Shown here piece after piece: positions 1 through 64,000 of a stretch of DNA of 64,000 nt (position 1 is the first letter of the stretch; the number at the start of each line of letters is the position of its first letter). The notes beneath the pieces were generated by a model. The model was not told where the DNA came from, made no database searches, and saw only the letters and a list, made by a program, of their open reading frames with translations. The position numbers and the translations under genes were made by a program. This DNA is from Lentibacillus sp. Marseille-P4043 (GTDB lineage Bacteria > Bacillota > Bacilli > Bacillales > Amphibacillaceae), in assembly GCF_900258515.1 (NCBI RefSeq), contig NZ_LT984884.1:2577353-2641352 (forward strand), in the 5' to 3' direction.

Positions 1-626
1 CATTTGTTCATATTCAAAACTACATTAAACCAGGTGTTAAAGAAATAGACATCTCCAATGAATTAGAATTCTTTATGCGTAGACAAGGCGCAACATCATC
101 TAGTTTTGATACGATTGTTGCCTCTGGCTATCGTGGGGCATTGCCACATGGTGTCGCATCGGATAAAGAAATTCAAAGCGGTGAACTTGTAACATTGGAT
201 TATGGCGCTCTATATCAAGGGTATTGTTCAGATACAACAAGAACGGTCGCAGTTGGAGAAATTAGTGATGAGCTAAAAACAATCTATGATACTGTATTAA
301 CGGCACAATTAACAGGTGTTGAAGGTGTCAAACCAGGGATCACTGGAAAAGAAGCAGATGCTATCGTACGGGATTACATTACGGAAAAAGGGTATGGGGA
401 TTATTTCGGCCATTCAACAGGACATGGTGTTGGAATGGAAGTTCACGAAGGACCTGGACTATCCCATCGTTCCAGCATAAAACTACAGCCAGGTATGGTA
501 GTGACCGTTGAGCCCGGTATCTATGTACCAAACGTAGGTGGCTGTCGGATTGAGGATGATCTTGTTGTAACAGAAACAGGCAATGAGCGCTTGACTCTTG
601 CTGAGAAAAAATTGATTCAATTATAA
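1..626 (+). CDS. yqhT: Xaa-Pro dipeptidase/aminopeptidase P (M24 family), 5' truncated by the window edge
   Basis: This is the C-terminal two thirds of a pita-bread metallopeptidase that removes residues preceding proline. The reading frame is open from base 3, so the gene begins before the window. Metal and substrate motifs of family M24 are visible in order: the Asp-bearing LDYGALYQGYCSDTTRT, the His in STGHGVGMEVHE, the Glu in VEPGIYV and the final Glu in GCRIEDD. The stop is 34 bp before efp, with a good ribosome binding site in between. A yqhT-efp pair is standard in Bacillaceae. The family is clear; dipeptidase versus aminopeptidase P cannot be separated without the N-terminus. Confidence 0.9.
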   Translation, partial: FVHIQNYIKPGVKEIDISNELEFFMRRQGATSSSFDTIVASGYRGALPHGVASDKEIQSGELVTLDYGALYQGYCSDTTRTVAVGEISDELKTIYDTVLTAQLTGVEGVKPGITGKEADAIVRDYITEKGYGDYFGHSTGHGVGMEVHEGPGLSHRSSIKLQPGMVVTVEPGIYVPNVGGCRIEDDLVVTETGNERLTLAEKKLIQL

Positions 627-660
627 GTATAAGCGTGTTTTTTAAGGGAGGATTTTCAAC

Positions 661-1218
661 ATGATTTCAGTTAACGATTTTAAGACAGGTTTAACAATAG
701 AAGTAGATAATGGCATTTGGCAAGTATTGGAATTCCAACATGTTAAGCCTGGTAAGGGTGCTGCGTTTGTTCGATCCAAATTACGTAATTTACGAAACGG
801 CAATATTCAGGAGAAAACATTCCGTGGCGGTGAAAAAGTAAATAAAGCACATATTGAAAATAGAAAAATGCAATATTTATACGCTTCTGGTGATACGCAT
901 GCATTTATGGACACAAACACATATGAGCAAATTGAATTGCAATCGAGTCAAATTGAAGAGCAATTAAAATTTATGAAAGAGAATATGGAAGTTTCGGTCA
1001 TTACGTATGAAGGTGAAATTCTTGGTGTTGAATTGCCAAATAACGTGGAATTAGAGGTTACTGAAACGGAACCGGGAATCAAAGGCGATACGGCTAGTGG
1101 TGGTTCCAAACCAGCTACCCTCGAAACTGGTCACATTGTACAAGTTCCATTTTTCGTAAATATTGGTGATGTATTAGTGATTAATACATCCGATGGAAAA
1201 TACGTTTCACGCGCATAA
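661..1218 (+). CDS. efp: Translation elongation factor P
   Basis: EF-P binds between the ribosomal P and E sites and relieves stalling on consecutive prolines. The 185-residue length is typical. The N-terminal KOW-like domain carries the loop KPGKGAAF with Lys32, the position modified in this family. The two following OB domains are complete, ending in the [14 protein letters not shown] tail. The ATG follows a GGGAGG ribosome binding site. A strong terminator follows. In B. subtilis yqhV and spoIIIAA come next; here yqhV is missing and a repeat cluster fills the gap. Confidence 0.98.
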
Positions 1219-1228
1219 GCACAATATT

Positions 1229-1264
1229 AAAAAGGAGAGTCCATTATTGGGCTCTCCTTTTTTA
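1229..1264 (+). terminator. Rho-independent terminator after efp
   Basis: Stem AAAAGGAGAGTCC / GGGCTCTCCTTTT with a short ATTATT loop, running into a T tract. Confidence 0.92.
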
Positions 1265-1267
1265 TTT

Positions 1268-1836
1268 AAGCCTTTTTTTAAGAATGTTTGTTTTTTACAC
1301 AATAGATATAAACTGCGATGTAAATAAGAAATTGCTCTCTCACCGTTCCGGAAATACACTTCGCTTTCCGCGGGCGGCTGCTGAGCCTCCTCGTGCTAAC
1401 GCACTGCGGGGTCTCACCTAGGCCTTTCCTCCCGCTGGAGTCTACGCGTATTTCCTCCACTGGTGTTGTGATTTAAAAACTCATTACATTCAGCTATTGC
1501 TTGAGTGAATTTCTGTTCAAGGGAGAAAAAGTCCGTGTAATGTTAGAATCCATGGCTTTTCCCCTGTCGATAATCAGAGCTCCACTACTAGCGGAGGCAG
1601 AATACGTAGACTTCTGCGGGAACAATGGTTTTCGGTGGGGCGAGTTAGCGCAGCCCCAGCACGAGTCTGAAGACCCCGCAGCGGCGGTTTTCCACTTCGG
1701 AGGCTGAAGCCGTGCCCGCGGAAAGCGTAGTGTTTTCCTGTAGCGGTTGTTAAAGCTCCGAACTTGATTTCTAGTTATTGCACATAATATATCAACCACG
1801 AATTAAAAAGCAATAAACATTACGAAAAGAGCCTTT
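1268..1836. repeat. Mosaic GC-rich repeat cluster R1
   Basis: The cluster fills the gap between efp and spoIIIAA. A forward arm (1350-1455) has inverted ends GGAAATAC / GTATTTCC and the conserved blocks CGCTTTCCGCGGGC, GAGCCTCCTCG, CTGCGGGGTCTC and GGAGTCTACG. A second arm in the opposite orientation (about 1599-1740) contains GAGGCTGAAGCCGTGCCCG and GCGGAAAGCGTAGTG. The outer ends are roughly inverted (AATGTTTGTT at 1274 against CAATAAACATT near 1811-1821). The stretch 1455-1580 is nearly repeated at 33182-33310. I see no convincing protein; short frames inside are low-complexity shadows of the repeat. Confidence 0.85.
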
Positions 1837-1880
1837 TTTTATCTGCTGCTTCACAATTTCCTCTTCTAATGTAAAGCTAG

Positions 1881-1908
1881 TCATAATTTTTCCAGCCCAA
1901 CATACTAT
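1881..1908 (+). promoter_or_regulatory. Probable sigma-E promoter of the spoIIIA operon
   Basis: TCATAATT (1881-1888) and CATACTAT (1901-1908) resemble the sigma-E -35 and -10 elements, and lie 35 bp before spoIIIAA. spoIIIA is a sigma-E operon in B. subtilis. Assignment is by motif only. Confidence 0.6.
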
Positions 1909-1942
1909 TGATAATAAAGCTATTGCAAGGTGAGGACATGCT

Positions 1943-2875
1943 ATGGAAGAAATTCTACGCTTATTTCCTGAATTAATCAGGAAACATGTACAAGCAAAAA
2001 TAGGAAAACGATGGGAAGCATTACAAGAAATACGCTTTCGATTAAACAAGCCAATCGAACTTGTATTTGACCATCAAACAGAATGGCTAACAGAGATAAA
2101 ACCAAGTCAGAAAGATGGCTTGCATGTTCTTAATCAAATCAGTCAGTTCTCTTTATACCGACTGGAAGATGAATTACGGGAAGGATATGTCACGATAGAA
2201 GGTGGTCACCGGGTTGGACTTGCCGGTAAAGTCAATACAATCAATGGTTCCGTGAAGGCAATTCAACATATTGCATTTATGAATATACGAATTGCCAAGG
2301 AAAAAATTGGTGCAGCAACTACTATTTTACCTTATTTACACGGGGAAAATTATGCGAACACGTTGATCGTTGGTGCACCACAAACTGGGAAAACGACAAT
2401 TATTCGTGATTTAACACGCTTGATCGCCTCAGGCTGGCGTAATGTACCGGCAAAGAAAGTAGCCGTAATCGATGAACGTTCGGAAATCGGTGCCTCGTTA
2501 AAAGGTATACCACAACACAATTTGGGTTTTCGGGCGGATGTAATGGATGCTTGTCCTAAAGCGGAAGGCATGATGATGATGATTCGATCGATGTCGCCCG
2601 ATGTTCTTGTTGTTGATGAAATTGGTAGCAAACAAGATGTACAAGCGTTGATGGAAGCCATTCACGCTGGTGTTGTCGTAATTTGTACGATTCATGGACA
2701 AACATTATCCGAATTGAAAAAAAGACCCTCATTGCATGTCTTGTTTCACCATCATGTTTTCGAACGGATTGTTGTTTTGAATAAACAGAAAACCCCTGGC
2801 CAGGTGAATGCTATTTATGATCAGCACGAGCATAATATATTTTCTAAAAAATATATGGGGGTGACTCCTTATTAA
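1943..2875 (+). CDS. spoIIIAA: Stage III sporulation protein AA, secretion-type ATPase
   Basis: This cytoplasmic AAA/VirB11-like ATPase of the mother cell powers or assembles the SpoIIIA-SpoIIQ channel linking mother cell and forespore. It has 310 residues, the usual length. The Walker A motif GAPQTGKTTIIRD lies near residues 142-154, and VLVVDEIGS is the Walker B region. The ATG follows AAGGTGAGG. It is the first gene of a complete AA-AH operon. The stop codon overlaps the start of spoIIIAB, which indicates translational coupling. Confidence 0.97.
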   Translation: MEEILRLFPELIRKHVQAKIGKRWEALQEIRFRLNKPIELVFDHQTEWLTEIKPSQKDGLHVLNQISQFSLYRLEDELREGYVTIEGGHRVGLAGKVNTINGSVKAIQHIAFMNIRIAKEKIGAATTILPYLHGENYANTLIVGAPQTGKTTIIRDLTRLIASGWRNVPAKKVAVIDERSEIGASLKGIPQHNLGFRADVMDACPKAEGMMMMIRSMSPDVLVVDEIGSKQDVQALMEAIHAGVVVICTIHGQTLSELKKRPSLHVLFHHHVFERIVVLNKQKTPGQVNAIYDQHEHNIFSKKYMGVTPY

Positions 2876-3383
2876 ATGGATTGGGGCACTTCTCTTAATC
2901 GGGACTACAACATGGATCGGGTTTGAGGTTAGTAAACGATTAGACAACCGTCCGAAACATATTAGACAGTTAAAAAATGCGCTGCAAATATTAGAAGCAG
3001 AAATATTATATAGTCAATTGCCATTGCAGGATGCTTTTACGATCATCGCCAAACAAGTACCGAATCCAATGAAGTCATTTTTTCAATCATTAAGTGATGG
3101 GATGCAAAAAAAGGGTATCGAGCTGACAAGCTTATGGGAGCAAAGCGTAAATCGATTAATGCAGGAATCAAGTTTAGGAGATATTGAGAAAGAGATTATT
3201 TATCAATTTGGTCAAACACTAGGCCAGCACGACTTTACACAACAACAAAAACAAATCCAACTAACCATCAGCCATCTTGATCGTGAGTTAGCTGAAGCCA
3301 GGGATAACAAATATAAATACAGTAAAATGGCGAAAAGTTTAGGGATTTTATGCGGGTTGTTTATCGTATTATTACTAATTTAA
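2871..3383 (+). CDS. spoIIIAB: Stage III sporulation protein AB (apparent ATT start)
   Basis: This membrane-anchored component of the SpoIIIA complex has an N-terminal hydrophobic segment (GALLLIGTTTWIGFEVSKRL) and a C-terminal one (SLGILCGLFIVLLLI), with a helical domain between them. Homology to the family begins immediately after the spoIIIAA stop (KWIGALLLIG...). No ATG, GTG or TTG lies upstream in frame: the frame closes at a TGA nine bases before ATT2871. The ATT is spaced correctly from a GGGGGTG ribosome binding site and overlaps the spoIIIAA stop as ATTAA. This start gives 170 residues, matching the family. The first ATG (3018) would delete the N-terminal membrane segment. Confidence 0.88.
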   Translation: MKWIGALLLIGTTTWIGFEVSKRLDNRPKHIRQLKNALQILEAEILYSQLPLQDAFTIIAKQVPNPMKSFFQSLSDGMQKKGIELTSLWEQSVNRLMQESSLGDIEKEIIYQFGQTLGQHDFTQQQKQIQLTISHLDRELAEARDNKYKYSKMAKSLGILCGLFIVLLLI

Positions 3384-3419
3384 TTATGAATTTCCTAAGG
3401 TAAGGAAAGGGGTACTTCC

Positions 3420-3626
3420 ATGCTGACTGATGCAACCATATTATTTCAAATTGCTGGGATTGGGATAATTGTCGCAATCATACATACGATTATGAAACAA
3501 ATGGGAAAAGAAGATATCGCCCATCTGGCAACAGTAGTCGGTTTTATTCTTGTCCTAATTATTGTGGTCAATGGCCTTGCAGATTTATTTCAGCAAATTA
3601 AGTCTGTATTCCTGTTCCAGGGGTAA
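3420..3626 (+). CDS. spoIIIAC: Stage III sporulation protein AC
   Basis: A 68-residue membrane protein with two hydrophobic segments (about 8-25 and 37-60) flanking the loop HTIMKQMGKEDIAH, as is usual for SpoIIIAC. It belongs to the mother-cell half of the feeding-tube channel across the engulfment membranes. A GGAAAGGGG ribosome binding site precedes the ATG. It sits between AB and AD in the invariant operon order. Confidence 0.95.
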   Translation: MLTDATILFQIAGIGIIVAIIHTIMKQMGKEDIAHLATVVGFILVLIIVVNGLADLFQQIKSVFLFQG

Positions 3627-3632
3627 TCGTGC

Positions 3633-4025
3633 ATGGATATCATACAAATTGTTGTGCTTGGAATTGTTGCGAGTATCTTATATATCGTGTTAAAGGATTT
3701 AAACACATCATTCGCCTTTTTCCTTATTTTGATTACGGGAATTATTATTTTCTTAGCGATCATCCAACAAATTGGTGCCGTTTTTCAATTGCTTGAAACA
3801 TTGGGTGAAAAAGCAAATATTGATGGAATGTATATGGAAACGATCTTAAAAATCATCGGTATTGCCTACATTGCGGAACTCGGAGCAAATCTTACCAAAG
3901 ACGCAGGACTGGGATCTGTTGCAGCGAAGATCGAACTTGCTGGAAAAATTTTTATTATCTTGCTAGCAATTCCAATCATAACCGCTGTCATTGAGGCAAT
4001 CGTGAATTTTTTACCAACCAACTAA
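3633..4025 (+). CDS. spoIIIAD: Stage III sporulation protein AD
   Basis: A 130-residue polytopic membrane protein and SpoIIIA channel component. The N-terminal two helices resemble SpoIIIAC, followed by the conserved region MYMETILKIIGIAYIAELGANLTKDAG and two more hydrophobic segments. It starts six bases after the spoIIIAC stop. The full length and operon position leave little doubt. Confidence 0.95.
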   Translation: MDIIQIVVLGIVASILYIVLKDLNTSFAFFLILITGIIIFLAIIQQIGAVFQLLETLGEKANIDGMYMETILKIIGIAYIAELGANLTKDAGLGSVAAKIELAGKIFIILLAIPIITAVIEAIVNFLPTN

Positions 4026-4117
4026 TTATGAGCAAATGCGCGCTGGGGCTCAACGGGGTTTGCCCAGTCTGAGAATAAATTAGATCTCAAATTTTAAAAA
4101 GGAGCATATGTTGATGG

Positions 4118-5293
4118 ATGAAACAAGCTAACCGAATTCTTGTCGTCTTATTTGTTCTTTTGCTGTTTACCGGGGGTCAATCTACCGTTTTCGCCACTTC
4201 TGATTCCAATAAACTGGAATCAGCTGTGCTTGATGAAATTTCGTTAGAAGGTATTCAAAAATATTGGGACGGGCTTGTTAGTGATTATAGTGGGTATATA
4301 CCAGAATTAGAAAAAACAAGTTTGTATGAGTTTATTAAAGATAATGGGTCTTTTTCAATAAAAGACATCCTTTCAGGTATTCTGAAATATTTATTTTACG
4401 AAATTATTTTAAATGGAAAACTGTTGGGATTACTGCTAATGCTCACGTTGTTCTCTGTCATGCTGCAGACGATGCATACTGCTTTTGAACAGAATGCTGT
4501 GAGCAAAATCGCCTATTTTGTGGTATATCTAGTTTTGCTTTATTTAGCATTGAACAGCTTTTATTTAGCATTTTCCTACACAAAAGATGCGATTGAATCG
4601 ATGAGTAATTTTTTGATTGCGTTATTACCACTAGTTTTAGGGCTTATGGCCACATTTGGTAATGTTATATCTGTTTCATTTTTTCATCCAATTATTGTAT
4701 TTCTCATCTATGTGAGCGGTGTACTTGTGTCAAAGTTTATTTTGCCGCTTTTATTTTTATCGGCGTTGTTAATGGTGATTAGCAGTCTCAACGATAATTA
4801 TAAAGTGACCCATTTGGCAAATTTATTTAAATCAGTGGCACTTGGAGTACTTGGAGTGTTTTTAACGATCTTTATTAGCGTCATGTCTGTACAGGGGGCT
4901 GCGAGTGCTATCCAGGACGGGGTGGCAATGAAGACAGCGAAGTTTATAACTGGAAATTTCATCCCGATAGTTGGAAGGACATTTACGGATGCTGCTGATA
5001 CCATTTTGAGTGCTTCCTTACTGTTGAAAAATGCGGTTGGTATCGTTGGATTGATTATTATCGTTTTTCTGGCGTTATTTCCAGCGATGAAAATTTTCGC
5101 GATTGCGCTCATTTATAAAATCGCAGCTGCGGTCCTGCAGCCAATTGGTGATGGACCAGTGATTACCAGTTTAAACGTAATTAGCAAACATATTTTCTAC
5201 ATTTTAGCATCGTTGTTAGCTGTCACATTAATGTTTTTCTTGGCAATTGTCATATTAGTAGCTGCCAGCAATATTACCTTACTGCTGCGCTAG
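4118..5293 (+). CDS. spoIIIAE: Stage III sporulation protein AE
   Basis: The largest membrane subunit of the SpoIIIA complex, 391 residues. It has an N-terminal signal-like segment (ILVVLFVLLLFTGG, then VFAT), an extracytoplasmic stretch of about 70 residues, and then about seven or eight transmembrane segments. The ATG at 4118 is chosen because the frame is closed just upstream (TGA at 4112) and an AAAAAGGAG site lies 13 bases away, slightly long. A 92-bp gap separates it from AD and shows no gene. Confidence 0.95.
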   Translation: MKQANRILVVLFVLLLFTGGQSTVFATSDSNKLESAVLDEISLEGIQKYWDGLVSDYSGYIPELEKTSLYEFIKDNGSFSIKDILSGILKYLFYEIILNGKLLGLLLMLTLFSVMLQTMHTAFEQNAVSKIAYFVVYLVLLYLALNSFYLAFSYTKDAIESMSNFLIALLPLVLGLMATFGNVISVSFFHPIIVFLIYVSGVLVSKFILPLLFLSALLMVISSLNDNYKVTHLANLFKSVALGVLGVFLTIFISVMSVQGAASAIQDGVAMKTAKFITGNFIPIVGRTFTDAADTILSASLLLKNAVGIVGLIIIVFLALFPAMKIFAIALIYKIAAAVLQPIGDGPVITSLNVISKHIFYILASLLAVTLMFFLAIVILVAASNITLLLR

Positions 5294-5304
5294 GGGTGGT
5301 CTGA

Positions 5305-5931
5305 GTGGATGTACTCATACAATGGGTAACGCAAATAGTCGTTTTTTTAATTGTAGCGATGATCATTGATCTTATTATTCCAGCTACTGCGATGAAAAAA
5401 TATATCAAATTGGTTGTTGGGCTTATTTTAATTTTAATTTTTTTGAAACCTGTTTTTTTTCTGTTTGATATGAACGTTGAACAAGCATTGGAAACGTCAT
5501 TTTCGCAACTTACAGACGGAAAAAGGGATACAGAATCAATGGAAAATTCTATCGAAATGCAAAAAAGTGAAATACAAGACACACAACGTGCATATATTTT
5601 AGAAGAAATGGCTGTCCAATTAAAAGATCTAGCAAAACCATCACTAGCAGAAAACTATCAAGCTGAAATTCAGGACATCAATTTTCAATTTATCGAAGAA
5701 GCAGAGCCGCCATACGACTATGAAGATCTAGAGGAAGTCATTGTATATCTTGGTCAAATAGAAAACGAGGAGGGAGCAGTGAGTATAGTTGAAAATATCG
5801 AGATTGATACCAAGGACCCAGTAATGGATGAAGATGAACAAGATGTGCAGGAGGTTAAAAAGTTACTAGAGGATGAATGGGAGATTAATGCGGAGAAATT
5901 AACGCTTGTATGGGAAGGAGGGTCACCTTGA
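5305..5931 (+). CDS. spoIIIAF: Stage III sporulation protein AF
   Basis: 208 residues with a GTG start after TAGGGGTGG. Two N-terminal transmembrane helices (VVFLIVAMIIDLII and LVVGLILILIFLKPVFFLF) are followed by an acidic extracytoplasmic domain with a ring-building-motif-like fold known for this family. Its last codons overlap the start of spoIIIAG. It acts in the mother-cell SpoIIIA assembly. Confidence 0.94.
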   Translation: MDVLIQWVTQIVVFLIVAMIIDLIIPATAMKKYIKLVVGLILILIFLKPVFFLFDMNVEQALETSFSQLTDGKRDTESMENSIEMQKSEIQDTQRAYILEEMAVQLKDLAKPSLAENYQAEIQDINFQFIEEAEPPYDYEDLEEVIVYLGQIENEEGAVSIVENIEIDTKDPVMDEDEQDVQEVKKLLEDEWEINAEKLTLVWEGGSP

Positions 5932-6566
5932 AAGAAAAAATAAGAAACTTCTTCAGTGAAAAAAAACTTGACAGTAAAATTAGAAACCCGTCAAAGAAAA
6001 TCAAATATTTAATCGTGCTTGGTTTACTTGGATTACTATTAGTCATTTTAAGCAATGCACTTTCTTCCCCATCCAATGAAGGACAAGAGGAAATGGTTCC
6101 TATCAATCCAACTGACCAGGAAGCAGAACGTACACTATCCAAGAAAGACGACTCTACTACTACAGACGTTGGAGAAATAGAAACGAGTTATGAAAAAGAT
6201 TTGCAAGCAATGTTAGCTAAAATTCAGGGTGTATCCGATGTGGAAGTAATGGTCAACCTCGACTCTACCAAAGTGAAAGTATACGAAAAAAATTTAATCA
6301 CCGGTCAGCAAACGACAGATGAATCAGATAAAAGTGGCGGCACAAGGGAAATAGAAGATGACACCAAAGAAACACAAGTTGTTTTAGTAAGGCAAGGAGA
6401 TAAAGAAGTTCCGCTATTAATTCAAACGAAAAAACCGGAAGTACGAGGTGTCTTTGTAGTCGCAAAAGGTGTAGACCATGCAACAGTAAAAAAATGGGTG
6501 ATTGAAGCTGTCGCAAGAGTACTTGATGTTCCAACACATAAAGTTTCTGTAATGCCAAAAAACTAA
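5928..6566 (+). CDS. spoIIIAG: Stage III sporulation protein AG
   Basis: A ring-forming component of the SpoIIIA channel, with one transmembrane helix (YLIVLGLLGLLLVILSNAL) and a large extracytoplasmic domain containing the ring-building motif. I place the start at TTG 5928, not the ATG at 5910, because GGAAGGAGGG lies between them and is correctly spaced only for the TTG. This TTG overlaps the spoIIIAF stop as TTGA, giving 212 residues and translational coupling. Confidence 0.94.
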   Translation: MKEKIRNFFSEKKLDSKIRNPSKKIKYLIVLGLLGLLLVILSNALSSPSNEGQEEMVPINPTDQEAERTLSKKDDSTTTDVGEIETSYEKDLQAMLAKIQGVSDVEVMVNLDSTKVKVYEKNLITGQQTTDESDKSGGTREIEDDTKETQVVLVRQGDKEVPLLIQTKKPEVRGVFVVAKGVDHATVKKWVIEAVARVLDVPTHKVSVMPKN

Positions 6567-6578
6567 GGAGGATGTAAC

Positions 6579-7139
6579 ATGCTAAAAAAACAGACCGTTT
6601 GGCTTTTAACCATGTTAAGTTTGATGATTGTCCTAAGTGTTTATTACATGACGTCACCTGATTCCGAAGAAGTTGCCTTTTTGGAGAATGGAAAGGAAGA
6701 AGCTGACGAAACGGCAACAACTGAACAGACTGAAGGGGAAGATGCGAAGGTTGATGAGATCACGAATATGGGTGAGGACGAGTTGTTTACCAATATCAGA
6801 TTGGAAGTACAGGACGAACGAAGTAAACAAATTTCCCGACTAGAAGATGTTGTTGCATCGAGTACAGCGAGTACAGAGGAAAAGAACCAAGCATATGAGG
6901 ATATAGAAGTATTAGAGCAACGTGGGAAAAAGGAATCGATTTTAGAGGAGTCCATCTTAGCAACTGCAGACTATCAAGATGTGTTAGTCCGATTTGATAA
7001 AAATGATGAGAATATCGTTCATGTTAATGTTAAGGTTGACGAGCTGCCAAAGCAAGAAGCAGTCAACATTATGCAAATGGTCCGTGATGAATTCGGCGAA
7101 ATTCAAGTTGATGTTAATTACCAGCCAGCTGAAGGTTAA
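6579..7139 (+). CDS. spoIIIAH: Stage III sporulation protein AH
   Basis: SpoIIIAH crosses the outer forespore membrane and binds forespore SpoIIQ, zipping the membranes during engulfment. It has one N-terminal helix (TVWLLTMLSLMIVLSVYYM), an acidic, low-complexity linker and the C-terminal ring-building domain (SRLEDVVASS...VNVKVDELPKQEAVNIMQMV). 186 residues, ATG after AAGGAGGATG. It ends the operon and is followed by a terminator. Confidence 0.95.
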   Translation: MLKKQTVWLLTMLSLMIVLSVYYMTSPDSEEVAFLENGKEEADETATTEQTEGEDAKVDEITNMGEDELFTNIRLEVQDERSKQISRLEDVVASSTASTEEKNQAYEDIEVLEQRGKKESILEESILATADYQDVLVRFDKNDENIVHVNVKVDELPKQEAVNIMQMVRDEFGEIQVDVNYQPAEG

Positions 7140-7160
7140 ACGAACAAACCCAGGGTATTC

Positions 7161-7198
7161 AAACTCTTATCTTATTAGATAGGAGTTTTATTTTTTTA
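7161..7198 (+). terminator. Terminator of the spoIIIA operon
   Basis: Hairpin AAACTCTTATCT / AGATAGGAGTTT followed by TATTTTTTT. Confidence 0.85.
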
Positions 7199-7256
7199 AT
7201 TCTACTGTTCGCAAAATAAAGTTATTATTGCTATAATTATTGTGAAAACGTTTTAC

Positions 7257-7359
7257 ATAGTTACTCAACTTTCGCAGCGGAAAGAAACGGTAGAATGTGG
7301 CTTGGTAGAACACATACTACTACAATTAATGTTAGTAAATGCGAAAGTTGAGATAGTTA
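7257..7359. mobile_element. 89-bp MITE with 13-bp inverted ends and 7-bp target duplication
   Basis: CTCAACTTTCGCA (7264-7276) and TGCGAAAGTTGAG (7340-7352) are perfect inverted repeats, flanked on both sides by ATAGTTA (7257-7263 and 7353-7359). Nothing is encoded inside. The inner 58 bp (from CGGTAGAATGTGGCTTGG) reappear at about 50967-51025, and a left-end-like TCAACTTTCGCAG occurs at 50649. It is a non-autonomous transposable element; the mobilising transposase is not in the window. Confidence 0.88.
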
Positions 7360-7408
7360 CAGATAGGACGATAATTCAACTCGGAAGTATTCACTTAATC
7401 ATTTATGG

Positions 7409-7438
7409 TTGATATAGTACAAGTATTTATCGTAAAAT
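7409..7438 (+). promoter_or_regulatory. Sigma-A promoter of accB-accC-yqhY
   Basis: TTGATA (7409-7414) and TAAAAT (7433-7438) with an 18-bp spacer, about 60 bp before accB. The predicted transcript start falls next to the FapR-like site. Confidence 0.6.
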
Positions 7439-7450
7439 GTTAAGAGGAGT

Positions 7451-7470
7451 TATTAGTACCTGTTATTAAT
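7451..7470 (+). promoter_or_regulatory. FapR-like operator upstream of accB
   Basis: TATTAGTACCTGTTATTAAT is an imperfect palindrome very close to the FapR consensus TTAGTACCTGGTACTAAT. It sits just downstream of the -10 element, the usual position for FapR sites. FapR represses fatty-acid synthesis genes and is released by malonyl-CoA, the product of acetyl-CoA carboxylase. Confidence 0.7.
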
Positions 7471-7499
7471 TTTTTTGAAAAACTGAAGGGGTGCCAGAA

Positions 7500-8009
7500 A
7501 TGTTAAAAGTACAAGAAATTCGTGAGATAATCAAACTTATTGATCAATCATCAATTGATGAATTTAGTTATGAGGCAGATGGAGCGACTGTTTCACTGAA
7601 AAAGTCATCTGGAAATGTATCCGTGCAACCAGTCGAACAAGTAGTGAATACAGTTGAAAAGCCTGTTGAAGTTAAAAAACAAGAAGTAAAACAAGTTGAA
7701 GCAGAACCAGAAAAAGAAACACCAGTGAAAGAAGCAGAAGAGACTCCAACACAAACAACCGTTGATTACGATTATGAAGTTGAATCACCAATGGTAGGTA
7801 CACTTTATATGTCGCCATCTCCGGAAGCAGATCCTTATGTGCGAAAAGGGAGCCCGGTGGAAAAAGATACCGTTGTTTGTATTGTGGAAGCAATGAAGTT
7901 ATTTAATGAAATTGAAGCAGAAACGAACGGAGAAATCGTGGAAATTTTAGTGGAAGATGGCCAACTAGTTGAATATGGTCAACCACTATTTAGAGTGAAG
8001 ACTAAATAA
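7500..8009 (+). CDS. accB: Biotin carboxyl carrier protein of acetyl-CoA carboxylase
   Basis: BCCP carries the biotin that shuttles carboxylate from AccC to AccAD in malonyl-CoA synthesis. The N-terminal dimerisation region ([17 protein letters not shown]) is followed by a charged Val/Glu/Pro-rich linker and a C-terminal biotinyl domain with the EAMKL motif whose Lys is biotinylated. The ATG at 7500 is preferred to the GTG at 7491, because the GAAGGGG ribosome binding site directly abuts the latter. 169 residues, first gene of accB-accC-yqhY. Confidence 0.97.
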
Positions 8010-8023
8010 GGGGACGAAAACAT

Positions 8024-9385
8024 ATGATTAAAAAACTGTTAATTGCTAACAGAGGGGAAATTGCCGTTCGGATCATACGCGCATGTAAAGAACTCGATAT
8101 TGAAACAGTTGCTGTGTATTCTGAAGCTGATAAGGATTCATTACACGTCCAACTGGCAGATGAGGCTTATTGCATTGGACCGACATTAAGCAAAGACAGC
8201 TACCTTAATTTCACCAACATCATGAGTGTTGCTACCTTAACGAAGGTCGATGCTATTCACCCTGGATATGGGTTTTTAGCGGAAAATGCTGATTTTGCAG
8301 AGATCTGTAAAGCATGTCATGTGACGTTTGTTGGTCCTACCCCAGAAGCAATTCAAAAAATGGGCATAAAAGATGTTGCAAGAGAAAAAATGAAAGAGGC
8401 AAATGTTCCGATTGTTCCGGGGTCTGAAGGTGTAATTGAAACAGAAGAAGAAGCAATGGAAGTTGCCAAAGAAATCGGCTATCCCGTCATTATTAAAGCA
8501 ACTGCAGGTGGTGGCGGTAAAGGAATTCGTGTTGCAAAGGACCAGGAAGATTTAATTAAAGGGATTCGGATTACCCAAAAAGAAGCTGAAACAGCATTTG
8601 GTAACCCTGGTGTTTACATTGAGAAATTTATTGAAGACTTTCGCCATGTAGAAATTCAAATTTTAGCCGATCAACATGGAAATGTTATACACTTAGGGGA
8701 GAGAGACTGTACCATCCAACGAAGAATGCAAAAATTAATTGAGGAGTCACCATCACCAGCATTAACACCAGAAATTCGTGCGAAAATGGGTGAGGCCGCA
8801 GTTAAGGCAGCAGAAGCAGTTGACTATGTTGGGGCTGGAACAATTGAATTTATCTTTGATCGAACAACGAATGCATTCTATTTCATGGAAATGAATACAC
8901 GAATCCAAGTGGAACATCCAGTTACGGAAATGGTAACAGAGATCGACTTAATAAAAGAACAAATCAAAATCGCAAACAATGAAAAATTATCATTTAAACA
9001 GGATGATATTGAATTTAATGGTTGGGCGATTGAATGTAGAATTAATGCGGAGAATCCATTTAAAAACTTTATGCCTTCACCGGGAAAAATTAATCTGTAT
9101 TTACCACCGGGTGGATTTGGCGTTCGGGTTGATTCGGCCGCATATCCAGGCTATTCCATCCCGCCATACTACGATTCCATGATTGCTAAGTTGATAGCTT
9201 ACGGACCAACGCGTGAGGAAGCAATTAATCGTATGAAGCGATCATTGGATGAATACGTTATTGAGGGAATTCACTCAACCATTCCGTTTCACCGGATTAT
9301 AATGGATCATGATGTTTTTGTTAAAGGCGACTTTAACACGAAATTTCTTGAAGAGAATCCGATCGAGGAAATTGAAAACAAATAG
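8024..9385 (+). CDS. accC: Biotin carboxylase subunit of acetyl-CoA carboxylase
   Basis: This ATP-grasp enzyme carboxylates biotin on AccB using ATP and bicarbonate. 453 residues, full length. Visible elements are the N-terminal [16 protein letters not shown], the glycine-rich ATP lid [13 protein letters not shown], the catalytic region [17 protein letters not shown] and [14 protein letters not shown]. It starts 14 bases after accB with a good ribosome binding site. The only biotin carboxylase in the window; whether it also serves the propionyl-CoA carboxylase beta subunit at 37973 is open. Confidence 0.98.
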
Positions 9386-9395
9386 GAGTGATCAC

Positions 9396-9794
9396 ATGAG
9401 TGAACAACCATTGTTGGATGTAAGTGATGATGCAAGTCTAGGTACAGTAGAAATCGCACCAGAAGTAATTGAAGTCATAACGGGCATTGCCGCATCTGAA
9501 GTAGAGGGAATCTCATCCATGCGCGGTAATTTTGCAACAGGTGTCGTTGAACGTTTTGGCAAGAAATCACACAGTAAAGGTGTCAAAGTAGAATTAACAG
9601 ATACGGGAATCTTAATTGATCTTTACGTCGTGTTAAACTTTGGTGTTTCGATTCCAGAAATCGCCCAAAAACTGCAAACAAATATTAGGCAAACGTTAAA
9701 AAATATGACAGCATTGGAAATAGCGGAAATAAACGTTCATGTCGTTGGTATCCAAATGGAAGAACAGGAAAATATAGAAAATAAAGACGAATAA
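9396..9794 (+). CDS. yqhY: Asp23/Gls24 family protein YqhY
   Basis: 132 residues of the Asp23/Gls24 alkaline-shock family, with the conserved VIEVITGIAASEVEGI and DTGILIDLYVVLNFG segments. In B. subtilis yqhY is cotranscribed with accBC and its loss disturbs lipid synthesis, so a role in balancing acetyl-CoA carboxylase is likely; this is inferred from B. subtilis. The start is ATG 9396 behind TAGGAGTG; the frame extends upstream inside accC but has no signal there. A strong terminator follows. Confidence 0.93.
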   Translation: MSEQPLLDVSDDASLGTVEIAPEVIEVITGIAASEVEGISSMRGNFATGVVERFGKKSHSKGVKVELTDTGILIDLYVVLNFGVSIPEIAQKLQTNIRQTLKNMTALEIAEINVHVVGIQMEEQENIENKDE

Positions 9795-9797
9795 ATA

Positions 9798-9842
9798 AAA
9801 CCAAGGCTGATAGGAGTTGAACCTATCAGCCTTGGTTTATTT
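9798..9842 (+). terminator. Terminator after yqhY
   Basis: Long perfect stem AAACCAAGGCTGATAGG / CCTATCAGCCTTGGTTT followed by ATTTAT. Confidence 0.9.
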
Positions 9843-9873
9843 ATGATCTTTTTTCTGTGGTTTTTGAAGAAAT

Positions 9874-10530
9874 AAACTTGGCTCTTTCGTAATGTTTGTT
9901 GCTTTTTAATTCGTAGTTGATATAAAACGCGCAGTAATGAAGTTCTCTTTGGTGACACTTTCTTCCCGTTCCAATGGTATATGAGTGCTTGGATTCACTC
10001 CGTCAGAATACTCCGCTTTCCATGGGCACGGCCTCAGCCTCCTCGGAAGCAAAGAGCGCTTCCTTGAAAAAGAAAACCACTTTTTCTGCGTGCGATGTAA
10101 TACCACTGAAGTTTTCCTTGTCCTGCGGGGTCTTCGGACTCGTGCTGGGGCTGCGCTAACTCGCCCCACCGAAGACCATTGTTCCCATAGGACAAGGGAT
10201 GCTTCGGCAGCGTTACATCGCACGCAGAAAATCGAACTGTATTTTCAAGGAGTCTACGTATTCTGACTCCGCTAGTAGAAGTTCCCTAATTTTTGTGTAG
10301 ATATAGCATGTATATAAAGTAATAGCACTTACTAGCGAAGGGAAACACGGAGACTCCTGCGGGAACAGCACGTGTCTGAAGACTTCGAAGCGACGGTTTT
10401 CCGCTTCGGAGGCTGAAGCCGTGCCCGCGGAAAGCGTAGTGTTTTCCCGTAGCGGTTGTCAAATCTCCGAACTTGATTTCTAGTTATTGCACATAATATA
10501 TCTATTGTGTAACAACCAATCATAAAGTTT
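9874..10530. repeat. Mosaic GC-rich repeat cluster R2
   Basis: The cluster fills the yqhY-nusB gap. A forward arm (10002-10267) has perfect inverted ends GTCAGAATAC / GTATTCTGAC. A second arm of opposite orientation (10340-10448) has ends GGGAAACAC / GTGTTTTCCC. The forward arm contains the conserved CGCTTTCC, CTCAGCCTCCTCGG, CTGCGGGGTCTTCGG and GGAGTCTACG blocks, plus two inserts. One insert begins GGACAAGGGATGCTTCGGC and is shared with R3, R5 and R7. The left end (CGTAATGTTTGTTGC near 9890) and the right flank (TTGATTTCTAGTTATTGC near 10470) recur in R1 and R7. No gene is supported. Confidence 0.85.
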
Positions 10531-10623
10531 TAATACAGTAAAATCAAAAGCTATTGTTCTTCTAGCATTGGAAAAGTAATCATGTTATTATTTGTAGAGA
10601 TATATTAAAAGGAGTAATGATTG

Positions 10624-11004
10624 ATGAAACGTCATACAGCGAGAGAAAATGCCTTCCAAATTCTATTTCAATTGGATTTGAACGAGTTTGATCCAGTAAA
10701 AGCAGCAACAGAACATTTAGAAACCGACCATGTCGATGCATTTTTAAATAACCTTGTACAAGGAGTTGCCAATTACCAGACAACGATCGACAACACGATT
10801 TCAGATCATTTAGAAAAGTGGTCCATGGAACGTATCGCTACAGTGGAAAAAACAATTTTACGAATTGCTACATATGAAATACGTTATTTGGAAGATATTC
10901 CAACGAATGTTTCCATCAACGAAGCTGTTGAATTAGCAAATAAATATGGAGATGAAAAATCCGGTAAATTTGTTAATGGGGTTTTATCAAAAATCGTAGC
11001 CTAA
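10624..11004 (+). CDS. nusB: Transcription antitermination factor NusB
   Basis: NusB with NusE (S10) forms the antitermination complex on boxA of rRNA operons. All-helical, 126 residues, N-terminus KRHTARENAFQILFQLDL and the conserved C-terminal INEAVELANKYGDEKSGKFVNGVLSKI. TTG 10621 and ATG 10624 are adjacent; I choose the ATG, giving MKRHTAREN as in relatives, 9 bases after AAAGGAG. First gene of the nusB-folD-xseAB-ispA run. Confidence 0.96.
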   Translation: MKRHTARENAFQILFQLDLNEFDPVKAATEHLETDHVDAFLNNLVQGVANYQTTIDNTISDHLEKWSMERIATVEKTILRIATYEIRYLEDIPTNVSINEAVELANKYGDEKSGKFVNGVLSKIVA

Positions 11005-11019
11005 GAGGGGATGAAAGCT

Positions 11020-11871
11020 ATGTCTGCAGAAGTAATTAACGGAAAAGAATTAGCAGCCGAACTTAAACTAGCTATGAAAGAAGAAGTGTCTGAGTTAAAA
11101 GAAAAGGGACTCACCCCGCATTTAACGGTGGTTTTAGTTGGTGATGACCCAGCATCAAAATCATATGTGAATGGGAAGAAAAAAGCTTCAAAAGAAACAG
11201 GTATATCGTCAGACATCATTGAATTGCCTACTTCAACAACAGAAACCGAACTGCTGCAATTAATTGATAAACTAAATCATGATCAAGCGATCCATGGTAT
11301 TTTGGTGCAGCTTCCTTTACCAGAACATATCAAGGAACAGTCCGTAATTGAAGCAATCGATCCCCAAAAAGATGTTGATGGTTTTCATCCAATTAATATT
11401 GGCAGAATGATGGCAGGTAAGGATACATTTTTGCCATGCACACCATTTGGCATTATCACGATGTTAAAATCAAGAGACATTCAAATCGAGGGGCGTCATG
11501 CAGTGATCATCGGCCGAAGCAATATCGTTGGCAAACCAGTTGGCCAATTATTGTTGAATGAAAATGCGACGGTTACCTATTGTCATTCCAGAACAAAGGG
11601 TTTGCAAAGCTTTACGAAAAATGCTGATATTTTGATTGTTGCTGTTGGAAAAGCAAATGCAATTCATGCTGAGGACATTAAAGAAGACGCAGTTGTTATA
11701 GATGTTGGTATAAATCGTGTAGAAGATGGAACATTGACAGGGGATGTTGATTTTGAACAGGCTAAGGAAAAGGCTTCCTATATAACGCCGGTTCCAAGAG
11801 GTGTAGGACCAATGACAATTACCATGCTCTTAAAAAATACGATTAAAGCGGCAAAAGGGTTAGAAAATTGA
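11020..11871 (+). CDS. folD: Bifunctional methylenetetrahydrofolate dehydrogenase/cyclohydrolase
   Basis: FolD interconverts 5,10-methylene-, methenyl- and 10-formyl-tetrahydrofolate with NADP. 283 residues. Conserved signatures include ASKSYVNGKKKASKETGI with the catalytic Lys, QLPLPEHI, KDVDGFHP and VIIGRSNIVGKPVGQLL, then the TPVPRGVGPMTITMLLKNT tail. ATG 11020 is chosen over ATG 11011 because AGAGGGG abuts the earlier codon. The stop overlaps the TTG start of xseA. Confidence 0.97.
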   Translation: MSAEVINGKELAAELKLAMKEEVSELKEKGLTPHLTVVLVGDDPASKSYVNGKKKASKETGISSDIIELPTSTTETELLQLIDKLNHDQAIHGILVQLPLPEHIKEQSVIEAIDPQKDVDGFHPINIGRMMAGKDTFLPCTPFGIITMLKSRDIQIEGRHAVIIGRSNIVGKPVGQLLLNENATVTYCHSRTKGLQSFTKNADILIVAVGKANAIHAEDIKEDAVVIDVGINRVEDGTLTGDVDFEQAKEKASYITPVPRGVGPMTITMLLKNTIKAAKGLEN

Positions 11872-13223
11872 ACGATAAATATTTAACGGTTACTGCACTG
11901 ACAAAGTACATTAAGCGTAAATTTGACACGGATCCACATCTGAAAAATATTTGGCTAAAAGGTGAAATATCAAACTTTAAACACCATAGCCGTGGCCATA
12001 TGTATCTGACAATTAAGGATGAGAATACCCGGATACAAGCAGTCATGTTTGCAGGTAACAACAGACGGCTGAAATTTAATCCGGAGAATGGCATGAATGT
12101 ATTGATAAGGGGCGAAATTGGCGTTTTTGAACCATACGGCCAATACCAATTGTATATTCAGCAAATGGAGCCAGACGGAATTGGCTCATTGTATTTAGCT
12201 TTTGAACAATTAAAAGAGAAATTACATAAACAAGGCTTTTTTGATGAGACAATCAAAAAGAAAATACCAACGTACCCTAAACATATTGGTGTCATTACTT
12301 CGCCAACTGGGGCTGCTGTTCGCGATATTATTACAACGATTAAGCGACGGTACCCAATTGTTACTACTACTGTCATTCCAGTATTAGTACAAGGCCAAAA
12401 TGCTGCTGCTTCGATCAAACGAGCAATTGAATTTGCGAATGAAAAAGCGGATTTTGATGTGTTAATTGTTGGTCGTGGTGGGGGTTCAATTGAGGAATTG
12501 TGGAGCTTCAATGAAGAAATGGTTGCACACGCTATTTTCCATTCAAAGATCCCCGTTATTTCTGCAGTTGGTCATGAAACAGATATAACTATTAGTGATT
12601 TTATTGCGGATTTGCGAGCACCTACACCAACAGGGGCGGCGGAATTGGCTGTACCTTCACAGATTGAATTGAAAGAAAAAGTTTCCGGACTGACCCGTTC
12701 CTTAACAAAAGCCTTAACGACAACGATGAATAATTCGCAGCTTCAGTTAAAGCGGATGAAAGACTCTTACGCCTTCCGTTATCCGGAACAACTTGTTATT
12801 CAAAAGGAACAGGAACTGGACAAGCAAGTAGAACGACTAGAAAAAGCATTTAACCAATTTATCCAATCAAAAAATGACTCTCTGAAAAATATTGAAAAAC
12901 GGTTTATCAATCAACATCCACAGAGTCGGGTTAATCAATTGGAAAAGGAATTGAACCAATTCGAGAAGCAAAATACGTATTTTATGAAACAAATTATCGA
13001 TAAGAAATCGGTTCAGTTTACAACAACGATTGACAAATTAGCTCTATTGAACCCATTGGAAACGATGAAACGTGGTTATGCGATCCCTTATTCTCATAAT
13101 GGCGAAATTATAAATTCTACCGAAAAAGTAGGGAAGCATGACACGATCACTGTTCGATTATCAGACGGGACATTAGCGTGTGAAGTGTTAGAAATAAAGG
13201 AGGAGACCAATGGAAACACATGA
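11868..13223 (+). CDS. xseA: Exodeoxyribonuclease VII large subunit
   Basis: The catalytic subunit of ExoVII, a single-strand-specific nuclease acting from both ends. 451 residues with an N-terminal OB fold (about 8-100, VTALTKYIKRKFDTDPHLKNIWLKGEI region), the catalytic core with IGVITSPTGAAVRDI, VGRGGGSIEELW and SAVGHETD, and a long coiled-coil C-terminal domain. TTG start overlapping the folD stop. The 3' end overlaps xseB by 14 bp. Confidence 0.96.
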   Translation: MNDKYLTVTALTKYIKRKFDTDPHLKNIWLKGEISNFKHHSRGHMYLTIKDENTRIQAVMFAGNNRRLKFNPENGMNVLIRGEIGVFEPYGQYQLYIQQMEPDGIGSLYLAFEQLKEKLHKQGFFDETIKKKIPTYPKHIGVITSPTGAAVRDIITTIKRRYPIVTTTVIPVLVQGQNAAASIKRAIEFANEKADFDVLIVGRGGGSIEELWSFNEEMVAHAIFHSKIPVISAVGHETDITISDFIADLRAPTPTGAAELAVPSQIELKEKVSGLTRSLTKALTTTMNNSQLQLKRMKDSYAFRYPEQLVIQKEQELDKQVERLEKAFNQFIQSKNDSLKNIEKRFINQHPQSRVNQLEKELNQFEKQNTYFMKQIIDKKSVQFTTTIDKLALLNPLETMKRGYAIPYSHNGEIINSTEKVGKHDTITVRLSDGTLACEVLEIKEETNGNT

Positions 13224-13443
13224 AGAGACTTCCTTCGAGGAGGCAATGCTGGAGTTGGAAAAAATCGTCGAACGGCTTGAAGAGGGCGATGTACCTTTGG
13301 AAAAAGCTATTTCGTACTATCAGGAAGGTATGAAACTATCCAAACTATGCAATGATAAATTAAAACAAGTACAAGCAAAAATGACACAAATAATGAACGA
13401 ACAGGGTGAAACAAAGCCCTTTGAAATCCAGGGGGAAGAATAA
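13210..13443 (+). CDS. xseB: Exodeoxyribonuclease VII small subunit
   Basis: A 77-residue helical protein with the family signature SFEEAMLELEKIVERLEEGDVPLEKAISYYQEG. It binds the XseA coiled coil. The ATG overlaps the xseA 3' end behind AAAGGAGG, so translation is coupled. A two-base gap separates its stop from the ispA GTG. Confidence 0.95.
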   Translation: METHEETSFEEAMLELEKIVERLEEGDVPLEKAISYYQEGMKLSKLCNDKLKQVQAKMTQIMNEQGETKPFEIQGEE

Positions 13444-13445
13444 AC

Positions 13446-14330
13446 GTGCAACAACAGCTTGAGAATTATATCGATGTCAATAAAAAACTAATCTATGATG
13501 AACTAGTTCAACATCTTGATAAAATGCCAATCCCCAACCAACTGAAAGAGTCTATGTTATATTCCACGGAGGCAGGTGGAAAACGGCTTAGGCCAATTCT
13601 TTTAATCGCAAGTTTTGAATCCTATAGCGATGATAAAAAGTTTGTACTATCTACGGCAGCGGCACTAGAAATGATTCACACGTATTCGCTCATTCATGAT
13701 GATTTACCTGCAATGGACAATGACGATTACCGTAGGGGAAAACCAACAAACCATCGTATTTTTGATGAAGCAACTGCCATCTTGGCTGGTGATGCTTTAT
13801 TAACGTATAGTTTTGAAATTATTTCGAATGATCCCTTGCTAACGGATCAACAAAAGGTTGTTCTTCTTAAGATGTTAGCTCAAGCTAGCGGACCCAAAGG
13901 GATGGTTGCCGGACAGATTTTAGACATGGAGGCGGAGAACCATGCCGTTTCACTAGAACAATTAGAAGAAATTCATGCACGTAAGACGGGAGAATTAATT
14001 AAGTTTGCTATTACAGCTGGTGCTTATATCGGTGGTGCCTCAACAGAGCAATTAGAGTATCTGGGTGAGTTTGCCGATTATTTAGGCTTAATTTTTCAAG
14101 TTCAAGATGATATATTAGACGTGACTGGGGATCCAGAGAAATTAGGAAAACCAGTTGGAAGTGATGAAGGTAATCATAAAAGCACTTATCCGAAATTACT
14201 AGGGATAGAAGGTGCTATCAAGAAAAAAGAACAATATGTAGAAAAGGCAAAAACAGCCTTGCAACAAGCAATGGCTGATGATTCCTATCTAATGGGATTA
14301 ACAGACTATTTTAGTAAGCGGGATAGCTAA
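13446..14330 (+). CDS. ispA: Geranylgeranyl/farnesyl diphosphate synthase (polyprenyl synthase)
   Basis: A trans-prenyltransferase that condenses isopentenyl diphosphate with allylic diphosphates. 294 residues, with the first aspartate-rich motif HDDLPAMDNDD and the second QVQDDILDVTGD, plus GGKRLRP near the N-terminus. GTG start after GGGGGAAG. In B. subtilis dxs follows directly; here the next element is OLE RNA. The same ispA-ole neighbourhood is known from OLE-containing Bacilli. Confidence 0.96.
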   Translation: MQQQLENYIDVNKKLIYDELVQHLDKMPIPNQLKESMLYSTEAGGKRLRPILLIASFESYSDDKKFVLSTAAALEMIHTYSLIHDDLPAMDNDDYRRGKPTNHRIFDEATAILAGDALLTYSFEIISNDPLLTDQQKVVLLKMLAQASGPKGMVAGQILDMEAENHAVSLEQLEEIHARKTGELIKFAITAGAYIGGASTEQLEYLGEFADYLGLIFQVQDDILDVTGDPEKLGKPVGSDEGNHKSTYPKLLGIEGAIKKKEQYVEKAKTALQQAMADDSYLMGLTDYFSKRDS

Positions 14331-14360
14331 TTCCAAATAGAATTTTTTCGCATATTATGT

Positions 14361-14366
14361 TATAAT
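14361..14366 (+). promoter_or_regulatory. Possible -10 element for OLE RNA
   Basis: TATAAT at 14361-14366 lies 31 bp after the ispA stop, just before the first OLE-like sequence. No convincing -35 hexamer is seen, so OLE RNA may also come from read-through and processing. Confidence 0.4.
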
Positions 14367-14371
14367 AATTA

Positions 14372-15060
14372 CAAACGGAATGGTGCAGTATTCTAGTCAG
14401 CCCTCCGCTCCTGAAGGCGGGCCTAAAAATCCGCCAAAGGGCACATCGATGAAGTTCCTTGTGTTGGCTTGAGGCGCCCAGCCTTGGGTCAGTGCTGGGA
14501 GTTAAGGTTTTAGGGCGATCCACAAAGGCATGTGGGCGTTGACCCTATTACCGCGGAGGCCCATATCTGTAGTGATTGCTAAGCCTAGTAATCACTATGG
14601 AATGGGGTATGAACCTGCAATTGTAAGGTAAGGGACAACTTACAAGCAGCGTAGCCTGCCTTGAGTGGTACTGAGAGGATTGGACTTTAAAAAAGCAAAC
14701 GAGGTGGCCACTTGTTTGACTATTATTTTCTCCATGAAATCAGGACTGCAAAAGAGGCTAGGGAACGGTTAAAGGTTGCTGAGGAAATCTCCTAGACTGT
14801 TCTAATGGACCTATAAAAGGGATTATAGTGTGGACTAAGTGGTAATCCAGTCTAGCTTTTGGTGACGAGGCTAAGGTAGCTTTAATGGGGAACCGCCTAT
14901 ATGGCAACATAGGGTAGCTATCTGGGAAAACCTACTGGACCTAAGCCACAGTTTTTACCTTTTATGGGACCATTCCGTACTTACATACTTCGCTGTGGAC
15001 TTCCCCCACATGAAACAAGAAAGTCTACTAGTTGCAAGGGAATTATTTTAGACGAAATTA
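14372..15060 (+). ncRNA. ole: OLE RNA (ornate, large, extremophilic)
   Basis: About 690 bp without a credible ORF between ispA and oapA, GC-richer than its surroundings and full of local inverted repeats (for example GTAGTGATTGC...GTAATCACTA near 14570-14600). OLE RNA is a roughly 600-nt structured RNA of anaerobic and extremophilic Firmicutes. It is encoded next to ispA and immediately upstream of oapA, and forms a membrane ribonucleoprotein with the OapA protein. Stretches such as GGAGGCCCATATCTG, TGGTGACGAGGCTAAGG and GGAACCGCCTATATGG match my memory of conserved OLE segments. Location, size and the following oapA gene all agree. The ends are approximate. Confidence 0.9.
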
Positions 15061-15096
15061 GTTATCTATATAATAGATTAAAAATTGAGGTAGAGA

Positions 15097-15693
15097 ATGA
15101 AATCACATATAAAAAGCTCGATTAAATTTAGTTTAACCATCGCCGTTATCACCTTTGTGCTAGCGGCTATTTTTGCAGTTATCTCACAATCTGTCTTAAG
15201 TGACGTGATGTGGATCATTGGTTTAGTTATTGTCTTACTTATTGTCTTAATTGGTGTGGTATTCGACATGCTTGGCATAGCTTCAACTTCAGCCGATGAA
15301 AAACCATTTCATGCGATGGCAGCGGAAAAGGTAAACGGGGCAAAAGAATCAGTCGCGATTATTCGTAATGCCGATAAATTTGCTAGTTTCTGTAATGATG
15401 TTATTGGTGATATTTCTGGAATTGTTAGTGGTACAGCATCAGCAATTGTTGTACTCCAAATTGCCAAATTAACCGGTAATGGTGAAGGATCACCAACACA
15501 AATTACATTGCAGGTTCTATTAACAAGTCTTGTCGCTGCTTTGACAGTCGGTGGAAAAGCACTCGGTAAATACTTTGCAATTAACGCTTCAACGAATATT
15601 GTTTTTTTTGCGGGAAAATTAATTTCAATTGTGGAAAACAAGTTAAAAATTCGTGTCTTACCAAAAGCAAACAAAACAAAAATGTCAAAATAA
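15097..15693 (+). CDS. oapA: OLE-associated membrane protein OapA
   Basis: A 198-residue membrane protein with about four hydrophobic segments (roughly residues 9-31, 35-58, 105-128 and 145-163) separated by a basic region. The segment RNADKFASFCNDVIGDISGIVSGTASAIVVLQI resembles the DUF21-like core of OapA. In Bacillus halodurans OapA binds OLE RNA and holds it at the membrane; mutants show altered cold, alcohol and Mg2+ responses. ATG after TTGAGGTAGAG, 37 bp beyond the RNA. Identification rests on the context with OLE RNA plus length and topology. Confidence 0.9.
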   Translation: MKSHIKSSIKFSLTIAVITFVLAAIFAVISQSVLSDVMWIIGLVIVLLIVLIGVVFDMLGIASTSADEKPFHAMAAEKVNGAKESVAIIRNADKFASFCNDVIGDISGIVSGTASAIVVLQIAKLTGNGEGSPTQITLQVLLTSLVAALTVGGKALGKYFAINASTNIVFFAGKLISIVENKLKIRVLPKANKTKMSK

Positions 15694-15706
15694 AGGACTA
15701 TATGAT

Positions 15707-16534
15707 ATGGCTAAAGTTAGGTTAGATGTTTTATTAGTAGAAAAGAAATTAATCGAAACGAGAGAAAAAGCTAAACGTGTCATCATGGCTGGTTTGGTCT
15801 TTTCCGAGCAACAACGTCTAGATAAACCTGGGATGAAGGTGGACGAGACGATTCCATTAACTGTAAAAGGGAAATTGATCCCCTATGTTGGTCGTGGTGG
15901 ATTAAAACTGGAAAAAGCACTGAACCATTTTTCTATTTCAGTGAAGAATAAAATAATGGTCGATGTTGGATCTTCTACAGGGGGTTTTACCGATTGTGCC
16001 TTACAAAATGGTGCAACATTAAGCTATGCCATTGATGTTGGATATAATCAATTGGCTTGGAAGCTGAGAAGTGATGAACGAGTCATCGTGATGGAGAGAA
16101 CGAATTTCCGTTATGTGACACCTGAAATGCTGCAAAAAGGGATACCTGATTTTGCTACTATTGATGTATCATTTATCTCCCTAAAACTCATTTTGCCGGT
16201 TTTAAAACAGTTATTAGCGGAAAATAGTGATGTTATCGCATTGATTAAACCACAGTTTGAGGCGGGGCGTGACCAAGTTGGGAAAAAAGGAATTGTCCGT
16301 GATAAAAAAGTACATCTTGCCGTGTTATCACGCATTATTTCGTATGCCTTATCTGAAGGATATCAATTGTTTGATGTGACCTATTCTCCAATTACGGGTG
16401 GCGATGGGAATATAGAATTTCTAGCGCATTTTGGCTGGAAACATGAAAAAGTAGGAATTACTGTAACAGATGACGAATTAAGTCAAGTAGTAGATGAAGC
16501 ACATCGCAATTTTACCGAGGTAAATAAACCGTAG
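15707..16534 (+). CDS. tlyA: TlyA-family RNA 2'-O-methyltransferase (YqxC)
   Basis: 275 residues, with an N-terminal S4 RNA-binding domain (KVRLDVLLVEKKLIETREKAKRVIMAGLVF) and an FtsJ-like methyltransferase domain with the SAM loop MVDVGSSTGGFTDCAL and ALIKPQFEAG. Mycobacterial TlyA methylates 16S and 23S rRNA; the substrate here is not known. The start is ATG 15707 after AAAGGA, although the frame is open further upstream into oapA. It normally follows dxs. Confidence 0.94.
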   Translation: MAKVRLDVLLVEKKLIETREKAKRVIMAGLVFSEQQRLDKPGMKVDETIPLTVKGKLIPYVGRGGLKLEKALNHFSISVKNKIMVDVGSSTGGFTDCALQNGATLSYAIDVGYNQLAWKLRSDERVIVMERTNFRYVTPEMLQKGIPDFATIDVSFISLKLILPVLKQLLAENSDVIALIKPQFEAGRDQVGKKGIVRDKKVHLAVLSRIISYALSEGYQLFDVTYSPITGGDGNIEFLAHFGWKHEKVGITVTDDELSQVVDEAHRNFTEVNKP

Positions 16535-16560
16535 GACTGCAGTATGTGTAGTCCTTTTCT
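16533..16560 (+). terminator. Weak terminator after tlyA
   Basis: Short stem AGGACT / AGTCCT followed by TTTTCT. Confidence 0.45.
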
Positions 16561-16571
16561 ATTGTAAGAGG

Positions 16572-16640
16572 TTATTCAAAAAGTCCGGTAAAAATGACAC
16601 ATCGAATTTCTCGGTCCTTTTTATCCTCCTTTTTGAACAC
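16572..16640. repeat. Small inverted-repeat element upstream of argR
   Basis: TTCAAAAAG (16575-16583) and CTTTTTGAA (16629-16637) bracket 45 bp including GTCCGGTAAAAATGACAC. It resembles a short dispersed hairpin often seen between genes of Bacillaceae; this is recalled, not searched. Confidence 0.5.
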
Positions 16641-16684
16641 GCACTTTAAAGAGTTTAACTTTTATTTTTTTATGGGGGAATAGT

Positions 16685-17134
16685 ATGAGTAAGATTCAAC
16701 GTCACATAAAAATACGGGAATTAATTACAGAAAATGATATCGAGACGCAAGATGAATTAGTCGATGAGTTAAAAAATTTGGGGTTCAATGTAACGCAAGC
16801 AACTGTTTCTCGTGACATCAAAGAACTTCATCTTGTGAAGGTCCCAACTGGTACAGGTGTATATAAATATAGCCTTCCAGCTGATCAACGATTCAATCCC
16901 TTAGATAAATTAAAGCGCTTAATTATGGATGCTTTTGTTAAAATTGATCATGCAAGTCATTTTATCATCTTAAAAACACTTCCGGGAAATGCACATGCCA
17001 TTGGTGTCTTGATTGATAATCTGGATTGGGAAGAAATAATGGGCACGATATGTGGTGATGATACATGCCTGATTATTTGCCGGACGGAAACAGAATCAGA
17101 AACCATTAAAAATCGGTTTTTAAGTATGTTATAA
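16685..17134 (+). CDS. argR: Arginine repressor ArgR/AhrC
   Basis: A 149-residue hexameric, arginine-responsive regulator that represses arginine biosynthesis and activates catabolism. The N-terminal winged helix ([22 protein letters not shown]...[17 protein letters not shown]) and the C-terminal oligomerisation/arginine-binding domain with [15 protein letters not shown] and [14 protein letters not shown] are complete. Likely targets in this window are the ARG boxes before argC and argF. It precedes recN as in B. subtilis. Confidence 0.97.
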
Positions 17135-17157
17135 CATGAATAAGCGGGGTGAATTAC

Positions 17158-18909
17158 GTGCTTACTGAATTATCCATTCATGATTTTGCAATTATAGATA
17201 AATTATCGATAACCTTTAATGACGGACTCACAGTATTGACTGGAGAAACAGGTGCGGGGAAATCCATCATCATTGATGCAATTCAATTGTTAGCTGGTGG
17301 TCGTGGTTCCGTTGAATTTGTTCGACATGGTACAAAGAAAGCAGAAATTGAAGGGCTATTTAGTATTGATTATAAAAACCATCCGATTTATAAAGCTGGG
17401 CAGCAATATGGAATTGATATTCAAGATGAAATGGTTGTCTTACATCGAACCATAACGGCAAATGGGAAAAGCATTTGTCGGGTAAATGGAAAATTGGTCA
17501 CGCTAGCGATTCTAAAAGAGTTTGGTAAAACCCTTATTGATGTTCACAGTCAACATGAAACACAGGCTTTGCTGGACCCAATCAATCATATTGACTTGCT
17601 TGATTTATATGATCAGAAGGCAATTATAAAATCCAAAGATGAATACTCACGTCTGTTTGACAAACTTCAGACACTTAAGAAACGTTATAATAAATTAAGT
17701 GAAAATGAACAGGAAATAGCGCATCGTCAGGATTTATTGGAATTTCAGATGAATGAACTTGAGCAAGCGGGACTTTCACCGAACGAAGATAAGGAACTGG
17801 AAGAAGAACGAGATAAGTTGGCGAATTTTGAACGCATTTATAAAGGTGTTCAGGACGCATACAATGCATTATACGGCGATCAAAAGGGTATCGAGTGGTT
17901 GAGTATAGCAAGCCAAGCATTACAGGACAATCGTTCATATGACAACTTTATTGCTGAAAAAGCAGAAGAACTGTCTAATCATTATTACATCATTGAAGAA
18001 TTAACATTTGAATTGCGGAATTATAGTGAAACATTACAATATGATCCCCAGCGGTTAAATGAAATTGAAGCGAGACTAACTGAAATTAATCGGTTAAAGA
18101 AAAAATATGGAGCAACCGTTAATGATATTATCGATTACATGGGAAGAATTGAGGAAGAATTAGAGCAACTGACAAATAAGGATTCCCATTTATCAAAACT
18201 TGCCGAGCAGATAAAAGAGACGGAACAAGATACTTATTTAGAGGCGAAACAACTACATGATATCCGCGAAAAAGCTGCTAAATCATTAACAAAGGCCATT
18301 CATCGAGAACTAAAGGGACTATATTTAGAAAAAGCAACATTTTCCATTGCATTTGAATCAAAAAAGGAGACTGATCCAACCACGAAAGAGTCTGTCATTA
18401 AATTACATAAAAATGGTTTTGATTATGTTTACTTTCTCATTTCCACAAATCCGGGAGAGCCTTTAAAAGAGTTGAATAAAGTAGCATCTGGTGGGGAATT
18501 ATCAAGAATCATGCTTGCTCTTAAGAAGATTTTTGCAAAACACCAAGGTGTGACGAGTGTTATTTTTGATGAAGTTGACACAGGTGTAAGTGGCAGGGTT
18601 GCTCAGGCGATAGGAGAGAAGATTTACCATATTTCCACAGAATCGCAGGTTTTATGTATTACTCATTTACCACAGGTTGCGGCTATGGCAGATACACACA
18701 AATTAATCGAGAAACTGGAAAAGAGTAACCGTACATCAACAACCATTTCTGAATTGACCAGTAAGCAAACAATTGAAGAATTAAGTCGCATGATCACTGG
18801 AACGAAATTAACTGATACCGCAAAAGAACATGCAAAAGAAATGCTTGCATTAGCTGCATCCTATAAAGAAAATAAAGCGGATAATTTTACTGAAAAAGCC
18901 AGAAAATAG
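17158..18909 (+). CDS. recN: DNA repair protein RecN
   Basis: An SMC-like ATPase recruited early to double-strand breaks. 583 residues: Walker A GETGAGKSIIIDA, central coiled coils, ABC signature ASGGELSRIMLALKKI and Walker B SVIFDEVDTGVSGRVA. GTG 17158 (MLTELSIHDFAIID) is preferred to GTG 17149 because GCGGGGTG lies 6 bases before it and overlaps the earlier codon. Confidence 0.97.
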   Translation: MLTELSIHDFAIIDKLSITFNDGLTVLTGETGAGKSIIIDAIQLLAGGRGSVEFVRHGTKKAEIEGLFSIDYKNHPIYKAGQQYGIDIQDEMVVLHRTITANGKSICRVNGKLVTLAILKEFGKTLIDVHSQHETQALLDPINHIDLLDLYDQKAIIKSKDEYSRLFDKLQTLKKRYNKLSENEQEIAHRQDLLEFQMNELEQAGLSPNEDKELEEERDKLANFERIYKGVQDAYNALYGDQKGIEWLSIASQALQDNRSYDNFIAEKAEELSNHYYIIEELTFELRNYSETLQYDPQRLNEIEARLTEINRLKKKYGATVNDIIDYMGRIEEELEQLTNKDSHLSKLAEQIKETEQDTYLEAKQLHDIREKAAKSLTKAIHRELKGLYLEKATFSIAFESKKETDPTTKESVIKLHKNGFDYVYFLISTNPGEPLKELNKVASGGELSRIMLALKKIFAKHQGVTSVIFDEVDTGVSGRVAQAIGEKIYHISTESQVLCITHLPQVAAMADTHKLIEKLEKSNRTSTTISELTSKQTIEELSRMITGTKLTDTAKEHAKEMLALAASYKENKADNFTEKARK

Positions 18910-18930
18910 AGTATCTGGCTTTTTTATTTT
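18894..18930 (+). terminator. Terminator after recN
   Basis: Stem AAAGCCAGA / TCTGGCTTT overlapping the recN stop region, followed by TTTATTTT. Confidence 0.8.
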
Positions 18931-18942
18931 GGCTATTTTATA

Positions 18943-19008
18943 AAAAATTGGGACTGCGGTTACTCCCCCCCATCAAAAACACTTGCACAATAGTTATAAA
19001 ATGCAAAG
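18943..19008. repeat. Solo end fragment of the mosaic repeat family
   Basis: The reverse complement of this stretch (GCAAGTGTTTTTGATGGGG, then AACCGCAGTCCCAATTTTT) matches 51193-51232 and 54338-54380, which lie beyond the right ends of clusters R6 and R7. The rest of the recN-spoIVB gap holds only the spoIVB promoter. Confidence 0.65.
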
Positions 19009-19178
19009 AACATTATTGCGACATCCCTCCCGTCCTTTATAAAACGAGTGCTATCCGGGGCAATAATATTGGAGCCTTTATTTTGGATAATCATCACTAA
19101 TGGAACAAACGTATCGGTATGTTGATTATACGACCTTTTTAAAAGGAAATGATACACATATTTTCTTTTCTTTCACTA

Positions 19179-19208
19179 GTTTAAAACAAAGCGCGTTCGG
19201 TCAAATTA
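19179..19208 (+). promoter_or_regulatory. Probable sigma-F/sigma-G promoter of spoIVB
   Basis: GTTTA (19179-19183), 15 bp, then GGTCAAATTA (19199-19208) fit the forespore sigma-F/G consensus (GYATA and GGNNANANT). The ribosome binding site follows 33 bp later. spoIVB is a forespore gene in B. subtilis. Confidence 0.55.
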
Positions 19209-19258
19209 GAAGTACAGAGATAAAATGGTATGGGTTTGGAACGAGGAGAGTGAAATGA

Positions 19259-20542
19259 TTGAAAAACACAAACAAAATTCGCATATTGGTTGGTGTACTG
19301 CTGCTTATAACTTTATTAGCGGTTCCGTTTTTTACACCTGTAAAGCAATACCTTTCCATACCCAATGATATTGTAACCTTTGATAACCAATCTCCAATAG
19401 AGGTTCCAGCATTAGGTGATAACGTTAAAATTGATTCAACTGATGAAAATATGCAAGCAATAGACTCCTCTGTATTTTATACAAAAGAACCTGGAAATAG
19501 TCAGTTAGTTTATGACGTAGCAGGGCTTCCAATTAAAAAAGTTGATGTCTCGGTTCTAGATGACATTAAAGTAGTACCCGGCGGACAATCCATTGGGGTA
19601 CAGCTTCACACATTAGGTGTCCTCGTTGTCGGCCATCATCTTGTAAAAGGCGAAGCTGGTTCCATGTCACCAGGTGAGAAAGCAGACATAAAAGTTGGCG
19701 ATGTGATCCTTAAAATTAATGGAGAGCCAATTAAAGAAATGGCTGATGTAAAACCATATGTTGAAAAAGCTGGTGAAAATCATGATCCGTTGAATGTCAC
19801 AATAAAAAGAGGGAAAGAAACAATAGAAACGACGCTTGATCCGGTAAAAGATGAAAAAGCAAATGAATATCGAATTGGCCTGTATATTAGGGATTCAGCT
19901 GCCGGTATAGGGACAATGACGTTTTATGAACCTAAATCAAAAAAATATGGTGCATTAGGACATGTCATATCTGATATGGATACGCAAAAACCAGTGGAAA
20001 TTCATAATGGATCGATCGTTGGTTCTAATGTGACCTCGATTGAAAAAGGTAATAACGGTACTCCGGGTGAAAAACAAGCTGAGTTTTCTGCTAAAGATGA
20101 CAAGTTAGGTTCAATCACGAAAAATAGCCCATTTGGTATTTTTGGGAAATTAAATGAACCGATTACGAATGATGAATATGATAAACCAATGCCAATTGCT
20201 TTATCCCATCAGGTGAAAGAAGGACCAGCCAAAATTTTGACGGTTATTGATGGTGAGGAAGTGGAGGAATTTGACGTTGAAATCGTGAGTAGTGTTCCAC
20301 AAAAGTACCCAGCGACAAAAGGGATGATTATCCAAATTACGGATAAAGAATTGTTAGAAAAGACCGGTGGAATTGTCCAGGGTATGAGTGGAAGTCCAAT
20401 TATTCAAGATGGTAAAGTGGTCGGAGCAGTAACACATGTGTTTGTCAATGATCCAACATCCGGTTATGGAGTCCATATTGAATGGATGTTACAAGAGGCC
20501 GGAATTAATATTTACAAATCAAAAGAAGAAAAGGCAAGCTAG
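19259..20542 (+). CDS. spoIVB: SpoIVB serine peptidase (S55), sigma-K checkpoint signal
   Basis: SpoIVB is secreted from the forespore and cleaves SpoIVFA, activating pro-sigma-K processing in the mother cell. 427 residues: N-terminal hydrophobic segment ([17 protein letters not shown]), PDZ domain around residues 110-205 ([10 protein letters not shown]...[13 protein letters not shown]) and the S55 peptidase domain with catalytic His in GALGHVISD and Ser in GMSGSPII. The start is TTG 19259, eight bases after GAGGAGAG. It is followed by a terminator and spo0A. Confidence 0.97.
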
Positions 20543-20552
20543 CCGTCAGAAT

Positions 20553-20596
20553 GTCTGCCCAAAAGTGTAGATCATACATTTTTGGGCAGTTTATTT
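20553..20596 (+). terminator. Terminator after spoIVB
   Basis: Stem CTGCCCAAAA / TTTTGGGCAG with a 15-nt loop, followed by TTTATTT. Confidence 0.85.
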
Positions 20597-20612
20597 GTGT
20601 TGAAAAATATTT

Positions 20613-20621
20613 TTCGACAAA
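20613..20621 (-). promoter_or_regulatory. Spo0A box upstream of spo0A
   Basis: TTCGACAAA is the reverse complement of TTTGTCGAA, a match to the 0A-box core TGTCGAA. It suggests autoregulation, as in B. subtilis. Confidence 0.65.
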
Positions 20622-20715
20622 CAAATGAAATCAATGTCGGTTTTTATCAAAAAACGAAGTAAAATAAAGCTTAAACGAGTTTTTGCAAAAAAAATTAAAG
20701 TTTTTTTAATAAAAA

Positions 20716-20742
20716 AAGGATATTTAATACTTATGTCGAATA
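20716..20742 (+). promoter_or_regulatory. Sigma-H promoter of spo0A with overlapping 0A box
   Basis: AAGGATAT (20716-20723) and GTCGAATA (20735-20742) fit the sigma-H -35 and -10 elements. TGTCGAA (20734-20740) overlaps the -10 and is itself a 0A-box core. B. subtilis spo0A also has a sigma-H promoter with 0A boxes. Confidence 0.65.
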
Positions 20743-20783
20743 CATTACGTGGAAGCTCGAATGATTAAAGGAGGAACGGTTTA

Positions 20784-21563
20784 GTGGAAAAAATATCAGT
20801 TTGTTTAGTTGACGACAACAGAGAACTTATTCAATTAATGGAAGAGTATTTCGATAACCAGCCGGATATTGAAATAATTGGTACGGCTTTTGATGGCCGA
20901 GATTGTTTGGAGTTACTGGAGGACATCGATCCGGATGTTTTGATATTAGACATCATTATGCCACATGTAGATGGGCTTGCGGTACTTAATTCACTAAAAG
21001 GTATGGAAAGAAGTAAAGATCCACATGTCATTATGCTGACAGCGTTCGGTCAAGAAGAAGTTATGAAAAAAGCAGTGGATTTAGGTGCTTCTTATTTCAT
21101 CTTAAAACCATTCGATCTAGACAACTTAGCTGATCAAATTCGTCAAGTACAGGGAAATATGATTGCACATACGAAAACGAAAAAAGTAAACAAAAAAGAG
21201 CGGAAGAAAAAAGATTTGGAGGCAAGCATTACAAACATAATTCATGAGATAGGGGTTCCAGCACATATTAAAGGGTATATGTACTTACGAGAGGCGATTA
21301 CAATGGTTTATAATGATATAGAGCTGTTAGGATCAATTACCAAAGTATTGTACCCAGATATTGCTAAAAAATATAACACGACAGCCTCTAGGGTGGAGCG
21401 AGCAATTCGTCATGCCATTGAAGTAGCTTGGAGCCGTGGTAATATTGATTCAATTTCAGCCTTATTCGGTTACACGGTGAGTATTTCCAAAGCCAAACCT
21501 ACGAACTCTGAATTTATCGCAATGGTTGCTGACCGCTTACGGTTGGAACATAAGGCAAGTTAA
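20784..21563 (+). CDS. spo0A: Sporulation master response regulator Spo0A
   Basis: The phosphorelay end-point regulator that commits the cell to sporulation. 259 residues: receiver domain with acidic pocket LVDDN, phosphoacceptor Asp in [15 protein letters not shown], Thr in MLTAFGQEE and Lys in ILKPFD; a charged linker; and the C-terminal DNA-binding effector with the recognition region [24 protein letters not shown] start after AAAGGAGG. Confidence 0.98.
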
Positions 21564-21567
21564 CTTA

Positions 21568-21611
21568 TAAAAAAAGGTCAGACTCTCGTGGGGGAGCCTG
21601 ACCTTTTTTTA
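21568..21611. terminator. Bidirectional terminator between spo0A and aspartokinase
   Basis: Stem AAAAAGGTCAG / CTGACCTTTTT, with A and T tracts on both sides serving the convergent genes. It overlaps the end of the aspartokinase gene. Confidence 0.88.
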
Positions 21612-22979
21612 AATTAACACTGTTGTTTTTTCTTCTTGAAAAAATGCAGAATACAATGATTGAACGGCACGGGTTAAGTCCTCTTCTTGAATACCGAACA
21701 TCATGGAAACCTCTGATGATCCTTGGTTGATCATAACCATATTAACATTTGCATCGGTAATGGCTTTTGTAGCTTTTTGGGCAACTCCAATTGTACTTAT
21801 CATTCCTTCACCAACAACCATGACCATGGCCAGATTACGGTGTATTTTAATCGTATCGACATGTAGTTCGTCTTGCAATCGTCTTAGGATAACTTTTTCT
21901 TTTTCTTGGGTTAGTTCACTTTGGCGAATAACGACAGACATATCGTCAATACCAGAAGGTGCGTGCTCAAACGAAATATGTTCATCTTCAAATAGTTGCA
22001 ATAATTTCCGCCCAAATCCTAATTCCCGGTTCATAAGGTATTTGCTGACGTATAAGCTGCAAAATCCAGCATCACCTGCTATTCCGACGACACATTGTTC
22101 ATTAGGCTTCTTTTCTGCAACAACCATTGTTCCGGGTGCGTCAGGGTTGTTTGTGTTTTTGATACATACTGGTATTTTTTCTTTAAAAGCGGGAATTAAT
22201 GCTTCATCGTGAAAAACAGAAAATCCAGCATAGGATAATTCCCGCATTTCTTTATAGGTGATTGTTGAAATTTGTTTAGGTTGGTGGACAATTGCTGGAT
22301 TAACGGCATATACAGAGTCAACATCTGTGAAATTTTCATACAGGGATGCTTTCACACCGGCGGCTACAATGGACCCAGTAATGTCGGATCCGCCTCTAGA
22401 AAAGGTTACTAACTTCTCGTTTTCTGTATAACCGAAGAATCCCGGAATGACGAAAACTCCATCGTTTTCTCGCAATGTATAAAGTTTTGAAAAGCTCTCT
22501 GGCAATACTTGTGCATTTCCAGGCTCATCACTTACCATAATTCCCGCTTCTTTTGGATCGAGAAAAGTGGCTTCAAGATCTAATGATGCTAAATAGTTAC
22601 TTAACACTTTTGCTGAAAAAACTTCCCCTAATGATTTAATCGTATCCATTTTAAGAGTAGATGGTACATTGCTTTTCAATGTCTCGCGGATCGTTTGTTC
22701 CATCTCTTCTACAATTGTTGTTGAAAGCTTCAGTTTATTAACCATTTCTGAAAAACGTTGCATGATAATTGGCACCAGTTCGTCAAAGGGTTGGTTTTTT
22801 TCATGGCGGCTTGCTATTTCAATTAACATGTCGGTTATCTTAAAATCATCTTTATCGCGTTTCCCTGGAGCAGATACCACGATAAATTTTCTGTCCGGAT
22901 CATTACGGATGACCGTTGCTACTTTTTCGATTTGTTCAGCACTAGCAACCGAACTCCCACCGAATTTTGCTACTTTCAT
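21609..22979 (-). CDS. Aspartate kinase (YclM/ThrD-like, two ACT domains)
   Basis: Phosphorylates aspartate, the first step toward diaminopimelate/lysine, threonine and methionine. 456 residues: kinase domain starting MKVAKFGGSSVAS, FSRGGSDITGSIVAAG and FTDVDSVYAVNP, then a regulatory region with two ACT-like domains (AGDAGFCSLYVSKYL and MVVGEGMISTIGVAQ...MINQGSSEVSMMFGI). Start ATG 22979 is six bases from GGGGAG; an ATG two codons earlier abuts that site. It is not an operon with other lysine genes and is not at this place in B. subtilis. Which end product inhibits it cannot be read here. Confidence 0.93.
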   Translation of the reverse strand: MKVAKFGGSSVASAEQIEKVATVIRNDPDRKFIVVSAPGKRDKDDFKITDMLIEIASRHEKNQPFDELVPIIMQRFSEMVNKLKLSTTIVEEMEQTIRETLKSNVPSTLKMDTIKSLGEVFSAKVLSNYLASLDLEATFLDPKEAGIMVSDEPGNAQVLPESFSKLYTLRENDGVFVIPGFFGYTENEKLVTFSRGGSDITGSIVAAGVKASLYENFTDVDSVYAVNPAIVHQPKQISTITYKEMRELSYAGFSVFHDEALIPAFKEKIPVCIKNTNNPDAPGTMVVAEKKPNEQCVVGIAGDAGFCSLYVSKYLMNRELGFGRKLLQLFEDEHISFEHAPSGIDDMSVVIRQSELTQEKEKVILRRLQDELHVDTIKIHRNLAMVMVVGEGMISTIGVAQKATKAITDANVNMVMINQGSSEVSMMFGIQEEDLTRAVQSLYSAFFQEEKTTVLI

Positions 22980-23142
22980 AAACATCTCCCCATTGTTTTA
23001 AGTTTTCTAATAATGTTACAAATAGTATCATATTACAGCCAATTTGTGAACAAAGGGAGAAAGATTTTTTGCAAAACTAGGAAAAGCGAGAACATCTGTT
23101 TAGTGGCGCTGAACTGCCACAGCCTGATTGTCTCGGGAAAAT

Positions 23143-23180
23143 AAAAAAGGATGCCAAATTTATTATTCAAGCATCCTTTA
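23143..23180 (-). terminator. Terminator after yqzF
   Basis: On the minus strand AAAGGATGC / GCATCCTTTTTT with an AT-rich 16-nt loop and a T tract. Confidence 0.75.
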
Positions 23181-23183
23181 CAC

Positions 23184-23417
23184 TTATTTTTTTTTACTTT
23201 TTTTCGGTGCTTGACGCTTTCGATCGCGGTGGACAATAAATCCACCAATAAAAGCTAATCCACCAACAAAAAAGATAAAGCCAATAAAAAATTGCAGGCC
23301 TGTGTGAAGAAAAATAAAATTAAGTTCATTAAATAATGAATCCCGCATAAGTTTTATGCCATATGCTGCGATTAGTCCGGGAATGACTAAAATCATGACG
23401 GCAATAATACGAATCAT
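23184..23417 (-). CDS. yqzF: DUF2627 membrane protein YqzF
   Basis: 77 residues with two transmembrane helices (about 3-22 and 43-62) and a basic C-terminus (HRDRKRQAPKKSKKK). The sequence resembles B. subtilis YqzF, which lies beside bkdR. Function is unknown. It is divergent from bkdR. Confidence 0.8.
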   Translation of the reverse strand: MIRIIAVMILVIPGLIAAYGIKLMRDSLFNELNFIFLHTGLQFFIGFIFFVGGLAFIGGFIVHRDRKRQAPKKSKKK

Positions 23418-23553
23418 ACCTGTTCCCCTTTATTTATCATCATGATTTTAGTATATCAAATGCATGGTAAAATAGGAATAATAACGGAAATTTGCTAAAA
23501 CGTGCAGAATATAATATGATAAATATATGCAAAAAATTGCAAGGTGGGGTATA

Positions 23554-25629
23554 ATGAAACGGGTGCTCATTGTTGGCGCAGGTAAGGGTGGTAGTGCATT
23601 ATTAAAACTTTTATCGGCTACACAACGGATGGAAATGGTTGCTGTTATTGATATAAACAAAGAAGCAAGCGGATTAGCTCTTGCTGAACAATACCAAATT
23701 CCTACCGGTCAAAATTGGAGAGAGTGGATCCATCAAAAAATCGATATTGTCATAGAAGCAACTGGAAATGAGCACGTGCTTGATGAATTATTGGCAACAA
23801 GCAGCGGAAAAACAGTTGTTATTCCTGGTACAATCGCGTACATAATAGCTGAATTAATGGAAGAAAAAGAAACCTTGCTAAACCAAATAAAATTGCAAAT
23901 GCGAAACCAGGAATTAATTTTAAATAATATTCGTGATGGCATGATTGTGGTGGATAACCAAGGCATTGTTCGATTTGTTAATAATAGTACGGAACGCATT
24001 ATGGATGTTTCCAAAGATAGTTTTGAAGGCCAGCTAATTACCGATGTGATCGCGCAGAGTAGATTGCCACAGGTGCTCTCAAGTCGTCGAAAAGAAGTGA
24101 ATCAACGATTAGTGTTGGAAAATGGTAAGCGGGTAATTACAACGAGAATACCAATGATTAATGCAGAAGATCAGTTAATTGGGGCCTTTGCCGTTTTTAA
24201 AGACATTACGGAAGTGCTTGATCTAGCAGAAGCGAATACGGATCTGACGGAAATAAAAACAATGCTTGAAGCAATCATTCAATCTTCAGATGAGGCAATT
24301 AGTGTCGTTGATGAAGATGGGAAAGGCATTATGATTAACCCGGCCTATTCGAGAATAACTGGATTAAAAGAGGCTGAAGTAGTGGGTAAACCGGCGACTG
24401 TAGATATTTCAGAGGGCGAAAGCATGCACATGAAAGTATTGAAAACCCGTCGCCCAGTACGTGGGGTGCGAATGAAAGTTGGTCCCGCAAAACGAGATGT
24501 GTTAGTTAATGTTGCTCCGATAATCGTGGAAGGCAAAATAAAGGGGAGTGTCGGTGTTCTTCACGATGTTTCCGAAATTAAAACATTAACAAGTGAACTA
24601 AAGCGGGCCAGACAGATTATTCGTAATTTGGAAGCGAAATATACGTTTGATGACATCATTGGAACATCATCTGAAATGAAATTAGCACTGGAACAAGCGA
24701 AAGTAGGTGCGAGGACCCCTGCAACTGTGCTATTAAGAGGCGAATCTGGGACAGGCAAGGAATTATTTGCCCATGCGATTCATAATGAAAGTGACCGGAA
24801 GCATAATAAGTTTATCCGTGTTAATTGTGCGGCTATAGCGGAATCCATTCTAGAAAGTGAATTGTTCGGGTATGAGGAAGGCGCGTTTTCAGGTGCCAAA
24901 CGTGGCGGAAAAAGAGGGATATTTGAAGAAGCGAATATGGGTAGTATTTTCCTTGATGAAATCGGTGAGCTTTCTTTGAATATGCAAGCCAAATTGCTTC
25001 GGGTACTGCAGGAAAGTGAAATTGTGCGTGTTGGTGGAACGGATCCGATTACCATTAATGTTCGAATCATTACCGCGACAAACAGTAATCTGGAAAAGGC
25101 AATCATGAAAAAGTCCTTTCGGGAAGATCTTTATTACCGTTTAAACCGATTACCGATTTATATTCCGTCTTTACGTGAAAGAATTCCGGATTTGTCCCCT
25201 TTAATAGATCGTATTATTGATAAAACAAATCAGGATTATGGTAGAAATGTCCGTTCCATTTCTGAACCCGCATTAAAAAAGTTAGCAACCTATCAATGGC
25301 CTGGAAATGTTCGGGAATTGGAGAATGTAATTGGACGAGCAATGATTTATATGGATATGAATGAGGAAGTCATCCAAAAAGAGCATATTCCTAGGTTGAC
25401 AACTGGTCAAGTAAATCCAGATAATCATGCTGCTGCTAGTAACCAATCAGGACTAACATTGCAACAATCGTTGGATCAATATGAAAAACAGGTTATCGCT
25501 GATGCCTATAAACGAAACAACTATAACAAAACAAAAACAGCGAAAGAGCTCCAGGTATCCATACGTAATCTCTATTACAAGATGAACAAATATCAGATTG
25601 AAAAAAATAGCACGCAAGATTCTTCATAA
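23554..25629 (+). CDS. bkdR: Sigma-54-dependent activator of branched-chain amino acid catabolism
   Basis: 691 residues, the length of B. subtilis BkdR. Domains in order: N-terminal Rossmann-like part (VLIVGAGKGGSALL), two PAS domains (about residues 110-220 and 230-340), sigma-54-interacting AAA+ domain (about 365-600) with Walker A GESGTGKE and the sigma-54 contact loop GAFSGAK, and a C-terminal Fis-type helix-turn-helix (TAKELQVSIRNLYYKMNKY). The start is ATG 23554 after AAGGTGGGG. It lies directly upstream of the -24/-12 promoter at 25690. Confidence 0.96.
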   Translation: MKRVLIVGAGKGGSALLKLLSATQRMEMVAVIDINKEASGLALAEQYQIPTGQNWREWIHQKIDIVIEATGNEHVLDELLATSSGKTVVIPGTIAYIIAELMEEKETLLNQIKLQMRNQELILNNIRDGMIVVDNQGIVRFVNNSTERIMDVSKDSFEGQLITDVIAQSRLPQVLSSRRKEVNQRLVLENGKRVITTRIPMINAEDQLIGAFAVFKDITEVLDLAEANTDLTEIKTMLEAIIQSSDEAISVVDEDGKGIMINPAYSRITGLKEAEVVGKPATVDISEGESMHMKVLKTRRPVRGVRMKVGPAKRDVLVNVAPIIVEGKIKGSVGVLHDVSEIKTLTSELKRARQIIRNLEAKYTFDDIIGTSSEMKLALEQAKVGARTPATVLLRGESGTGKELFAHAIHNESDRKHNKFIRVNCAAIAESILESELFGYEEGAFSGAKRGGKRGIFEEANMGSIFLDEIGELSLNMQAKLLRVLQESEIVRVGGTDPITINVRIITATNSNLEKAIMKKSFREDLYYRLNRLPIYIPSLRERIPDLSPLIDRIIDKTNQDYGRNVRSISEPALKKLATYQWPGNVRELENVIGRAMIYMDMNEEVIQKEHIPRLTTGQVNPDNHAAASNQSGLTLQQSLDQYEKQVIADAYKRNNYNKTKTAKELQVSIRNLYYKMNKYQIEKNSTQDSS

Positions 25630-25665
25630 GTGCAAAAAGTTGCATGGTTATAAACCGCTAAAATA

Positions 25666-25678
25666 AAGCGCTTTCAAT
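25666..25678. promoter_or_regulatory. cre-like palindrome in the bkd promoter region
   Basis: AAAGCGCTTTCAA contains the symmetric AAAGCGCTTT; on the minus strand TTGAAAGCGCTTTAT approaches the CcpA cre consensus. It lies 11 bp upstream of the -24 element. It could instead be part of a BkdR site. Confidence 0.4.
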
Positions 25679-25688
25679 TAAAATAGAC

Positions 25689-25706
25689 TTGGCACGATTC
25701 TTGCAA
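25689..25706 (+). promoter_or_regulatory. Sigma-54 (-24/-12) promoter of the bkd operon
   Basis: TTGGCACGATTCTTGCAA contains TGGCAC-N5-TTGCA, a full match to the SigL consensus. It is 160 bp before bcd and immediately downstream of its expected activator, bkdR. Confidence 0.95.
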
Positions 25707-25865
25707 TAGTTAGAATGGGTGTGTTTCGGCGGGAAATCATCCAATTATTCGCACCATTAATAGAACAAGTAGAAGAGGCAAACCCGTCATAAACCTTGCA
25801 TCAATATGACAACAGTTGCGGAAGCGCAGTAGATCAGGGTTAAAACATTTTAGGAGGAAATACAA

Positions 25866-26960
25866 ATGGAAATATTTTCAAACATGGAACAATACGATTA
25901 TGAACAATTGGTTTTTTGTCAAGATAAAAATTCGGGCTTAAAAGCAATTATTGCTATTCATGATACGACGCTTGGACCTGCATTAGGTGGGACAAGAATG
26001 TGGACATACAATTCAGAGGAAGAAGCGATTGAAGATGCTCTCCGCTTGGCTAAAGGGATGACATATAAAAACGCTGCAGCTGGATTAAACCTTGGTGGTG
26101 GGAAAACGGTTATTATTGGTGACCCTAAAAAAGATAAAAATCCAGAAATGTTTCGTGCGTTTGGTCGCTATATTCAAAGCTTAAATGGCCGGTATATAAC
26201 TGCAGAGGATGTTGGAACTTCTGTTGAGGATATGGACACAATCCATATGGAGACAGATTTCGTAACTGGTATCTCACCAGAATTCGGTTCATCTGGAAAT
26301 CCATCACCAGTTACCGCTTACGGAGTTTACAAAGGTATGAAAGCTGCGGCTATGGAGGCTTTTGGTTCTGATTCATTGGAAGGGAAAACGGTTGCCGTAC
26401 AGGGTGTAGGAAATGTTGCATTTACTGTATGCGATTACCTTCATAAAGAAGGGGCAAACTTGATTGTTACCGACATTAACAAGGATGCGGTTAATCGGGC
26501 AGTCGAAGCATTTGGAGCAAAAGCAGTAGGTCCTGATGACATTTACAGTGTTGATTGTGACATTTATGCCCCATGTGCGCTCGGTGCAACGGTAAATGAC
26601 GAAACCATTCCACAATTAAAAGCTAAAGTTATTGCTGGTTCAGCCAACAACCAATTGAAAACATCTGAACATGGCGATATTATTCATGAAAAAGGAATTG
26701 TCTATGCGCCAGATTACGTCATTAATTCAGGTGGTGTTATCAATGTGGCTGACGAACTTAACGGTTACAACCAAGATCGGGCAATGAGAAAAGTAGAGAC
26801 AATTTACGATAGCTTAATGAAAGTATTCGAAATATCAAAACGTGATAACATTCCTTCGTATGTTGCTGCTGATCGTATGGCAGAAGAACGTATTGCGTCT
26901 GTAAGTAAATCACGTAGTCAATTTTTGTTAAACGGCCATCATACATTAAGCAGACGGTAA
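25866..26960 (+). CDS. bcd: Leucine dehydrogenase
   Basis: NAD-dependent oxidative deamination of leucine, valine and isoleucine to 2-oxo acids. 364 residues with the substrate/catalytic segment [40 protein letters not shown] and the Rossmann motif [17 protein letters not shown] after TAGGAGG. First gene of the operon here; in B. subtilis ptb precedes it. Its products feed the 2-oxoacid dehydrogenase encoded downstream. Confidence 0.96.
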
Positions 26961-26975
26961 TGGAGGTCAGCCAAT

Positions 26976-28067
26976 ATGCAGCAACCGTTTCGCATATTAG
27001 TATTGAATCCAGGATCAACAACAACCACAATTGGCGTTTTCGACAATGAAGTGTGTATTTTGGATCGTACAATCCATCATAACCCTGATGAATTGGCAAC
27101 ATATAGACGAATAATGGATCAATATGCATTTCGGAAAAAGATTATTCTCGAACAATTGGACTATGAAGGAATTAACATTTCAAAATTAACTGCGGTTTGT
27201 GGTAGGGGTGGGCTACTTCATCCAATTGAAGGTGGGACATATGCAATAAATAACGCAATGTTTCACGATTTAAAAAATGGTTGTTATGGAGAGCACGCCT
27301 CAAACTTGGGCGGTATTATCGCATATGAAATCGCAACAGGTTTAAACATATCGTCTTATATTGTTGATCCTGTTGTGGTCGATGAATTGGCGACTGTTGC
27401 TCGATTTTCTGGCTTGCCTGAGATACCAAGAAAGAGTATTTTTCATGCATTAAACCAGAAAGCGGCGGCCAGACGCTGTGCAACTGATTTAGGGAAAGCA
27501 TATGAACAACTGAATCTGATTGTCGCGCATCTCGGCAGCGGTATTACCGTAGGGGCCCACAAACGTGGAAAAGTAATTGATGTAAACAATGGATTGCATG
27601 GAGATGGGCCATTTTCACCGGGACGTGCTGGCACTATCCCAACCGGTGACTTGGTTTCCCTATGCTTTTCCGGGAATTATTCGCGGGATGAAATCATGGA
27701 TAAGCTGGTTGGTTCTGGCGGTCTTATGGCCTATTTGCAGACAAATGATGCAACTGAGGTGGAAGAACGTATTCATAATGGAGATCCCCGTGCTTTAGTA
27801 GTATACGATACGATGGCCTATCAGGTTGCGAAAGAAATTGGATCGATGGGCACTGTTATGGCAGGATCAGTTGATGCTATCGTGTTAACGGGAAGTCTTG
27901 CATATGGAAAAACGTTCGTTGAGAAAATCTCGGAACGGGTCAATTGGATCGCCGATGTATTTGTATATCCTGGAGAAAATGGATTGCAGGCACTCGCAGA
28001 AGGAACATTACGAGTGTTGCGAAATGAAGAAGAAGCAAAAGTGTATTCGGACTGCGAGATCAAATAA
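26976..28067 (+). CDS. buk: Butyrate (branched-chain) kinase
   Basis: Transfers phosphate between acyl phosphate and ADP to give ATP and a branched-chain fatty acid. 363 residues of the ASKHA acetokinase fold: [16 protein letters not shown] near the N-terminus, [16 protein letters not shown] and [12 protein letters not shown]. It normally works with phosphotransbutyrylase (Ptb), whose gene is missing from this operon. 15-bp gap after bcd. Confidence 0.95.
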
Positions 28068-28109
28068 TTACAATCTTTAAAAAAGAGTATAAAAAGGAGG
28101 ATGAAACCT

Positions 28110-29531
28110 ATGGCAAAAGAATATGATCTTGTCATTCTTGGTGGAGGAACAGGCGGATATGTTGCGGCAATTCGTGCTTCCCAACTTGGCATGAACGTTG
28201 CCGTTGTGGAAAAAGGGCAATTAGGCGGAACATGCCTGCACCGTGGATGTATTCCATCAAAAGCGTTGCTCCGTAGTGCGGAAGTTTTTAGACAAACAAA
28301 AGAAGCGGCAACATATGGAATTGAAACAGCTGAGATAGCCTTGAATTTTGCAAAAGTACAAGATAGGAAGAACAATGTCGTTCGTACGCTACACCAAGGT
28401 GTACAAGGACTTATGAAAAAAGGGAAAATTGATGTTTATGAAGGGTTTGGCCGAATTTTAGGACCTAGTATTTTCTCACCAATGCCAGGAACGATTTCAG
28501 TTGAACATGAAAATGGTGATGAGAATACGATGATTGTTCCGAAAAATGTGTTGATCGCAACAGGATCAAAACCAAAATCATTACCGGGACTTGAAATTGA
28601 TGGAGAACACGTAATGACTTCTGATGAAGCATTGCAAATGACTGAATTACCAAACTCGATCATCATTGTCGGTGGTGGTGTGATTGGTATCGAATGGGCA
28701 TCCATGCTTACAGATTTTGGAGTGGATGTTACGGTCATTGAATACTTAGACCAAATTTTACCAACAGAAGATGAAGCAATCGCCAAAGAAGCAGAAAAGC
28801 TCCTGAAGAAAAAAGGCATTACATTTGAAAAGGGTGCTAAAGTTTTATCTGATACGTTAACGATTGATGATGGCGTACGAATTGAAGCAGAAATTAAGGG
28901 TAAAAATGAAAGCTTTCAAGCGGAAAAAATGCTCGTTTCAGTTGGACGCCAGGCAAATACGACAAATATTGGCTTAGAAAACACGGATATTGTAGTTGAC
29001 AAAGGTGTTATTCAAACAAACTCATTTTTCCAAACCAAAGAATCGCACATCTATGCGATTGGGGATGTAATTGGCGGGATGCAGCTAGCACATGTTGCCT
29101 CACATGAGGGGATTGTCGCTGTTGAGCATATGGCAGATCAAAATCCACTACCACTTGAATACGAAAATGTTCCAACGTGTATTTATTCAAATCCGGAGAT
29201 TGCCAGTGTTGGTTTAACAGAAAAACAAGCGATTGAGCAAGGATTTGAAATAAAAACAAGTAAATTCCCTTTTAAAGCGATTGGTAAAGCACTTGTACAC
29301 GGTGAATCGGATGGTTTTGTGAAAATAATTGCGAATAAAGCCAACGATGATTTGCTTGGAGTACATATGATTGGCCCACATGTAACCGATATGATTTCGG
29401 AAGCGGGACTTGCGAAAGTTTTGGATGCAACACCATGGGAAATTGCCGACAGCATCCATCCACATCCAACACTATCTGAAGTTATGGGTGAAGCAGCATT
29501 GGCTGTAGATGGCAAACAAATTCATGGATAA
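28110..29531 (+). CDS. lpdV: Dihydrolipoyl dehydrogenase of the branched-chain 2-oxoacid dehydrogenase
   Basis: The E3 component that reoxidises lipoamide with NAD. 473 residues: FAD motif LVILGGGTGGYVAA, redox disulfide GGTCLHRGCIPSK, NAD motif IIVGGGVIGIEWASM, and the C-terminal interface HPHPTLSEV with the catalytic His. ATG 28110 is used because AAAAAGGAGG abuts the ATG at 28101. Confidence 0.96.
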   Translation: MAKEYDLVILGGGTGGYVAAIRASQLGMNVAVVEKGQLGGTCLHRGCIPSKALLRSAEVFRQTKEAATYGIETAEIALNFAKVQDRKNNVVRTLHQGVQGLMKKGKIDVYEGFGRILGPSIFSPMPGTISVEHENGDENTMIVPKNVLIATGSKPKSLPGLEIDGEHVMTSDEALQMTELPNSIIIVGGGVIGIEWASMLTDFGVDVTVIEYLDQILPTEDEAIAKEAEKLLKKKGITFEKGAKVLSDTLTIDDGVRIEAEIKGKNESFQAEKMLVSVGRQANTTNIGLENTDIVVDKGVIQTNSFFQTKESHIYAIGDVIGGMQLAHVASHEGIVAVEHMADQNPLPLEYENVPTCIYSNPEIASVGLTEKQAIEQGFEIKTSKFPFKAIGKALVHGESDGFVKIIANKANDDLLGVHMIGPHVTDMISEAGLAKVLDATPWEIADSIHPHPTLSEVMGEAALAVDGKQIHG

Positions 29532-29552
29532 TGATAAAGGAGGGACTACTAC

Positions 29553-30545
29553 ATGACAACGAATCGTCATGAAGCATTAGGCTTAACGGATGAACAAGTT
29601 TTAGACATGTTTAAGACGATGCTTTTAGCTAGAAAAATTGATGAAAGAATGTGGCTCTTAAATCGCGCTGGTAAAATTCCGTTCGTCATTTCCTGCCAAG
29701 GTCAAGAGGCAGCACAGGTTGGCGCATCATTTGCACTAAACCGCGAACAGGATTATGTTGCACCATACTATCGTGATCTTGGTGTCGTACTTGCGTTTGG
29801 GATGACAACGAAAGATCTAATGCTGTCTGGGTTTGCCAAAAGCGAAGATCCAAACTCAGGTGGACGTCAAATGCCTGGACATTTCGGCCAAAAGAAAAAT
29901 AGAATTCTAACTGGTTCATCACCTGTAACAACCCAGGTTCCGCATGCTGTTGGTGTCGCGCTTGGAGCAAAAATGGAGAAAAAAGATGTCGTTTCTCTTG
30001 TTACATTAGGAGAAGGTTCATCAAACCAAGGTGACTTTCATGAAGGGTTAAACTTTGCTGGTGTCCACAAATTACCAGTCATAACAATGGTTGAAAATAA
30101 TAAATACGCTATTTCTGTTCCAATCGAACGCCAGCTAGCAAGTGAAAACGTTTCTGATCGGGCAGTAGCATATGGGATGCCTGGTGTAACGGTTGATGGG
30201 AACGATCCACTAGCAGTCTATGAAGCAGTGAAAGAAGCTCGCAGCCGTGCAGTTAATGGGGAAGGACCAACGTTGATTGAAGCTGTTTCATACCGGTTGA
30301 CGGCACACTCAAGTGATGATGATGATCGTCAATACCGGGAGAGTGAAGAAGTGGAAGAAGCCCGGAAGAAAGACTCAATTGTAACGTTTGCTGCCTACCT
30401 AAAAGAAGCCGGAATTTTAACCGAGGCGGTAGAGGAAGAGATGAATAAAGAAATTGCCGACCTTGTAAACGAAGCAACAGACTATGCGGAAAATGCTCCA
30501 TACGCAGAGCCAGAAGATGCATTAAAATTTGTTTATGAAGAGTAA
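29553..30545 (+). CDS. bkdAA: Branched-chain 2-oxoacid dehydrogenase E1 alpha subunit
   Basis: The thiamine-diphosphate-dependent decarboxylase alpha chain. 330 residues with the ThDP motif GEGSSNQGDFHEGLNFA...VENNKYAIS and the phosphorylation-loop-like TAHSSDDDDRQYR. Followed 14 bp later by the beta subunit. It acts on the 2-oxo acids made by Bcd and supplies primers for branched-chain fatty acids. Confidence 0.96.
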   Translation: MTTNRHEALGLTDEQVLDMFKTMLLARKIDERMWLLNRAGKIPFVISCQGQEAAQVGASFALNREQDYVAPYYRDLGVVLAFGMTTKDLMLSGFAKSEDPNSGGRQMPGHFGQKKNRILTGSSPVTTQVPHAVGVALGAKMEKKDVVSLVTLGEGSSNQGDFHEGLNFAGVHKLPVITMVENNKYAISVPIERQLASENVSDRAVAYGMPGVTVDGNDPLAVYEAVKEARSRAVNGEGPTLIEAVSYRLTAHSSDDDDRQYRESEEVEEARKKDSIVTFAAYLKEAGILTEAVEEEMNKEIADLVNEATDYAENAPYAEPEDALKFVYEE

Positions 30546-30559
30546 GGAGGGAGATAAAT

Positions 30560-31543
30560 ATGCCAGTAATGTCATATATTCAAGCTGTAACAACAGCTTT
30601 ACGGGAAGAAATGCAACGTGATGAGAAAGTATTTGTACTTGGTGAAGACGTCGGGAAAAAAGGCGGCGTGTTTGGTGCGACAAAAGGATTGTATGATGAA
30701 TTCGGTGATGCGCGCGTACTTGATACACCATTAGCCGAATCAGCAATTGCCGGAGTTGGTATTGGTGCTGCGATGTACGGAATGCGTCCAGTTGCGGAAA
30801 TGCAGTTTGCTGATTTCATTATGCCTGCTGTCAACCAGATCATATCCGAAGCGTCTCGTATTCGTTATCGTTCTAACAATGATTGGGACTGTCCGATTAC
30901 CATCCGTGCGCCATACGGTGGTGGTGTTCATGGTGCATTGTATCATTCACAATCCGTTGAGGCGGTATTTGCAAATCAACCAGGTTTGAAAATTGTGATG
31001 CCATCAACGCCATATGATGCAAAAGGTTTATTAAAAGCTTCCATTCGTTCCAATGATCCGGTTCTTTTCTTTGAACATAAACGCGCGTATCGTTTATTGA
31101 AAAACGACGTTCCTGAAGATGATTATGTGTTGCCGATCGGAAAAGCAGATGTGAAGCGAGAAGGTTCCGATATTACGATCATTACGTACGGTTTATGTGT
31201 TCATTTTGCCTTACAAGCGGCTGAAAAATTGGCGGAAGAAGGAATTGACGCACATATCTTGGATTTACGTACGATTTATCCGCTTGATAAAGAAGCAATT
31301 ATCGACGCTGCCAAGAAAACAGGTAAAGTTTTACTTATTACGGAAGACAATAAAGAAGGTAGCATCATTGGTGAAGTTGCTGCGATTATCGCAGAAAACT
31401 GCCTATTCGATCTTGATGCACCAGTAAAACGTCTTGCTGGGCCTGATGTACCTTCCATGCCATATGCACCGACAATGGAAAAATACTTTATGTTAAATCC
31501 AGATAAAGTAGAGAAAGCAATTCGAGAGCTAGCAGAATTTTAG
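30560..31543 (+). CDS. bkdAB: Branched-chain 2-oxoacid dehydrogenase E1 beta subunit
   Basis: 327 residues of the transketolase-pyrimidine and C-terminal domains: VFVLGEDVGKKGGVFGAT, DTPLAESAIAGVGIGAA, FADFIMPAVNQIISEASR and IRAPYGGGVHGALYHSQS. It forms the alpha2beta2 E1 with BkdAA. Ribosome binding site AAGGAGGGAG. Confidence 0.96.
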   Translation: MPVMSYIQAVTTALREEMQRDEKVFVLGEDVGKKGGVFGATKGLYDEFGDARVLDTPLAESAIAGVGIGAAMYGMRPVAEMQFADFIMPAVNQIISEASRIRYRSNNDWDCPITIRAPYGGGVHGALYHSQSVEAVFANQPGLKIVMPSTPYDAKGLLKASIRSNDPVLFFEHKRAYRLLKNDVPEDDYVLPIGKADVKREGSDITIITYGLCVHFALQAAEKLAEEGIDAHILDLRTIYPLDKEAIIDAAKKTGKVLLITEDNKEGSIIGEVAAIIAENCLFDLDAPVKRLAGPDVPSMPYAPTMEKYFMLNPDKVEKAIRELAEF

Positions 31544-31564
31544 AAGCAGAAGGAGGGATTCTTT

Positions 31565-32842
31565 ATGGCTAAAGAAAAAATCAATATGCCACAACTAGGC
31601 GAAAGTGTAACAGAAGGAACAATTAGCTCCTGGCTAGTTGGTGTGGGTGATAAGGTTAATAAGTATGACCCAATAGCAGAAGTAATGACGGATAAGGTAA
31701 ATGCAGAAGTTCCATCATCGTTTACCGGTGTAATCAAAGAACTTGTTGCCCAAGAAGGAGATACCATTGAAGTGGGCGAACTAATGTGTTATATCGAGAC
31801 AGAAGGTGGAGCAGCAGACGAAACAGCCACTAAAACAGAGCAGACAGAGACTACGGAAGAATCAAAACCTGACACATCAGACGATGAGCAACCAATGAAA
31901 AAGCGTTATTCTCCGGCTGTCTTGCGTTTGGCGCAAGAAAACGATATTGATTTAACACAAGTCAATGGAACAGGTAAAGGTGGACGTATCACTAGAAAAG
32001 ACATGGAAAAAATAATTGCCTCTGGAGAGATGCCAAAAGCAGGGTCAGAACAGCCTGCTGCTAAGCAAGAACAAGCGCCTGTTCAACCGAAGTCAGCGCC
32101 GGCATCAGCACCTAAAACCCAACCAGCACCGCAACCACAAGCTGGTGATATCGAAATTCCAGTTACTGGAGTTCGTAAAGTCATCGCACAAAACATGGTG
32201 CGCTCAACGCAGGAAATTCCACATGCATGGATGACTGTTGAAGTAGATGTGACAGATCTTGTTACATATCGTAATCAAGTGAAAAATGAATTTAAGCAAA
32301 AAGAAGGATTTGGGCTAACATTCTTTGCCTTCTTCGTCAAAGCGGTTGCACAGGCACTAAAAGAATACCCACAATTAAATAGTGCATGGGCTGGCGATAA
32401 GATTATCCAAAAAAAGGACATCAACTTATCGATTGCTGTGGCGAAAGAGCAAGAATTATTTGTACCGGTTATTAAGCATGCAGATGAAAAAAGCATTAAA
32501 GGAATTGCGAAAAGTATTTATGAGCTTGCGACAAAAGCTCGATCTGGTAAATTAACGTCAGACGATATGCAGGGCGGAACATTTACAGTAAATAACACTG
32601 GATCGTTTGGCTCGATTCACTCGATGGGAGTTATTAATCATCCACAGGCGGCTATTTTGCAAATTGAATCAATTGTAAAACGGCCAATGATTGTTAATGA
32701 TATGTTTGCTGCTAGAGATATGGTCAATCTATCATTATCACTAGATCACCGCATTCTGGATGGCCTAATTTGCGGTCAATTCCTAGCAAGGGTAAAAGAA
32801 ATTTTAGAGAATATGAACAAAGATACAACAAATGTTTACTAA
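31565..32842 (+). CDS. bkdB: Branched-chain 2-oxoacid dehydrogenase E2 (lipoamide acyltransferase)
   Basis: 425 residues: one lipoyl domain (1-80, lipoyl Lys in MTDKVNAEVPS), an acidic/Thr linker, the peripheral-subunit-binding domain (YSPAVLRLAQENDIDLTQVNGTGKGGRITRKD), a Pro/Ala/Gln-rich linker, and the catalytic domain ending with LDHRILDG. Last gene of the operon. No clear hairpin terminator follows; repeat cluster R3 begins within about 15 bp. Confidence 0.96.
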   Translation: MAKEKINMPQLGESVTEGTISSWLVGVGDKVNKYDPIAEVMTDKVNAEVPSSFTGVIKELVAQEGDTIEVGELMCYIETEGGAADETATKTEQTETTEESKPDTSDDEQPMKKRYSPAVLRLAQENDIDLTQVNGTGKGGRITRKDMEKIIASGEMPKAGSEQPAAKQEQAPVQPKSAPASAPKTQPAPQPQAGDIEIPVTGVRKVIAQNMVRSTQEIPHAWMTVEVDVTDLVTYRNQVKNEFKQKEGFGLTFFAFFVKAVAQALKEYPQLNSAWAGDKIIQKKDINLSIAVAKEQELFVPVIKHADEKSIKGIAKSIYELATKARSGKLTSDDMQGGTFTVNNTGSFGSIHSMGVINHPQAAILQIESIVKRPMIVNDMFAARDMVNLSLSLDHRILDGLICGQFLARVKEILENMNKDTTNVY

Positions 32843-32854
32843 AGGCCCTGTTTG

Positions 32855-33455
32855 CGTAATATTTGTTGCCTTTTAAATTTCATAGTTGATAGAAAAAATG
32901 CGAAGTAGGTTGTGATGGTGGTTGGGCTGCCGTTCCGGAAATACACTTCGCTTTCCGCGGGCGGCTGTTGAGCCTCCTCGTGTTGGGTGCTCGCCTGAGT
33001 TGCAAGTAATTCCGATGAAGTATCGCTCCTCGCAACTTGAAGCTTACTCGGTGGAAGTTTCGCTCGTCGCACTGCGGGGTCTCACCTAGGCCTTTCATCC
33101 CGCAGGACAAGGAATGCTTCGTCAGCATTACCTCGCACGAAGAAAATTGGTTTTTATTTTCGAGGAGTCTACGTGTATTTCCTCCACTGGTGTTGTAATT
33201 TAAAAACTCATTACATTCAGCTATTGCTTGAGTGAATTCTCGGTTCAAGGGAGAAAAAGTCTGTGTAACGTTAAAAGCCATGGCATTTCTCCTGTCGATA
33301 AATCAGAGAACCACAACCAGCGAAGTATTCTGACGGAGCGAAGTCCAAGCACAATCATTATTAGAACCAGAAAGCGTTATGAAAGAAGATTTTCACTATG
33401 TCGCATTTTATATCTATTGTGTAAAAAACAACAATCATTTATGAAACAGCCTTAC
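32855..33455. repeat. Mosaic GC-rich repeat cluster R3
   Basis: The cluster lies between bkdB and brxB. A forward arm (about 32935-33182) has ends GGAAATACAC / GTGTATTTCC and the four conserved blocks. It carries two inserts: about 85 bp after GAGCCTCCTCG (with the related TCGCTCCTCGC and TCGCTCGTCGC), and the cassette beginning GGACAAGGAATGCTTCG. Positions 33182-33310 nearly repeat 1455-1580. The right end (TATATCTATTGTGTAAAAAAC near 33408) is the inverse of the R1 left end. Confidence 0.85.
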
Positions 33456-33562
33456 TAATTGATTGTTACCTTCAATCTATTTGAATTGAAATCTGTTGGT
33501 AAAATTGATAAGCTAAGAATAGGTTTAACAATACTTAATTAATTAAGGGGATGGATGTTCAG

Positions 33563-33994
33563 ATGGATTTCAATCTATTTATGAATGACGTTGTCGACGC
33601 TGCTCGCAAGGATATAATGGAAGCTGGCTACGAAGAACTAAAAACGCCAGAGCAAGTAGACGACGCACTTAACCGTGAAGGAACAACATTGGTAATGATC
33701 AATTCGACTTGCGGTTGTGCAGGTGGCGTAGCACGTCCGGCAGCTGCAAATGCGATCAATTATGATAAACGACCAGATAATTTGGTTACCGTTTTTGCAG
33801 GTCAAGATGCCGAGGCAACAGAAAAAGCCAGAGAATATTTTGAAGGATATGCACCATCATCACCATCTTTCGCTTTTCTAAAGGATGGAAAAATCGTGAC
33901 AATGCTTGAACGCCATGACATAGAAGGCTTTACAGCAGTTTCTGTAATGGGCAAGCTTCAAAATATCTTCGACGAACATTGTGAGGAAGTATAA
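33563..33994 (+). CDS. brxB: Bacilliredoxin BrxB (YqiW/YphP family)
   Basis: A small thiol-disulfide protein that removes bacillithiol from S-bacillithiolated proteins. 143 residues with the family's CGC active site in [17 protein letters not shown] and the [19 protein letters not shown] and [13 protein letters not shown] segments. Two in-frame ATGs exist (33551 and 33563). AAGGGG sits only one base before the first and 13 before the second; I favour the second but this is uncertain. Confidence 0.92.
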
Positions 33995-34019
33995 TTTGTA
34001 CTAGGCTATCCTAGTTTTG

Positions 34020-34061
34020 ATGGGGCTGTCTCAAGTAAACCGGGTCAGCCCCATTTTAATC
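34020..34061 (+). terminator. Terminator after brxB
   Basis: Stem TGGGGCTG / CAGCCCCA followed by TTTTAAT. Confidence 0.8.
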
Positions 34062-34123
34062 AAAATTCGATTCCAGACAATTTCAATTTTCTTATATCAG
34101 CTTTTAATAGGGGAGATTTTATT

Positions 34124-35116
34124 GTGAAAATTGGCTATCGAACGATTAAGACAGCAATAGGAACTCCCATTGCAATTACATTGGCTCAATTGGTCGGTGT
34201 AACGAATTATGTTTCTGCTGGAATTTTAACGATCTTATGTATCCAACCTTCCAGGAAACGATCTGTCTTAAGTGCATGGCATCGTTTTTTGGCTTGTACC
34301 TTGGCAATTATATTTTCCTACGTTTTCTTTGAAACACTAGGATACAATCCAATTTCAGTAGGGATTATGTTAGCATTTTTTATCCCAGCAACTGTATTTT
34401 TGAAAATATCACCTGGTATCGCAACGAGCTCTGTTATTATTTTACAACTATATGGTGCGGGACATATTTCCACTACATTTATTATCGAAGAATTTTTACT
34501 CATTTTAGTTGGTGTTGGGACAGGTTTATTACTAAATTTATATATGCCAAGCTTAGATAATGAATTAACCAAAAAACAGGCTAAACTTGAGCAGAATTTC
34601 CAAGCGATTTTGCTGGAAATTGCATTATACATACGAGATAAAAACCAAGCGTGGGATGGTAAGGAATTAACGGAAGCAGAAAAAACGTTACAAGAGGCAA
34701 ATGATTTGGTGGCGCGTGACAGGGAAAATCATTTATTTCGAAACAAACACCCGTACGATGACTATTTTACGATGCGTTCGAAACAATTTGAATTATTACA
34801 ACGAATGCTGCCGCTTGTGAGCAGGTTGCCAAATACAGATTCAGCGTCGGAGCCAATTGCGAGTTTTTTTGAAGAGCTGGCAAATGCGGTTCATCCTGGT
34901 AATACAGCGGTCTTGTTTCTTGATGAACTGGAAGATTTGCGTAAATCTTTTAATCAGGAACCACTTCCAGAAACAAGAGAGGAATTCGAAACGAGAGCTA
35001 ATTTATTTCGTTTGCTGCATGAAATTGAGGATTATTTACGTTTGAAAAAGAAATTCAAATCGAGTGATGTTGTGCGGAAAAATAAAAAGACTGGATCTCA
35101 GCAACCCGCTGATTAA
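34124..35116 (+). CDS. yqjA: YqjA-type aromatic acid exporter family membrane protein
   Basis: 330 residues. The N-terminal half has about four to five transmembrane segments (starting GTPIAITLAQLVGVTNYVSAGILTI); the C-terminal half is soluble, helical and charged. The layout matches the DUF939/FUSC-like family. Transport function is by family name only. GTG start after AGGGGAG; its position after yqiW matches B. subtilis. Confidence 0.82.
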   Translation: MKIGYRTIKTAIGTPIAITLAQLVGVTNYVSAGILTILCIQPSRKRSVLSAWHRFLACTLAIIFSYVFFETLGYNPISVGIMLAFFIPATVFLKISPGIATSSVIILQLYGAGHISTTFIIEEFLLILVGVGTGLLLNLYMPSLDNELTKKQAKLEQNFQAILLEIALYIRDKNQAWDGKELTEAEKTLQEANDLVARDRENHLFRNKHPYDDYFTMRSKQFELLQRMLPLVSRLPNTDSASEPIASFFEELANAVHPGNTAVLFLDELEDLRKSFNQEPLPETREEFETRANLFRLLHEIEDYLRLKKKFKSSDVVRKNKKTGSQQPAD

Positions 35117-35136
35117 CCAGTCTTCAACCCTTTTTA
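35087..35136. terminator. Terminator shared by yqjA and the prli42-like gene
   Basis: AAGACTGG / CCAGTCTT stem spanning the yqjA stop; runs of T follow on both strands (CCCTTTTTATT on plus, CTTTTTATTTTT on minus). Confidence 0.65.
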
Positions 35137-35274
35137 TTATAGAAACATTGCCAAACCTGTTGTAAGCGATGTCAAAACCATAGCAAGTATCATAAGATAA
35201 ACAACTAATCTAAATCGTCTGTCACGTTTTGAACGTTTCTTTGGCATTTGTTTGTTTGCTTGTTTTGTAGCCAT
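35137..35274 (-). CDS. prli42: Small membrane protein, Prli42-like stressosome anchor
   Basis: A 45-residue protein: a basic N-terminus (MATKQANKQMPKKRSKRDRR) followed by one transmembrane helix (LVVYLMILAMVLTSLTTGLAMFL). On the minus strand AAGGAGGAG lies 7 bases before the ATG. Helix sequence and size match Prli42, the Listeria membrane miniprotein that recruits the stressosome, which has short homologues in Bacillaceae. Function here is inferred. Confidence 0.75.
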   Translation of the reverse strand: MATKQANKQMPKKRSKRDRRFRLVVYLMILAMVLTSLTTGLAMFL

Positions 35275-35389
35275 CTTTTACTCCTCCTTCATTCCCACAT
35301 GCTACTTGTATTTTATCGTTAAAATGACTATTGGACAAGTATAAAAAAATCAGGAAAATAGAAAATTCGCCTAGAGGAGGAACTACCCA

Positions 35390-37045
35390 ATGACGAAAAG
35401 TGAATTTCAATCTGATCAAGAAAAAGAATGGATGCAGCACGTTGAGAAAACCGTTGAACGTTTTCCAGAACGAAAAGAAACCTTCACAACCTCATCTGAC
35501 ATTGAAGTAGACCGGTTATATAGGGATGAAACAAATAACACGTACGAAGAAAAACTGGGTTATCCAGGATCTTATCCATATACACGTGGAATTCAGCCAA
35601 CAATGTATCGCAGCAGGTTTTGGACAATGCGACAATATGCTGGTTTTGGCTCTGCACAGGAAACGAACAAGCGTTTTCGTTATTTGCTTGAGCAAGGTCA
35701 AACAGGGCTTTCCGTTGCCTTTGATTTGCCAACACAAATTGGCTATGACTCGGATGATCCGATGGCAGAAGGGGAAGTTGGCAAGGTAGGAGTAGCCATT
35801 GATTCGTTGCACGATATGGAGCAACTATTGGATCAAATTCCACTTGATAAAGTTAGTACATCGATGACAATTAATGCACCCGCATCTGTGTTGCTATGTA
35901 TGTATATTGCAGTTGGAGAAAAGCAAGGTGTCCCGCTAGAAAAATTAACGGGTACGATTCAAAATGATATTTTAAAAGAATACATTGCTCGTGGAACTTA
36001 TATTTTCCCACCAAAACCATCGATGCGATTGATCACAAATATTTTCGAGTTTTGCCAGGAGCACGTTCCAAAATTTAATACGATCAGCATTTCTGGGTAT
36101 CACATTCGCGAGGCAGGCTCTACAGCGGTACAGGAAGTGGCATTCACCATCGCAAATGGCATGGCATATGTCGATGCAGCGTTGGAATCTGGACTTGATA
36201 TTGATGCGTTTGCGCCAAGGTTAGCCTTTTTCTTTAATGCACACAATCATTTTTTTGAAGAAGTCGCCAAATTCCGTGCAGCTCGCAGAATCTGGGCAAA
36301 GATTATGAAAGAGCATTACAAGGCCAAAAATCCGAAAAGCTGGAAGTTGCGTTTTCATACCCAGACTGGTGGATCAACATTAACAGCGCAACAGCCGGAT
36401 AATAATATTGTTCGTGTTACATTGCAAGCGCTCGCGGCAGTGATGGGCGGGACACAAAGTTTGCATACTAATTCCCGTGATGAAGCATTGTCATTACCAA
36501 CAGAAGAATCTGCTCGGATTGCATTACGCACACAGCAAATTATTGCGAATGAAAGCGGTGTAGCGGATACCATTGATCCGTTTGGCGGTTCGTATTATGT
36601 GGAGGAATTAACGGATCAAATAGAAGCAGAAGTGAATAAATATATTGAGCGGATTGATGAAATAGGTGGGGCAGTAAAAGCGGTTGAAGAAGGATTTATG
36701 CAACGGGAAATTCATCATAATGCATATGAAACTCAAAAACGGATTGAGAGTGAAGAAGAAATCATTGTCGGCTTGAACAAATTTAAATTGGATGAGGAAG
36801 TAAACCCTGATTTATTAAAAGTGGATGAGGCACTGGAACAAGCACAGATTCAATCAATTCAATCAATCAGAGAAAGCCGGGATCAGGAGAAAGTGGATCA
36901 GGCTTTAGCGGAACTGAAAAAGCATGCTAAAATAGAGAAAGCAAATTTGATACCATACATTTTAGATGCTGTAAGAGTATATGCAACAATCGGTGAAATT
37001 TGTAATGTGTTACGCGACGAATTTGGTGAGTATGCAGGAGTATAA
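35390..37045 (+). CDS. Methylmalonyl-CoA mutase catalytic subunit without B12 domain
   Basis: 551 residues comprising only the TIM-barrel, substrate-binding part of methylmalonyl-CoA mutase ([69 protein letters not shown]). Human-type mutases carry the cobalamin domain on the same chain; here it is a separate gene starting 103 bp downstream, as in archaeal two-subunit enzymes. The enzyme isomerises (R)-methylmalonyl-CoA to succinyl-CoA. ATG after AGAGGAGG. Confidence 0.95.
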
Positions 37046-37148
37046 ATAGAAGTAGAATAATCGGAGAAGAACGCTCGTATAAATCATAGCTTCTTTTCCG
37101 AGATGTTCACCGGTCTTTGTGACGTTTAACGATAAAGGGGAGAGACAG

Positions 37149-37973
37149 ATGGGAAAAATACGCGTTTTAATTGCAAAACCTGGATTAGATGGACATGACC
37201 GTGGTGCACTTGTCATTGCACAAGCATTACGTGACCATGGGATGGAAGTAATCTATACTGGTTTACGGCAGTCACCAGTCCAAATAGCACAAGCAGCTGT
37301 ACAGGAAGATGTGGATGTTGTTGGGCTATCATCGTTGTCTGGTGCACATCGGACATTATTTCCAAAAATTATCGAAGCATTGGCAGAGCGAAATGCAAGC
37401 GATATTCCGGTTGTTGGCGGTGGTGTGATCCCAAGTGAAGATATTCCGTTTTTGATTGAAAAAGGGATTAAAAAGATTTTCACCAGTGGCTCATCAACAG
37501 ACGCACTGGCGAATTACATAAAACAATTGATCCAGCCAGGTGCGACCTATTTGGAAAAACCAAAGAAAATTTCACACATCGGTATTGCTGTTCAATCAAT
37601 TGATGATACGATTTCCTTTTACACCGATACATTAGGGCTTGAGCTTGAAACGGTAGAAGAAGTTGAATCAGAAGGCGTAAAAGTAGCCTTTTTATCGATT
37701 GGGGAAACACGTTTTGAGTTACTGGAACCACTTCATGAAACGTCTGCTATCAAAAAGTTCCTTGACAAAAAAGGAGAAGGGGTTCATCATATTGCGCTCG
37801 CAGTTGACAATATTGATGCACGACTAGAACAATATAAAAATGATGGTATTAAGTTAATTAACGAAGAAGCAAAACGTGGCGCACATAATAGCCAAATTGC
37901 CTTTATCCATCCGAAGGCAGCAAATGGGGTATTATTTGAGTTGTGCCAAGAGAACGAGGGAAGTGATGCATAA
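37149..37973 (+). CDS. Fusion: mutase B12-binding domain + methylmalonyl-CoA epimerase
   Basis: 274 residues in two domains. Residues 1-135 are the cobalamin-binding domain of methylmalonyl-CoA mutase with the lower-ligand motif DGHDRG, then [10 protein letters not shown] and VVGGGVIP. Residues 141-274 are a vicinal-oxygen-chelate domain typical of methylmalonyl-CoA epimerase, with metal-ligand positions in [18 protein letters not shown] and LFELCQE. So one chain supplies the mutase cofactor domain and the epimerase that makes its substrate. The start is ATG 37149 after AAAGGGGAG. The stop overlaps the next ATG as TAATG. Confidence 0.92.
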
Positions 37974-39520
37974 TGGATATTTTTGATAAAATTAACGAAC
38001 TATATGACAAACGCAGACAAGTAGAGCTTGGCGGTGGCGATGAACGAATTGACAAACAACATGCAAAAGGAAAAATGACTGCACGAGAACGGATTGATTA
38101 TTTGCTTGATGATGATTCATTTGTTGAATTAAATCCATTTATTGAACACCGTGCTTCAGACTTTGGAATGGATAAATCAATTGCTAAGGGAGAAGGCGTT
38201 GTAACCGGATATGGGAAAATCAATGGCAAACCAATCTATTTATTTGCACAAGATTTTACCGTTTATGGTGGTGCACTTGGTGAAATGCATGGGAAAAAAA
38301 TTGCCGCGGTTATGGATCTTGCAGCCAAAAATGGTGTACCTTTTATTGGCCTAAATGATTCGGGTGGTGCCCGGATTCAGGAAGGTGTATCTTCACTGGA
38401 CGGGTATGGACAAGTGTTTTATCGCAACTCGATTTATTCTGGTGTGATTCCGCAAATTTCAGTAATTATGGGGCCAAGTGCTGGTGGTGCTGTTTATTCG
38501 CCAGCAATTACCGATTTTGTCATCATGGTTGAGAAGACCTCTCAAATGTTTATCACCGGACCGAAAGTGATTGAAACGGTAACCGGAGAAAAAATTTCAT
38601 CCGAAGACTTAGGCGGTGCACATATTCATAATGCAAAAAGCGGGAATGCTCATATCAAGACAGCGAGTGAAGAAGAGGCACTGGACAAGGTTCGCGAATT
38701 GTTGCAGTATTTACCAGCAAATAGTCAAGAAAAACCCCCACTACAGACGCCGGATGAGCGTGCAGCAGAATGTCCAGACCTAACAGAAGTTGTTCCATTT
38801 GATGCTGCAAGGCCGTATGATGTTAAGAAAGTAATTGAACAAGTTGTGGATACAGATAGTTTTTATGAAATTCACCAAGAGTTTGCGAAAAACATTGTTG
38901 TTGGCTTTGCCCGGATTCATGGACAATCGGTTGGCCTTGTAAGCAATCAGCCAAAATATATGGCTGGTGGGCTTGATATTGATTCGAGTGATAAAGCAGC
39001 ACGGTTCATTCGCTTTTGTGATGCTTTCAATATTCCGCTTATCACGTTTGAGGATGTGACAGGGTTTTTCCCTGGCGTTAAACAAGAGCATGGTGGTATC
39101 ATTCGTCATGGAGCTAAAATTTTATATGCTTATTCAGAGGCAACCGTTCCGAAAATTACCGTCATCACTCGGAAAGCGTTCGGTGGTGCTTATGTCGCGT
39201 TGAATAGTAAATCCATTGGCGCCGACTTGGTGTATGCATGGCCAAATGCAGAAGTTGCTGTCATGGGGCCTGATGGTGCAGCAAATATCATTTTTGCCAA
39301 GGAAATTGCGGAAAGTGATAATCCAGAGAAAACACGTCAGGAAAAGATCGATACATATCGTGAAAAATTTGCTAATCCATACGTTGCTGCTGGACTTGGT
39401 ATGATTGATGACGTGATTGATCCTCGGGAAACTCGGATTAAACTTATGCAGGCTTTGGAGATGCTATACAATAAACAAGAGGATAGACCGAAGAAAAAAC
39501 ACGGGAATATTCCATTGTAA
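37973..39520 (+). CDS. yqjD: Propionyl-CoA carboxylase beta subunit (carboxyltransferase)
   Basis: 515 residues of the biotin-dependent carboxyltransferase family, with two crotonase-like halves (GLNDSGGARIQEGVSSL and ARFIRFCDAFNIPLITFEDVTGFFPG; GGAYVALNSKSIGADLVYAWPNAEVAVMGPDGA). It would carboxylate propionyl-CoA to methylmalonyl-CoA, the substrate of the two preceding genes, to which it is translationally coupled. No biotin carboxylase/carrier subunit is adjacent. A decarboxylase role is a less likely alternative. Confidence 0.92.
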   Translation: MDIFDKINELYDKRRQVELGGGDERIDKQHAKGKMTARERIDYLLDDDSFVELNPFIEHRASDFGMDKSIAKGEGVVTGYGKINGKPIYLFAQDFTVYGGALGEMHGKKIAAVMDLAAKNGVPFIGLNDSGGARIQEGVSSLDGYGQVFYRNSIYSGVIPQISVIMGPSAGGAVYSPAITDFVIMVEKTSQMFITGPKVIETVTGEKISSEDLGGAHIHNAKSGNAHIKTASEEEALDKVRELLQYLPANSQEKPPLQTPDERAAECPDLTEVVPFDAARPYDVKKVIEQVVDTDSFYEIHQEFAKNIVVGFARIHGQSVGLVSNQPKYMAGGLDIDSSDKAARFIRFCDAFNIPLITFEDVTGFFPGVKQEHGGIIRHGAKILYAYSEATVPKITVITRKAFGGAYVALNSKSIGADLVYAWPNAEVAVMGPDGAANIIFAKEIAESDNPEKTRQEKIDTYREKFANPYVAAGLGMIDDVIDPRETRIKLMQALEMLYNKQEDRPKKKHGNIPL

Positions 39521-39546
39521 TTTCAAAAGAAGGAGCTTTTATAAAA

Positions 39547-40671
39547 ATGGTCCAAGTAAATCAAGATCGTTTAATTAATGAATTTATGGAATTAGTACAG
39601 ATTGATTCAGAAACAGGACATGAAGAAAAAATTTCCGACGTATTGAAACAGAAATTTACTGACTTGGGACTTGAAGTGATCGAGGATAACAGCAAAGAAA
39701 AGACTGGCCACGGTTCGAATAATTTAATTTGCAATTTAAAAGGAACAAAAGATGGCGTTGACTCGATTTATTTTACCTCCCATATGGATACAGTTGTTCC
39801 AGGGAACGGGATTAAACCATCCATTAAAGATGGTTATATTGTGTCAGATGGTTCAACAATACTTGGTTCCGATGATAAAGCTGGACTTGCAGCAATTTTC
39901 GAGGCAATCCGTACATTGCAAGAGAACAATGTTGAGCATGGCAATATTCAATTTGTCATTACAGCTGGTGAAGAATCAGGATTAGTTGGTGCCAAAGCAT
40001 TGGATAGTTCGCTACTCCATGCAAAATACGGCTATGCAATTGATAGCAATGGTACAGTTGGCGACATCATCGTTGCTGCACCAACACAGGCAAAGATTTC
40101 TACCGTGATGAAAGGAAAAACAGCACATGCGGGTGTTGCTCCAGAAAATGGCGTTTCGGCTATTACCTTGGCAGCTAAAGCAATTGCGAAAATGCCACTA
40201 GGTCGAATTGATGATGAAACAACCGCAAACATCGGTCGATTTGAAGGTGGACAACAAACCAATATCGTTTGTGATTATGTTGAAATTTTAGCAGAAGCTC
40301 GTTCACTTGTTCCGGAAAAAATGGAAGCACAAGTTGCGAAGATGAAAGAGGCATTTGAAACGACTGCTGAAGAACTTGGCGGAACTGCAGAAGTTGACGT
40401 GCAAGTTATGTACCCTGGCTTTAAACAGGCAGCAGGAGATCAAGTTGTTGAGGTTGCCCGTAATGCAGCAAAAACAATCGGTCGGGAAAGCAAGCTGCTA
40501 AAAAGTGGCGGTGGAAGTGATGCCAACGTTATTGCAGGTTATGGAATTCCAACCGTTAACCTTGCTGTTGGCTATGAGGAAATCCATACGACAAATGAAC
40601 GAATTCCAGTTAATGAACTAGTAAAAGTAACGGAATTAGTTACAGCAATTGTGCAAGAAACGGCTAAATAA
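39547..40671 (+). CDS. yqjE: M20 family peptidase (PepT-like, YqjE)
   Basis: 374 residues of the zinc-dependent M20 peptidase family. Metal and catalytic motifs: TSHMDTVVPG, GSDDKAGLAAI, TAGEESGLVGAKAL, and the dimerisation domain from about 185 to 300, ending with GGGSDANVI and the final His in YEEIHTTNERI. It is the YqjE neighbour of YqjD as in B. subtilis. Substrate unknown; annotated relatives are called tripeptidase T-like. Confidence 0.9.
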   Translation: MVQVNQDRLINEFMELVQIDSETGHEEKISDVLKQKFTDLGLEVIEDNSKEKTGHGSNNLICNLKGTKDGVDSIYFTSHMDTVVPGNGIKPSIKDGYIVSDGSTILGSDDKAGLAAIFEAIRTLQENNVEHGNIQFVITAGEESGLVGAKALDSSLLHAKYGYAIDSNGTVGDIIVAAPTQAKISTVMKGKTAHAGVAPENGVSAITLAAKAIAKMPLGRIDDETTANIGRFEGGQQTNIVCDYVEILAEARSLVPEKMEAQVAKMKEAFETTAEELGGTAEVDVQVMYPGFKQAAGDQVVEVARNAAKTIGRESKLLKSGGGSDANVIAGYGIPTVNLAVGYEEIHTTNERIPVNELVKVTELVTAIVQETAK

Positions 40672-40724
40672 TTAGCACATAAGTTAATAAACCTAATGAT
40701 AATAAGGGTCCGTTTATGGAAAAA

Positions 40725-40850
40725 GGAGAAGGGGAGTCAGAGAAACGACTCGCTTTCCACGGACGAGCGCCCGAGCCTCCTCACAAAAATCGTTGCGGGG
40801 TCTCGGCTCACTCGTTTTTTCGCAGGAGTCTCGCCGTTTCTCTTCCTCCC
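40725..40850. repeat. Diverged mosaic repeat R4
   Basis: GAGAAACG (40740-40747) and CGTTTCTC (40835-40842) are inverted ends. Inside are CGCTTTCCACGG, CGAGCCTCCTC, TTGCGGGGTCTCGG and CGCAGGAGTCTCG in the same order as in the other copies, but diverged. It lies between yqjE and dinB. Confidence 0.75.
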
Positions 40851-40960
40851 TAAATCAAATATAGCGTAAATAAGAAATCGAATTATTATCTTACTTAAAA
40901 ATGTGATTTTAATTCAACTAATTATCATTTGTTTTAATATAGGTGTTTCTCCATCTAAAC

Positions 40961-40997
40961 GGAGGGGATTGGATAATGTCCAGTCTCCTTTTTTTGT
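40961..40997 (+). terminator. Terminator upstream of dinB
   Basis: Imperfect stem GGGGATTGGA / TCCAGTCTCC followed by TTTTTTT. Confidence 0.6.
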
Positions 40998-41042
40998 GCT
41001 ATAATAAATAAAAAGAAACAACCGTTCGTAAAGGGTGATAGA

Positions 41043-42293
41043 ATGTCACAATGGTATCCGAAAAAAGGCCGTGTTATCTTCCATATTGATATGAATTGTT
41101 TTTACGCATCCGTTGAAATGGCCTATAACCCGAAGTTGAAAGGAAAACCACTAGCAATTGCTGGTAATCCGGAAGAACGCAAGGGAATTGTTGTGACGAG
41201 TAGTTATGAAGCTAGGGCTAAAGGGGTCAAGACAACAATGACATTATGGCAGGCAAGAAAACTATGCCCGCAGTTAATGGTTTTACGACCTAATTTTGAT
41301 CGTTACCGGGCAGCTTCCAGAGAAATGTTTAAAATGCTTGCTGACATAACCCCATTTGTTCAACCAGTTTCAATCGATGAAGGATACATGGATATTACGG
41401 AATGCGAGCATCTCGGGAATCCAATCAAAATAGCGGAAAATCTACAGAATAAAATTAAACATGAGTTGGATCTGCCATGTAGTATTGGGATCGCCCCAAA
41501 TAAGTTTTTAGCGAAAATGGCCTCTGATATGAAAAAGCCAATGGGGATAACTATTCTTAGAAAGCGGGACCTATCTCATAAATTGTGGCCATTACCTGTT
41601 GAAGAAATGTATGGAGTTGGGGAAAAGACAGCACGGAAATTAAATGCGATTGATGTGAAGACGATTGGTGATCTTGCCGGTTGGGATGTTTACCAACTGA
41701 AACAAATTTTAGGCATAAATGGCGAACGTTTGAAAAACCGAGCAAACGGGATTGATCCAAGACAGGTAGATCCAGAAGCGGTAAATGAATTTAAAAGTAT
41801 TGGCAGTTCGCAAACATTGGCTGAGGACACAACAAACGAAACCGAAATTAAGAAATTAATGGGGAAACTTGCTGACAATGTAGAACGTAGAATGAAACGA
41901 AAACAAGCTGCAGGGCGAAGTGTTCAGATTATGATTCGTTACCACGATCGGAAGACAGTTACACGAAGTAAAAAGCTGCAATCCTATATTGAGAAAAAAG
42001 CGGATATTCTTTTTGTTGCGAATGAATTATTTCAAAAACATTGGAACTTAGAACCGATACGCCTGCTAGGAATTACAGTTCAAGATGTGGAAGAAAAACA
42101 AAACATTGCACACCAACTTGACTTGTTTACCTATGAAAAAGAAGCGGGAAAAGAAAAGTTATATACGGCAATTGAAGAATTGACAACGAAATACGGGAAA
42201 AATCCATTTACACAGCTGGAGGAAAATCAAAATCAAGCGGATCAGCCGCACACAAGCTTTCAAAAAGATTTTTTGGATGATTATAAACGATAA
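41043..42293 (+). CDS. dinB: DNA polymerase IV (Y family)
   Basis: Error-prone translesion polymerase. 416 residues: palm motif VIFHIDMNCFYASVEMA, catalytic SIDEGYMDIT, the helix-hairpin-helix thumb (YGVGEKTARKLNAIDVKTIGDLA), the little-finger domain, and a C-terminal clamp-binding pentapeptide QLDLF in IAHQLDLFTYE. Corresponds to B. subtilis YqjH by position. ATG after AAGGGTGAT. Confidence 0.96.
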   Translation: MSQWYPKKGRVIFHIDMNCFYASVEMAYNPKLKGKPLAIAGNPEERKGIVVTSSYEARAKGVKTTMTLWQARKLCPQLMVLRPNFDRYRAASREMFKMLADITPFVQPVSIDEGYMDITECEHLGNPIKIAENLQNKIKHELDLPCSIGIAPNKFLAKMASDMKKPMGITILRKRDLSHKLWPLPVEEMYGVGEKTARKLNAIDVKTIGDLAGWDVYQLKQILGINGERLKNRANGIDPRQVDPEAVNEFKSIGSSQTLAEDTTNETEIKKLMGKLADNVERRMKRKQAAGRSVQIMIRYHDRKTVTRSKKLQSYIEKKADILFVANELFQKHWNLEPIRLLGITVQDVEEKQNIAHQLDLFTYEKEAGKEKLYTAIEELTTKYGKNPFTQLEENQNQADQPHTSFQKDFLDDYKR

Positions 42294-42295
42294 CA

Positions 42296-42333
42296 AGCAC
42301 ACACTTGGAATTCAGGTGTGGGCTTTTTTTAAT
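42296..42333 (+). terminator. Terminator after dinB
   Basis: Stem AGCACACACTTG / CAGGTGTGGGCT followed by TTTTTTT. Confidence 0.85.
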
Positions 42334-42339
42334 TAAGTC

Positions 42340-42800
42340 TGTTTTCAAAAAGATTGTTGCACAATATTCATAAACTGTGCATTAACTACCGTTGCGGAAA
42401 TACACTTCGCTTTCCCGCAGGACAAGGAATGCTTCGACAGCGTAACATCGCACGCAGAAAATGGTTTTTATTTTCAAGGAGTATACGTATATTTCCTTTA
42501 CTGGTATTGTGCCTTATCATCTTATTACAATTATTTAAATATTTATACTTGATTACAGGAGAAGCATATATTTCCTCGCAAGCAGTCCGTATACACGTAG
42601 ACTCCTGGGGGAAGAGAGGCATAGGTGAGACCCCGCAGTGCGAAAAGGGAGTAAAGGCTAAGATCGCCACGTCCTGTGGCAACGCCTTCATGACCAACGT
42701 CGTGTTGGCCTGAGGAGGCTCTCCAGCCGCCCCCGGAAAGCGTAGTGTATATGGGCTGCGGGTCAGAAAGCAACAAAAAATGCGAAACCAACATTTATAC
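42340..42800. repeat. Mosaic repeat cluster R5, inverse partner of R7
   Basis: The core 42582-42759 has inverted ends GCAGTCCGTATACAC / GTGTATATGGGCTGC and is nearly the exact reverse complement of 53743-53920, including more than 60 identical bases of internal insert. Its left part (42405-42490) carries the cassette beginning GGACAAGGAATGCTTCG between CCCGCA and AAGGAGTATACG. Flanks (GATTACAGGAGAAGCATA; TTTATACCAACTACGAAATT) also match R7 or R2 ends. No gene is supported. Confidence 0.87.
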
Positions 42801-42864
42801 CAACTACGAAATTATTATAAATTCAACCCCTTCAGAAAATAATTAAAATATTTTAAAATAACTG

Positions 42865-42893
42865 TTGTATATTTATTCAATATTTATTATAAT
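42865..42893 (+). promoter_or_regulatory. argC promoter with overlapping ARG box
   Basis: -35 TTGTAT (42865-42870), 17 bp, -10 TATAAT (42888-42893). The -35 lies inside TTGTATATTTATTCAA, which fits the ArgR/AhrC half-operator (TNTGNATWWWWATNCANA), so bound repressor would block the promoter. The start codon is 33 bp away. Confidence 0.8.
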
Positions 42894-42926
42894 GATACAC
42901 AATTAATTTTTAAGGGGCTGACATTT

Positions 42927-43970
42927 GTGAAGGTAGGAATTGTAGGTGCGAATGGGTATGGGGGTGCAGAACTAATTCGGCTCTTGCACAATCATCCAAT
43001 GGTTACGGTTGATTTACTCGTTTCTCATTCGACGCAAGGGCAGAAAATAACGGATCAGTATCCACAGTTGCAACATGTCTTAGAGTTACCATTGGAAAAA
43101 CTCCATGTTCCGGAAATCATCAATCGGGTGGATGCGGTATTCTTTGCAACGCCCTCAGGAGTGACGAAAGATATTGCTCCTCCATTTGTCGAAGCAGGCA
43201 TCCCGTGTATTGATCTCTCAGGCGATTTCCGGTTAAAAGATAAGCAAATGTATAAAGAATGGTATAAAAATGCACCCGCTGAGCAGGAGTTTTTGGATAT
43301 GGCTGTGTATGGGTTGCCTGAGATCTATCGCAAGGATTTGAACGACAGAACATTTATTGCTAATCCGGGTTGTTATCCGACAGCAGCACTGCTCGGTATC
43401 GTTCCAGCAGTTAAGGCATCCATAATTGATACAACTTATCCGATTATCATTGACGGAAAAACTGGGGTATCTGGTGCTGGTAGAAAGCCTACACAAGGGA
43501 CATTATTTTCGGAAATCAATGAGAACATGAAGGCATATAAGCTTGGTAGTCATCAGCACACACCGGAAATAGAGCAAGTATTGTCCCAAATTAAAGGGGC
43601 AGAGACAAAAGTAACATTTAATGCCCATTTGGTTCCTATGACAAGAGGGATTTTATGCACGATTTATGCATCGTTAAAAAATATACACCTGACAGATGCA
43701 GATGTTGTGCAATTGTACAACGAGACTTATCAAGATGAGCATTTTGTTCGGGTTAGACCAGAAAAATGCTGGCCGGCAACAAAGGAAGTATACGGAACAA
43801 ATTTTTGTGATATTGGTGTTTCAATTGACCAACGAACGAATATATTAACGATCATTTCGGTCATTGACAATCTAGTGAAAGGTGCAGCCGGTCAGGCGAT
43901 CCAAAATCTGAATCTAATGAACAATTGGGATGAAAAAACAGGACTGGATACTATTCCGGTTTATCCATAG
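42927..43970 (+). CDS. argC: N-acetyl-gamma-glutamyl-phosphate reductase
   Basis: Third step of ornithine synthesis, NADPH-dependent reduction to N-acetylglutamate semialdehyde. 347 residues: Rossmann motif GIVGANGYGGAELIRLL, catalytic Cys in IANPGCYPTAALL, and KTGVSGAGRKPT. GTG start after TAAGGGG. First gene of argC-argJ-argB-argD-carB. Confidence 0.97.
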   Translation: MKVGIVGANGYGGAELIRLLHNHPMVTVDLLVSHSTQGQKITDQYPQLQHVLELPLEKLHVPEIINRVDAVFFATPSGVTKDIAPPFVEAGIPCIDLSGDFRLKDKQMYKEWYKNAPAEQEFLDMAVYGLPEIYRKDLNDRTFIANPGCYPTAALLGIVPAVKASIIDTTYPIIIDGKTGVSGAGRKPTQGTLFSEINENMKAYKLGSHQHTPEIEQVLSQIKGAETKVTFNAHLVPMTRGILCTIYASLKNIHLTDADVVQLYNETYQDEHFVRVRPEKCWPATKEVYGTNFCDIGVSIDQRTNILTIISVIDNLVKGAAGQAIQNLNLMNNWDEKTGLDTIPVYP

Positions 43971-43982
43971 AAGGAGGGCGTA

Positions 43983-45209
43983 ATGGAAACTTATACAAAA
44001 ACAAAACTGATCGAAGTTGATGGTAATGTTGCAACAGCCAATGGGTTTTACGCTGGCGGATTACATTGTGGGATCAAGCGCAAACGAAATGATTTAGGTT
44101 GGTTATATTCAGATGTGCCTGCCAATACTGCTGCTGTATATACGACAAATCAGTTCCAGGCAGCACCACTTGTTGTAACAAAGGAAAGCATTCAAGCAGA
44201 GGGAAAAATTCAAGGGTTAATTGTTAATTCTGGTGTTGCAAATGCTTGTACGGGTGAAGAAGGATTAAGCAATGCCTATCAAATGCGCCATTTGTTTGCA
44301 AATAAATTAGGAATCGCCGATCACCTTGTAGCCGTCAACTCAACTGGTGTCATTGGCGAGCAGTTGCCAATGGAAAAGCTTACAGAGGGAATTGCACAAA
44401 TTGACTTGACTGATTCCGTTCAGGAGAATTTTGAAAAAGCGATTTTAACGACCGATACGTTTACAAAACATGCATGTGTACAGACCGAAATAGATGGGCA
44501 GCAAGTGATAATTGGCGGTGCGGCAAAAGGTTCGGGAATGATTAATCCTAATATGGCAACAATGCTCACTTTTTTGACAACCGATGCAGCGATTGAACCG
44601 GCTGCTCTGGATTTGGCACTAAAGACAGCGGTAGATCAGACGTTTAATTGCATTACAGTTGATGGCGATACAAGTACAAATGATACCGTGATGGTGATGG
44701 CGAATGGATTAGCAAACAATCCATTAATTACACAACAAGATTCGGAAAGTTTTCAGTTATTTAGTGATGCGTTAACAGTTGTATGTCAGAATCTTGCAAA
44801 ACAAATTGCCCGAGATGGTGAAGGTGCAACGAAACTAATTGAAGTACAAGTCAAAGGAGCAAAAACGCATGAGGATGCACAAACAATCAGTAAAACGGTC
44901 GTCGGTTCAAGTCTTGTAAAAACAGCAGTATTCGGTGCAGACGCTAATTGGGGTAGGATCATTTGTGCAATCGGGTATAGTGGAACCGAAATCGATACGA
45001 ATAAGGTAGATGTCTCCATTGGCAATACGCTAGTTGTTCATCGGGGTATGCCAGTCATTTTTGATGAAGATACAGCTGAGGCTTATTTGCAACAAAAAGA
45101 AGAAATAACGATTGTCATTGATTTGAATAGTGGGAATCAGGAAGCAACGGCATGGGGCTGTGATCTTTCTTATGACTATGTGAAAATTAATGCTTCCTAT
45201 CGTACGTGA
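43983..45209 (+). CDS. argJ: Bifunctional ornithine acetyltransferase / N-acetylglutamate synthase
   Basis: Recycles the acetyl group from N-acetylornithine to glutamate; bifunctional members also use acetyl-CoA. 408 residues with the autocleavage site in NPNMATMLTF (cleavage before the Thr of ATML). Features TTDTFTKHA and the C-terminal ASYRT end. RBS AAGGAGG; 12-bp gap after argC. Absence of a separate argE/argA here fits the cyclic pathway. Confidence 0.96.
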   Translation: METYTKTKLIEVDGNVATANGFYAGGLHCGIKRKRNDLGWLYSDVPANTAAVYTTNQFQAAPLVVTKESIQAEGKIQGLIVNSGVANACTGEEGLSNAYQMRHLFANKLGIADHLVAVNSTGVIGEQLPMEKLTEGIAQIDLTDSVQENFEKAILTTDTFTKHACVQTEIDGQQVIIGGAAKGSGMINPNMATMLTFLTTDAAIEPAALDLALKTAVDQTFNCITVDGDTSTNDTVMVMANGLANNPLITQQDSESFQLFSDALTVVCQNLAKQIARDGEGATKLIEVQVKGAKTHEDAQTISKTVVGSSLVKTAVFGADANWGRIICAIGYSGTEIDTNKVDVSIGNTLVVHRGMPVIFDEDTAEAYLQQKEEITIVIDLNSGNQEATAWGCDLSYDYVKINASYRT

Positions 45210-45224
45210 GGAGGGGAAACGTCT

Positions 45225-46010
45225 ATGTCCTATCTTGTTATTAAATGTGGTGGAAGTGTCTTGGAGCAACTTCCAGCAGCTTTTTACAAAAACATTGCTT
45301 CGATTGCGCGTGATTATCTATATCAGCCAATTATCGTCCATGGTGGTGGGCCAATGGTTTCCTCGCTACTCACGGAACTAAATATGGAAACGAAGTTCGT
45401 TGATGGGATGCGCGTGACAACTGAGGAAGTGTTAGATGTGGTGGAAATGGCGTTATCGGGTTCGGTCAATAAGAAAATCGTTCGTCATATCATTGCGAAT
45501 GGTGGTTCAGCGGTTGGATTAAGCGGGGTTGATGGCATGCTGCTGGAAGCTAAAGTGCTTGTGCATCAGCAGGGACTTGGCTTTGTTGGGGAGGTTATTG
45601 CTGTTAACACGATGGAACTGGAGTCAATCAGTAGCCAAGGCAAAATCCCTGTCATCTCCCCAGTTGCAATTGATAAGCAAGGTCAACGCTGGAATGTCAA
45701 TGCAGATCTAGCGGCAGCAGCGGTCGCAAAAGCATTGCAAGCACCACTATATATGATGACAAATGTTCCAGGAGTTCTTAAGCAAGGCAATCTGCGAACA
45801 AAGCTGACCACCTCTGAAGCAGAAGCGATGATAACTTCTAGCCACATTCATGGTGGAATGATACCAAAAGTTCAAGCAGCACTGGATAGTTTGCAGCAAG
45901 GGGTAAACGAAGTCGTCATTTTGAACGGTCTAGAAATAAACAGTCTCCCCCGGCTCTTGCAAGGAGAGGAAATTGGAACATCATTTAGCTTAGATAAAAT
46001 TGAAACATGA
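45225..46010 (+). CDS. argB: Acetylglutamate kinase
   Basis: Phosphorylates N-acetylglutamate, usually the feedback-sensitive step. 261 residues of the amino acid kinase fold: VIKCGGSVLEQLP, IVHGGGPMVSSLL, MTNVPGVL and HGGMIPKVQAAL. No N-terminal extension of the arginine-sensitive type is obvious. RBS GAGGGG. Confidence 0.96.
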   Translation: MSYLVIKCGGSVLEQLPAAFYKNIASIARDYLYQPIIVHGGGPMVSSLLTELNMETKFVDGMRVTTEEVLDVVEMALSGSVNKKIVRHIIANGGSAVGLSGVDGMLLEAKVLVHQQGLGFVGEVIAVNTMELESISSQGKIPVISPVAIDKQGQRWNVNADLAAAAVAKALQAPLYMMTNVPGVLKQGNLRTKLTTSEAEAMITSSHIHGGMIPKVQAALDSLQQGVNEVVILNGLEINSLPRLLQGEEIGTSFSLDKIET

Positions 46011-46025
46011 TAAGGAGGGATTGAG

Positions 46026-47198
46026 TTGGCAGAAACAAATACCGTAACTTCTTCGTTAATGAACACTTATAATCGTTTCCCCGTTGCCATTAAACAAGGA
46101 AAAGGAAGTTATGTTTGGGATACAGCAGGGAAGTCATTTTTAGATTTCACTTCAGGGATTGCGACATGTAACCTTGGCCATGTTCCAGAAGTAGTGAAAT
46201 ACGCTGTGGCTGATCAATTAGAAAAGCTTTGGCACTGTTCGAATCTATATCAGATTGAAGCACAAGAACAGTTGGCAACTTTATTAACCAATAACAGCAA
46301 TTTTGATCAGGTATTTTTCTGTAACAGTGGTGCAGAAGCGAATGAAGCAGCATTGAAATTGGTTCGCGCCTATCACACGGAAAGACGCACAATTGTCACG
46401 TTCAACAAATCCTTTCACGGCAGAACACTGGCAACTTTAAGTGCTACAGGGCAGGAAAAAGTACAAACAGGTTTTGCTCCTTTATTGTCAGGGTTCACCT
46501 ATTTACCTTATAACGATAACACTAGTCTAAAAAGCCTTCAACATGACCCGCCAGCAGCTGTTATGTTTGAACTTGTTCAAGGAGAGGGTGGGGTTATTCC
46601 AGCAGATCAGGATTGGATAGATGAACTTGTGCAAATTTGTTCCGATCAGCAGATTTTGCTTGTTGTTGATGAGGTGCAAACAGGGATGGGAAGGACTGGA
46701 ACCTTGTTTGCCTATGAACAATATGACTTTGAACCGGATATTGTCACACTCGCAAAAGGGCTGGGATCCGGATTTCCAATCGGGGCGATGCTCGCGAAAG
46801 AGGAAGTGGCTAACGCATTTCAACCAGGCAGTCATGGTAGTACGTTTGGTGGGAATCCACTAGCTGCAACAGCTGGGCTGGCAACGGTGACAGAACTTGT
46901 TCATTCTCCCGTTATAAAAAGTAGTTTAGAGAAAAGCCTGTTGCTGATTACGCAGTTAAAGCAGCTTATGGATGAATTTCCACAACTGAAAGGAATCCGT
47001 GGCAAAGGGTTGCTAATTGGGATTGAAGTAGATGGTATGGCAGGTGAGATTGTTCGGAAAGCGATTAAGGAAAACTTATTAATCTTAACAGCAGGACCAG
47101 ATGTGGTGCGTCTTTTGCCACCACTTACCGTGACAGAAGATGATATTTTGCTATTCATAGAGGAATTTCGCACCGTGTTGGAAACACTTTTTTCATAG
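46026..47198 (+). CDS. argD: Acetylornithine aminotransferase
   Basis: PLP enzyme converting N-acetylglutamate semialdehyde to N-acetylornithine. 390 residues of class III aminotransferases: FCNSGAEANEAALKLVR, VVDEVQTGMGRTG, and the PLP Lys in TLAKGLGSGFPIGAM. TTG start after AAGGAGGG. carA would be expected next but is absent; carB begins 20 bp after the stop. Confidence 0.95.
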   Translation: MAETNTVTSSLMNTYNRFPVAIKQGKGSYVWDTAGKSFLDFTSGIATCNLGHVPEVVKYAVADQLEKLWHCSNLYQIEAQEQLATLLTNNSNFDQVFFCNSGAEANEAALKLVRAYHTERRTIVTFNKSFHGRTLATLSATGQEKVQTGFAPLLSGFTYLPYNDNTSLKSLQHDPPAAVMFELVQGEGGVIPADQDWIDELVQICSDQQILLVVDEVQTGMGRTGTLFAYEQYDFEPDIVTLAKGLGSGFPIGAMLAKEEVANAFQPGSHGSTFGGNPLAATAGLATVTELVHSPVIKSSLEKSLLLITQLKQLMDEFPQLKGIRGKGLLIGIEVDGMAGEIVRKAIKENLLILTAGPDVVRLLPPLTVTEDDILLFIEEFRTVLETLFS

Positions 47199-47218
47199 AA
47201 GGATAGGAGGTTTGACTT

Positions 47219-50200
47219 ATTCATAAGATAAAAAAAGTACTCGTTATTGGTTCTGGACCAATTGTCATCGGGCAGGGAGCCGAATTTGATTATGCTGGTA
47301 CAGAGGCATGCCTAGCGTTAAAAGAAGAAGGAATAGAAGTTATTTTGCTTAACAACAATCCAGCTACCATTATGACCGATGAATCGATTGCCGATCATAT
47401 TTACATGGAGCCGATGACCGTCACAACGATTGAGGAAATTTTTCAAAAGGAACAACCTGATGGCATGATCGGGACACTTGGCGGCCAGACAGGACTGAAT
47501 TTAACACTAGAAGTCTATCAATCTGGGTTACTTGAAAAATATGACGTTCAATTGTTAGGGACATCGGTGGATTCGATTCAACAAGGGGAGGACCGGGAAA
47601 AATTTCGTGCACTGATGCAGGAGATGGGAGAACCAGTTGCGGATTCACACATTATTACGACGGTTGATCAAGCTATCCATCATGCAGAAGAAATGGGTTA
47701 CCCGGTGATGGTTCGGCCTGCCTATACACTAGGAGGTGCAGGTGGCGGGTTTGCGGAAGATGCAGCGTCATTGCAATCGATCGTGACGACTGGTCTACAG
47801 GTAAGTCCGATTCATCAGGTCTTGCTGGAAAAAAGCATCAAAGGCTGGAAGGAAATTGAACTTGAAGTCATTCGTGATCGTGATGATGACTGTGTGATTG
47901 TTTGCAGTATGGAGAATGTGGATCCAGTCGGTGTCCATACTGGTGATTCCATTGTCGTTGCACCACAGCAAACATTGACCGAGGAACAATATTCGTTGCT
48001 TCGTGATGCAGCGGTGAAAATTATTTGCAGGCTTGGTGTTGTCGGTGCTTGCAATATTCAATTTGCATTTAATCAGGACAAAAATAGCTATTATATTATT
48101 GAGGTAAATCCACGGGTGAGTCGTTCATCTGCTTTGGCATCAAAGGCAACAGGCTGTCCGATTGCGGTAATAGCAACCAAATGTGCGCTGGGGTTTAAAT
48201 TGGATGACTGTTTTCCTTCCAAAACGGAGGCTGTTCATGAACTTATGATCGATTATACCGTCGTAAAAATGCCGCGCTTTTCCTTTGATAAGTTTCCAAC
48301 AGCAGATAGAAAGCTGGGAACCCAAATGAAAGCGACCGGGGAAACGATGGCAATTGATCTGACATTTGAAGCTGCCCTAAATAAAGCCATTCGCTCGTTG
48401 GATAATGGGTTGACAACATTGACACATCCGATGATTTCCGGTCAAACCGATACCGTTCTGCTTGAGCACATGCAAATACCGACCGATTTACGTTTGTTTG
48501 CTATTGCAGAAGCATTACGACAAGGAAAAAGCATTCAAGAAGTCTATCACTATACCTCGATTAGCCTGCCATTTTTAGAAAAAATCAAGCAAATCGTGGA
48601 GATGGAAGTAGCTTTATCGCAAAACTCGTTAGCCACGATTTCAGCCGAACAGTTACGTCAGGCAAAACAGATGCAAATAAGTGATAAGGCATTAAGTGAA
48701 CTTTTGCAAACGACTGAATCAGCAGTTCGGGAAAAAATCAAAGCGTGTCATTTATCGCCTACTTATCAAGTTGTCGATTCCGAAAATCATTTTCCGTATT
48801 ATTATTCGACATGGCATGATGACCTTAATCATGATGCAAGATGTAACGGTGATAAAAAGGTGCTTATCATTGGATCCGGGCCAATTCTTATTGGGCAAGG
48901 CATGGAATTTGATTATGGGTCGGTACAGGCGATATATGCATTAAAAAAAATGGGCTATACAACAGTCATTGTCAACAACAATCCAGAAACAGTTAGTACC
49001 GATAGCACTGTAGCCGACCGGTTGTATTTTGAAGCCTTAACTGCCGAGGATATTTTAGCGATCGTCAATCGAGAAAAAGTGGCTGGTGTATTGATTCAGT
49101 TCGGCGGGCAAACAGCGATTAACCTGGCAAAAGAATTAAAAGCAGCTGGCGTTCGTCTTTATGGAACAACACCTGAAAAAATTGATCAGCTCGAGGATCG
49201 TCAGCATTTTTATCAGCTGTTGAAACAATTACACATCCCGCATATGAAAGGGGAAATGGCCTATAGTTTAGAGGAAATAAAAGCTGCTGCAAATCGAATT
49301 GGTTATCCGGTTATCGTTCGTCCATCCTATGTTATTGGTGGGCAATCGATGTATATTCTTCACCAGGAAGAGACAATGGATGCATATTTAGCAACACTGC
49401 GTTATTCAGATCAGCGAATTTGGCCGATTTTAATTGATAACTATACGCCTGGTCTTGAAGTGGAATTGGATGCGATTAGTGATGGCGAACATATTTTGGT
49501 GCCGGGAATTGTGGAACACGTGGAAAGAGCTGGTGTTCACTCAGGTGACAGCATTGCCGTGATGCCACCTGTTCATTTATCCAAACTACAGCAGAATATT
49601 TTACTCGATTATACGAAATCCATTTGTAAACAGGCAAACATTGTCGGATTGGTAAATATCCAGTTTGTTGTAACGGATGAGCAAATTTATGTATTGGAAG
49701 TAAATCCACGGGCATCACGAACGGTACCGATGATCAGTAAAATAACCGGTGTACCAATGGTCGAGCATGCTGTTCGTACACAAATGGGGGAGAAACTAAA
49801 GGCGGATGGTGGACCAGAATCACTTGGTTACTATGCAGTGAAAGCACCCGTGTTCTCTGCAGCACAGTTAACGGGTGTTGATCCAAAACTAGGGCCGGAA
49901 ATGAAATCGACTGGAGAATTGATCGGTTTAGCAAACACCTATCAACAGGCACTTGCTAAAGCAACATATTTTCCTGCGTACTCATTAAATAAGGATGCGA
50001 AAAAGCCTTATTTGCTATGTTCCATTGCGGACAGAGAAAAGGCAGCATTTCTACCAGTACTTAAGACACTCAGCCAGGATTTTTCATTACTTGCGACATC
50101 GGGAACGAGTGCGTTTTTAACTGCACATGGTGTTGCTAATCAAACTGTTGACAGCAACCCGGAAGCACTGTCGGATTTATTTCAGGAGCAATCATTAGCG

Positions 50201-50392
50201 GGGGTTGTTGTCATTCCAAGTGGTTTTCAAGATAAACGAAGCGGTAACGAAATCAGAACGTTGGCAATCACACATCAAGTTGCTTTGTTTACTTGTCTTG
50301 AAACATTACAAGTGGCAGTGGATTGTATGGATAAAACGCTAGATCCGATTACATCATTGCAGTCGTATCATCGTCTTTATGCAACCATTTAA
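47219..50392 (+). CDS. carB: Carbamoyl-phosphate synthase large chain (apparent ATT start)
   Basis: Makes carbamoyl phosphate for arginine (and possibly pyrimidines). 1057 residues: two homologous ATP-grasp halves (about 1-400 and 545-935; KKVLVIGSGPIVIGQGAEFDYAG and KKVLIIGSGPILIGQGMEFDYGS mark their beginnings), an oligomerisation linker and a C-terminal MGS-like domain. The family N-terminus is encoded upstream of the first ATG (47345). In that frame no ATG/GTG/TTG follows the TGA at 47213; ATT 47219 lies 8 bases after AGGAGG and gives a standard N-terminus. The glutaminase gene carA is not adjacent. Confidence 0.95.
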   Translation: MHKIKKVLVIGSGPIVIGQGAEFDYAGTEACLALKEEGIEVILLNNNPATIMTDESIADHIYMEPMTVTTIEEIFQKEQPDGMIGTLGGQTGLNLTLEVYQSGLLEKYDVQLLGTSVDSIQQGEDREKFRALMQEMGEPVADSHIITTVDQAIHHAEEMGYPVMVRPAYTLGGAGGGFAEDAASLQSIVTTGLQVSPIHQVLLEKSIKGWKEIELEVIRDRDDDCVIVCSMENVDPVGVHTGDSIVVAPQQTLTEEQYSLLRDAAVKIICRLGVVGACNIQFAFNQDKNSYYIIEVNPRVSRSSALASKATGCPIAVIATKCALGFKLDDCFPSKTEAVHELMIDYTVVKMPRFSFDKFPTADRKLGTQMKATGETMAIDLTFEAALNKAIRSLDNGLTTLTHPMISGQTDTVLLEHMQIPTDLRLFAIAEALRQGKSIQEVYHYTSISLPFLEKIKQIVEMEVALSQNSLATISAEQLRQAKQMQISDKALSELLQTTESAVREKIKACHLSPTYQVVDSENHFPYYYSTWHDDLNHDARCNGDKKVLIIGSGPILIGQGMEFDYGSVQAIYALKKMGYTTVIVNNNPETVSTDSTVADRLYFEALTAEDILAIVNREKVAGVLIQFGGQTAINLAKELKAAGVRLYGTTPEKIDQLEDRQHFYQLLKQLHIPHMKGEMAYSLEEIKAAANRIGYPVIVRPSYVIGGQSMYILHQEETMDAYLATLRYSDQRIWPILIDNYTPGLEVELDAISDGEHILVPGIVEHVERAGVHSGDSIAVMPPVHLSKLQQNILLDYTKSICKQANIVGLVNIQFVVTDEQIYVLEVNPRASRTVPMISKITGVPMVEHAVRTQMGEKLKADGGPESLGYYAVKAPVFSAAQLTGVDPKLGPEMKSTGELIGLANTYQQALAKATYFPAYSLNKDAKKPYLLCSIADREKAAFLPVLKTLSQDFSLLATSGTSAFLTAHGVANQTVDSNPEALSDLFQEQSLAGVVVIPSGFQDKRSGNEIRTLAITHQVALFTCLETLQVAVDCMDKTLDPITSLQSYHRLYATI

Positions 50393-50456
50393 ATGATAGG
50401 CTTTTTCTAACGGGATGCAAGGTAAAAAACAGGAATTTATGCAAAAAAGCCAAGAT

Positions 50457-50496
50457 GAAAGCTCACACTAGAATGATTGCAGTGTGGGCTTTTCAT
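50457..50496 (+). terminator. Terminator after carB
   Basis: Stem AAAGCTCACACT / AGTGTGGGCTTTT with an 11-nt loop; only a short T run. Confidence 0.7.
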
Positions 50497-50560
50497 CACT
50501 TATATAAACGATATAAAAAATTATGATATTCAATTTTATCAAAATTATTTGAAATAGGTA

Positions 50561-50589
50561 TTGTATATTTATACGTATTTAGTTATAAT
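50561..50589 (+). promoter_or_regulatory. Second ARG-box promoter, upstream of argF
   Basis: TTGTAT (50561-50566), 17 bp, TATAAT (50584-50589), with TATTGTATATTTATACG overlapping the -35. The arrangement is the same as at argC. It lies about 860 bp before argF, with repeats in between. Confidence 0.7.
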
Positions 50590-50648
50590 AATACATAATC
50601 TAAAATAGAATCCTATATAGAGAAGGAATTATTCGAATTTATAATAAT

Positions 50649-51240
50649 TCAACTTTCGCAGTGTAAAAGGGACAAAATAAGCCTTGATAATATAAGGAAG
50701 TATGTATATTTTTCACTACTCAAGTTGACTTGGATTAATCACATTTAATCAAGCTGTGACTGCTAGACTCTTTTCTAAATGTACGCGCATTTGCCGCCGT
50801 CCGGGATCCTTCCGGGTGGATGCTTTCCGCGGGCACGGCCTCAGCCTCCTCGAGAAAACCACTCTGCGGGGTCTTCGGACACGTGCTGGGGCTGCGCTAA
50901 CTCGCCCCACCGAAAACCATTGTTCCCGCAGGAGTCACCACCCTCCACTCACCCAGACTAGTGAAGCGGTAGAATGTGGCTTGGTAGAAAACATACTACT
51001 ACAGTTAATGGTAGTAAATGCAAAACCAGTGTAGGAAATACGCGGAGACTCCTGGGGGAGGAAAGGCCTAGGTGAGACCCCGCAGTGCGTTAGCACGAGG
51101 AGGCTCAGCAGCCGCCCCCGGAAAGCGTAGTGTATTTCCGAAACGGCGAGGGAGTAATTTTTTAGTTACTGTGCATTTTGTGTATAAATCAACAAATGTT
51201 TTTGATGGGGAGAATAATCGCAGTCCCAATTTTAACAGTC
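50649..51240. repeat. Mosaic repeat cluster R6 with MITE-like pieces
   Basis: This fills the gap between the ARG-box promoter and argF. TCAACTTTCGCAG at 50649 resembles the left end of the MITE at 7264. A forward-type arm (about 50795-50945) carries GGGCACGGCCTCAGCCTCCTCG and CTGCGGGGTCTTCGG. Next come 58 bp matching the MITE interior (50967-51025). An opposite arm (about 51027-51150) has GGAAATACGC near its start and GTGTATTTCC at its end, and is nearly the reverse complement of the R1 forward arm. The right flank AACAAATGTTTTTGATGGGG recurs at 54338. Confidence 0.82.
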
Positions 51241-51344
51241 TTTAGGTTTACCAGAGTTGTCAAGGCAATTATTAGAAACATTCCAATTTGCCTCAGCTAA
51301 CTGTTTGATCTTATTTCATTGGTGTGAAAGTTGAGTAAAAATTA

Positions 51345-51425
51345 TGGAGGGCTCTCCAGCTGCTCCTGGAAAGCGGAGTGTATACGGGATGCGGAGCAGA
51401 TAACAACAAACAATGCGAATAGAGC
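51345..51425. repeat. Partial mosaic repeat just before argF
   Basis: GGAGGGCTCTCCAGCTGCTCC, GGAAAGCGGAGTGTATACGG and AACAACAAACAATGCGAA correspond to the outer third of the R5/R7 core, in the R5 orientation. Only this end is present. Confidence 0.7.
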
Positions 51426-51452
51426 GTTATTTCAAAGAAAGGGTTGATTCCA

Positions 51453-52421
51453 ATGGCTAGCACACTTTCAAAACAAAAAGCACGACCCATGTTGGGAAAA
51501 AAAGATTTTCTAGCTTTAGGCGACCTCAGCAGTACGGACATAATGGCGTTGCTGGATGAAGCGGTCCGGCTTAAAAAACAAACCAAATTAGGAATTCAAG
51601 AACCACATTTACAAGGAAAAGTTCTGGGAATGATTTTTGAAAAGGCATCAACAAGAACAAGGGTATCGTTTGAAGTGGGGATGCTCCAACTTGGTGGGCA
51701 AGCAATTTTTCTTAGCAGCAATGATATTCAGCTTGGCAGGGGAGAATCAACAATCGATACAGCAAAAGTGTTATCACGTTATGTTGATGGGCTGATGATC
51801 CGGACATTTAGCCATGACATGATGGAAACATATGCAAAGCATGCTTCGATCCCGGTTATTAACGGGTTGACAGATTTGCATCATCCAACACAGGTGCTAG
51901 CAGATTTATTAACCATCTATGAGCATAAGGGAAAGTTTAAAGGATTAAAACTTGCCTATATTGGTGATGGCAACAACAATATGTGCCATTCGCTGATGGA
52001 AGGCGCGGTGAAGGTCGGGATGGATATTCATGTTGCGTGTCCACCTGGTTATGGCCCAAATCCAGGTATTTTTCAGCAAATGACACATGAGGCCAAGGAA
52101 AACGGTACGACGGTGGAATGTAGTCAGGATCCATTTGAAGTGATGGCTGGTGCTGATATTGTCGTTACGGATGTATGGGCAAGCATGGGGCAAGAGGATG
52201 AAAATGAGCAACGAAAGAAAATTTTCACACCTTATCAGGTAAATGAACGTTTGTGTCAGCAAGCAAAAGCGGATTTTACTTTTCTACATTGTCTACCAGC
52301 CCACCGCGGGGAGGAAGTAACGGCCGGAATAATTGATGGCCCTCATTCCGTTGTATTTGACGAAGCAGAAAATCGTCTTCATGCACAGAAAGCACTATTA
52401 AAACTGTTATTAGGTGAATAA
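51453..52421 (+). CDS. argF: Ornithine carbamoyltransferase
   Basis: Makes citrulline from ornithine and carbamoyl phosphate. 322 residues: carbamoyl-phosphate motif [24 protein letters not shown], and ornithine-binding [11 protein letters not shown] 51453 is chosen over the TTG at 51444, which abuts the AAAGAAAGGG site. It follows repeats rather than carB directly, and is 22 bp before argG. Confidence 0.96.
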
Positions 52422-52443
52422 TTCAAATATGGAGGGATTATAC

Positions 52444-53655
52444 ATGAGTGAAGGAAAAGTAGTGTTAGCTTACTCAGGTGGTTTGGATACGTCGGTTTCT
52501 ATTAAATGGTTACAGGAGAAATATAACTATGATGTCATTGCACTGGCGATTGATCTTGGTGAGGAAAAGGATTTGGAATCGGTAAGGCAAAAGGCGTTAG
52601 ATGTCGGAGCGATCAAAGCCATTGTTATTGATGCAAAGGAAATGCTTGCGAAAGACTACTTAATGCCAGCTTTACAGGCCAATGCTTTATATGAAGGGAA
52701 GTATCCATTATCTTCGGCATTAAGCAGACCGTTAATTTCCAAATTGCTTGTCGATGTTGCCGAACAAGAAGGCGCAGTTGCTGTAGCCCATGGATGTACT
52801 GGCAAAGGAAATGACCAGGTGCGTTTTGAAGTATCGATTCAAGCACTAAACCCTAATTTACAAGTGGTTGCACCGGTTAGAGAATGGGGCATGACAAGGG
52901 ATGAGGAAATTGCTTATGCAGAGAAAAAAGGAATTCCTATCCCCGTTGATCTTGACAATCCATTTTCGATTGACGCGAATATCTGGGGAAGAGCGTGTGA
53001 AGCGGGTGTGCTGGAGAATCCGTGGAATGAAGCACCAGAAGCAGCATTTGCCTGGACGAATCCAATTGAAGCAACACCAGACCAACCTGAACTTGTCGAT
53101 ATTTCATTTGAAAATGGCATTCCAGTGGCACTTAATGACCAACCAATGGAACTTGTTGACATGATTGAAACATTAAATGAAGCTGGCGGCAAGCATGGAA
53201 TTGGACGGATCGATCATATTGAAAATCGTTTGGTTGGCATTAAATCACGGGAAGTCTATGAAAATCCGGCGGCATTAATCTTAATCCATGCCCATCAGGA
53301 AATGGAGTTTTTAACACATACGAGGGAAGTTAGCCAATTTAAGAAAACAATTGATCAGCAGTTTGCCAAAATGATCTATGAAGGTCTATGGTATTCTCCA
53401 TTGCGTCCAGCCGTTGATGCATTTGTAGCGGAAACACAAAAAACGGTCTCCGGAAAAGTTCGTGTGAAGTTGTTTAAAGGGAATCATACCGTTATCGCTC
53501 GGAAGTCTGACTATAGTTTATATAATGAGGAACTGGCAACCTATGAAAAGGGAGATATGTTTGATCACACAGCAGCAGTTGGCTTTATCAAATTGTGGGG
53601 ATTGCCAACGAAAGTACACGCTGAAATCCATCAAAAGGAAAAGCTCTTTTCGTAA
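52444..53655 (+). CDS. argG: Argininosuccinate synthase
   Basis: ATP-dependent ligation of citrulline and aspartate. 403 residues, the length in B. subtilis: PP-loop [29 protein letters not shown] and the [13 protein letters not shown] segment. ATG after GGAGGG. Repeat cluster R7 begins at the stop codon and separates it from argH. Confidence 0.97.
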
Positions 53656-54385
53656 TGCTTGTTGCATTTTAAATTTCGTACTTGATAGAAAATGCGACGT
53701 AAGTGCTATGTTGATTTCACATTGTTTGTTGCTTTCTGCCCCGCAGCCCGTATACACTCCGCTTTCCGGGGGCGGCTGGAGAGCCTCCTCAGGCCAACAC
53801 GACGTTGGTCATGAAGGCGTTGCCACAGGACGTGGCGATCTTAGCCTTTACTCCTTTTTCGCACTGCGGGGTCTCACCGATGCCTCTCATCCCCCAGGAG
53901 TCTACGTGTATACGGGCTGCTTGTGAGGAAGTATATGCTTCAATATTTCCCTGTAATCAAGCATTAATAATTGTAATAATACGAGAAAGCAACAGCTGAA
54001 AATCCCGCAGGACAAGGAATGCTTCGGCGGCGTTACATCGCTCGCAGAAAATTGATCTGTATTTTCAAGGAGTCTACGTATTCTGACACCGCTAGTAGAA
54101 GTTCCCTGATTTTTGTGTAGATATAGCATGTATATCAAGTAATAGCACCTACTAGCGAAGGGAAAACACGGAGACTCCTGCGGGAATAGCACGTGTCTGA
54201 AGACTTCGAAGCGGCGGTTTTCTGCTTCGGAGGCTGAAGCCGTGCCCGCGGAAAGCGTAGTGTTTTCCCGTAGCGGTTGTCAAAGCTCCGAACTTGATTT
54301 CTAGTTATTGCACATAATCTATTTATTTTGTAATAACAACAAATGTTTTCGATGGGGCGAGTAATCACAGTCCGATCTTTTAGAA
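53650..54385. repeat. Mosaic repeat cluster R7 between argG and argH
   Basis: A forward core 53743-53920 has perfect 15-bp inverted ends (GCAGCCCGTATACAC / GTGTATACGGGCTGC) and is the inverted copy of R5. Then comes the cassette GGACAAGGAATGCTTCGGC (about 54007-54075) leading to GGAGTCTACGTATTCTGAC. An opposite arm (about 54160-54272) nearly repeats 10340-10448 of R2. The flank CAACAAATGTTTTCGATGGGG ends the cluster. No gene is supported in the 815 bp. Confidence 0.87.
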
Positions 54386-54470
54386 ACAGTCAAAGGAAAA
54401 GTATAGTATTGTGGGGGACTTGGGGGCTGAATCCTGGATAGTCCCAGATTAAAAAGGGGGAGGTTTACAT

Positions 54471-55868
54471 ATGTCAAAGCTTTGGGGAGGCCGTTTTACC
54501 AAATCTACCAATCAACTTGTTGAAGAATTTACCGCATCAATCGAATTTGATCAGCAATTTGCACAAGAAGATATTGCAGGAAGCATTGCTCATGTTACAA
54601 TGCTCGCTGAATGTTCGATTATTACAAACGAAGAAGCAAAGCAGATTATCACTGGGTTAAAGACTATCGAGGAAAAAATAAAGGCTGGATCTGTCCCATT
54701 TTCCGTGGAAGACGAGGATATTCACATGAACATCGAAAAAATGCTCATCGATGAAATAGGACCGCTTGGTGGCAAGCTGCACACCGGAAGAAGTCGAAAT
54801 GATCAAGTTGCAACAGATATTCATTTGTATGTAAACAAGAAAACACATGAAATGATTGAGCTTGTCACCGCTGTTCAGCAAGCATTTGTTAACCAGGCGG
54901 AAGCAAATATGGGTGTGATTATGCCAGGGTATACACACTTACAACGTGCCCAGCCAGTTTTATTTTCCCATCATTTACTAGCCTATTTCTGGATGTTTGA
55001 GCGGGATAAACAGCGTCTTGTTGACAGTTTGCAACGGGTAAATTGGTCACCGCTTGGCTCTGGTGCCTTGGCAGGGACGACATTTCCAATCGATCGTGAT
55101 CGTACAGCGGCATTACTAGGATTTGATAAAGTTTATCCAAATAGTCTTGATGCTGTCAGTGATCGGGATTTTGTGTTGGAATTCCTGTCGATTGCATCGA
55201 TTTTAATGACACACATTTCAAGACTATCAGAAGAGCTTGTCACATGGTCAAGTCAGGAATTTGATTTTATTGAGTTGGATGACTCATTTTGTACGGGATC
55301 AAGTATTATGCCGCAAAAGAAAAACCCTGATGTACCAGAGCTTCTTAGAGGGAAAACTGGACGTGTACACGGCAATTTATTCGGCCTTCTAACAGTGTTA
55401 AAAGGCCTTCCATTAGCTTATAACAAAGACATGCAGGAGGATAAAGAAGGATTGCTTGATACGGTAAAAACGTTGGATGGGTCATTACGTTTACTGGCAC
55501 CAATGATTGAAACGATGCAGGTGAAGCAGGAGAACATGTACAATGCTGTTGAACAGGACTATTCCAATGCTACCGATATCGCGGACTATCTGGTCACGAA
55601 AGGCTTACCATTCCGACAGGCCCATGAAATCATTGGGAAAATCGTGTTATATGCGATCCAGCAGAAAAAATTTTTACTTGCATTGACATTAGAGGAATAT
55701 CAAGGGTTCAGTTCGCTATTTGAAGAGGATATTTTTGATGTGCTTCAGCCAAAACATGTTGTCGATGCACGAAATAGCTTAGGTGGTACGGCGAAAAACC
55801 AAGTTTGTAAACAGTTGGAAGAAGCGAAGGATTCATTAAAAGTGGATGATCAGAAGGTGATGGGTTGA
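54471..55868 (+). CDS. argH: Argininosuccinate lyase
   Basis: Cleaves argininosuccinate to arginine and fumarate. 465 residues of the fumarase/aspartase superfamily: MSKLWGGRF start, [13 protein letters not shown], and the catalytic loop [24 protein letters not shown] after GGGGGAGG. In most relatives argG and argH are adjacent; here they are 815 bp apart. Confidence 0.97.
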
Positions 55869-56010
55869 GGCGCGAATCTATGTTTTAATAGTTAGAAGAT
55901 AAAGATTGGAAATTGATTCGAAGTTAGATTGAGGCAGGAGTTTCCCTGGATACAATAAAAAGAGATGAATTTTAGGCGAACGGCTTTGGATTAGCAGGGA
56001 GGAAACGCAT

Positions 56011-56055
56011 GAATTAGGAGTACAAACTGTATTTCGGTTTGTACTCCTAATTTTA
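56011..56055 (+). terminator. Terminator after argH
   Basis: Long stem AATTAGGAGTACAAAC / GTTTGTACTCCTAATT with a T-rich end. The 140 bp between argH and this hairpin show no gene. Confidence 0.9.
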
Positions 56056-56244
56056 TTGATTTATTTTGATATTCAATTGTTTTGTGTCATGAGCCTAAAG
56101 TATTCAAAAAATTTAGGTCGCTTTATGTTAAACTGATACAGAATGTGAAGAATTGTACTGAACGAAACTGCTATATGTCTAAGATAAGGAATTGCGCCTT
56201 ATTCATCAGTTTTTTGAAAGACGATACTAATTTTTTGAGGTGAT

Positions 56245-56673
56245 ATGGTGTCAGTAAAAGGACTTAATCATTTGTTATTTTCTGTCTCTAATCTAGAGAA
56301 TTCTATTAACTTTTATAAAAATGTATTTGATGCCAAATTGTTGGTAAAAGGAAGAAATACTGCTTATTTTGATTTGAATGGCATGTGGCTTGCCCTTAAT
56401 TTGGAGAAAGACATACCTCGTAATGAAATCGAACATTCATATACACATATAGCTTTTTCAATTGAAGAGGAAGAGTTTGACAACATGTATAGGAAACTGA
56501 AGGAATTGAATGTCCATATACTGTCAGGTCGGCCAAGGGATAAACGAGACAAAAAATCTATTTATTTTACTGATCCAGATGGTCATAAGTTTGAATTTCA
56601 TACAGGTACTTTACGGGATAGATTAGATTACTATAAACTGGAAAAAAGCCATATGGAATTTTATGATGAATGA
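56245..56673 (+). CDS. fosB: FosB metallothiol transferase (fosfomycin resistance)
   Basis: 142 residues of the vicinal-oxygen-chelate family, close to B. subtilis FosB. FosB opens the fosfomycin epoxide with a thiol, bacillithiol in Bacilli. Metal ligand regions are [21 protein letters not shown] and [11 protein letters not shown]; the FosB-type C-terminus [18 protein letters not shown] is complete. ATG after TTGAGGTG. It is a stand-alone gene without mobile flanks, so probably intrinsic. The bacilliredoxin BrxB in this window implies bacillithiol is present. Confidence 0.94.
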
Positions 56674-56721
56674 ATTTGACCCTTGCAAAGTTAGTAAACA
56701 ACATACTGGGAGTGTTACATA

Positions 56722-56931
56722 GTGACAAAAACAGAAACAAAGAGAAATGAAGGACTAACATTAATATCTGTAATTGCAGGTGGGGTAGGTGGATGGATTG
56801 TTAATGCTGGATTAAATATTATGACCGATACTGATATGACCTATCTTTATGGAATATCGATATTTTTAGGTGTTATTGTTGGTTTGCTGTGGGATATAAC
56901 AGATAAGTTTAACAAAGCAGTGAAGTCCTAG
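56722..56931 (+). CDS. Small membrane protein of unknown function
   Basis: 69 residues, GTG start after GGGAG. It has two hydrophobic segments (TLISVIAGGVGGWIVNAGLNIM and LYGISIFLGVIVGLLW) with charged ends. Not recognised. First of a string of small membrane-protein genes. Confidence 0.6.
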   Translation: MTKTETKRNEGLTLISVIAGGVGGWIVNAGLNIMTDTDMTYLYGISIFLGVIVGLLWDITDKFNKAVKS

Positions 56932-57101
56932 AATTAATAAATAAATGTCGTTTTATGAGTTTACGAATACAATAGAAGCAGGGGAGTTTTATTTTCAATA
57001 AACGTGCTTCTAAGGTTCAGAATAGTCTTAAAATATGTTATAATTATTTTTTTTAGGTACAACGATCGGGGGAACCTTACTTTATTGATAGGGGGAAAGC
57101 A

Positions 57102-57536
57102 ATGGTCTATGGTATAAACTCAAAAAGATTATCATTTTTTAGTATTCTCTTTTTAGTTCTATTATGGAATATATTAAATGATTATTTCGGAATGTCTTTA
57201 TCCCTGATTTCAGTGGTTTTACTGATGGCTGTTGGATTAGGATCGATTCGATTTAAACTTGAAATGAACAAGGACCATTTCGTATATCATATGCAATTTT
57301 TTCAGATAACCCTTTTTAAAAGACACATCTATCCTGGTCAAATCAAGCAATTAAAATTTGTGCGTGTTGGCTGGAATGAAAAAGGTGCAATTATCAAAGT
57401 CAACAAAGGATTTAATATTAGACTAATTGTTCTTGATTCACAGAGAGCTTATGATGATGTAATGGGCTTTGCTCATGATCATGAAATACCGATATTTAAA
57501 ACGAGGGATTATTTAATTTTAGAAAAGATGAAATGA
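57102..57536 (+). CDS. Membrane protein with two N-terminal helices, unknown function
   Basis: 144 residues. Two transmembrane helices in the first 50 residues (FFSILFLVLLWNIL and SLISVVLLMAVGLGSI) are followed by a soluble domain with beta-rich pattern (FVYHMQFFQITLFKRHIYPGQIKQLKF...IIKVNKGFNIRLIVLD), which could be a PH-like fold. Not identified. ATG after TAGGGGG; a TATAAT at 57039 may belong to its promoter. Confidence 0.65.
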   Translation: MVYGINSKRLSFFSILFLVLLWNILNDYFGMSLSLISVVLLMAVGLGSIRFKLEMNKDHFVYHMQFFQITLFKRHIYPGQIKQLKFVRVGWNEKGAIIKVNKGFNIRLIVLDSQRAYDDVMGFAHDHEIPIFKTRDYLILEKMK

Positions 57537-57595
57537 AATACTTAAGGTACATATACGGATGAAGGAACAACTTTTTGCGAGAGGATGAATCAACT

Positions 57596-57784
57596 GTGTT
57601 TTTATTAGCAATGATAGGTGACATATTTGTTGGAGATATCATCTTCCAATTATTTTTATTATTAATGATGATTGCTGCAGTTGCGGGTGTCATTTTATTG
57701 TTCGTTAAGTTTAGAAAGAGAAATGAACGATTGGCAAGGGTGGAAGAAAAGTTGGATAAGGTTTTGTCAGAAAAAGAAAAGTAA
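57596..57784 (+). CDS. Small membrane protein with C-terminal coiled coil (DUF4083-like)
   Basis: 62 residues: one strongly hydrophobic helix (IIFQLFLLLMMIAAVAGVILLFV) and a charged tail RNERLARVEEKLDKVLSEKEK of coiled-coil character, the layout of DUF4083-type proteins. GTG 57596 follows GAGAGG; a TTG seven codons earlier is possible. Confidence 0.6.
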   Translation: MFLLAMIGDIFVGDIIFQLFLLLMMIAAVAGVILLFVKFRKRNERLARVEEKLDKVLSEKEK

Positions 57785-57841
57785 GTCTATTAAGTTGGGT
57801 GTTTTGGCCCAATCCAATAAATAGATAGGTGGGCGATTATC

Positions 57842-58009
57842 TTGAACTTAAAAAAATATATCGTAGGCTTTTCAGCAGGATATGTTGTTAGTATAGTGAT
57901 GGGATATTTCATTTTTGATTATTTTTCATGGGGAATCATCGTCGGCCTTCTCATTAGTATCATTTTGTTCGCGCTAATAATAAAGGTGCTGAGTAAAAAG
58001 AGGACATAA
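57842..58009 (+). CDS. Small two-helix membrane protein
   Basis: 55 residues starting at TTG 57842 after AGGTGGGCG: MNLKKYIVGFSAGYVVSIVM, then YFIFDYFSWGIIVGLLIS, ending in KVLSKKRT. Two transmembrane segments with a basic C-terminus. Not recognised. Spacing (57 bp after the previous stop, 29 bp before the next start) suggests cotranscription. Confidence 0.6.
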   Translation: MNLKKYIVGFSAGYVVSIVMGYFIFDYFSWGIIVGLLISIILFALIIKVLSKKRT

Positions 58010-58038
58010 GCGTTGTTACAAGGGAAGGAGGTTTTGCA

Positions 58039-58221
58039 TTGAATAATAAATTAAGAAAATCAGCAACAGATAGGTCGATTACGGGAGTTTGTGGAGGCAT
58101 AGCTGAGTTTTTTGGTATTTCATCTTTGGGAGTAAGACTACTATTTATTTTTCTACCTGCTAGTTTGCTTATCTATCTAATTCTTGCCAACTTAATTCCT
58201 GATCGCCCGCCGTCATTGTGA
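58039..58221 (+). CDS. PspC domain protein
   Basis: 60 residues, essentially one PspC domain: LRKSATDRSITGVCGGIAEFFG, then a transmembrane helix (VRLLFIFLPASLLIYLILANLI) and the usual IPDRP ending. PspC-type proteins respond to membrane stress; single-domain versions are common in Bacilli. TTG start after GGAAGGAGG. Confidence 0.85.
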   Translation: MNNKLRKSATDRSITGVCGGIAEFFGISSLGVRLLFIFLPASLLIYLILANLIPDRPPSL

Positions 58222-58298
58222 AGTTAATATCTTAATCTATCTCTGTAGTCAGACTTTTATTTTCCAAAAAAATATCGTGTGTAAGGGGGAGAACGATT

Positions 58299-58505
58299 AT
58301 GAAAAAACAAGTGACGTATATTGTATCGGGCCTTATTATAATACTGATAAGTACACCCTTAGCGTACAAATTGGTGGATATATTATACCAAAACAAAAAT
58401 TTGACTGGAGAATATGTTCCAATATTAAACGGATTAATCCATTCATTGATGTTAGTTGGTACATTAATATTCAGTATTGGTTTGTTAAGCATACTAAAAA
58501 GATAA
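58299..58505 (+). CDS. Small membrane protein of unknown function
   Basis: 68 residues with two transmembrane segments (VTYIVSGLIIILISTPLAY and LIHSLMLVGTLIFSIGLLSIL). ATG after GGGGGAG. Not recognised. The 230 bp that follow up to the acyl-CoA ligase show no gene. Confidence 0.6.
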   Translation: MKKQVTYIVSGLIIILISTPLAYKLVDILYQNKNLTGEYVPILNGLIHSLMLVGTLIFSIGLLSILKR

Positions 58506-58735
58506 GAAATAATTATTAGTAACAAAAGGCTTATTGGGTCAACTCTAATGTCCAAAAGAAACCTGCTAGCACAGATCGGTCATAGGAAGATTTTTTTACA
58601 TAAAAAAACAGTGCACCGAAACTGAATAACCATTAGCAATTCATCATATATTTTTACAAAGATTGGATTCATTGCATATATGTCACTACAACAACATGGT
58701 TATGATAGAAAATAATTTCATGGGGTGATTGGAAA

Positions 58736-60268
58736 ATGCACTTGACCAAATTGCTTGAGGATAATCTGAAGACACATGGGGAATATCCGTTTCTTTATTT
58801 TCAAGACAAATCGTACACAAATAAGGAAGTTGAATGGTTATCGAAGAAGTTTTCCACTTATTTGCAACAAGCAGGACTGAGTGAAGAAAATATCATGGTT
58901 TGTTTGCCAAATACACCGGAAGTAGTTTTTTCATATCAGGGAATTATTCATTCAGGCAACATAGTAGTGCCAGTTATGTATCTTCTAACAGCTAGTGAGA
59001 TTCGTTACATTTTAGCTGACTCAAAGACAAAAGTAGTAATTACGTCATCCGTTTTCATGGAAAAAATTCAGGAAGCGGTCGCAGCTTTGCCTATCAAGCC
59101 AAAAATATTTTTAACGGATGATGAAGTGAAGCAAGAAGATTATGCGGGGCTAGAAATTACTTATTTTTATGATGCAATTGATCAAGCGAATTTAGCCACG
59201 CTTGATAATGTGCCCGCGAATGAGGATGATGTGGCAGTTATCTTGTATACTTCTGGTACGACAGGGCGACCTAAAGGTGTCATGTTAAGCCACAAGAATT
59301 TGTATGCTAGTGCGCGTACGTCAGCGCTTCTTTCCGAAACAGATACGAAAAATAGTAATGTAACAGTTGGTGTATTGCCACTTGCCCATATTTTCGGATT
59401 TACCATGATGAATGCATTGTTCTTTAATGGCAGTGCTGTTGTCATATTCCCAAAATTCGATGTAGGAGCATTGTTCAAAGCGATCGAAACATACCGTGTG
59501 GAACAATTTTCGGTTGTGCCTGCAATGATTTATGCCATGGTAGCTGACCAAACACATGGGAATTATGATCTAGGAAGTCTGGAAAATGTCAGTTCAGGAT
59601 CTGCACCATTACCGATCCCAATTATGAAAGCGTTTACTAAAAAAATTAATGCGAATGTGTTAGAGGGGTACGGATTATCAGAAGCTGCGCCAGTCCTTAC
59701 CACACATCGAATCGGGGAAGAAATAAAACCAGGTTCAGTCGGGCGTGCGATCCCGGGTGTAGAAGTGAAGGTTGTAGATGAGGCGGGAATTCAAGTACCC
59801 GTTGGAGAAATTGGCGAAGTAATTGCTAGAGGGGACAATATTTTTCTAGGGTACTATCAATTAGAAGAAGAAACAGAACGGACAATCCGGAATGGCTGGC
59901 TCTATACTGGTGATATGGGAAAATTGGATAAAGATGGTTATTTATATATCGTTGATCGGAAAAAAGATATCATCATTCGCGGTGGGTTCAATATTTACCC
60001 TCGCGATACAGAGGAACTTTTAGCTGGGTATGAAGGTGTGCAAGAGGTTGCGGTTGTCGGTGTTCCAGATGAAAAAATGGGGGAAATCGTAGTTGCCTGT
60101 GTTGTTAAGAAGGAAGCTGCTGAATTAACGGAGACAGAATTGATCGATTTTACACAGCAAAAGCTAGCAAAATATAAAACACCATCCCACGTTGTTTTTA
60201 TGGAGAGATTGCCTCGAAATGGTGTGGGTAAAATATTGAAAAACCGCTTGAGAGACCTGGTGGAATAA
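58736..60268 (+). CDS. Long-chain acyl-CoA synthetase (AMP-binding family)
   Basis: Activates fatty acids to acyl-CoA through an acyl-adenylate. 510 residues: P-loop AVILYTSGTTGRPKGVMLSHKN, LEGYGLSEAAPV, WLYTGDMGKLDKDGYLYIVDRKKDIIIRGGFNIYP hinge region, and the catalytic Lys in RNGVGKILKNRLRD. Similar in layout to B. subtilis YhfL/LcfB. Chain-length preference cannot be read. ATG after GGGGTGATTGG. Confidence 0.92.
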   Translation: MHLTKLLEDNLKTHGEYPFLYFQDKSYTNKEVEWLSKKFSTYLQQAGLSEENIMVCLPNTPEVVFSYQGIIHSGNIVVPVMYLLTASEIRYILADSKTKVVITSSVFMEKIQEAVAALPIKPKIFLTDDEVKQEDYAGLEITYFYDAIDQANLATLDNVPANEDDVAVILYTSGTTGRPKGVMLSHKNLYASARTSALLSETDTKNSNVTVGVLPLAHIFGFTMMNALFFNGSAVVIFPKFDVGALFKAIETYRVEQFSVVPAMIYAMVADQTHGNYDLGSLENVSSGSAPLPIPIMKAFTKKINANVLEGYGLSEAAPVLTTHRIGEEIKPGSVGRAIPGVEVKVVDEAGIQVPVGEIGEVIARGDNIFLGYYQLEEETERTIRNGWLYTGDMGKLDKDGYLYIVDRKKDIIIRGGFNIYPRDTEELLAGYEGVQEVAVVGVPDEKMGEIVVACVVKKEAAELTETELIDFTQQKLAKYKTPSHVVFMERLPRNGVGKILKNRLRDLVE

Positions 60269-60340
60269 ATATCACATCGATTGAGCCAGAAAGGTGGCCA
60301 CCTTATTACGAGATATCACAAACATTAAAAATGAAAGCTA

Positions 60341-60385
60341 AACTGACTATCAAAATGCAAGTTGAGTTGATAGTCAGTTTTTTTG
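60341..60385 (+). terminator. Terminator after the acyl-CoA synthetase gene
   Basis: Perfect 12-bp stem AACTGACTATCA / TGATAGTCAGTT, then TTTTTT. Confidence 0.92.
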
Positions 60386-60402
60386 ATAGGAAAGGATGAT
60401 AC

Positions 60403-60516
60403 ATGAAACGTGTTTTAAATTTGCCCAACATTATCTACTATTTGTGGTGCATATTCGGTAAAAAATCTTCAATTGATTTACCTGATTTTATAAGGTATTC
60501 AGAATACTTATGGTAA
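60403..60516 (+). CDS. Possible 37-residue small protein
   Basis: ATG after GGAAAGGATG; begins MKRVLNLPNIIYYLWCIFGK and ends IRYSEYLW. It follows a terminator and has a reasonable ribosome binding site, but no recognisable homologue and weak hydrophobic character. Could be spurious. Confidence 0.3.
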   Translation: MKRVLNLPNIIYYLWCIFGKKSSIDLPDFIRYSEYLW

Positions 60517-60532
60517 AATAAAAATAAAGTTT

Positions 60533-60745
60533 GTGAGTAATCTACAGAAAAAACATAAGTTGGTCGAAGAGGGATACTACCTTGGAATTTTTATGTCCTT
60601 GGGGCTGAGCTTAGGTGTTGTGTTTGGATTAACTGTATTAGACATTGGTTTATTAGGATTACCAATTGGAGTTGGAATGTGCATTGGATTAGCAATTGGA
60701 TCTGGCATGGATGCGGATGCTAAAAAAAGGGGCAAAACGATATAG
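60533..60745 (+). CDS. Small glycine-rich membrane protein
   Basis: 70 residues: charged N-terminus, two hydrophobic, Gly-rich segments (YLGIFMSLGLSLGVVFGLTV and LPIGVGMCIGLAIGSGM), C-terminus DADAKKRGKTI. GTG start with a poor ribosome binding site. Not recognised by name; the pattern recurs in Bacilli as small hypothetical membrane proteins. Confidence 0.55.
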   Translation: MSNLQKKHKLVEEGYYLGIFMSLGLSLGVVFGLTVLDIGLLGLPIGVGMCIGLAIGSGMDADAKKRGKTI

Positions 60746-60793
60746 TATGTGGCCTTGTCTGTTGTTATTTTCACAAACGAGTGCAATTGATAA

Positions 60794-60889
60794 AATGAAA
60801 TAGTTCTGTTAGCGGCTTAGAAAATTGAACAAAATGACCATATCATTCGCTTATTAGAAGAGATAAAAAATCAAGGAGAGTCAAAGTAG
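60794..60889 (+). pseudogene. Decayed remnant of a small coiled-coil protein
   Basis: After an in-frame TAG (60818) the frame reads KIEQNDHIIRLLEEIKNQG then ESK and stop, the typical C-terminal tail of small DUF4083-like membrane proteins. No intact upstream part or start remains. Confidence 0.5.
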
Positions 60890-60932
60890 CCTTTAACTAC
60901 TGGCGCAAGTGTTAAGCAAGGGGGAGAGAAAT

Positions 60933-61169
60933 TTGCTAAAAGTATTAAGTATTATTTTGTCGGTAATTGTTGTCGCGTTAGGAAGCATTGCTTTAATAAC
61001 TCAAAACTTTGCTTTATTACCCTATATGTTGTTTTTAGTAGGAATCCACTCTTTTATTTTGGGAATTATTGAACTCAAAAAAGATCGAAAAGCTTTTTGG
61101 GGATATGTTAACATTGGTGCCTCTGTATTTGTGATTTTTGTTGGTATATATACTGTAATACCCAACTAA
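60933..61169 (+). CDS. DUF3953 membrane protein (YczI-like)
   Basis: 78 residues with three hydrophobic segments (LSIILSVIVVALGSIALI, LLPYMLFLVGIHSFILGI, VNIGASVFVIFVGIYTVI) and the ELKKDRKAFWG loop typical of the YczI family. Start TTG 60933 lies 7 bases after AAGGGGGAG; the GTG at 60909 precedes that site and is rejected. Function unknown. Confidence 0.72.
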   Translation: MLKVLSIILSVIVVALGSIALITQNFALLPYMLFLVGIHSFILGIIELKKDRKAFWGYVNIGASVFVIFVGIYTVIPN

Positions 61170-61289
61170 CGGGTTGATCTTAAATATGGAGTTGCAGCTC
61201 ATTCCAGTATTGGGGCAGGGGTGTTTAATAAAAAAACTTTCTCTTAAGAGTAATTATAAAACTTAATCTAATCGCAAGGAGAAAAAATA

Positions 61290-62129
61290 ATGAAATCTGA
61301 AATAATAACATTAGAAAACAAATTACGGGTTAATGTTAGCATGTGGGGGACTCATAAGCCAACCATAATTCTGTTGCACGGATTGGGTAGTACGGGTGGT
61401 AGCTTTGATGAGTTAGCAACAATGTTAAGCAAGAATTTTAAGGTGATGGCTTTTGATTTACCTGGACACGGTAAATCTTCATTTTTAAATGATGAGAGTT
61501 TCTTTTCTATGGCATCATTAGCAAATTGGGTCAAAGATGTAATCCATTACTATGATGTTAGTGATTTTCATATTGCTGGGCATTCTGTCGGAGGATATAT
61601 AGGGTTAGCATTTGCTAAGCAAAATTTGCTAAAGTCACTCATACTCTTGGATGGTGGATATATAAGGGCGAGTAGCTTACTAGGAAATACACTTGAAGAA
61701 GAAATGAAAATGACAGAACAACATATCAAGAATTACACATTCTCTTCTTGGAGAGAATACGAGAACGAACTTATCAATGATGGTTTATCTAATAAATCGA
61801 TTAAATTGTCAAAGAGTAGTATGGAGAACAAAAACGATAAAATTAAACTAATCGTTAATTCTGATGCTGCGAAACATATAGTAAAACAGAAATTTTATGA
61901 ACCGACTAAAGATACTTTAACAGGAATTGAAACACCAATTCTAATGTTAAAAAGCACTTTACCAGAAGATTTTAATCCAGTTAGGAATAGCGAGACGAAC
62001 CGATTAAAACAGTATTTAAATGTTAGAGTAATTGACGTTGATGATGCATCACACAATGTTTACTGGGATAAGCCAGGTTTTATTAGTAATCAGATGAGTA
62101 AATGGATAAAAAACCAAACGAAAAACTAA
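61290..62129 (+). CDS. Alpha/beta hydrolase
   Basis: 279 residues of the alpha/beta hydrolase fold: oxyanion region ILLHGLGSTGGSFDELA, AFDLPGHGKSSF, nucleophile elbow IAGHSVGGYIGLAFA, acid region and catalytic His in DDASHNVYWDKP. ATG after AAGGAG. Substrate unknown. Its last base pairs overlap a decayed minus-strand frame. Confidence 0.88.
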   Translation: MKSEIITLENKLRVNVSMWGTHKPTIILLHGLGSTGGSFDELATMLSKNFKVMAFDLPGHGKSSFLNDESFFSMASLANWVKDVIHYYDVSDFHIAGHSVGGYIGLAFAKQNLLKSLILLDGGYIRASSLLGNTLEEEMKMTEQHIKNYTFSSWREYENELINDGLSNKSIKLSKSSMENKNDKIKLIVNSDAAKHIVKQKFYEPTKDTLTGIETPILMLKSTLPEDFNPVRNSETNRLKQYLNVRVIDVDDASHNVYWDKPGFISNQMSKWIKNQTKN

Positions 62130-62320
62130 ATATCAATTAATTTTTCTTGGGCTAACTGCTGCTTTACTTTAATAAGGTCTTGGAACGGACTTCTGTAATC
62201 GGATGCAATAATATTAAATCTAGCTGGAGTTGTATTGATAACTAGTGAAAAAGACTGGTTGCCCAATATCTTGTGGATCAGATTGGATAAATTAAGTTAA
62301 TTGCTCAATTCTTTAAAGAT
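62126..62320 (-). pseudogene. Decayed C-terminal fragment on the minus strand
   Basis: Reading leftward, an open stretch gives LVINTTPARFNIIASDYRSP then FQDLIKVKQQLAQEKLIDI and a stop. Upstream the frame is interrupted by a shift and a stop (FIQSDPQDIGQPVFF is in the next frame). It looks like the tail of a former gene; family not recognised. Confidence 0.35.
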
Positions 62321-62643
62321 GAAACTACACCAAATTTTTATAATTGGCAAAAAACAGTAAAAAAATGATAACTGGATTACTGTCCTTAAATCAGAACAGT
62401 GTCCATTTATTCAAGACGCTGTAAATTAACTTGAAGGCTGTGGCTGATGAACTTGATATAAATGTAAATGTACTAGCATTAGATAATTATGAAATGGCTC
62501 AACAAAAATATCCGATACCTTTTGGAGTATTCACAGTTATTTATAATGTTGAAATTATTACATATCATCCTGAAACAAAAATTTACAAAGCTATTAGAAA
62601 AGTCACATTCGCGATTGTTAAATACGGAACAATCGCTTCTTGA
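62310..62643 (+). pseudogene. YoaP-like C-terminal domain, frameshifted remnant
   Basis: Pieces in successive frames read FKDETTPNFYNWQKTVKK, then NWITVLKSEQCPFIQDAVN, then LKAVADELDINVNVLALDNY and EMAQQKYPIPFGVFTVIYN followed by EIITYHPETK. The order resembles the YoaP-like domain found after an acetyltransferase domain in B. subtilis YoaP. Stops and shifts between the pieces, and loss of the N-terminal domain, mark it as broken. From 62644 to 63102 I see only AT-rich sequence without a gene. Confidence 0.6.
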
Positions 62644-63102
62644 GTTATCGGGGCAGATTATTTAAATATGAAATCAGCAAAAAAGTGCAAAAATAATTAG
62701 TCAATTTTGTTGAATTTAAAGGTATTTAGAAAGTCGATGAAGTTTTCTCAAGTAGAACTGATTATTGCGGATGAATTGATCCACTTGTGCTTAGTTTTGA
62801 GCCACTAATGTACAACCTGTCTTTAAAGTATAGATTCGGAGCTACAGTGGAGCTGCTTGTCATTAAACTGTTGGCACCCGATTCTTTGCATTTGCTGGAA
62901 GGGGTCGGGGCTTAGCTTTGAAATAAAGTTTGGTAATTTATTAAAAGTGGCTTGCAGGATTATCTAATGGATATTATATTTGATTTAATATCAAATTATA
63001 TAGTGATTGTGAAAAGAATCACTTAAACTAACGGGGGCAGGTTTGTTTAAGTAGATGTTTTAATGAGTCGGAGATATATGCAAAATTTATTGGGGAAATT
63101 AT

Positions 63103-63492
63103 ATGTTAAAAAAGGTCTTGTTAGTATTGCTTATATCTGTAATTTTAGGTGCGTGTTCGAAAACAGAAATATATAATTTTGAAGGTTAAAGTGATAATTG
63201 GAAAGTAATTTATATGGTAGAAATACTTGATGAACAAATAGAGCAAACAAAAACAAAAATAGATTATATTGGTGAGAAACCTATTCCACACGAAATTAGA
63301 TACATTAGCGAAACCGACAGTGGAAAAATGGAATGTAATACTTCATTAGGTGATAAAGTTGTAACAGAAATAGGAGGACATAGACGTTCTTGCAGTGAGT
63401 GTACATTTATAATCGATGAATCTGAAAATATAGAAGCAACTATAAGTTGGAATGATAACCTAGAGGAACTAAAGTTGGAGTACGATAATTAG
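63103..63492 (+). pseudogene. Lipoprotein gene interrupted by one in-frame stop
   Basis: An ATG at 63103 after GGGGAA opens a lipoprotein signal (MLKKVLLVLLISVILGACSK, lipobox LGAC). After YNFEG an in-frame TAA (63187-63189) breaks the frame, which then continues intact for 101 codons (SDNWKVIYMVEILDEQIEQT through LEELKLEYDN). Related lipoproteins read EGESDNWK, so GAA to TAA is a likely change. The downstream part is not a gene of its own: its first ATG (63214) lacks a ribosome binding site. Confidence 0.72.
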
Positions 63493-63528
63493 TTTCTTTA
63501 ACTGGTGCGGTTGCGGAAAAAGTAGAAA

Positions 63529-63577
63529 AGAGTGATACATAGTATACATGACTAATATGTATCACTCTATAATTTTT
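63529..63577 (+). terminator. Terminator after the lipoprotein pseudogene
   Basis: 12-bp stem AGAGTGATACAT / ATGTATCACTCT followed by ATAATTTTT. Confidence 0.85.
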
Positions 63578-63709
63578 AATGGCTTTTTGCGATTTAGGTC
63601 TTGATAAATTTTAAAAGTTTGATTATTTTCTGCCCGAACTTTTCACAATTCCGCGTCATTTATTGAACATTTGATTTTTCAAGATATAATATTTAGCCAT
63701 AACTTCTTA

Positions 63710-63753
63710 AAAAAGGGGTCCCACCAATAAACCGCATTTCCTGACGGTACCCC
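63710..63753 (-). terminator. Terminator of the minus-strand gene at the window end
   Basis: On the minus strand GGGGTACC...GGGACCCC is followed by TTTTTTAAG. The stem is imperfect. Between it and the gene (63754-63868) nothing is recognised. Confidence 0.5.
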
Positions 63754-63868
63754 AATTAGAGATGAATAATTTACGGGCTAATACATTATTACTCTACTTT
63801 AAATAACTCCTGTCAGACAATCAACAACATCAGTTTTATACTTACTTGCTGGTTAAAATCGGATATCG

Positions 63869-64000
63869 TTAATTAGCAAGTTTATTTAAATAAGCTCTCC
63901 GAATAAAGAAAAAGCTTATTGTAAACAGCAGTAAAAATATACTTAAGCCAATTGCTGTTAGTTGATAAAATGCCAATGAGATATGGTTATGCATGCCGAG
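63869..64000 (-). CDS. C-terminus of a membrane protein, cut by the window end
   Basis: The minus-strand frame is open from the window edge to TAA at 63869: LGMHNHISLAFYQLTAIGLS, then IFLLLFTISFFFIRRAYLN and KLAN. One clear transmembrane helix and a basic cytoplasmic end are seen. 43 residues visible; family not assignable. Confidence 0.55.
   Translation of the reverse strand, partial: LGMHNHISLAFYQLTAIGLSIFLLLFTISFFFIRRAYLNKLAN

Follow-up and report, generated by a model that had tools for sequence, protein, structure and literature searches.

A full-length OLE RNA and its partner gene oapA in Lentibacillus sp. Marseille-P4043, with a conserved promoter-like element and an OapA paralogue in relatives

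The OLE locus of Lentibacillus sp. Marseille-P4043 was analysed within a 64-kb window, by which we mean the whole stretch of 64,000 nucleotides under study. The genes run in the order folD, xseA, xseB, ispA, OLE, oapA, tlyA, argR and a recN-like gene (xseA and recN named by eye; Table 1). The argR/ahrC gene has been named as OLE-linked (PMC12265935), and the rows nearest to the window species in a TlyA tree are Lentibacillus populi and Virgibacillus. A sequence-only reading had proposed an OLE RNA between ispA and a membrane-protein gene, and a covariance-model search confirmed this: the Rfam OLE model RF01071 matches positions 14364-14989 of the forward strand (626 nt) over its entire length (model positions 1-616 of 616), with 521.9 bits and an E value of 3.3e-150, about ten times the gathering score of 50. 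The DxxxD motif of OapA and the expected gene order agree with the proposal, as do OapB, OapC and bS21, which are encoded elsewhere in the genome. The copy is of the full-length OLE type and not one of the short variants 1 and 2; 156 of the 159 model pairs map onto it, seven of these 156 being non-standard. It is the single RF01071 match across the 3.93-Mb genome, and an Rfam scan of the window matched no other RNA family at the OLE locus. We are left with little doubt that the locus holds a full-length, very likely functional OLE RNA (14373-14989) together with its partner gene oapA (15097-15693).

Table 1. Positions of the features discussed; unprefixed locations refer to the window, those with an L number to loci of relatives
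Feature	Location	Strand	Basis or remark
ispA, farnesyl diphosphate synthase, upstream neighbour	13446..14330	+	NF045485, 408.1 bits (cut-off 275)
-35-like hexamer TAGAAT, 17 nt before the -10 box	14338..14343	+	weak match; window reads TAGA at the conserved tetramer
Extended -10 box TGTTATAAT, predicted sigma-A-type OLE promoter	14358..14366	+	conserved across loci
OLE RNA	14373..14989	+	RF01071 match (14364-14989); covariation; 5' end predicted from promoter
Hairpin with loop CUAAAAAU, taken to be L4	14416..14437	+	loop identical in 81/81
P6 stem-loop (bS21 site in H. halodurans)	14506..14552	+	GGUUUUAGGG/CCCUAUUACC; U.U mismatches, without CCUCCU
Self-complementary loop UGGCCA, taken to be L9.3	14705..14710	+	GGCC in 81/81, UGGCCA in 71/81
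Two hairpins, loops GGUGAC (14861-14866) and GGCAAC (14903-14908), taken to be P12.2 and P13	14861..14908	+	
oapA, 198 aa, four-helix membrane protein	15097..15693	+	conserved columns, DxxxD, AlphaFold2 model
tlyA, rRNA 2'-O-methyltransferase family, downstream neighbour	15698..16534	+	TIGR00478, 313.3 bits
argR/ahrC, cluster neighbour	16685..17134	+	NF003281, 266.9 bits (cut-off 182)
CCGGGGTGGTAGCCGG hairpin	L101 6446-6461	-	
CCGGGGTGGTAGCCGG hairpin	L102 4356-4371	+	
CCGGGGTGGTAGCCGG hairpin	L103 5692-5707	-	
CCGGGGTGGTAGCCGG hairpin	L104 4857-4872	+	
CCGGGGTGGTAGCCGG hairpin	L105 6524-6539	-	
CCGGGGTGGTAGCCGG hairpin	L106 5627-5642	-	

The earlier reading let the RNA run from 14372 to about 15060. 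Its start agrees with the 5' end predicted near 14373, and its end was set too far downstream, as the model stops at 14989 and the remainder up to oapA (14990-15096) lies outside RF01071 and folds like shuffled sequence (z -0.55 for 14985-15100). The matched segment has a folding energy of -227.6 kcal/mol, with a z score of -5.5 relative to 20 shuffles. The 107-nt spacer between OLE and oapA has one further match in the window, 15 nt long. No forward-strand open reading frame of at least 60 aa was found between ispA and oapA, hence none on that strand as long as 14372-15060. An independent terminator after OLE was considered and rejected, with no such site between OLE and oapA and a lone terminator-like site inside OLE. 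Elsewhere in the window, a dispersed repeat of ~285 bp occurs at 42510-42794 (+) and, inverted, at 53708-53991 (88% identity), between DNA polymerase IV-like/argC and argG/argH genes (names by eye). Both copies hold a Bacillaceae-1 RNA (RF01690, 73.3 and 75.8 bits). A scan of the 64-kb window found no rRNA.

For comparison, relatives were fetched by OapA from a genome collection in which 359 stretches encode an OapA relative. The best 80 of the 359 were kept and, with the window, formed an alignment of 81 sequences, termed A1; the loci are related, so the counts given here are not independent. OLE lies directly upstream of oapA in the same orientation, and ispA upstream of OLE, in 80 of these best 80 loci. 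The structure used for covariation was that of the Rfam alignment. Across the 81 sequences, 95 of the 156 pairs were changed on both sides, against a mean of 69.6 in shuffles and 36-55 with slid structures. Standard pairs filled 93.0% of the A1 cells, a share that leans to the model; stronger evidence comes from the covariation measures. The helix formed by columns 345-389 (55.3% paired in relatives) and the single pair 475-477 (34.8%) are weakly supported.

Loops taken to serve in RNA dimerisation are conserved. The loop CUAAAAAU and the motifs CGCCCAG, CAAAGGCAUG and GGCC are present in 81 of 81 sequences. Towards the 3' end lie two hairpins on which, we presume, the names P12.2 and P13 fall; the GG and AC of their GGUGAC and GGCAAC loops are invariant columns of A1, and the corresponding helices 18 and 20 covary. 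The OapB site has been placed on the 3' hairpins of OLE (PMC9723947). In the cryo-EM structure, L4 forms an A-A bridge of the dimer and L9.3 a kissing loop of the dimer (PMC12286853); by comparison with that description we take the CUAAAAAU loop to be the L4 bridge and the UGGCCA loop to be the L9.3 kissing loop.

The P6 stem-loop departs from what has been described. bS21 binds P6 of the H. halodurans OLE RNA, a stem where CCUCCU imitates the 16S tail, and P6 mutants that alter the mimic but retain pairing still bind bS21 (PMC12054373). This mimic is reported for H. halodurans and is not a general definition of the OLE family. The anti-Shine-Dalgarno mimic CCUCCU is absent from P6 of the window and was found in P6 of only one of the 81 sequences (L056). 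At least one U.U mismatch interrupts P6 in 79 of the 81 and a tandem U.U in 57, and neither the outer nor the inner G-C block varies. Unlike the mutants of PMC12054373 in which pairing was kept, the window P6 lacks full pairing. These counts are evidence that recognition by bS21, were it general among OLE RNAs, would not depend on imitating the 16S tail in sequence. With OLE RNAs of the H. halodurans/C. acetobutylicum type the window copy shares the whole model, the covarying helices, the dimer loops and the position before oapA; it differs from them in this P6 and in a cluster without dxs.

The 198-residue four-helix partner protein was correctly named OapA. Its sequence is 60-84% identical to those of 51 aligned relatives; 56 columns are invariant over the 52 sequences, among them D101 and D105 of the DVIGD motif (residues 101-105), and DxxxD is kept in the window OapA and in 80 of 80 relatives (best 80 of 359). 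An AlphaFold2 model from the 52 sequences (pLDDT 82.6) has long helices at residues 3-34, 39-65, 92-125 and 133-163, which we take as four predicted transmembrane helices with predicted insertion into the membrane. With its DxxxD motif, four long helices, CNNM-like fold and place directly downstream of OLE, the protein shows no notable difference from known OapA. Searches against Pfam and NCBIfam at 0.001 gave no match, comparison with CNNM by sequence was not significant (E 1.4), and a profile search of PDB chains at E 1 returned none. By structure, the four best PDB matches in Foldseek were chains of the CNNM protein MtCorB (probability 1.00, E 0.012-0.12), none of the matches having an E value below 0.001. 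OapA thus resembles the CNNM/MpfA/CorB Mg2+ transporters weakly, in that its best fold matches come from one CNNM protein, and differs from them in its 198 residues and in the lack of any other Pfam domain or significant sequence match. The genome encodes one separate CNNM-type protein of 442 residues, in line with the statement that OLE species have 'no more than one' (PMC11332333).

The remaining partners lie away from the locus. OapB is a KOW-type protein (L097 3535-3885; PDB 7k9b, E 7.7e-33), encoded just upstream of a gene taken by eye for infA. OapC is the 84-residue member of two L7Ae-type proteins (YbxF; PDB 3v7e, E 3.2e-23, and 4lck, E 4.6e-23). At L097 3535-4699 (G000, the window genome) an adk-like gene precedes oapB too closely for map to fit between them, an order which we take to differ from that of B. 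subtilis.

A conserved promoter-like element precedes the RNA. All loci but L033 (80 of 81) have a -10-like box whose end lies 13-20 nt upstream of TGGTGCAGTAT, and TG stands at the extended -10 position in 78 of 81. When the loci were anchored on the -10 box, this position read T 0.99 and G 0.97, followed by a TATAAT-like box, and a TTGA-like element appeared 17 nt upstream (T 0.94, T 0.55, G 0.91, A 0.81; 80 loci), most positions between the two elements carrying less than 0.5 bit. The exact motif TGnTATAWT, 13-20 nt before the first conserved block, occurs in 68 of the 81 loci; the entire 64-kb window holds 10 on both strands. A free two-box promoter search gave at least 9 of 12 matches in 72 of 81 stretches, compared with 322 of 1,620 base-shuffled ones. 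A generic promoter scan missed the window site because its -35 box (TAGAAT) is weak. The extended -10 place reads TGGTATACT in a plasmid copy of Pusillibacter and retains TGTTATAAT in the decaying copy of G078, both described below. The -10 box proper occupies 14361-14366 in the window, and therefore the RNA is likely to start near 14373, so that the first nine positions of the Rfam match would precede the start. The H. halodurans cluster has been described as a single polycistronic transcript (PMC12265935), and a separate OLE promoter may therefore supplement read-through rather than replace it. What the sequence comparison shows directly is the OLE RNA, its covariation, its partner genes and this promoter-like element.

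Of 159 genomes of the family, 111 contain OLE, and the same 111, G078 among them, are those that contain OapA; OLE is missing from the other 48. The suggestion that the window copy widens the species range of OLE is weak in view of this distribution and of the 2,822 Bacillota matches already reported (PMC11332333): the copy is an ordinary addition to a family already recorded in thousands of genomes. Of the 48 OLE-negative genomes, 30 were taken, and a tlyA locus was obtained from 29. In 25 of them, ispA lies within 1.5 kb upstream of tlyA with 17-362 nt between the aligned ends; four have no ispA within that distance, and none of the 29 loci holds a trace of OLE at E 1. A TlyA tree that took 29 of the 48 OLE-negatives and counted G078 as OLE-positive requires at least seven changes of OLE state, three of them forced by starred branches, gains being indistinguishable from losses. 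In this tree L012 (NZ_QWLJ01000020.1), titled Roseburia sp. 1XD42-34, groups with Virgibacillus (97*, 99*) and is probably misnamed or contaminated.

In G078 the RNA and its partner gene are decaying jointly between open ispA-like and tlyA-like frames (L098 4797-5755). The OLE match is reduced to 394 nt and 133.8 bits; much of its 3' half is missing and many of its pairs are broken. The oapA match contains several stops. Defective OLE genes have been mentioned in organisms without OapA (PMC11332333). In another genome (G109:C1:2176538-2177108) an OapA match is split over two frames beside a full-scoring OLE, possibly by a frameshift or a sequencing error. Decay of this kind might have begun in the window species too, leaving an OLE RNA that is recognisable but no longer works; the 48 genomes without OLE, the repeated changes of state and G078 all give this reading some footing. 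We nevertheless judge it highly improbable, as the window has a full model match, loops kept as in all relatives, an intact OapA frame with its never-varying columns and an intact promoter motif.

CNNM-type proteins were compared between the two groups of genomes. As published, CNNM matches are more numerous in OLE-negative genomes (mean 2.52, n=48) than in OLE-positive ones (1.62, n=111; Mann-Whitney p 1.8e-8, relatedness ignored), and the mixed genus g26 fits the trend (2 each in three genomes with OLE, 2-4 in eight without). A swap of OLE for MpfA/CNNM was rejected because it fails in the mixed genus g24, where seven genomes with OLE (G078 included) have 2-4 and 21 without OLE also have 2-4.

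Mobility of OLE was considered as well. A search of viral contigs gave 13 pattern matches and no relative, and among phages one unannotated 'Bacteriophage sp.' showed a weak OapA-like match (32.2%, 72% covered) with no OLE in the 9.4 kb analysed; both were set aside. Among plasmids there was one record, from Pusillibacter faecalis: a 504-kb plasmid typed as conjugative that carries OLE (399.8 bits)-oapA-dxs-tlyA-argR-recN (L137, NZ_AP023421.1 196557-207066).

Since OLE stands directly before oapA, co-oriented, in 80 of 80 loci, and the lone terminator-like site falls inside OLE with none between the two, one might regard it as a cis-acting leader or riboswitch of oapA instead of a trans-acting RNA. 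Against this, it matches OLE in size, in the architecture of its pairing and in its set of partners, and in H. halodurans OLE reportedly works as a ribonucleoprotein (PMC9723947, PMC12265935); no further RNA family matches at the locus; a cis role is in our view less probable still than early decay.

The neighbouring genes could also suggest that OLE serves the isoprenoid (DXP) pathway. Among the 80 relatives, all with ispA upstream, the gap between oapA and tlyA exceeds 1.5 kb in 45, of which 44 hold an open reading frame of 628-644 codons there, and is below 400 nt in 35; five of five dxs-sized frames tested were dxs. No dxs-sized gene lies between oapA and tlyA of the window. The genome has no dxs over the cut-off (best 93.1 against 465.95 bits) and no Dxr, and it encodes an HMG-CoA reductase (391.7 bits); judged from these three families, the window species very likely uses mevalonate. 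Dxr over the cut-off is absent from 70 of the 111 OLE-positive genomes of the family and present in 11 of the 48 OLE-negative ones. These counts point to OLE persisting where the DXP pathway has been lost, and a role in that pathway is scarcely credible. The window copy is best read as an OLE RNA of the usual kind acting with OapA.

OLE and OapA are treated in the literature available to us as almost strictly paired. A second OapA-like gene, OapA2, was found in seven genomes (G035, G138-G141, G143 and G145), with a fragment in G056 (L107). It is intact in five (G035, G139, G140, G143 and G145) and has stops inside the match in G138 and G141. OapA2 is ~43% identical to OapA, and the five intact copies form one clade apart from OapA (100/99), in a tree for which the tool gave a long-branch warning. 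DVVGD, an instance of DxxxD, is kept in all five. The least diverged pair has a dN of 0.046 and a dS of 0.37, pairs with dS above 1 being near saturation. The intact copies appear to evolve under purifying selection. The intact genes lie in L100-L104 (G035, G145, G139, G143 and G140, respectively), where by eye a large helicase-like frame adjoins OapA2 in L101-L104 and L100 has other surroundings; the copies of L105 and L106 are broken. Near OapA2 in L102, group II intron pieces stand beside a T-box leader (3382-3692).

No OLE RNA was found beside OapA2 at the Rfam gathering score in L100-L107, or at E 1 in L101, L103, L104 and L106, and nhmmer, run with its filters off, gave one non-significant match (E 0.1) in the 831-nt stretches containing the OapA2 start (L100-L106). 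A long RNA upstream of OapA2 was rejected, since the stretches share only tandem repeats (L102, L105) and a hairpin block. All six loci of g38, the genus in which OapA2 is most frequent, share this block (L101-L106, counting the two with broken copies), and in each it is co-oriented with the OapA-like gene. It consists of AGGTAATTCA-like letters followed by an 11-pair hairpin with its loop in CCGGGGTGGTAGCCGG, and five of the 11 pairs have changed on both sides. Between the end of the hairpin and the start of the OapA2 match lie 41-61 nt in three loci and ~680-740 nt in the other three; L100 has none, and four of the five intact OapA2 genes sit behind it. It matches no Rfam family and does not occur in the 64-kb window, and it could equally be a repeat element. 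We consider it possible, if somewhat doubtful, that OapA2 has its own small RNA leader as a working partner, serves in a mixed dimer as a second membrane anchor of the one OLE RNA, or acts free of RNA and is moving towards CNNM-type transport.

In the parts of the literature searched we found no mention of the promoter, of dxs loss with OLE kept, of the hairpin or of OapA2; the hairpin and OapA paralogues were not queried by name, and we do not claim that any of these is unpublished.

By analogy with H. halodurans and C. acetobutylicum, from which expression, membrane location, the dimer and a role in stress would carry over, we propose the following picture. Transcription would begin at an extended -10 promoter of the RNA's own (14338-14366), probably in addition to read-through from the upstream genes. 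The OLE RNA would fold into its known ornate structure and then pair with a second copy. An OapA dimer would hold the RNA at the membrane; OapB would sit on the 3' hairpins, the kink turn would be bound by OapC and P6 by bS21, and the particle would help the cell to cope with stress. The stresses linked to OLE in H. halodurans are cold, short-chain alcohols, high Mg2+ and poor carbon sources (PMC11332333; PMC12265935; PMC9723947; PMC12054373; PMC12286853; PMC10898510).

For the family as a whole, the conserved promoter-like element would define the 5' end of the OLE RNA. The joint decay of OLE and oapA and the OapA paralogue that stands unpaired are natural cases that make the OLE-OapA partnership testable in close relatives.
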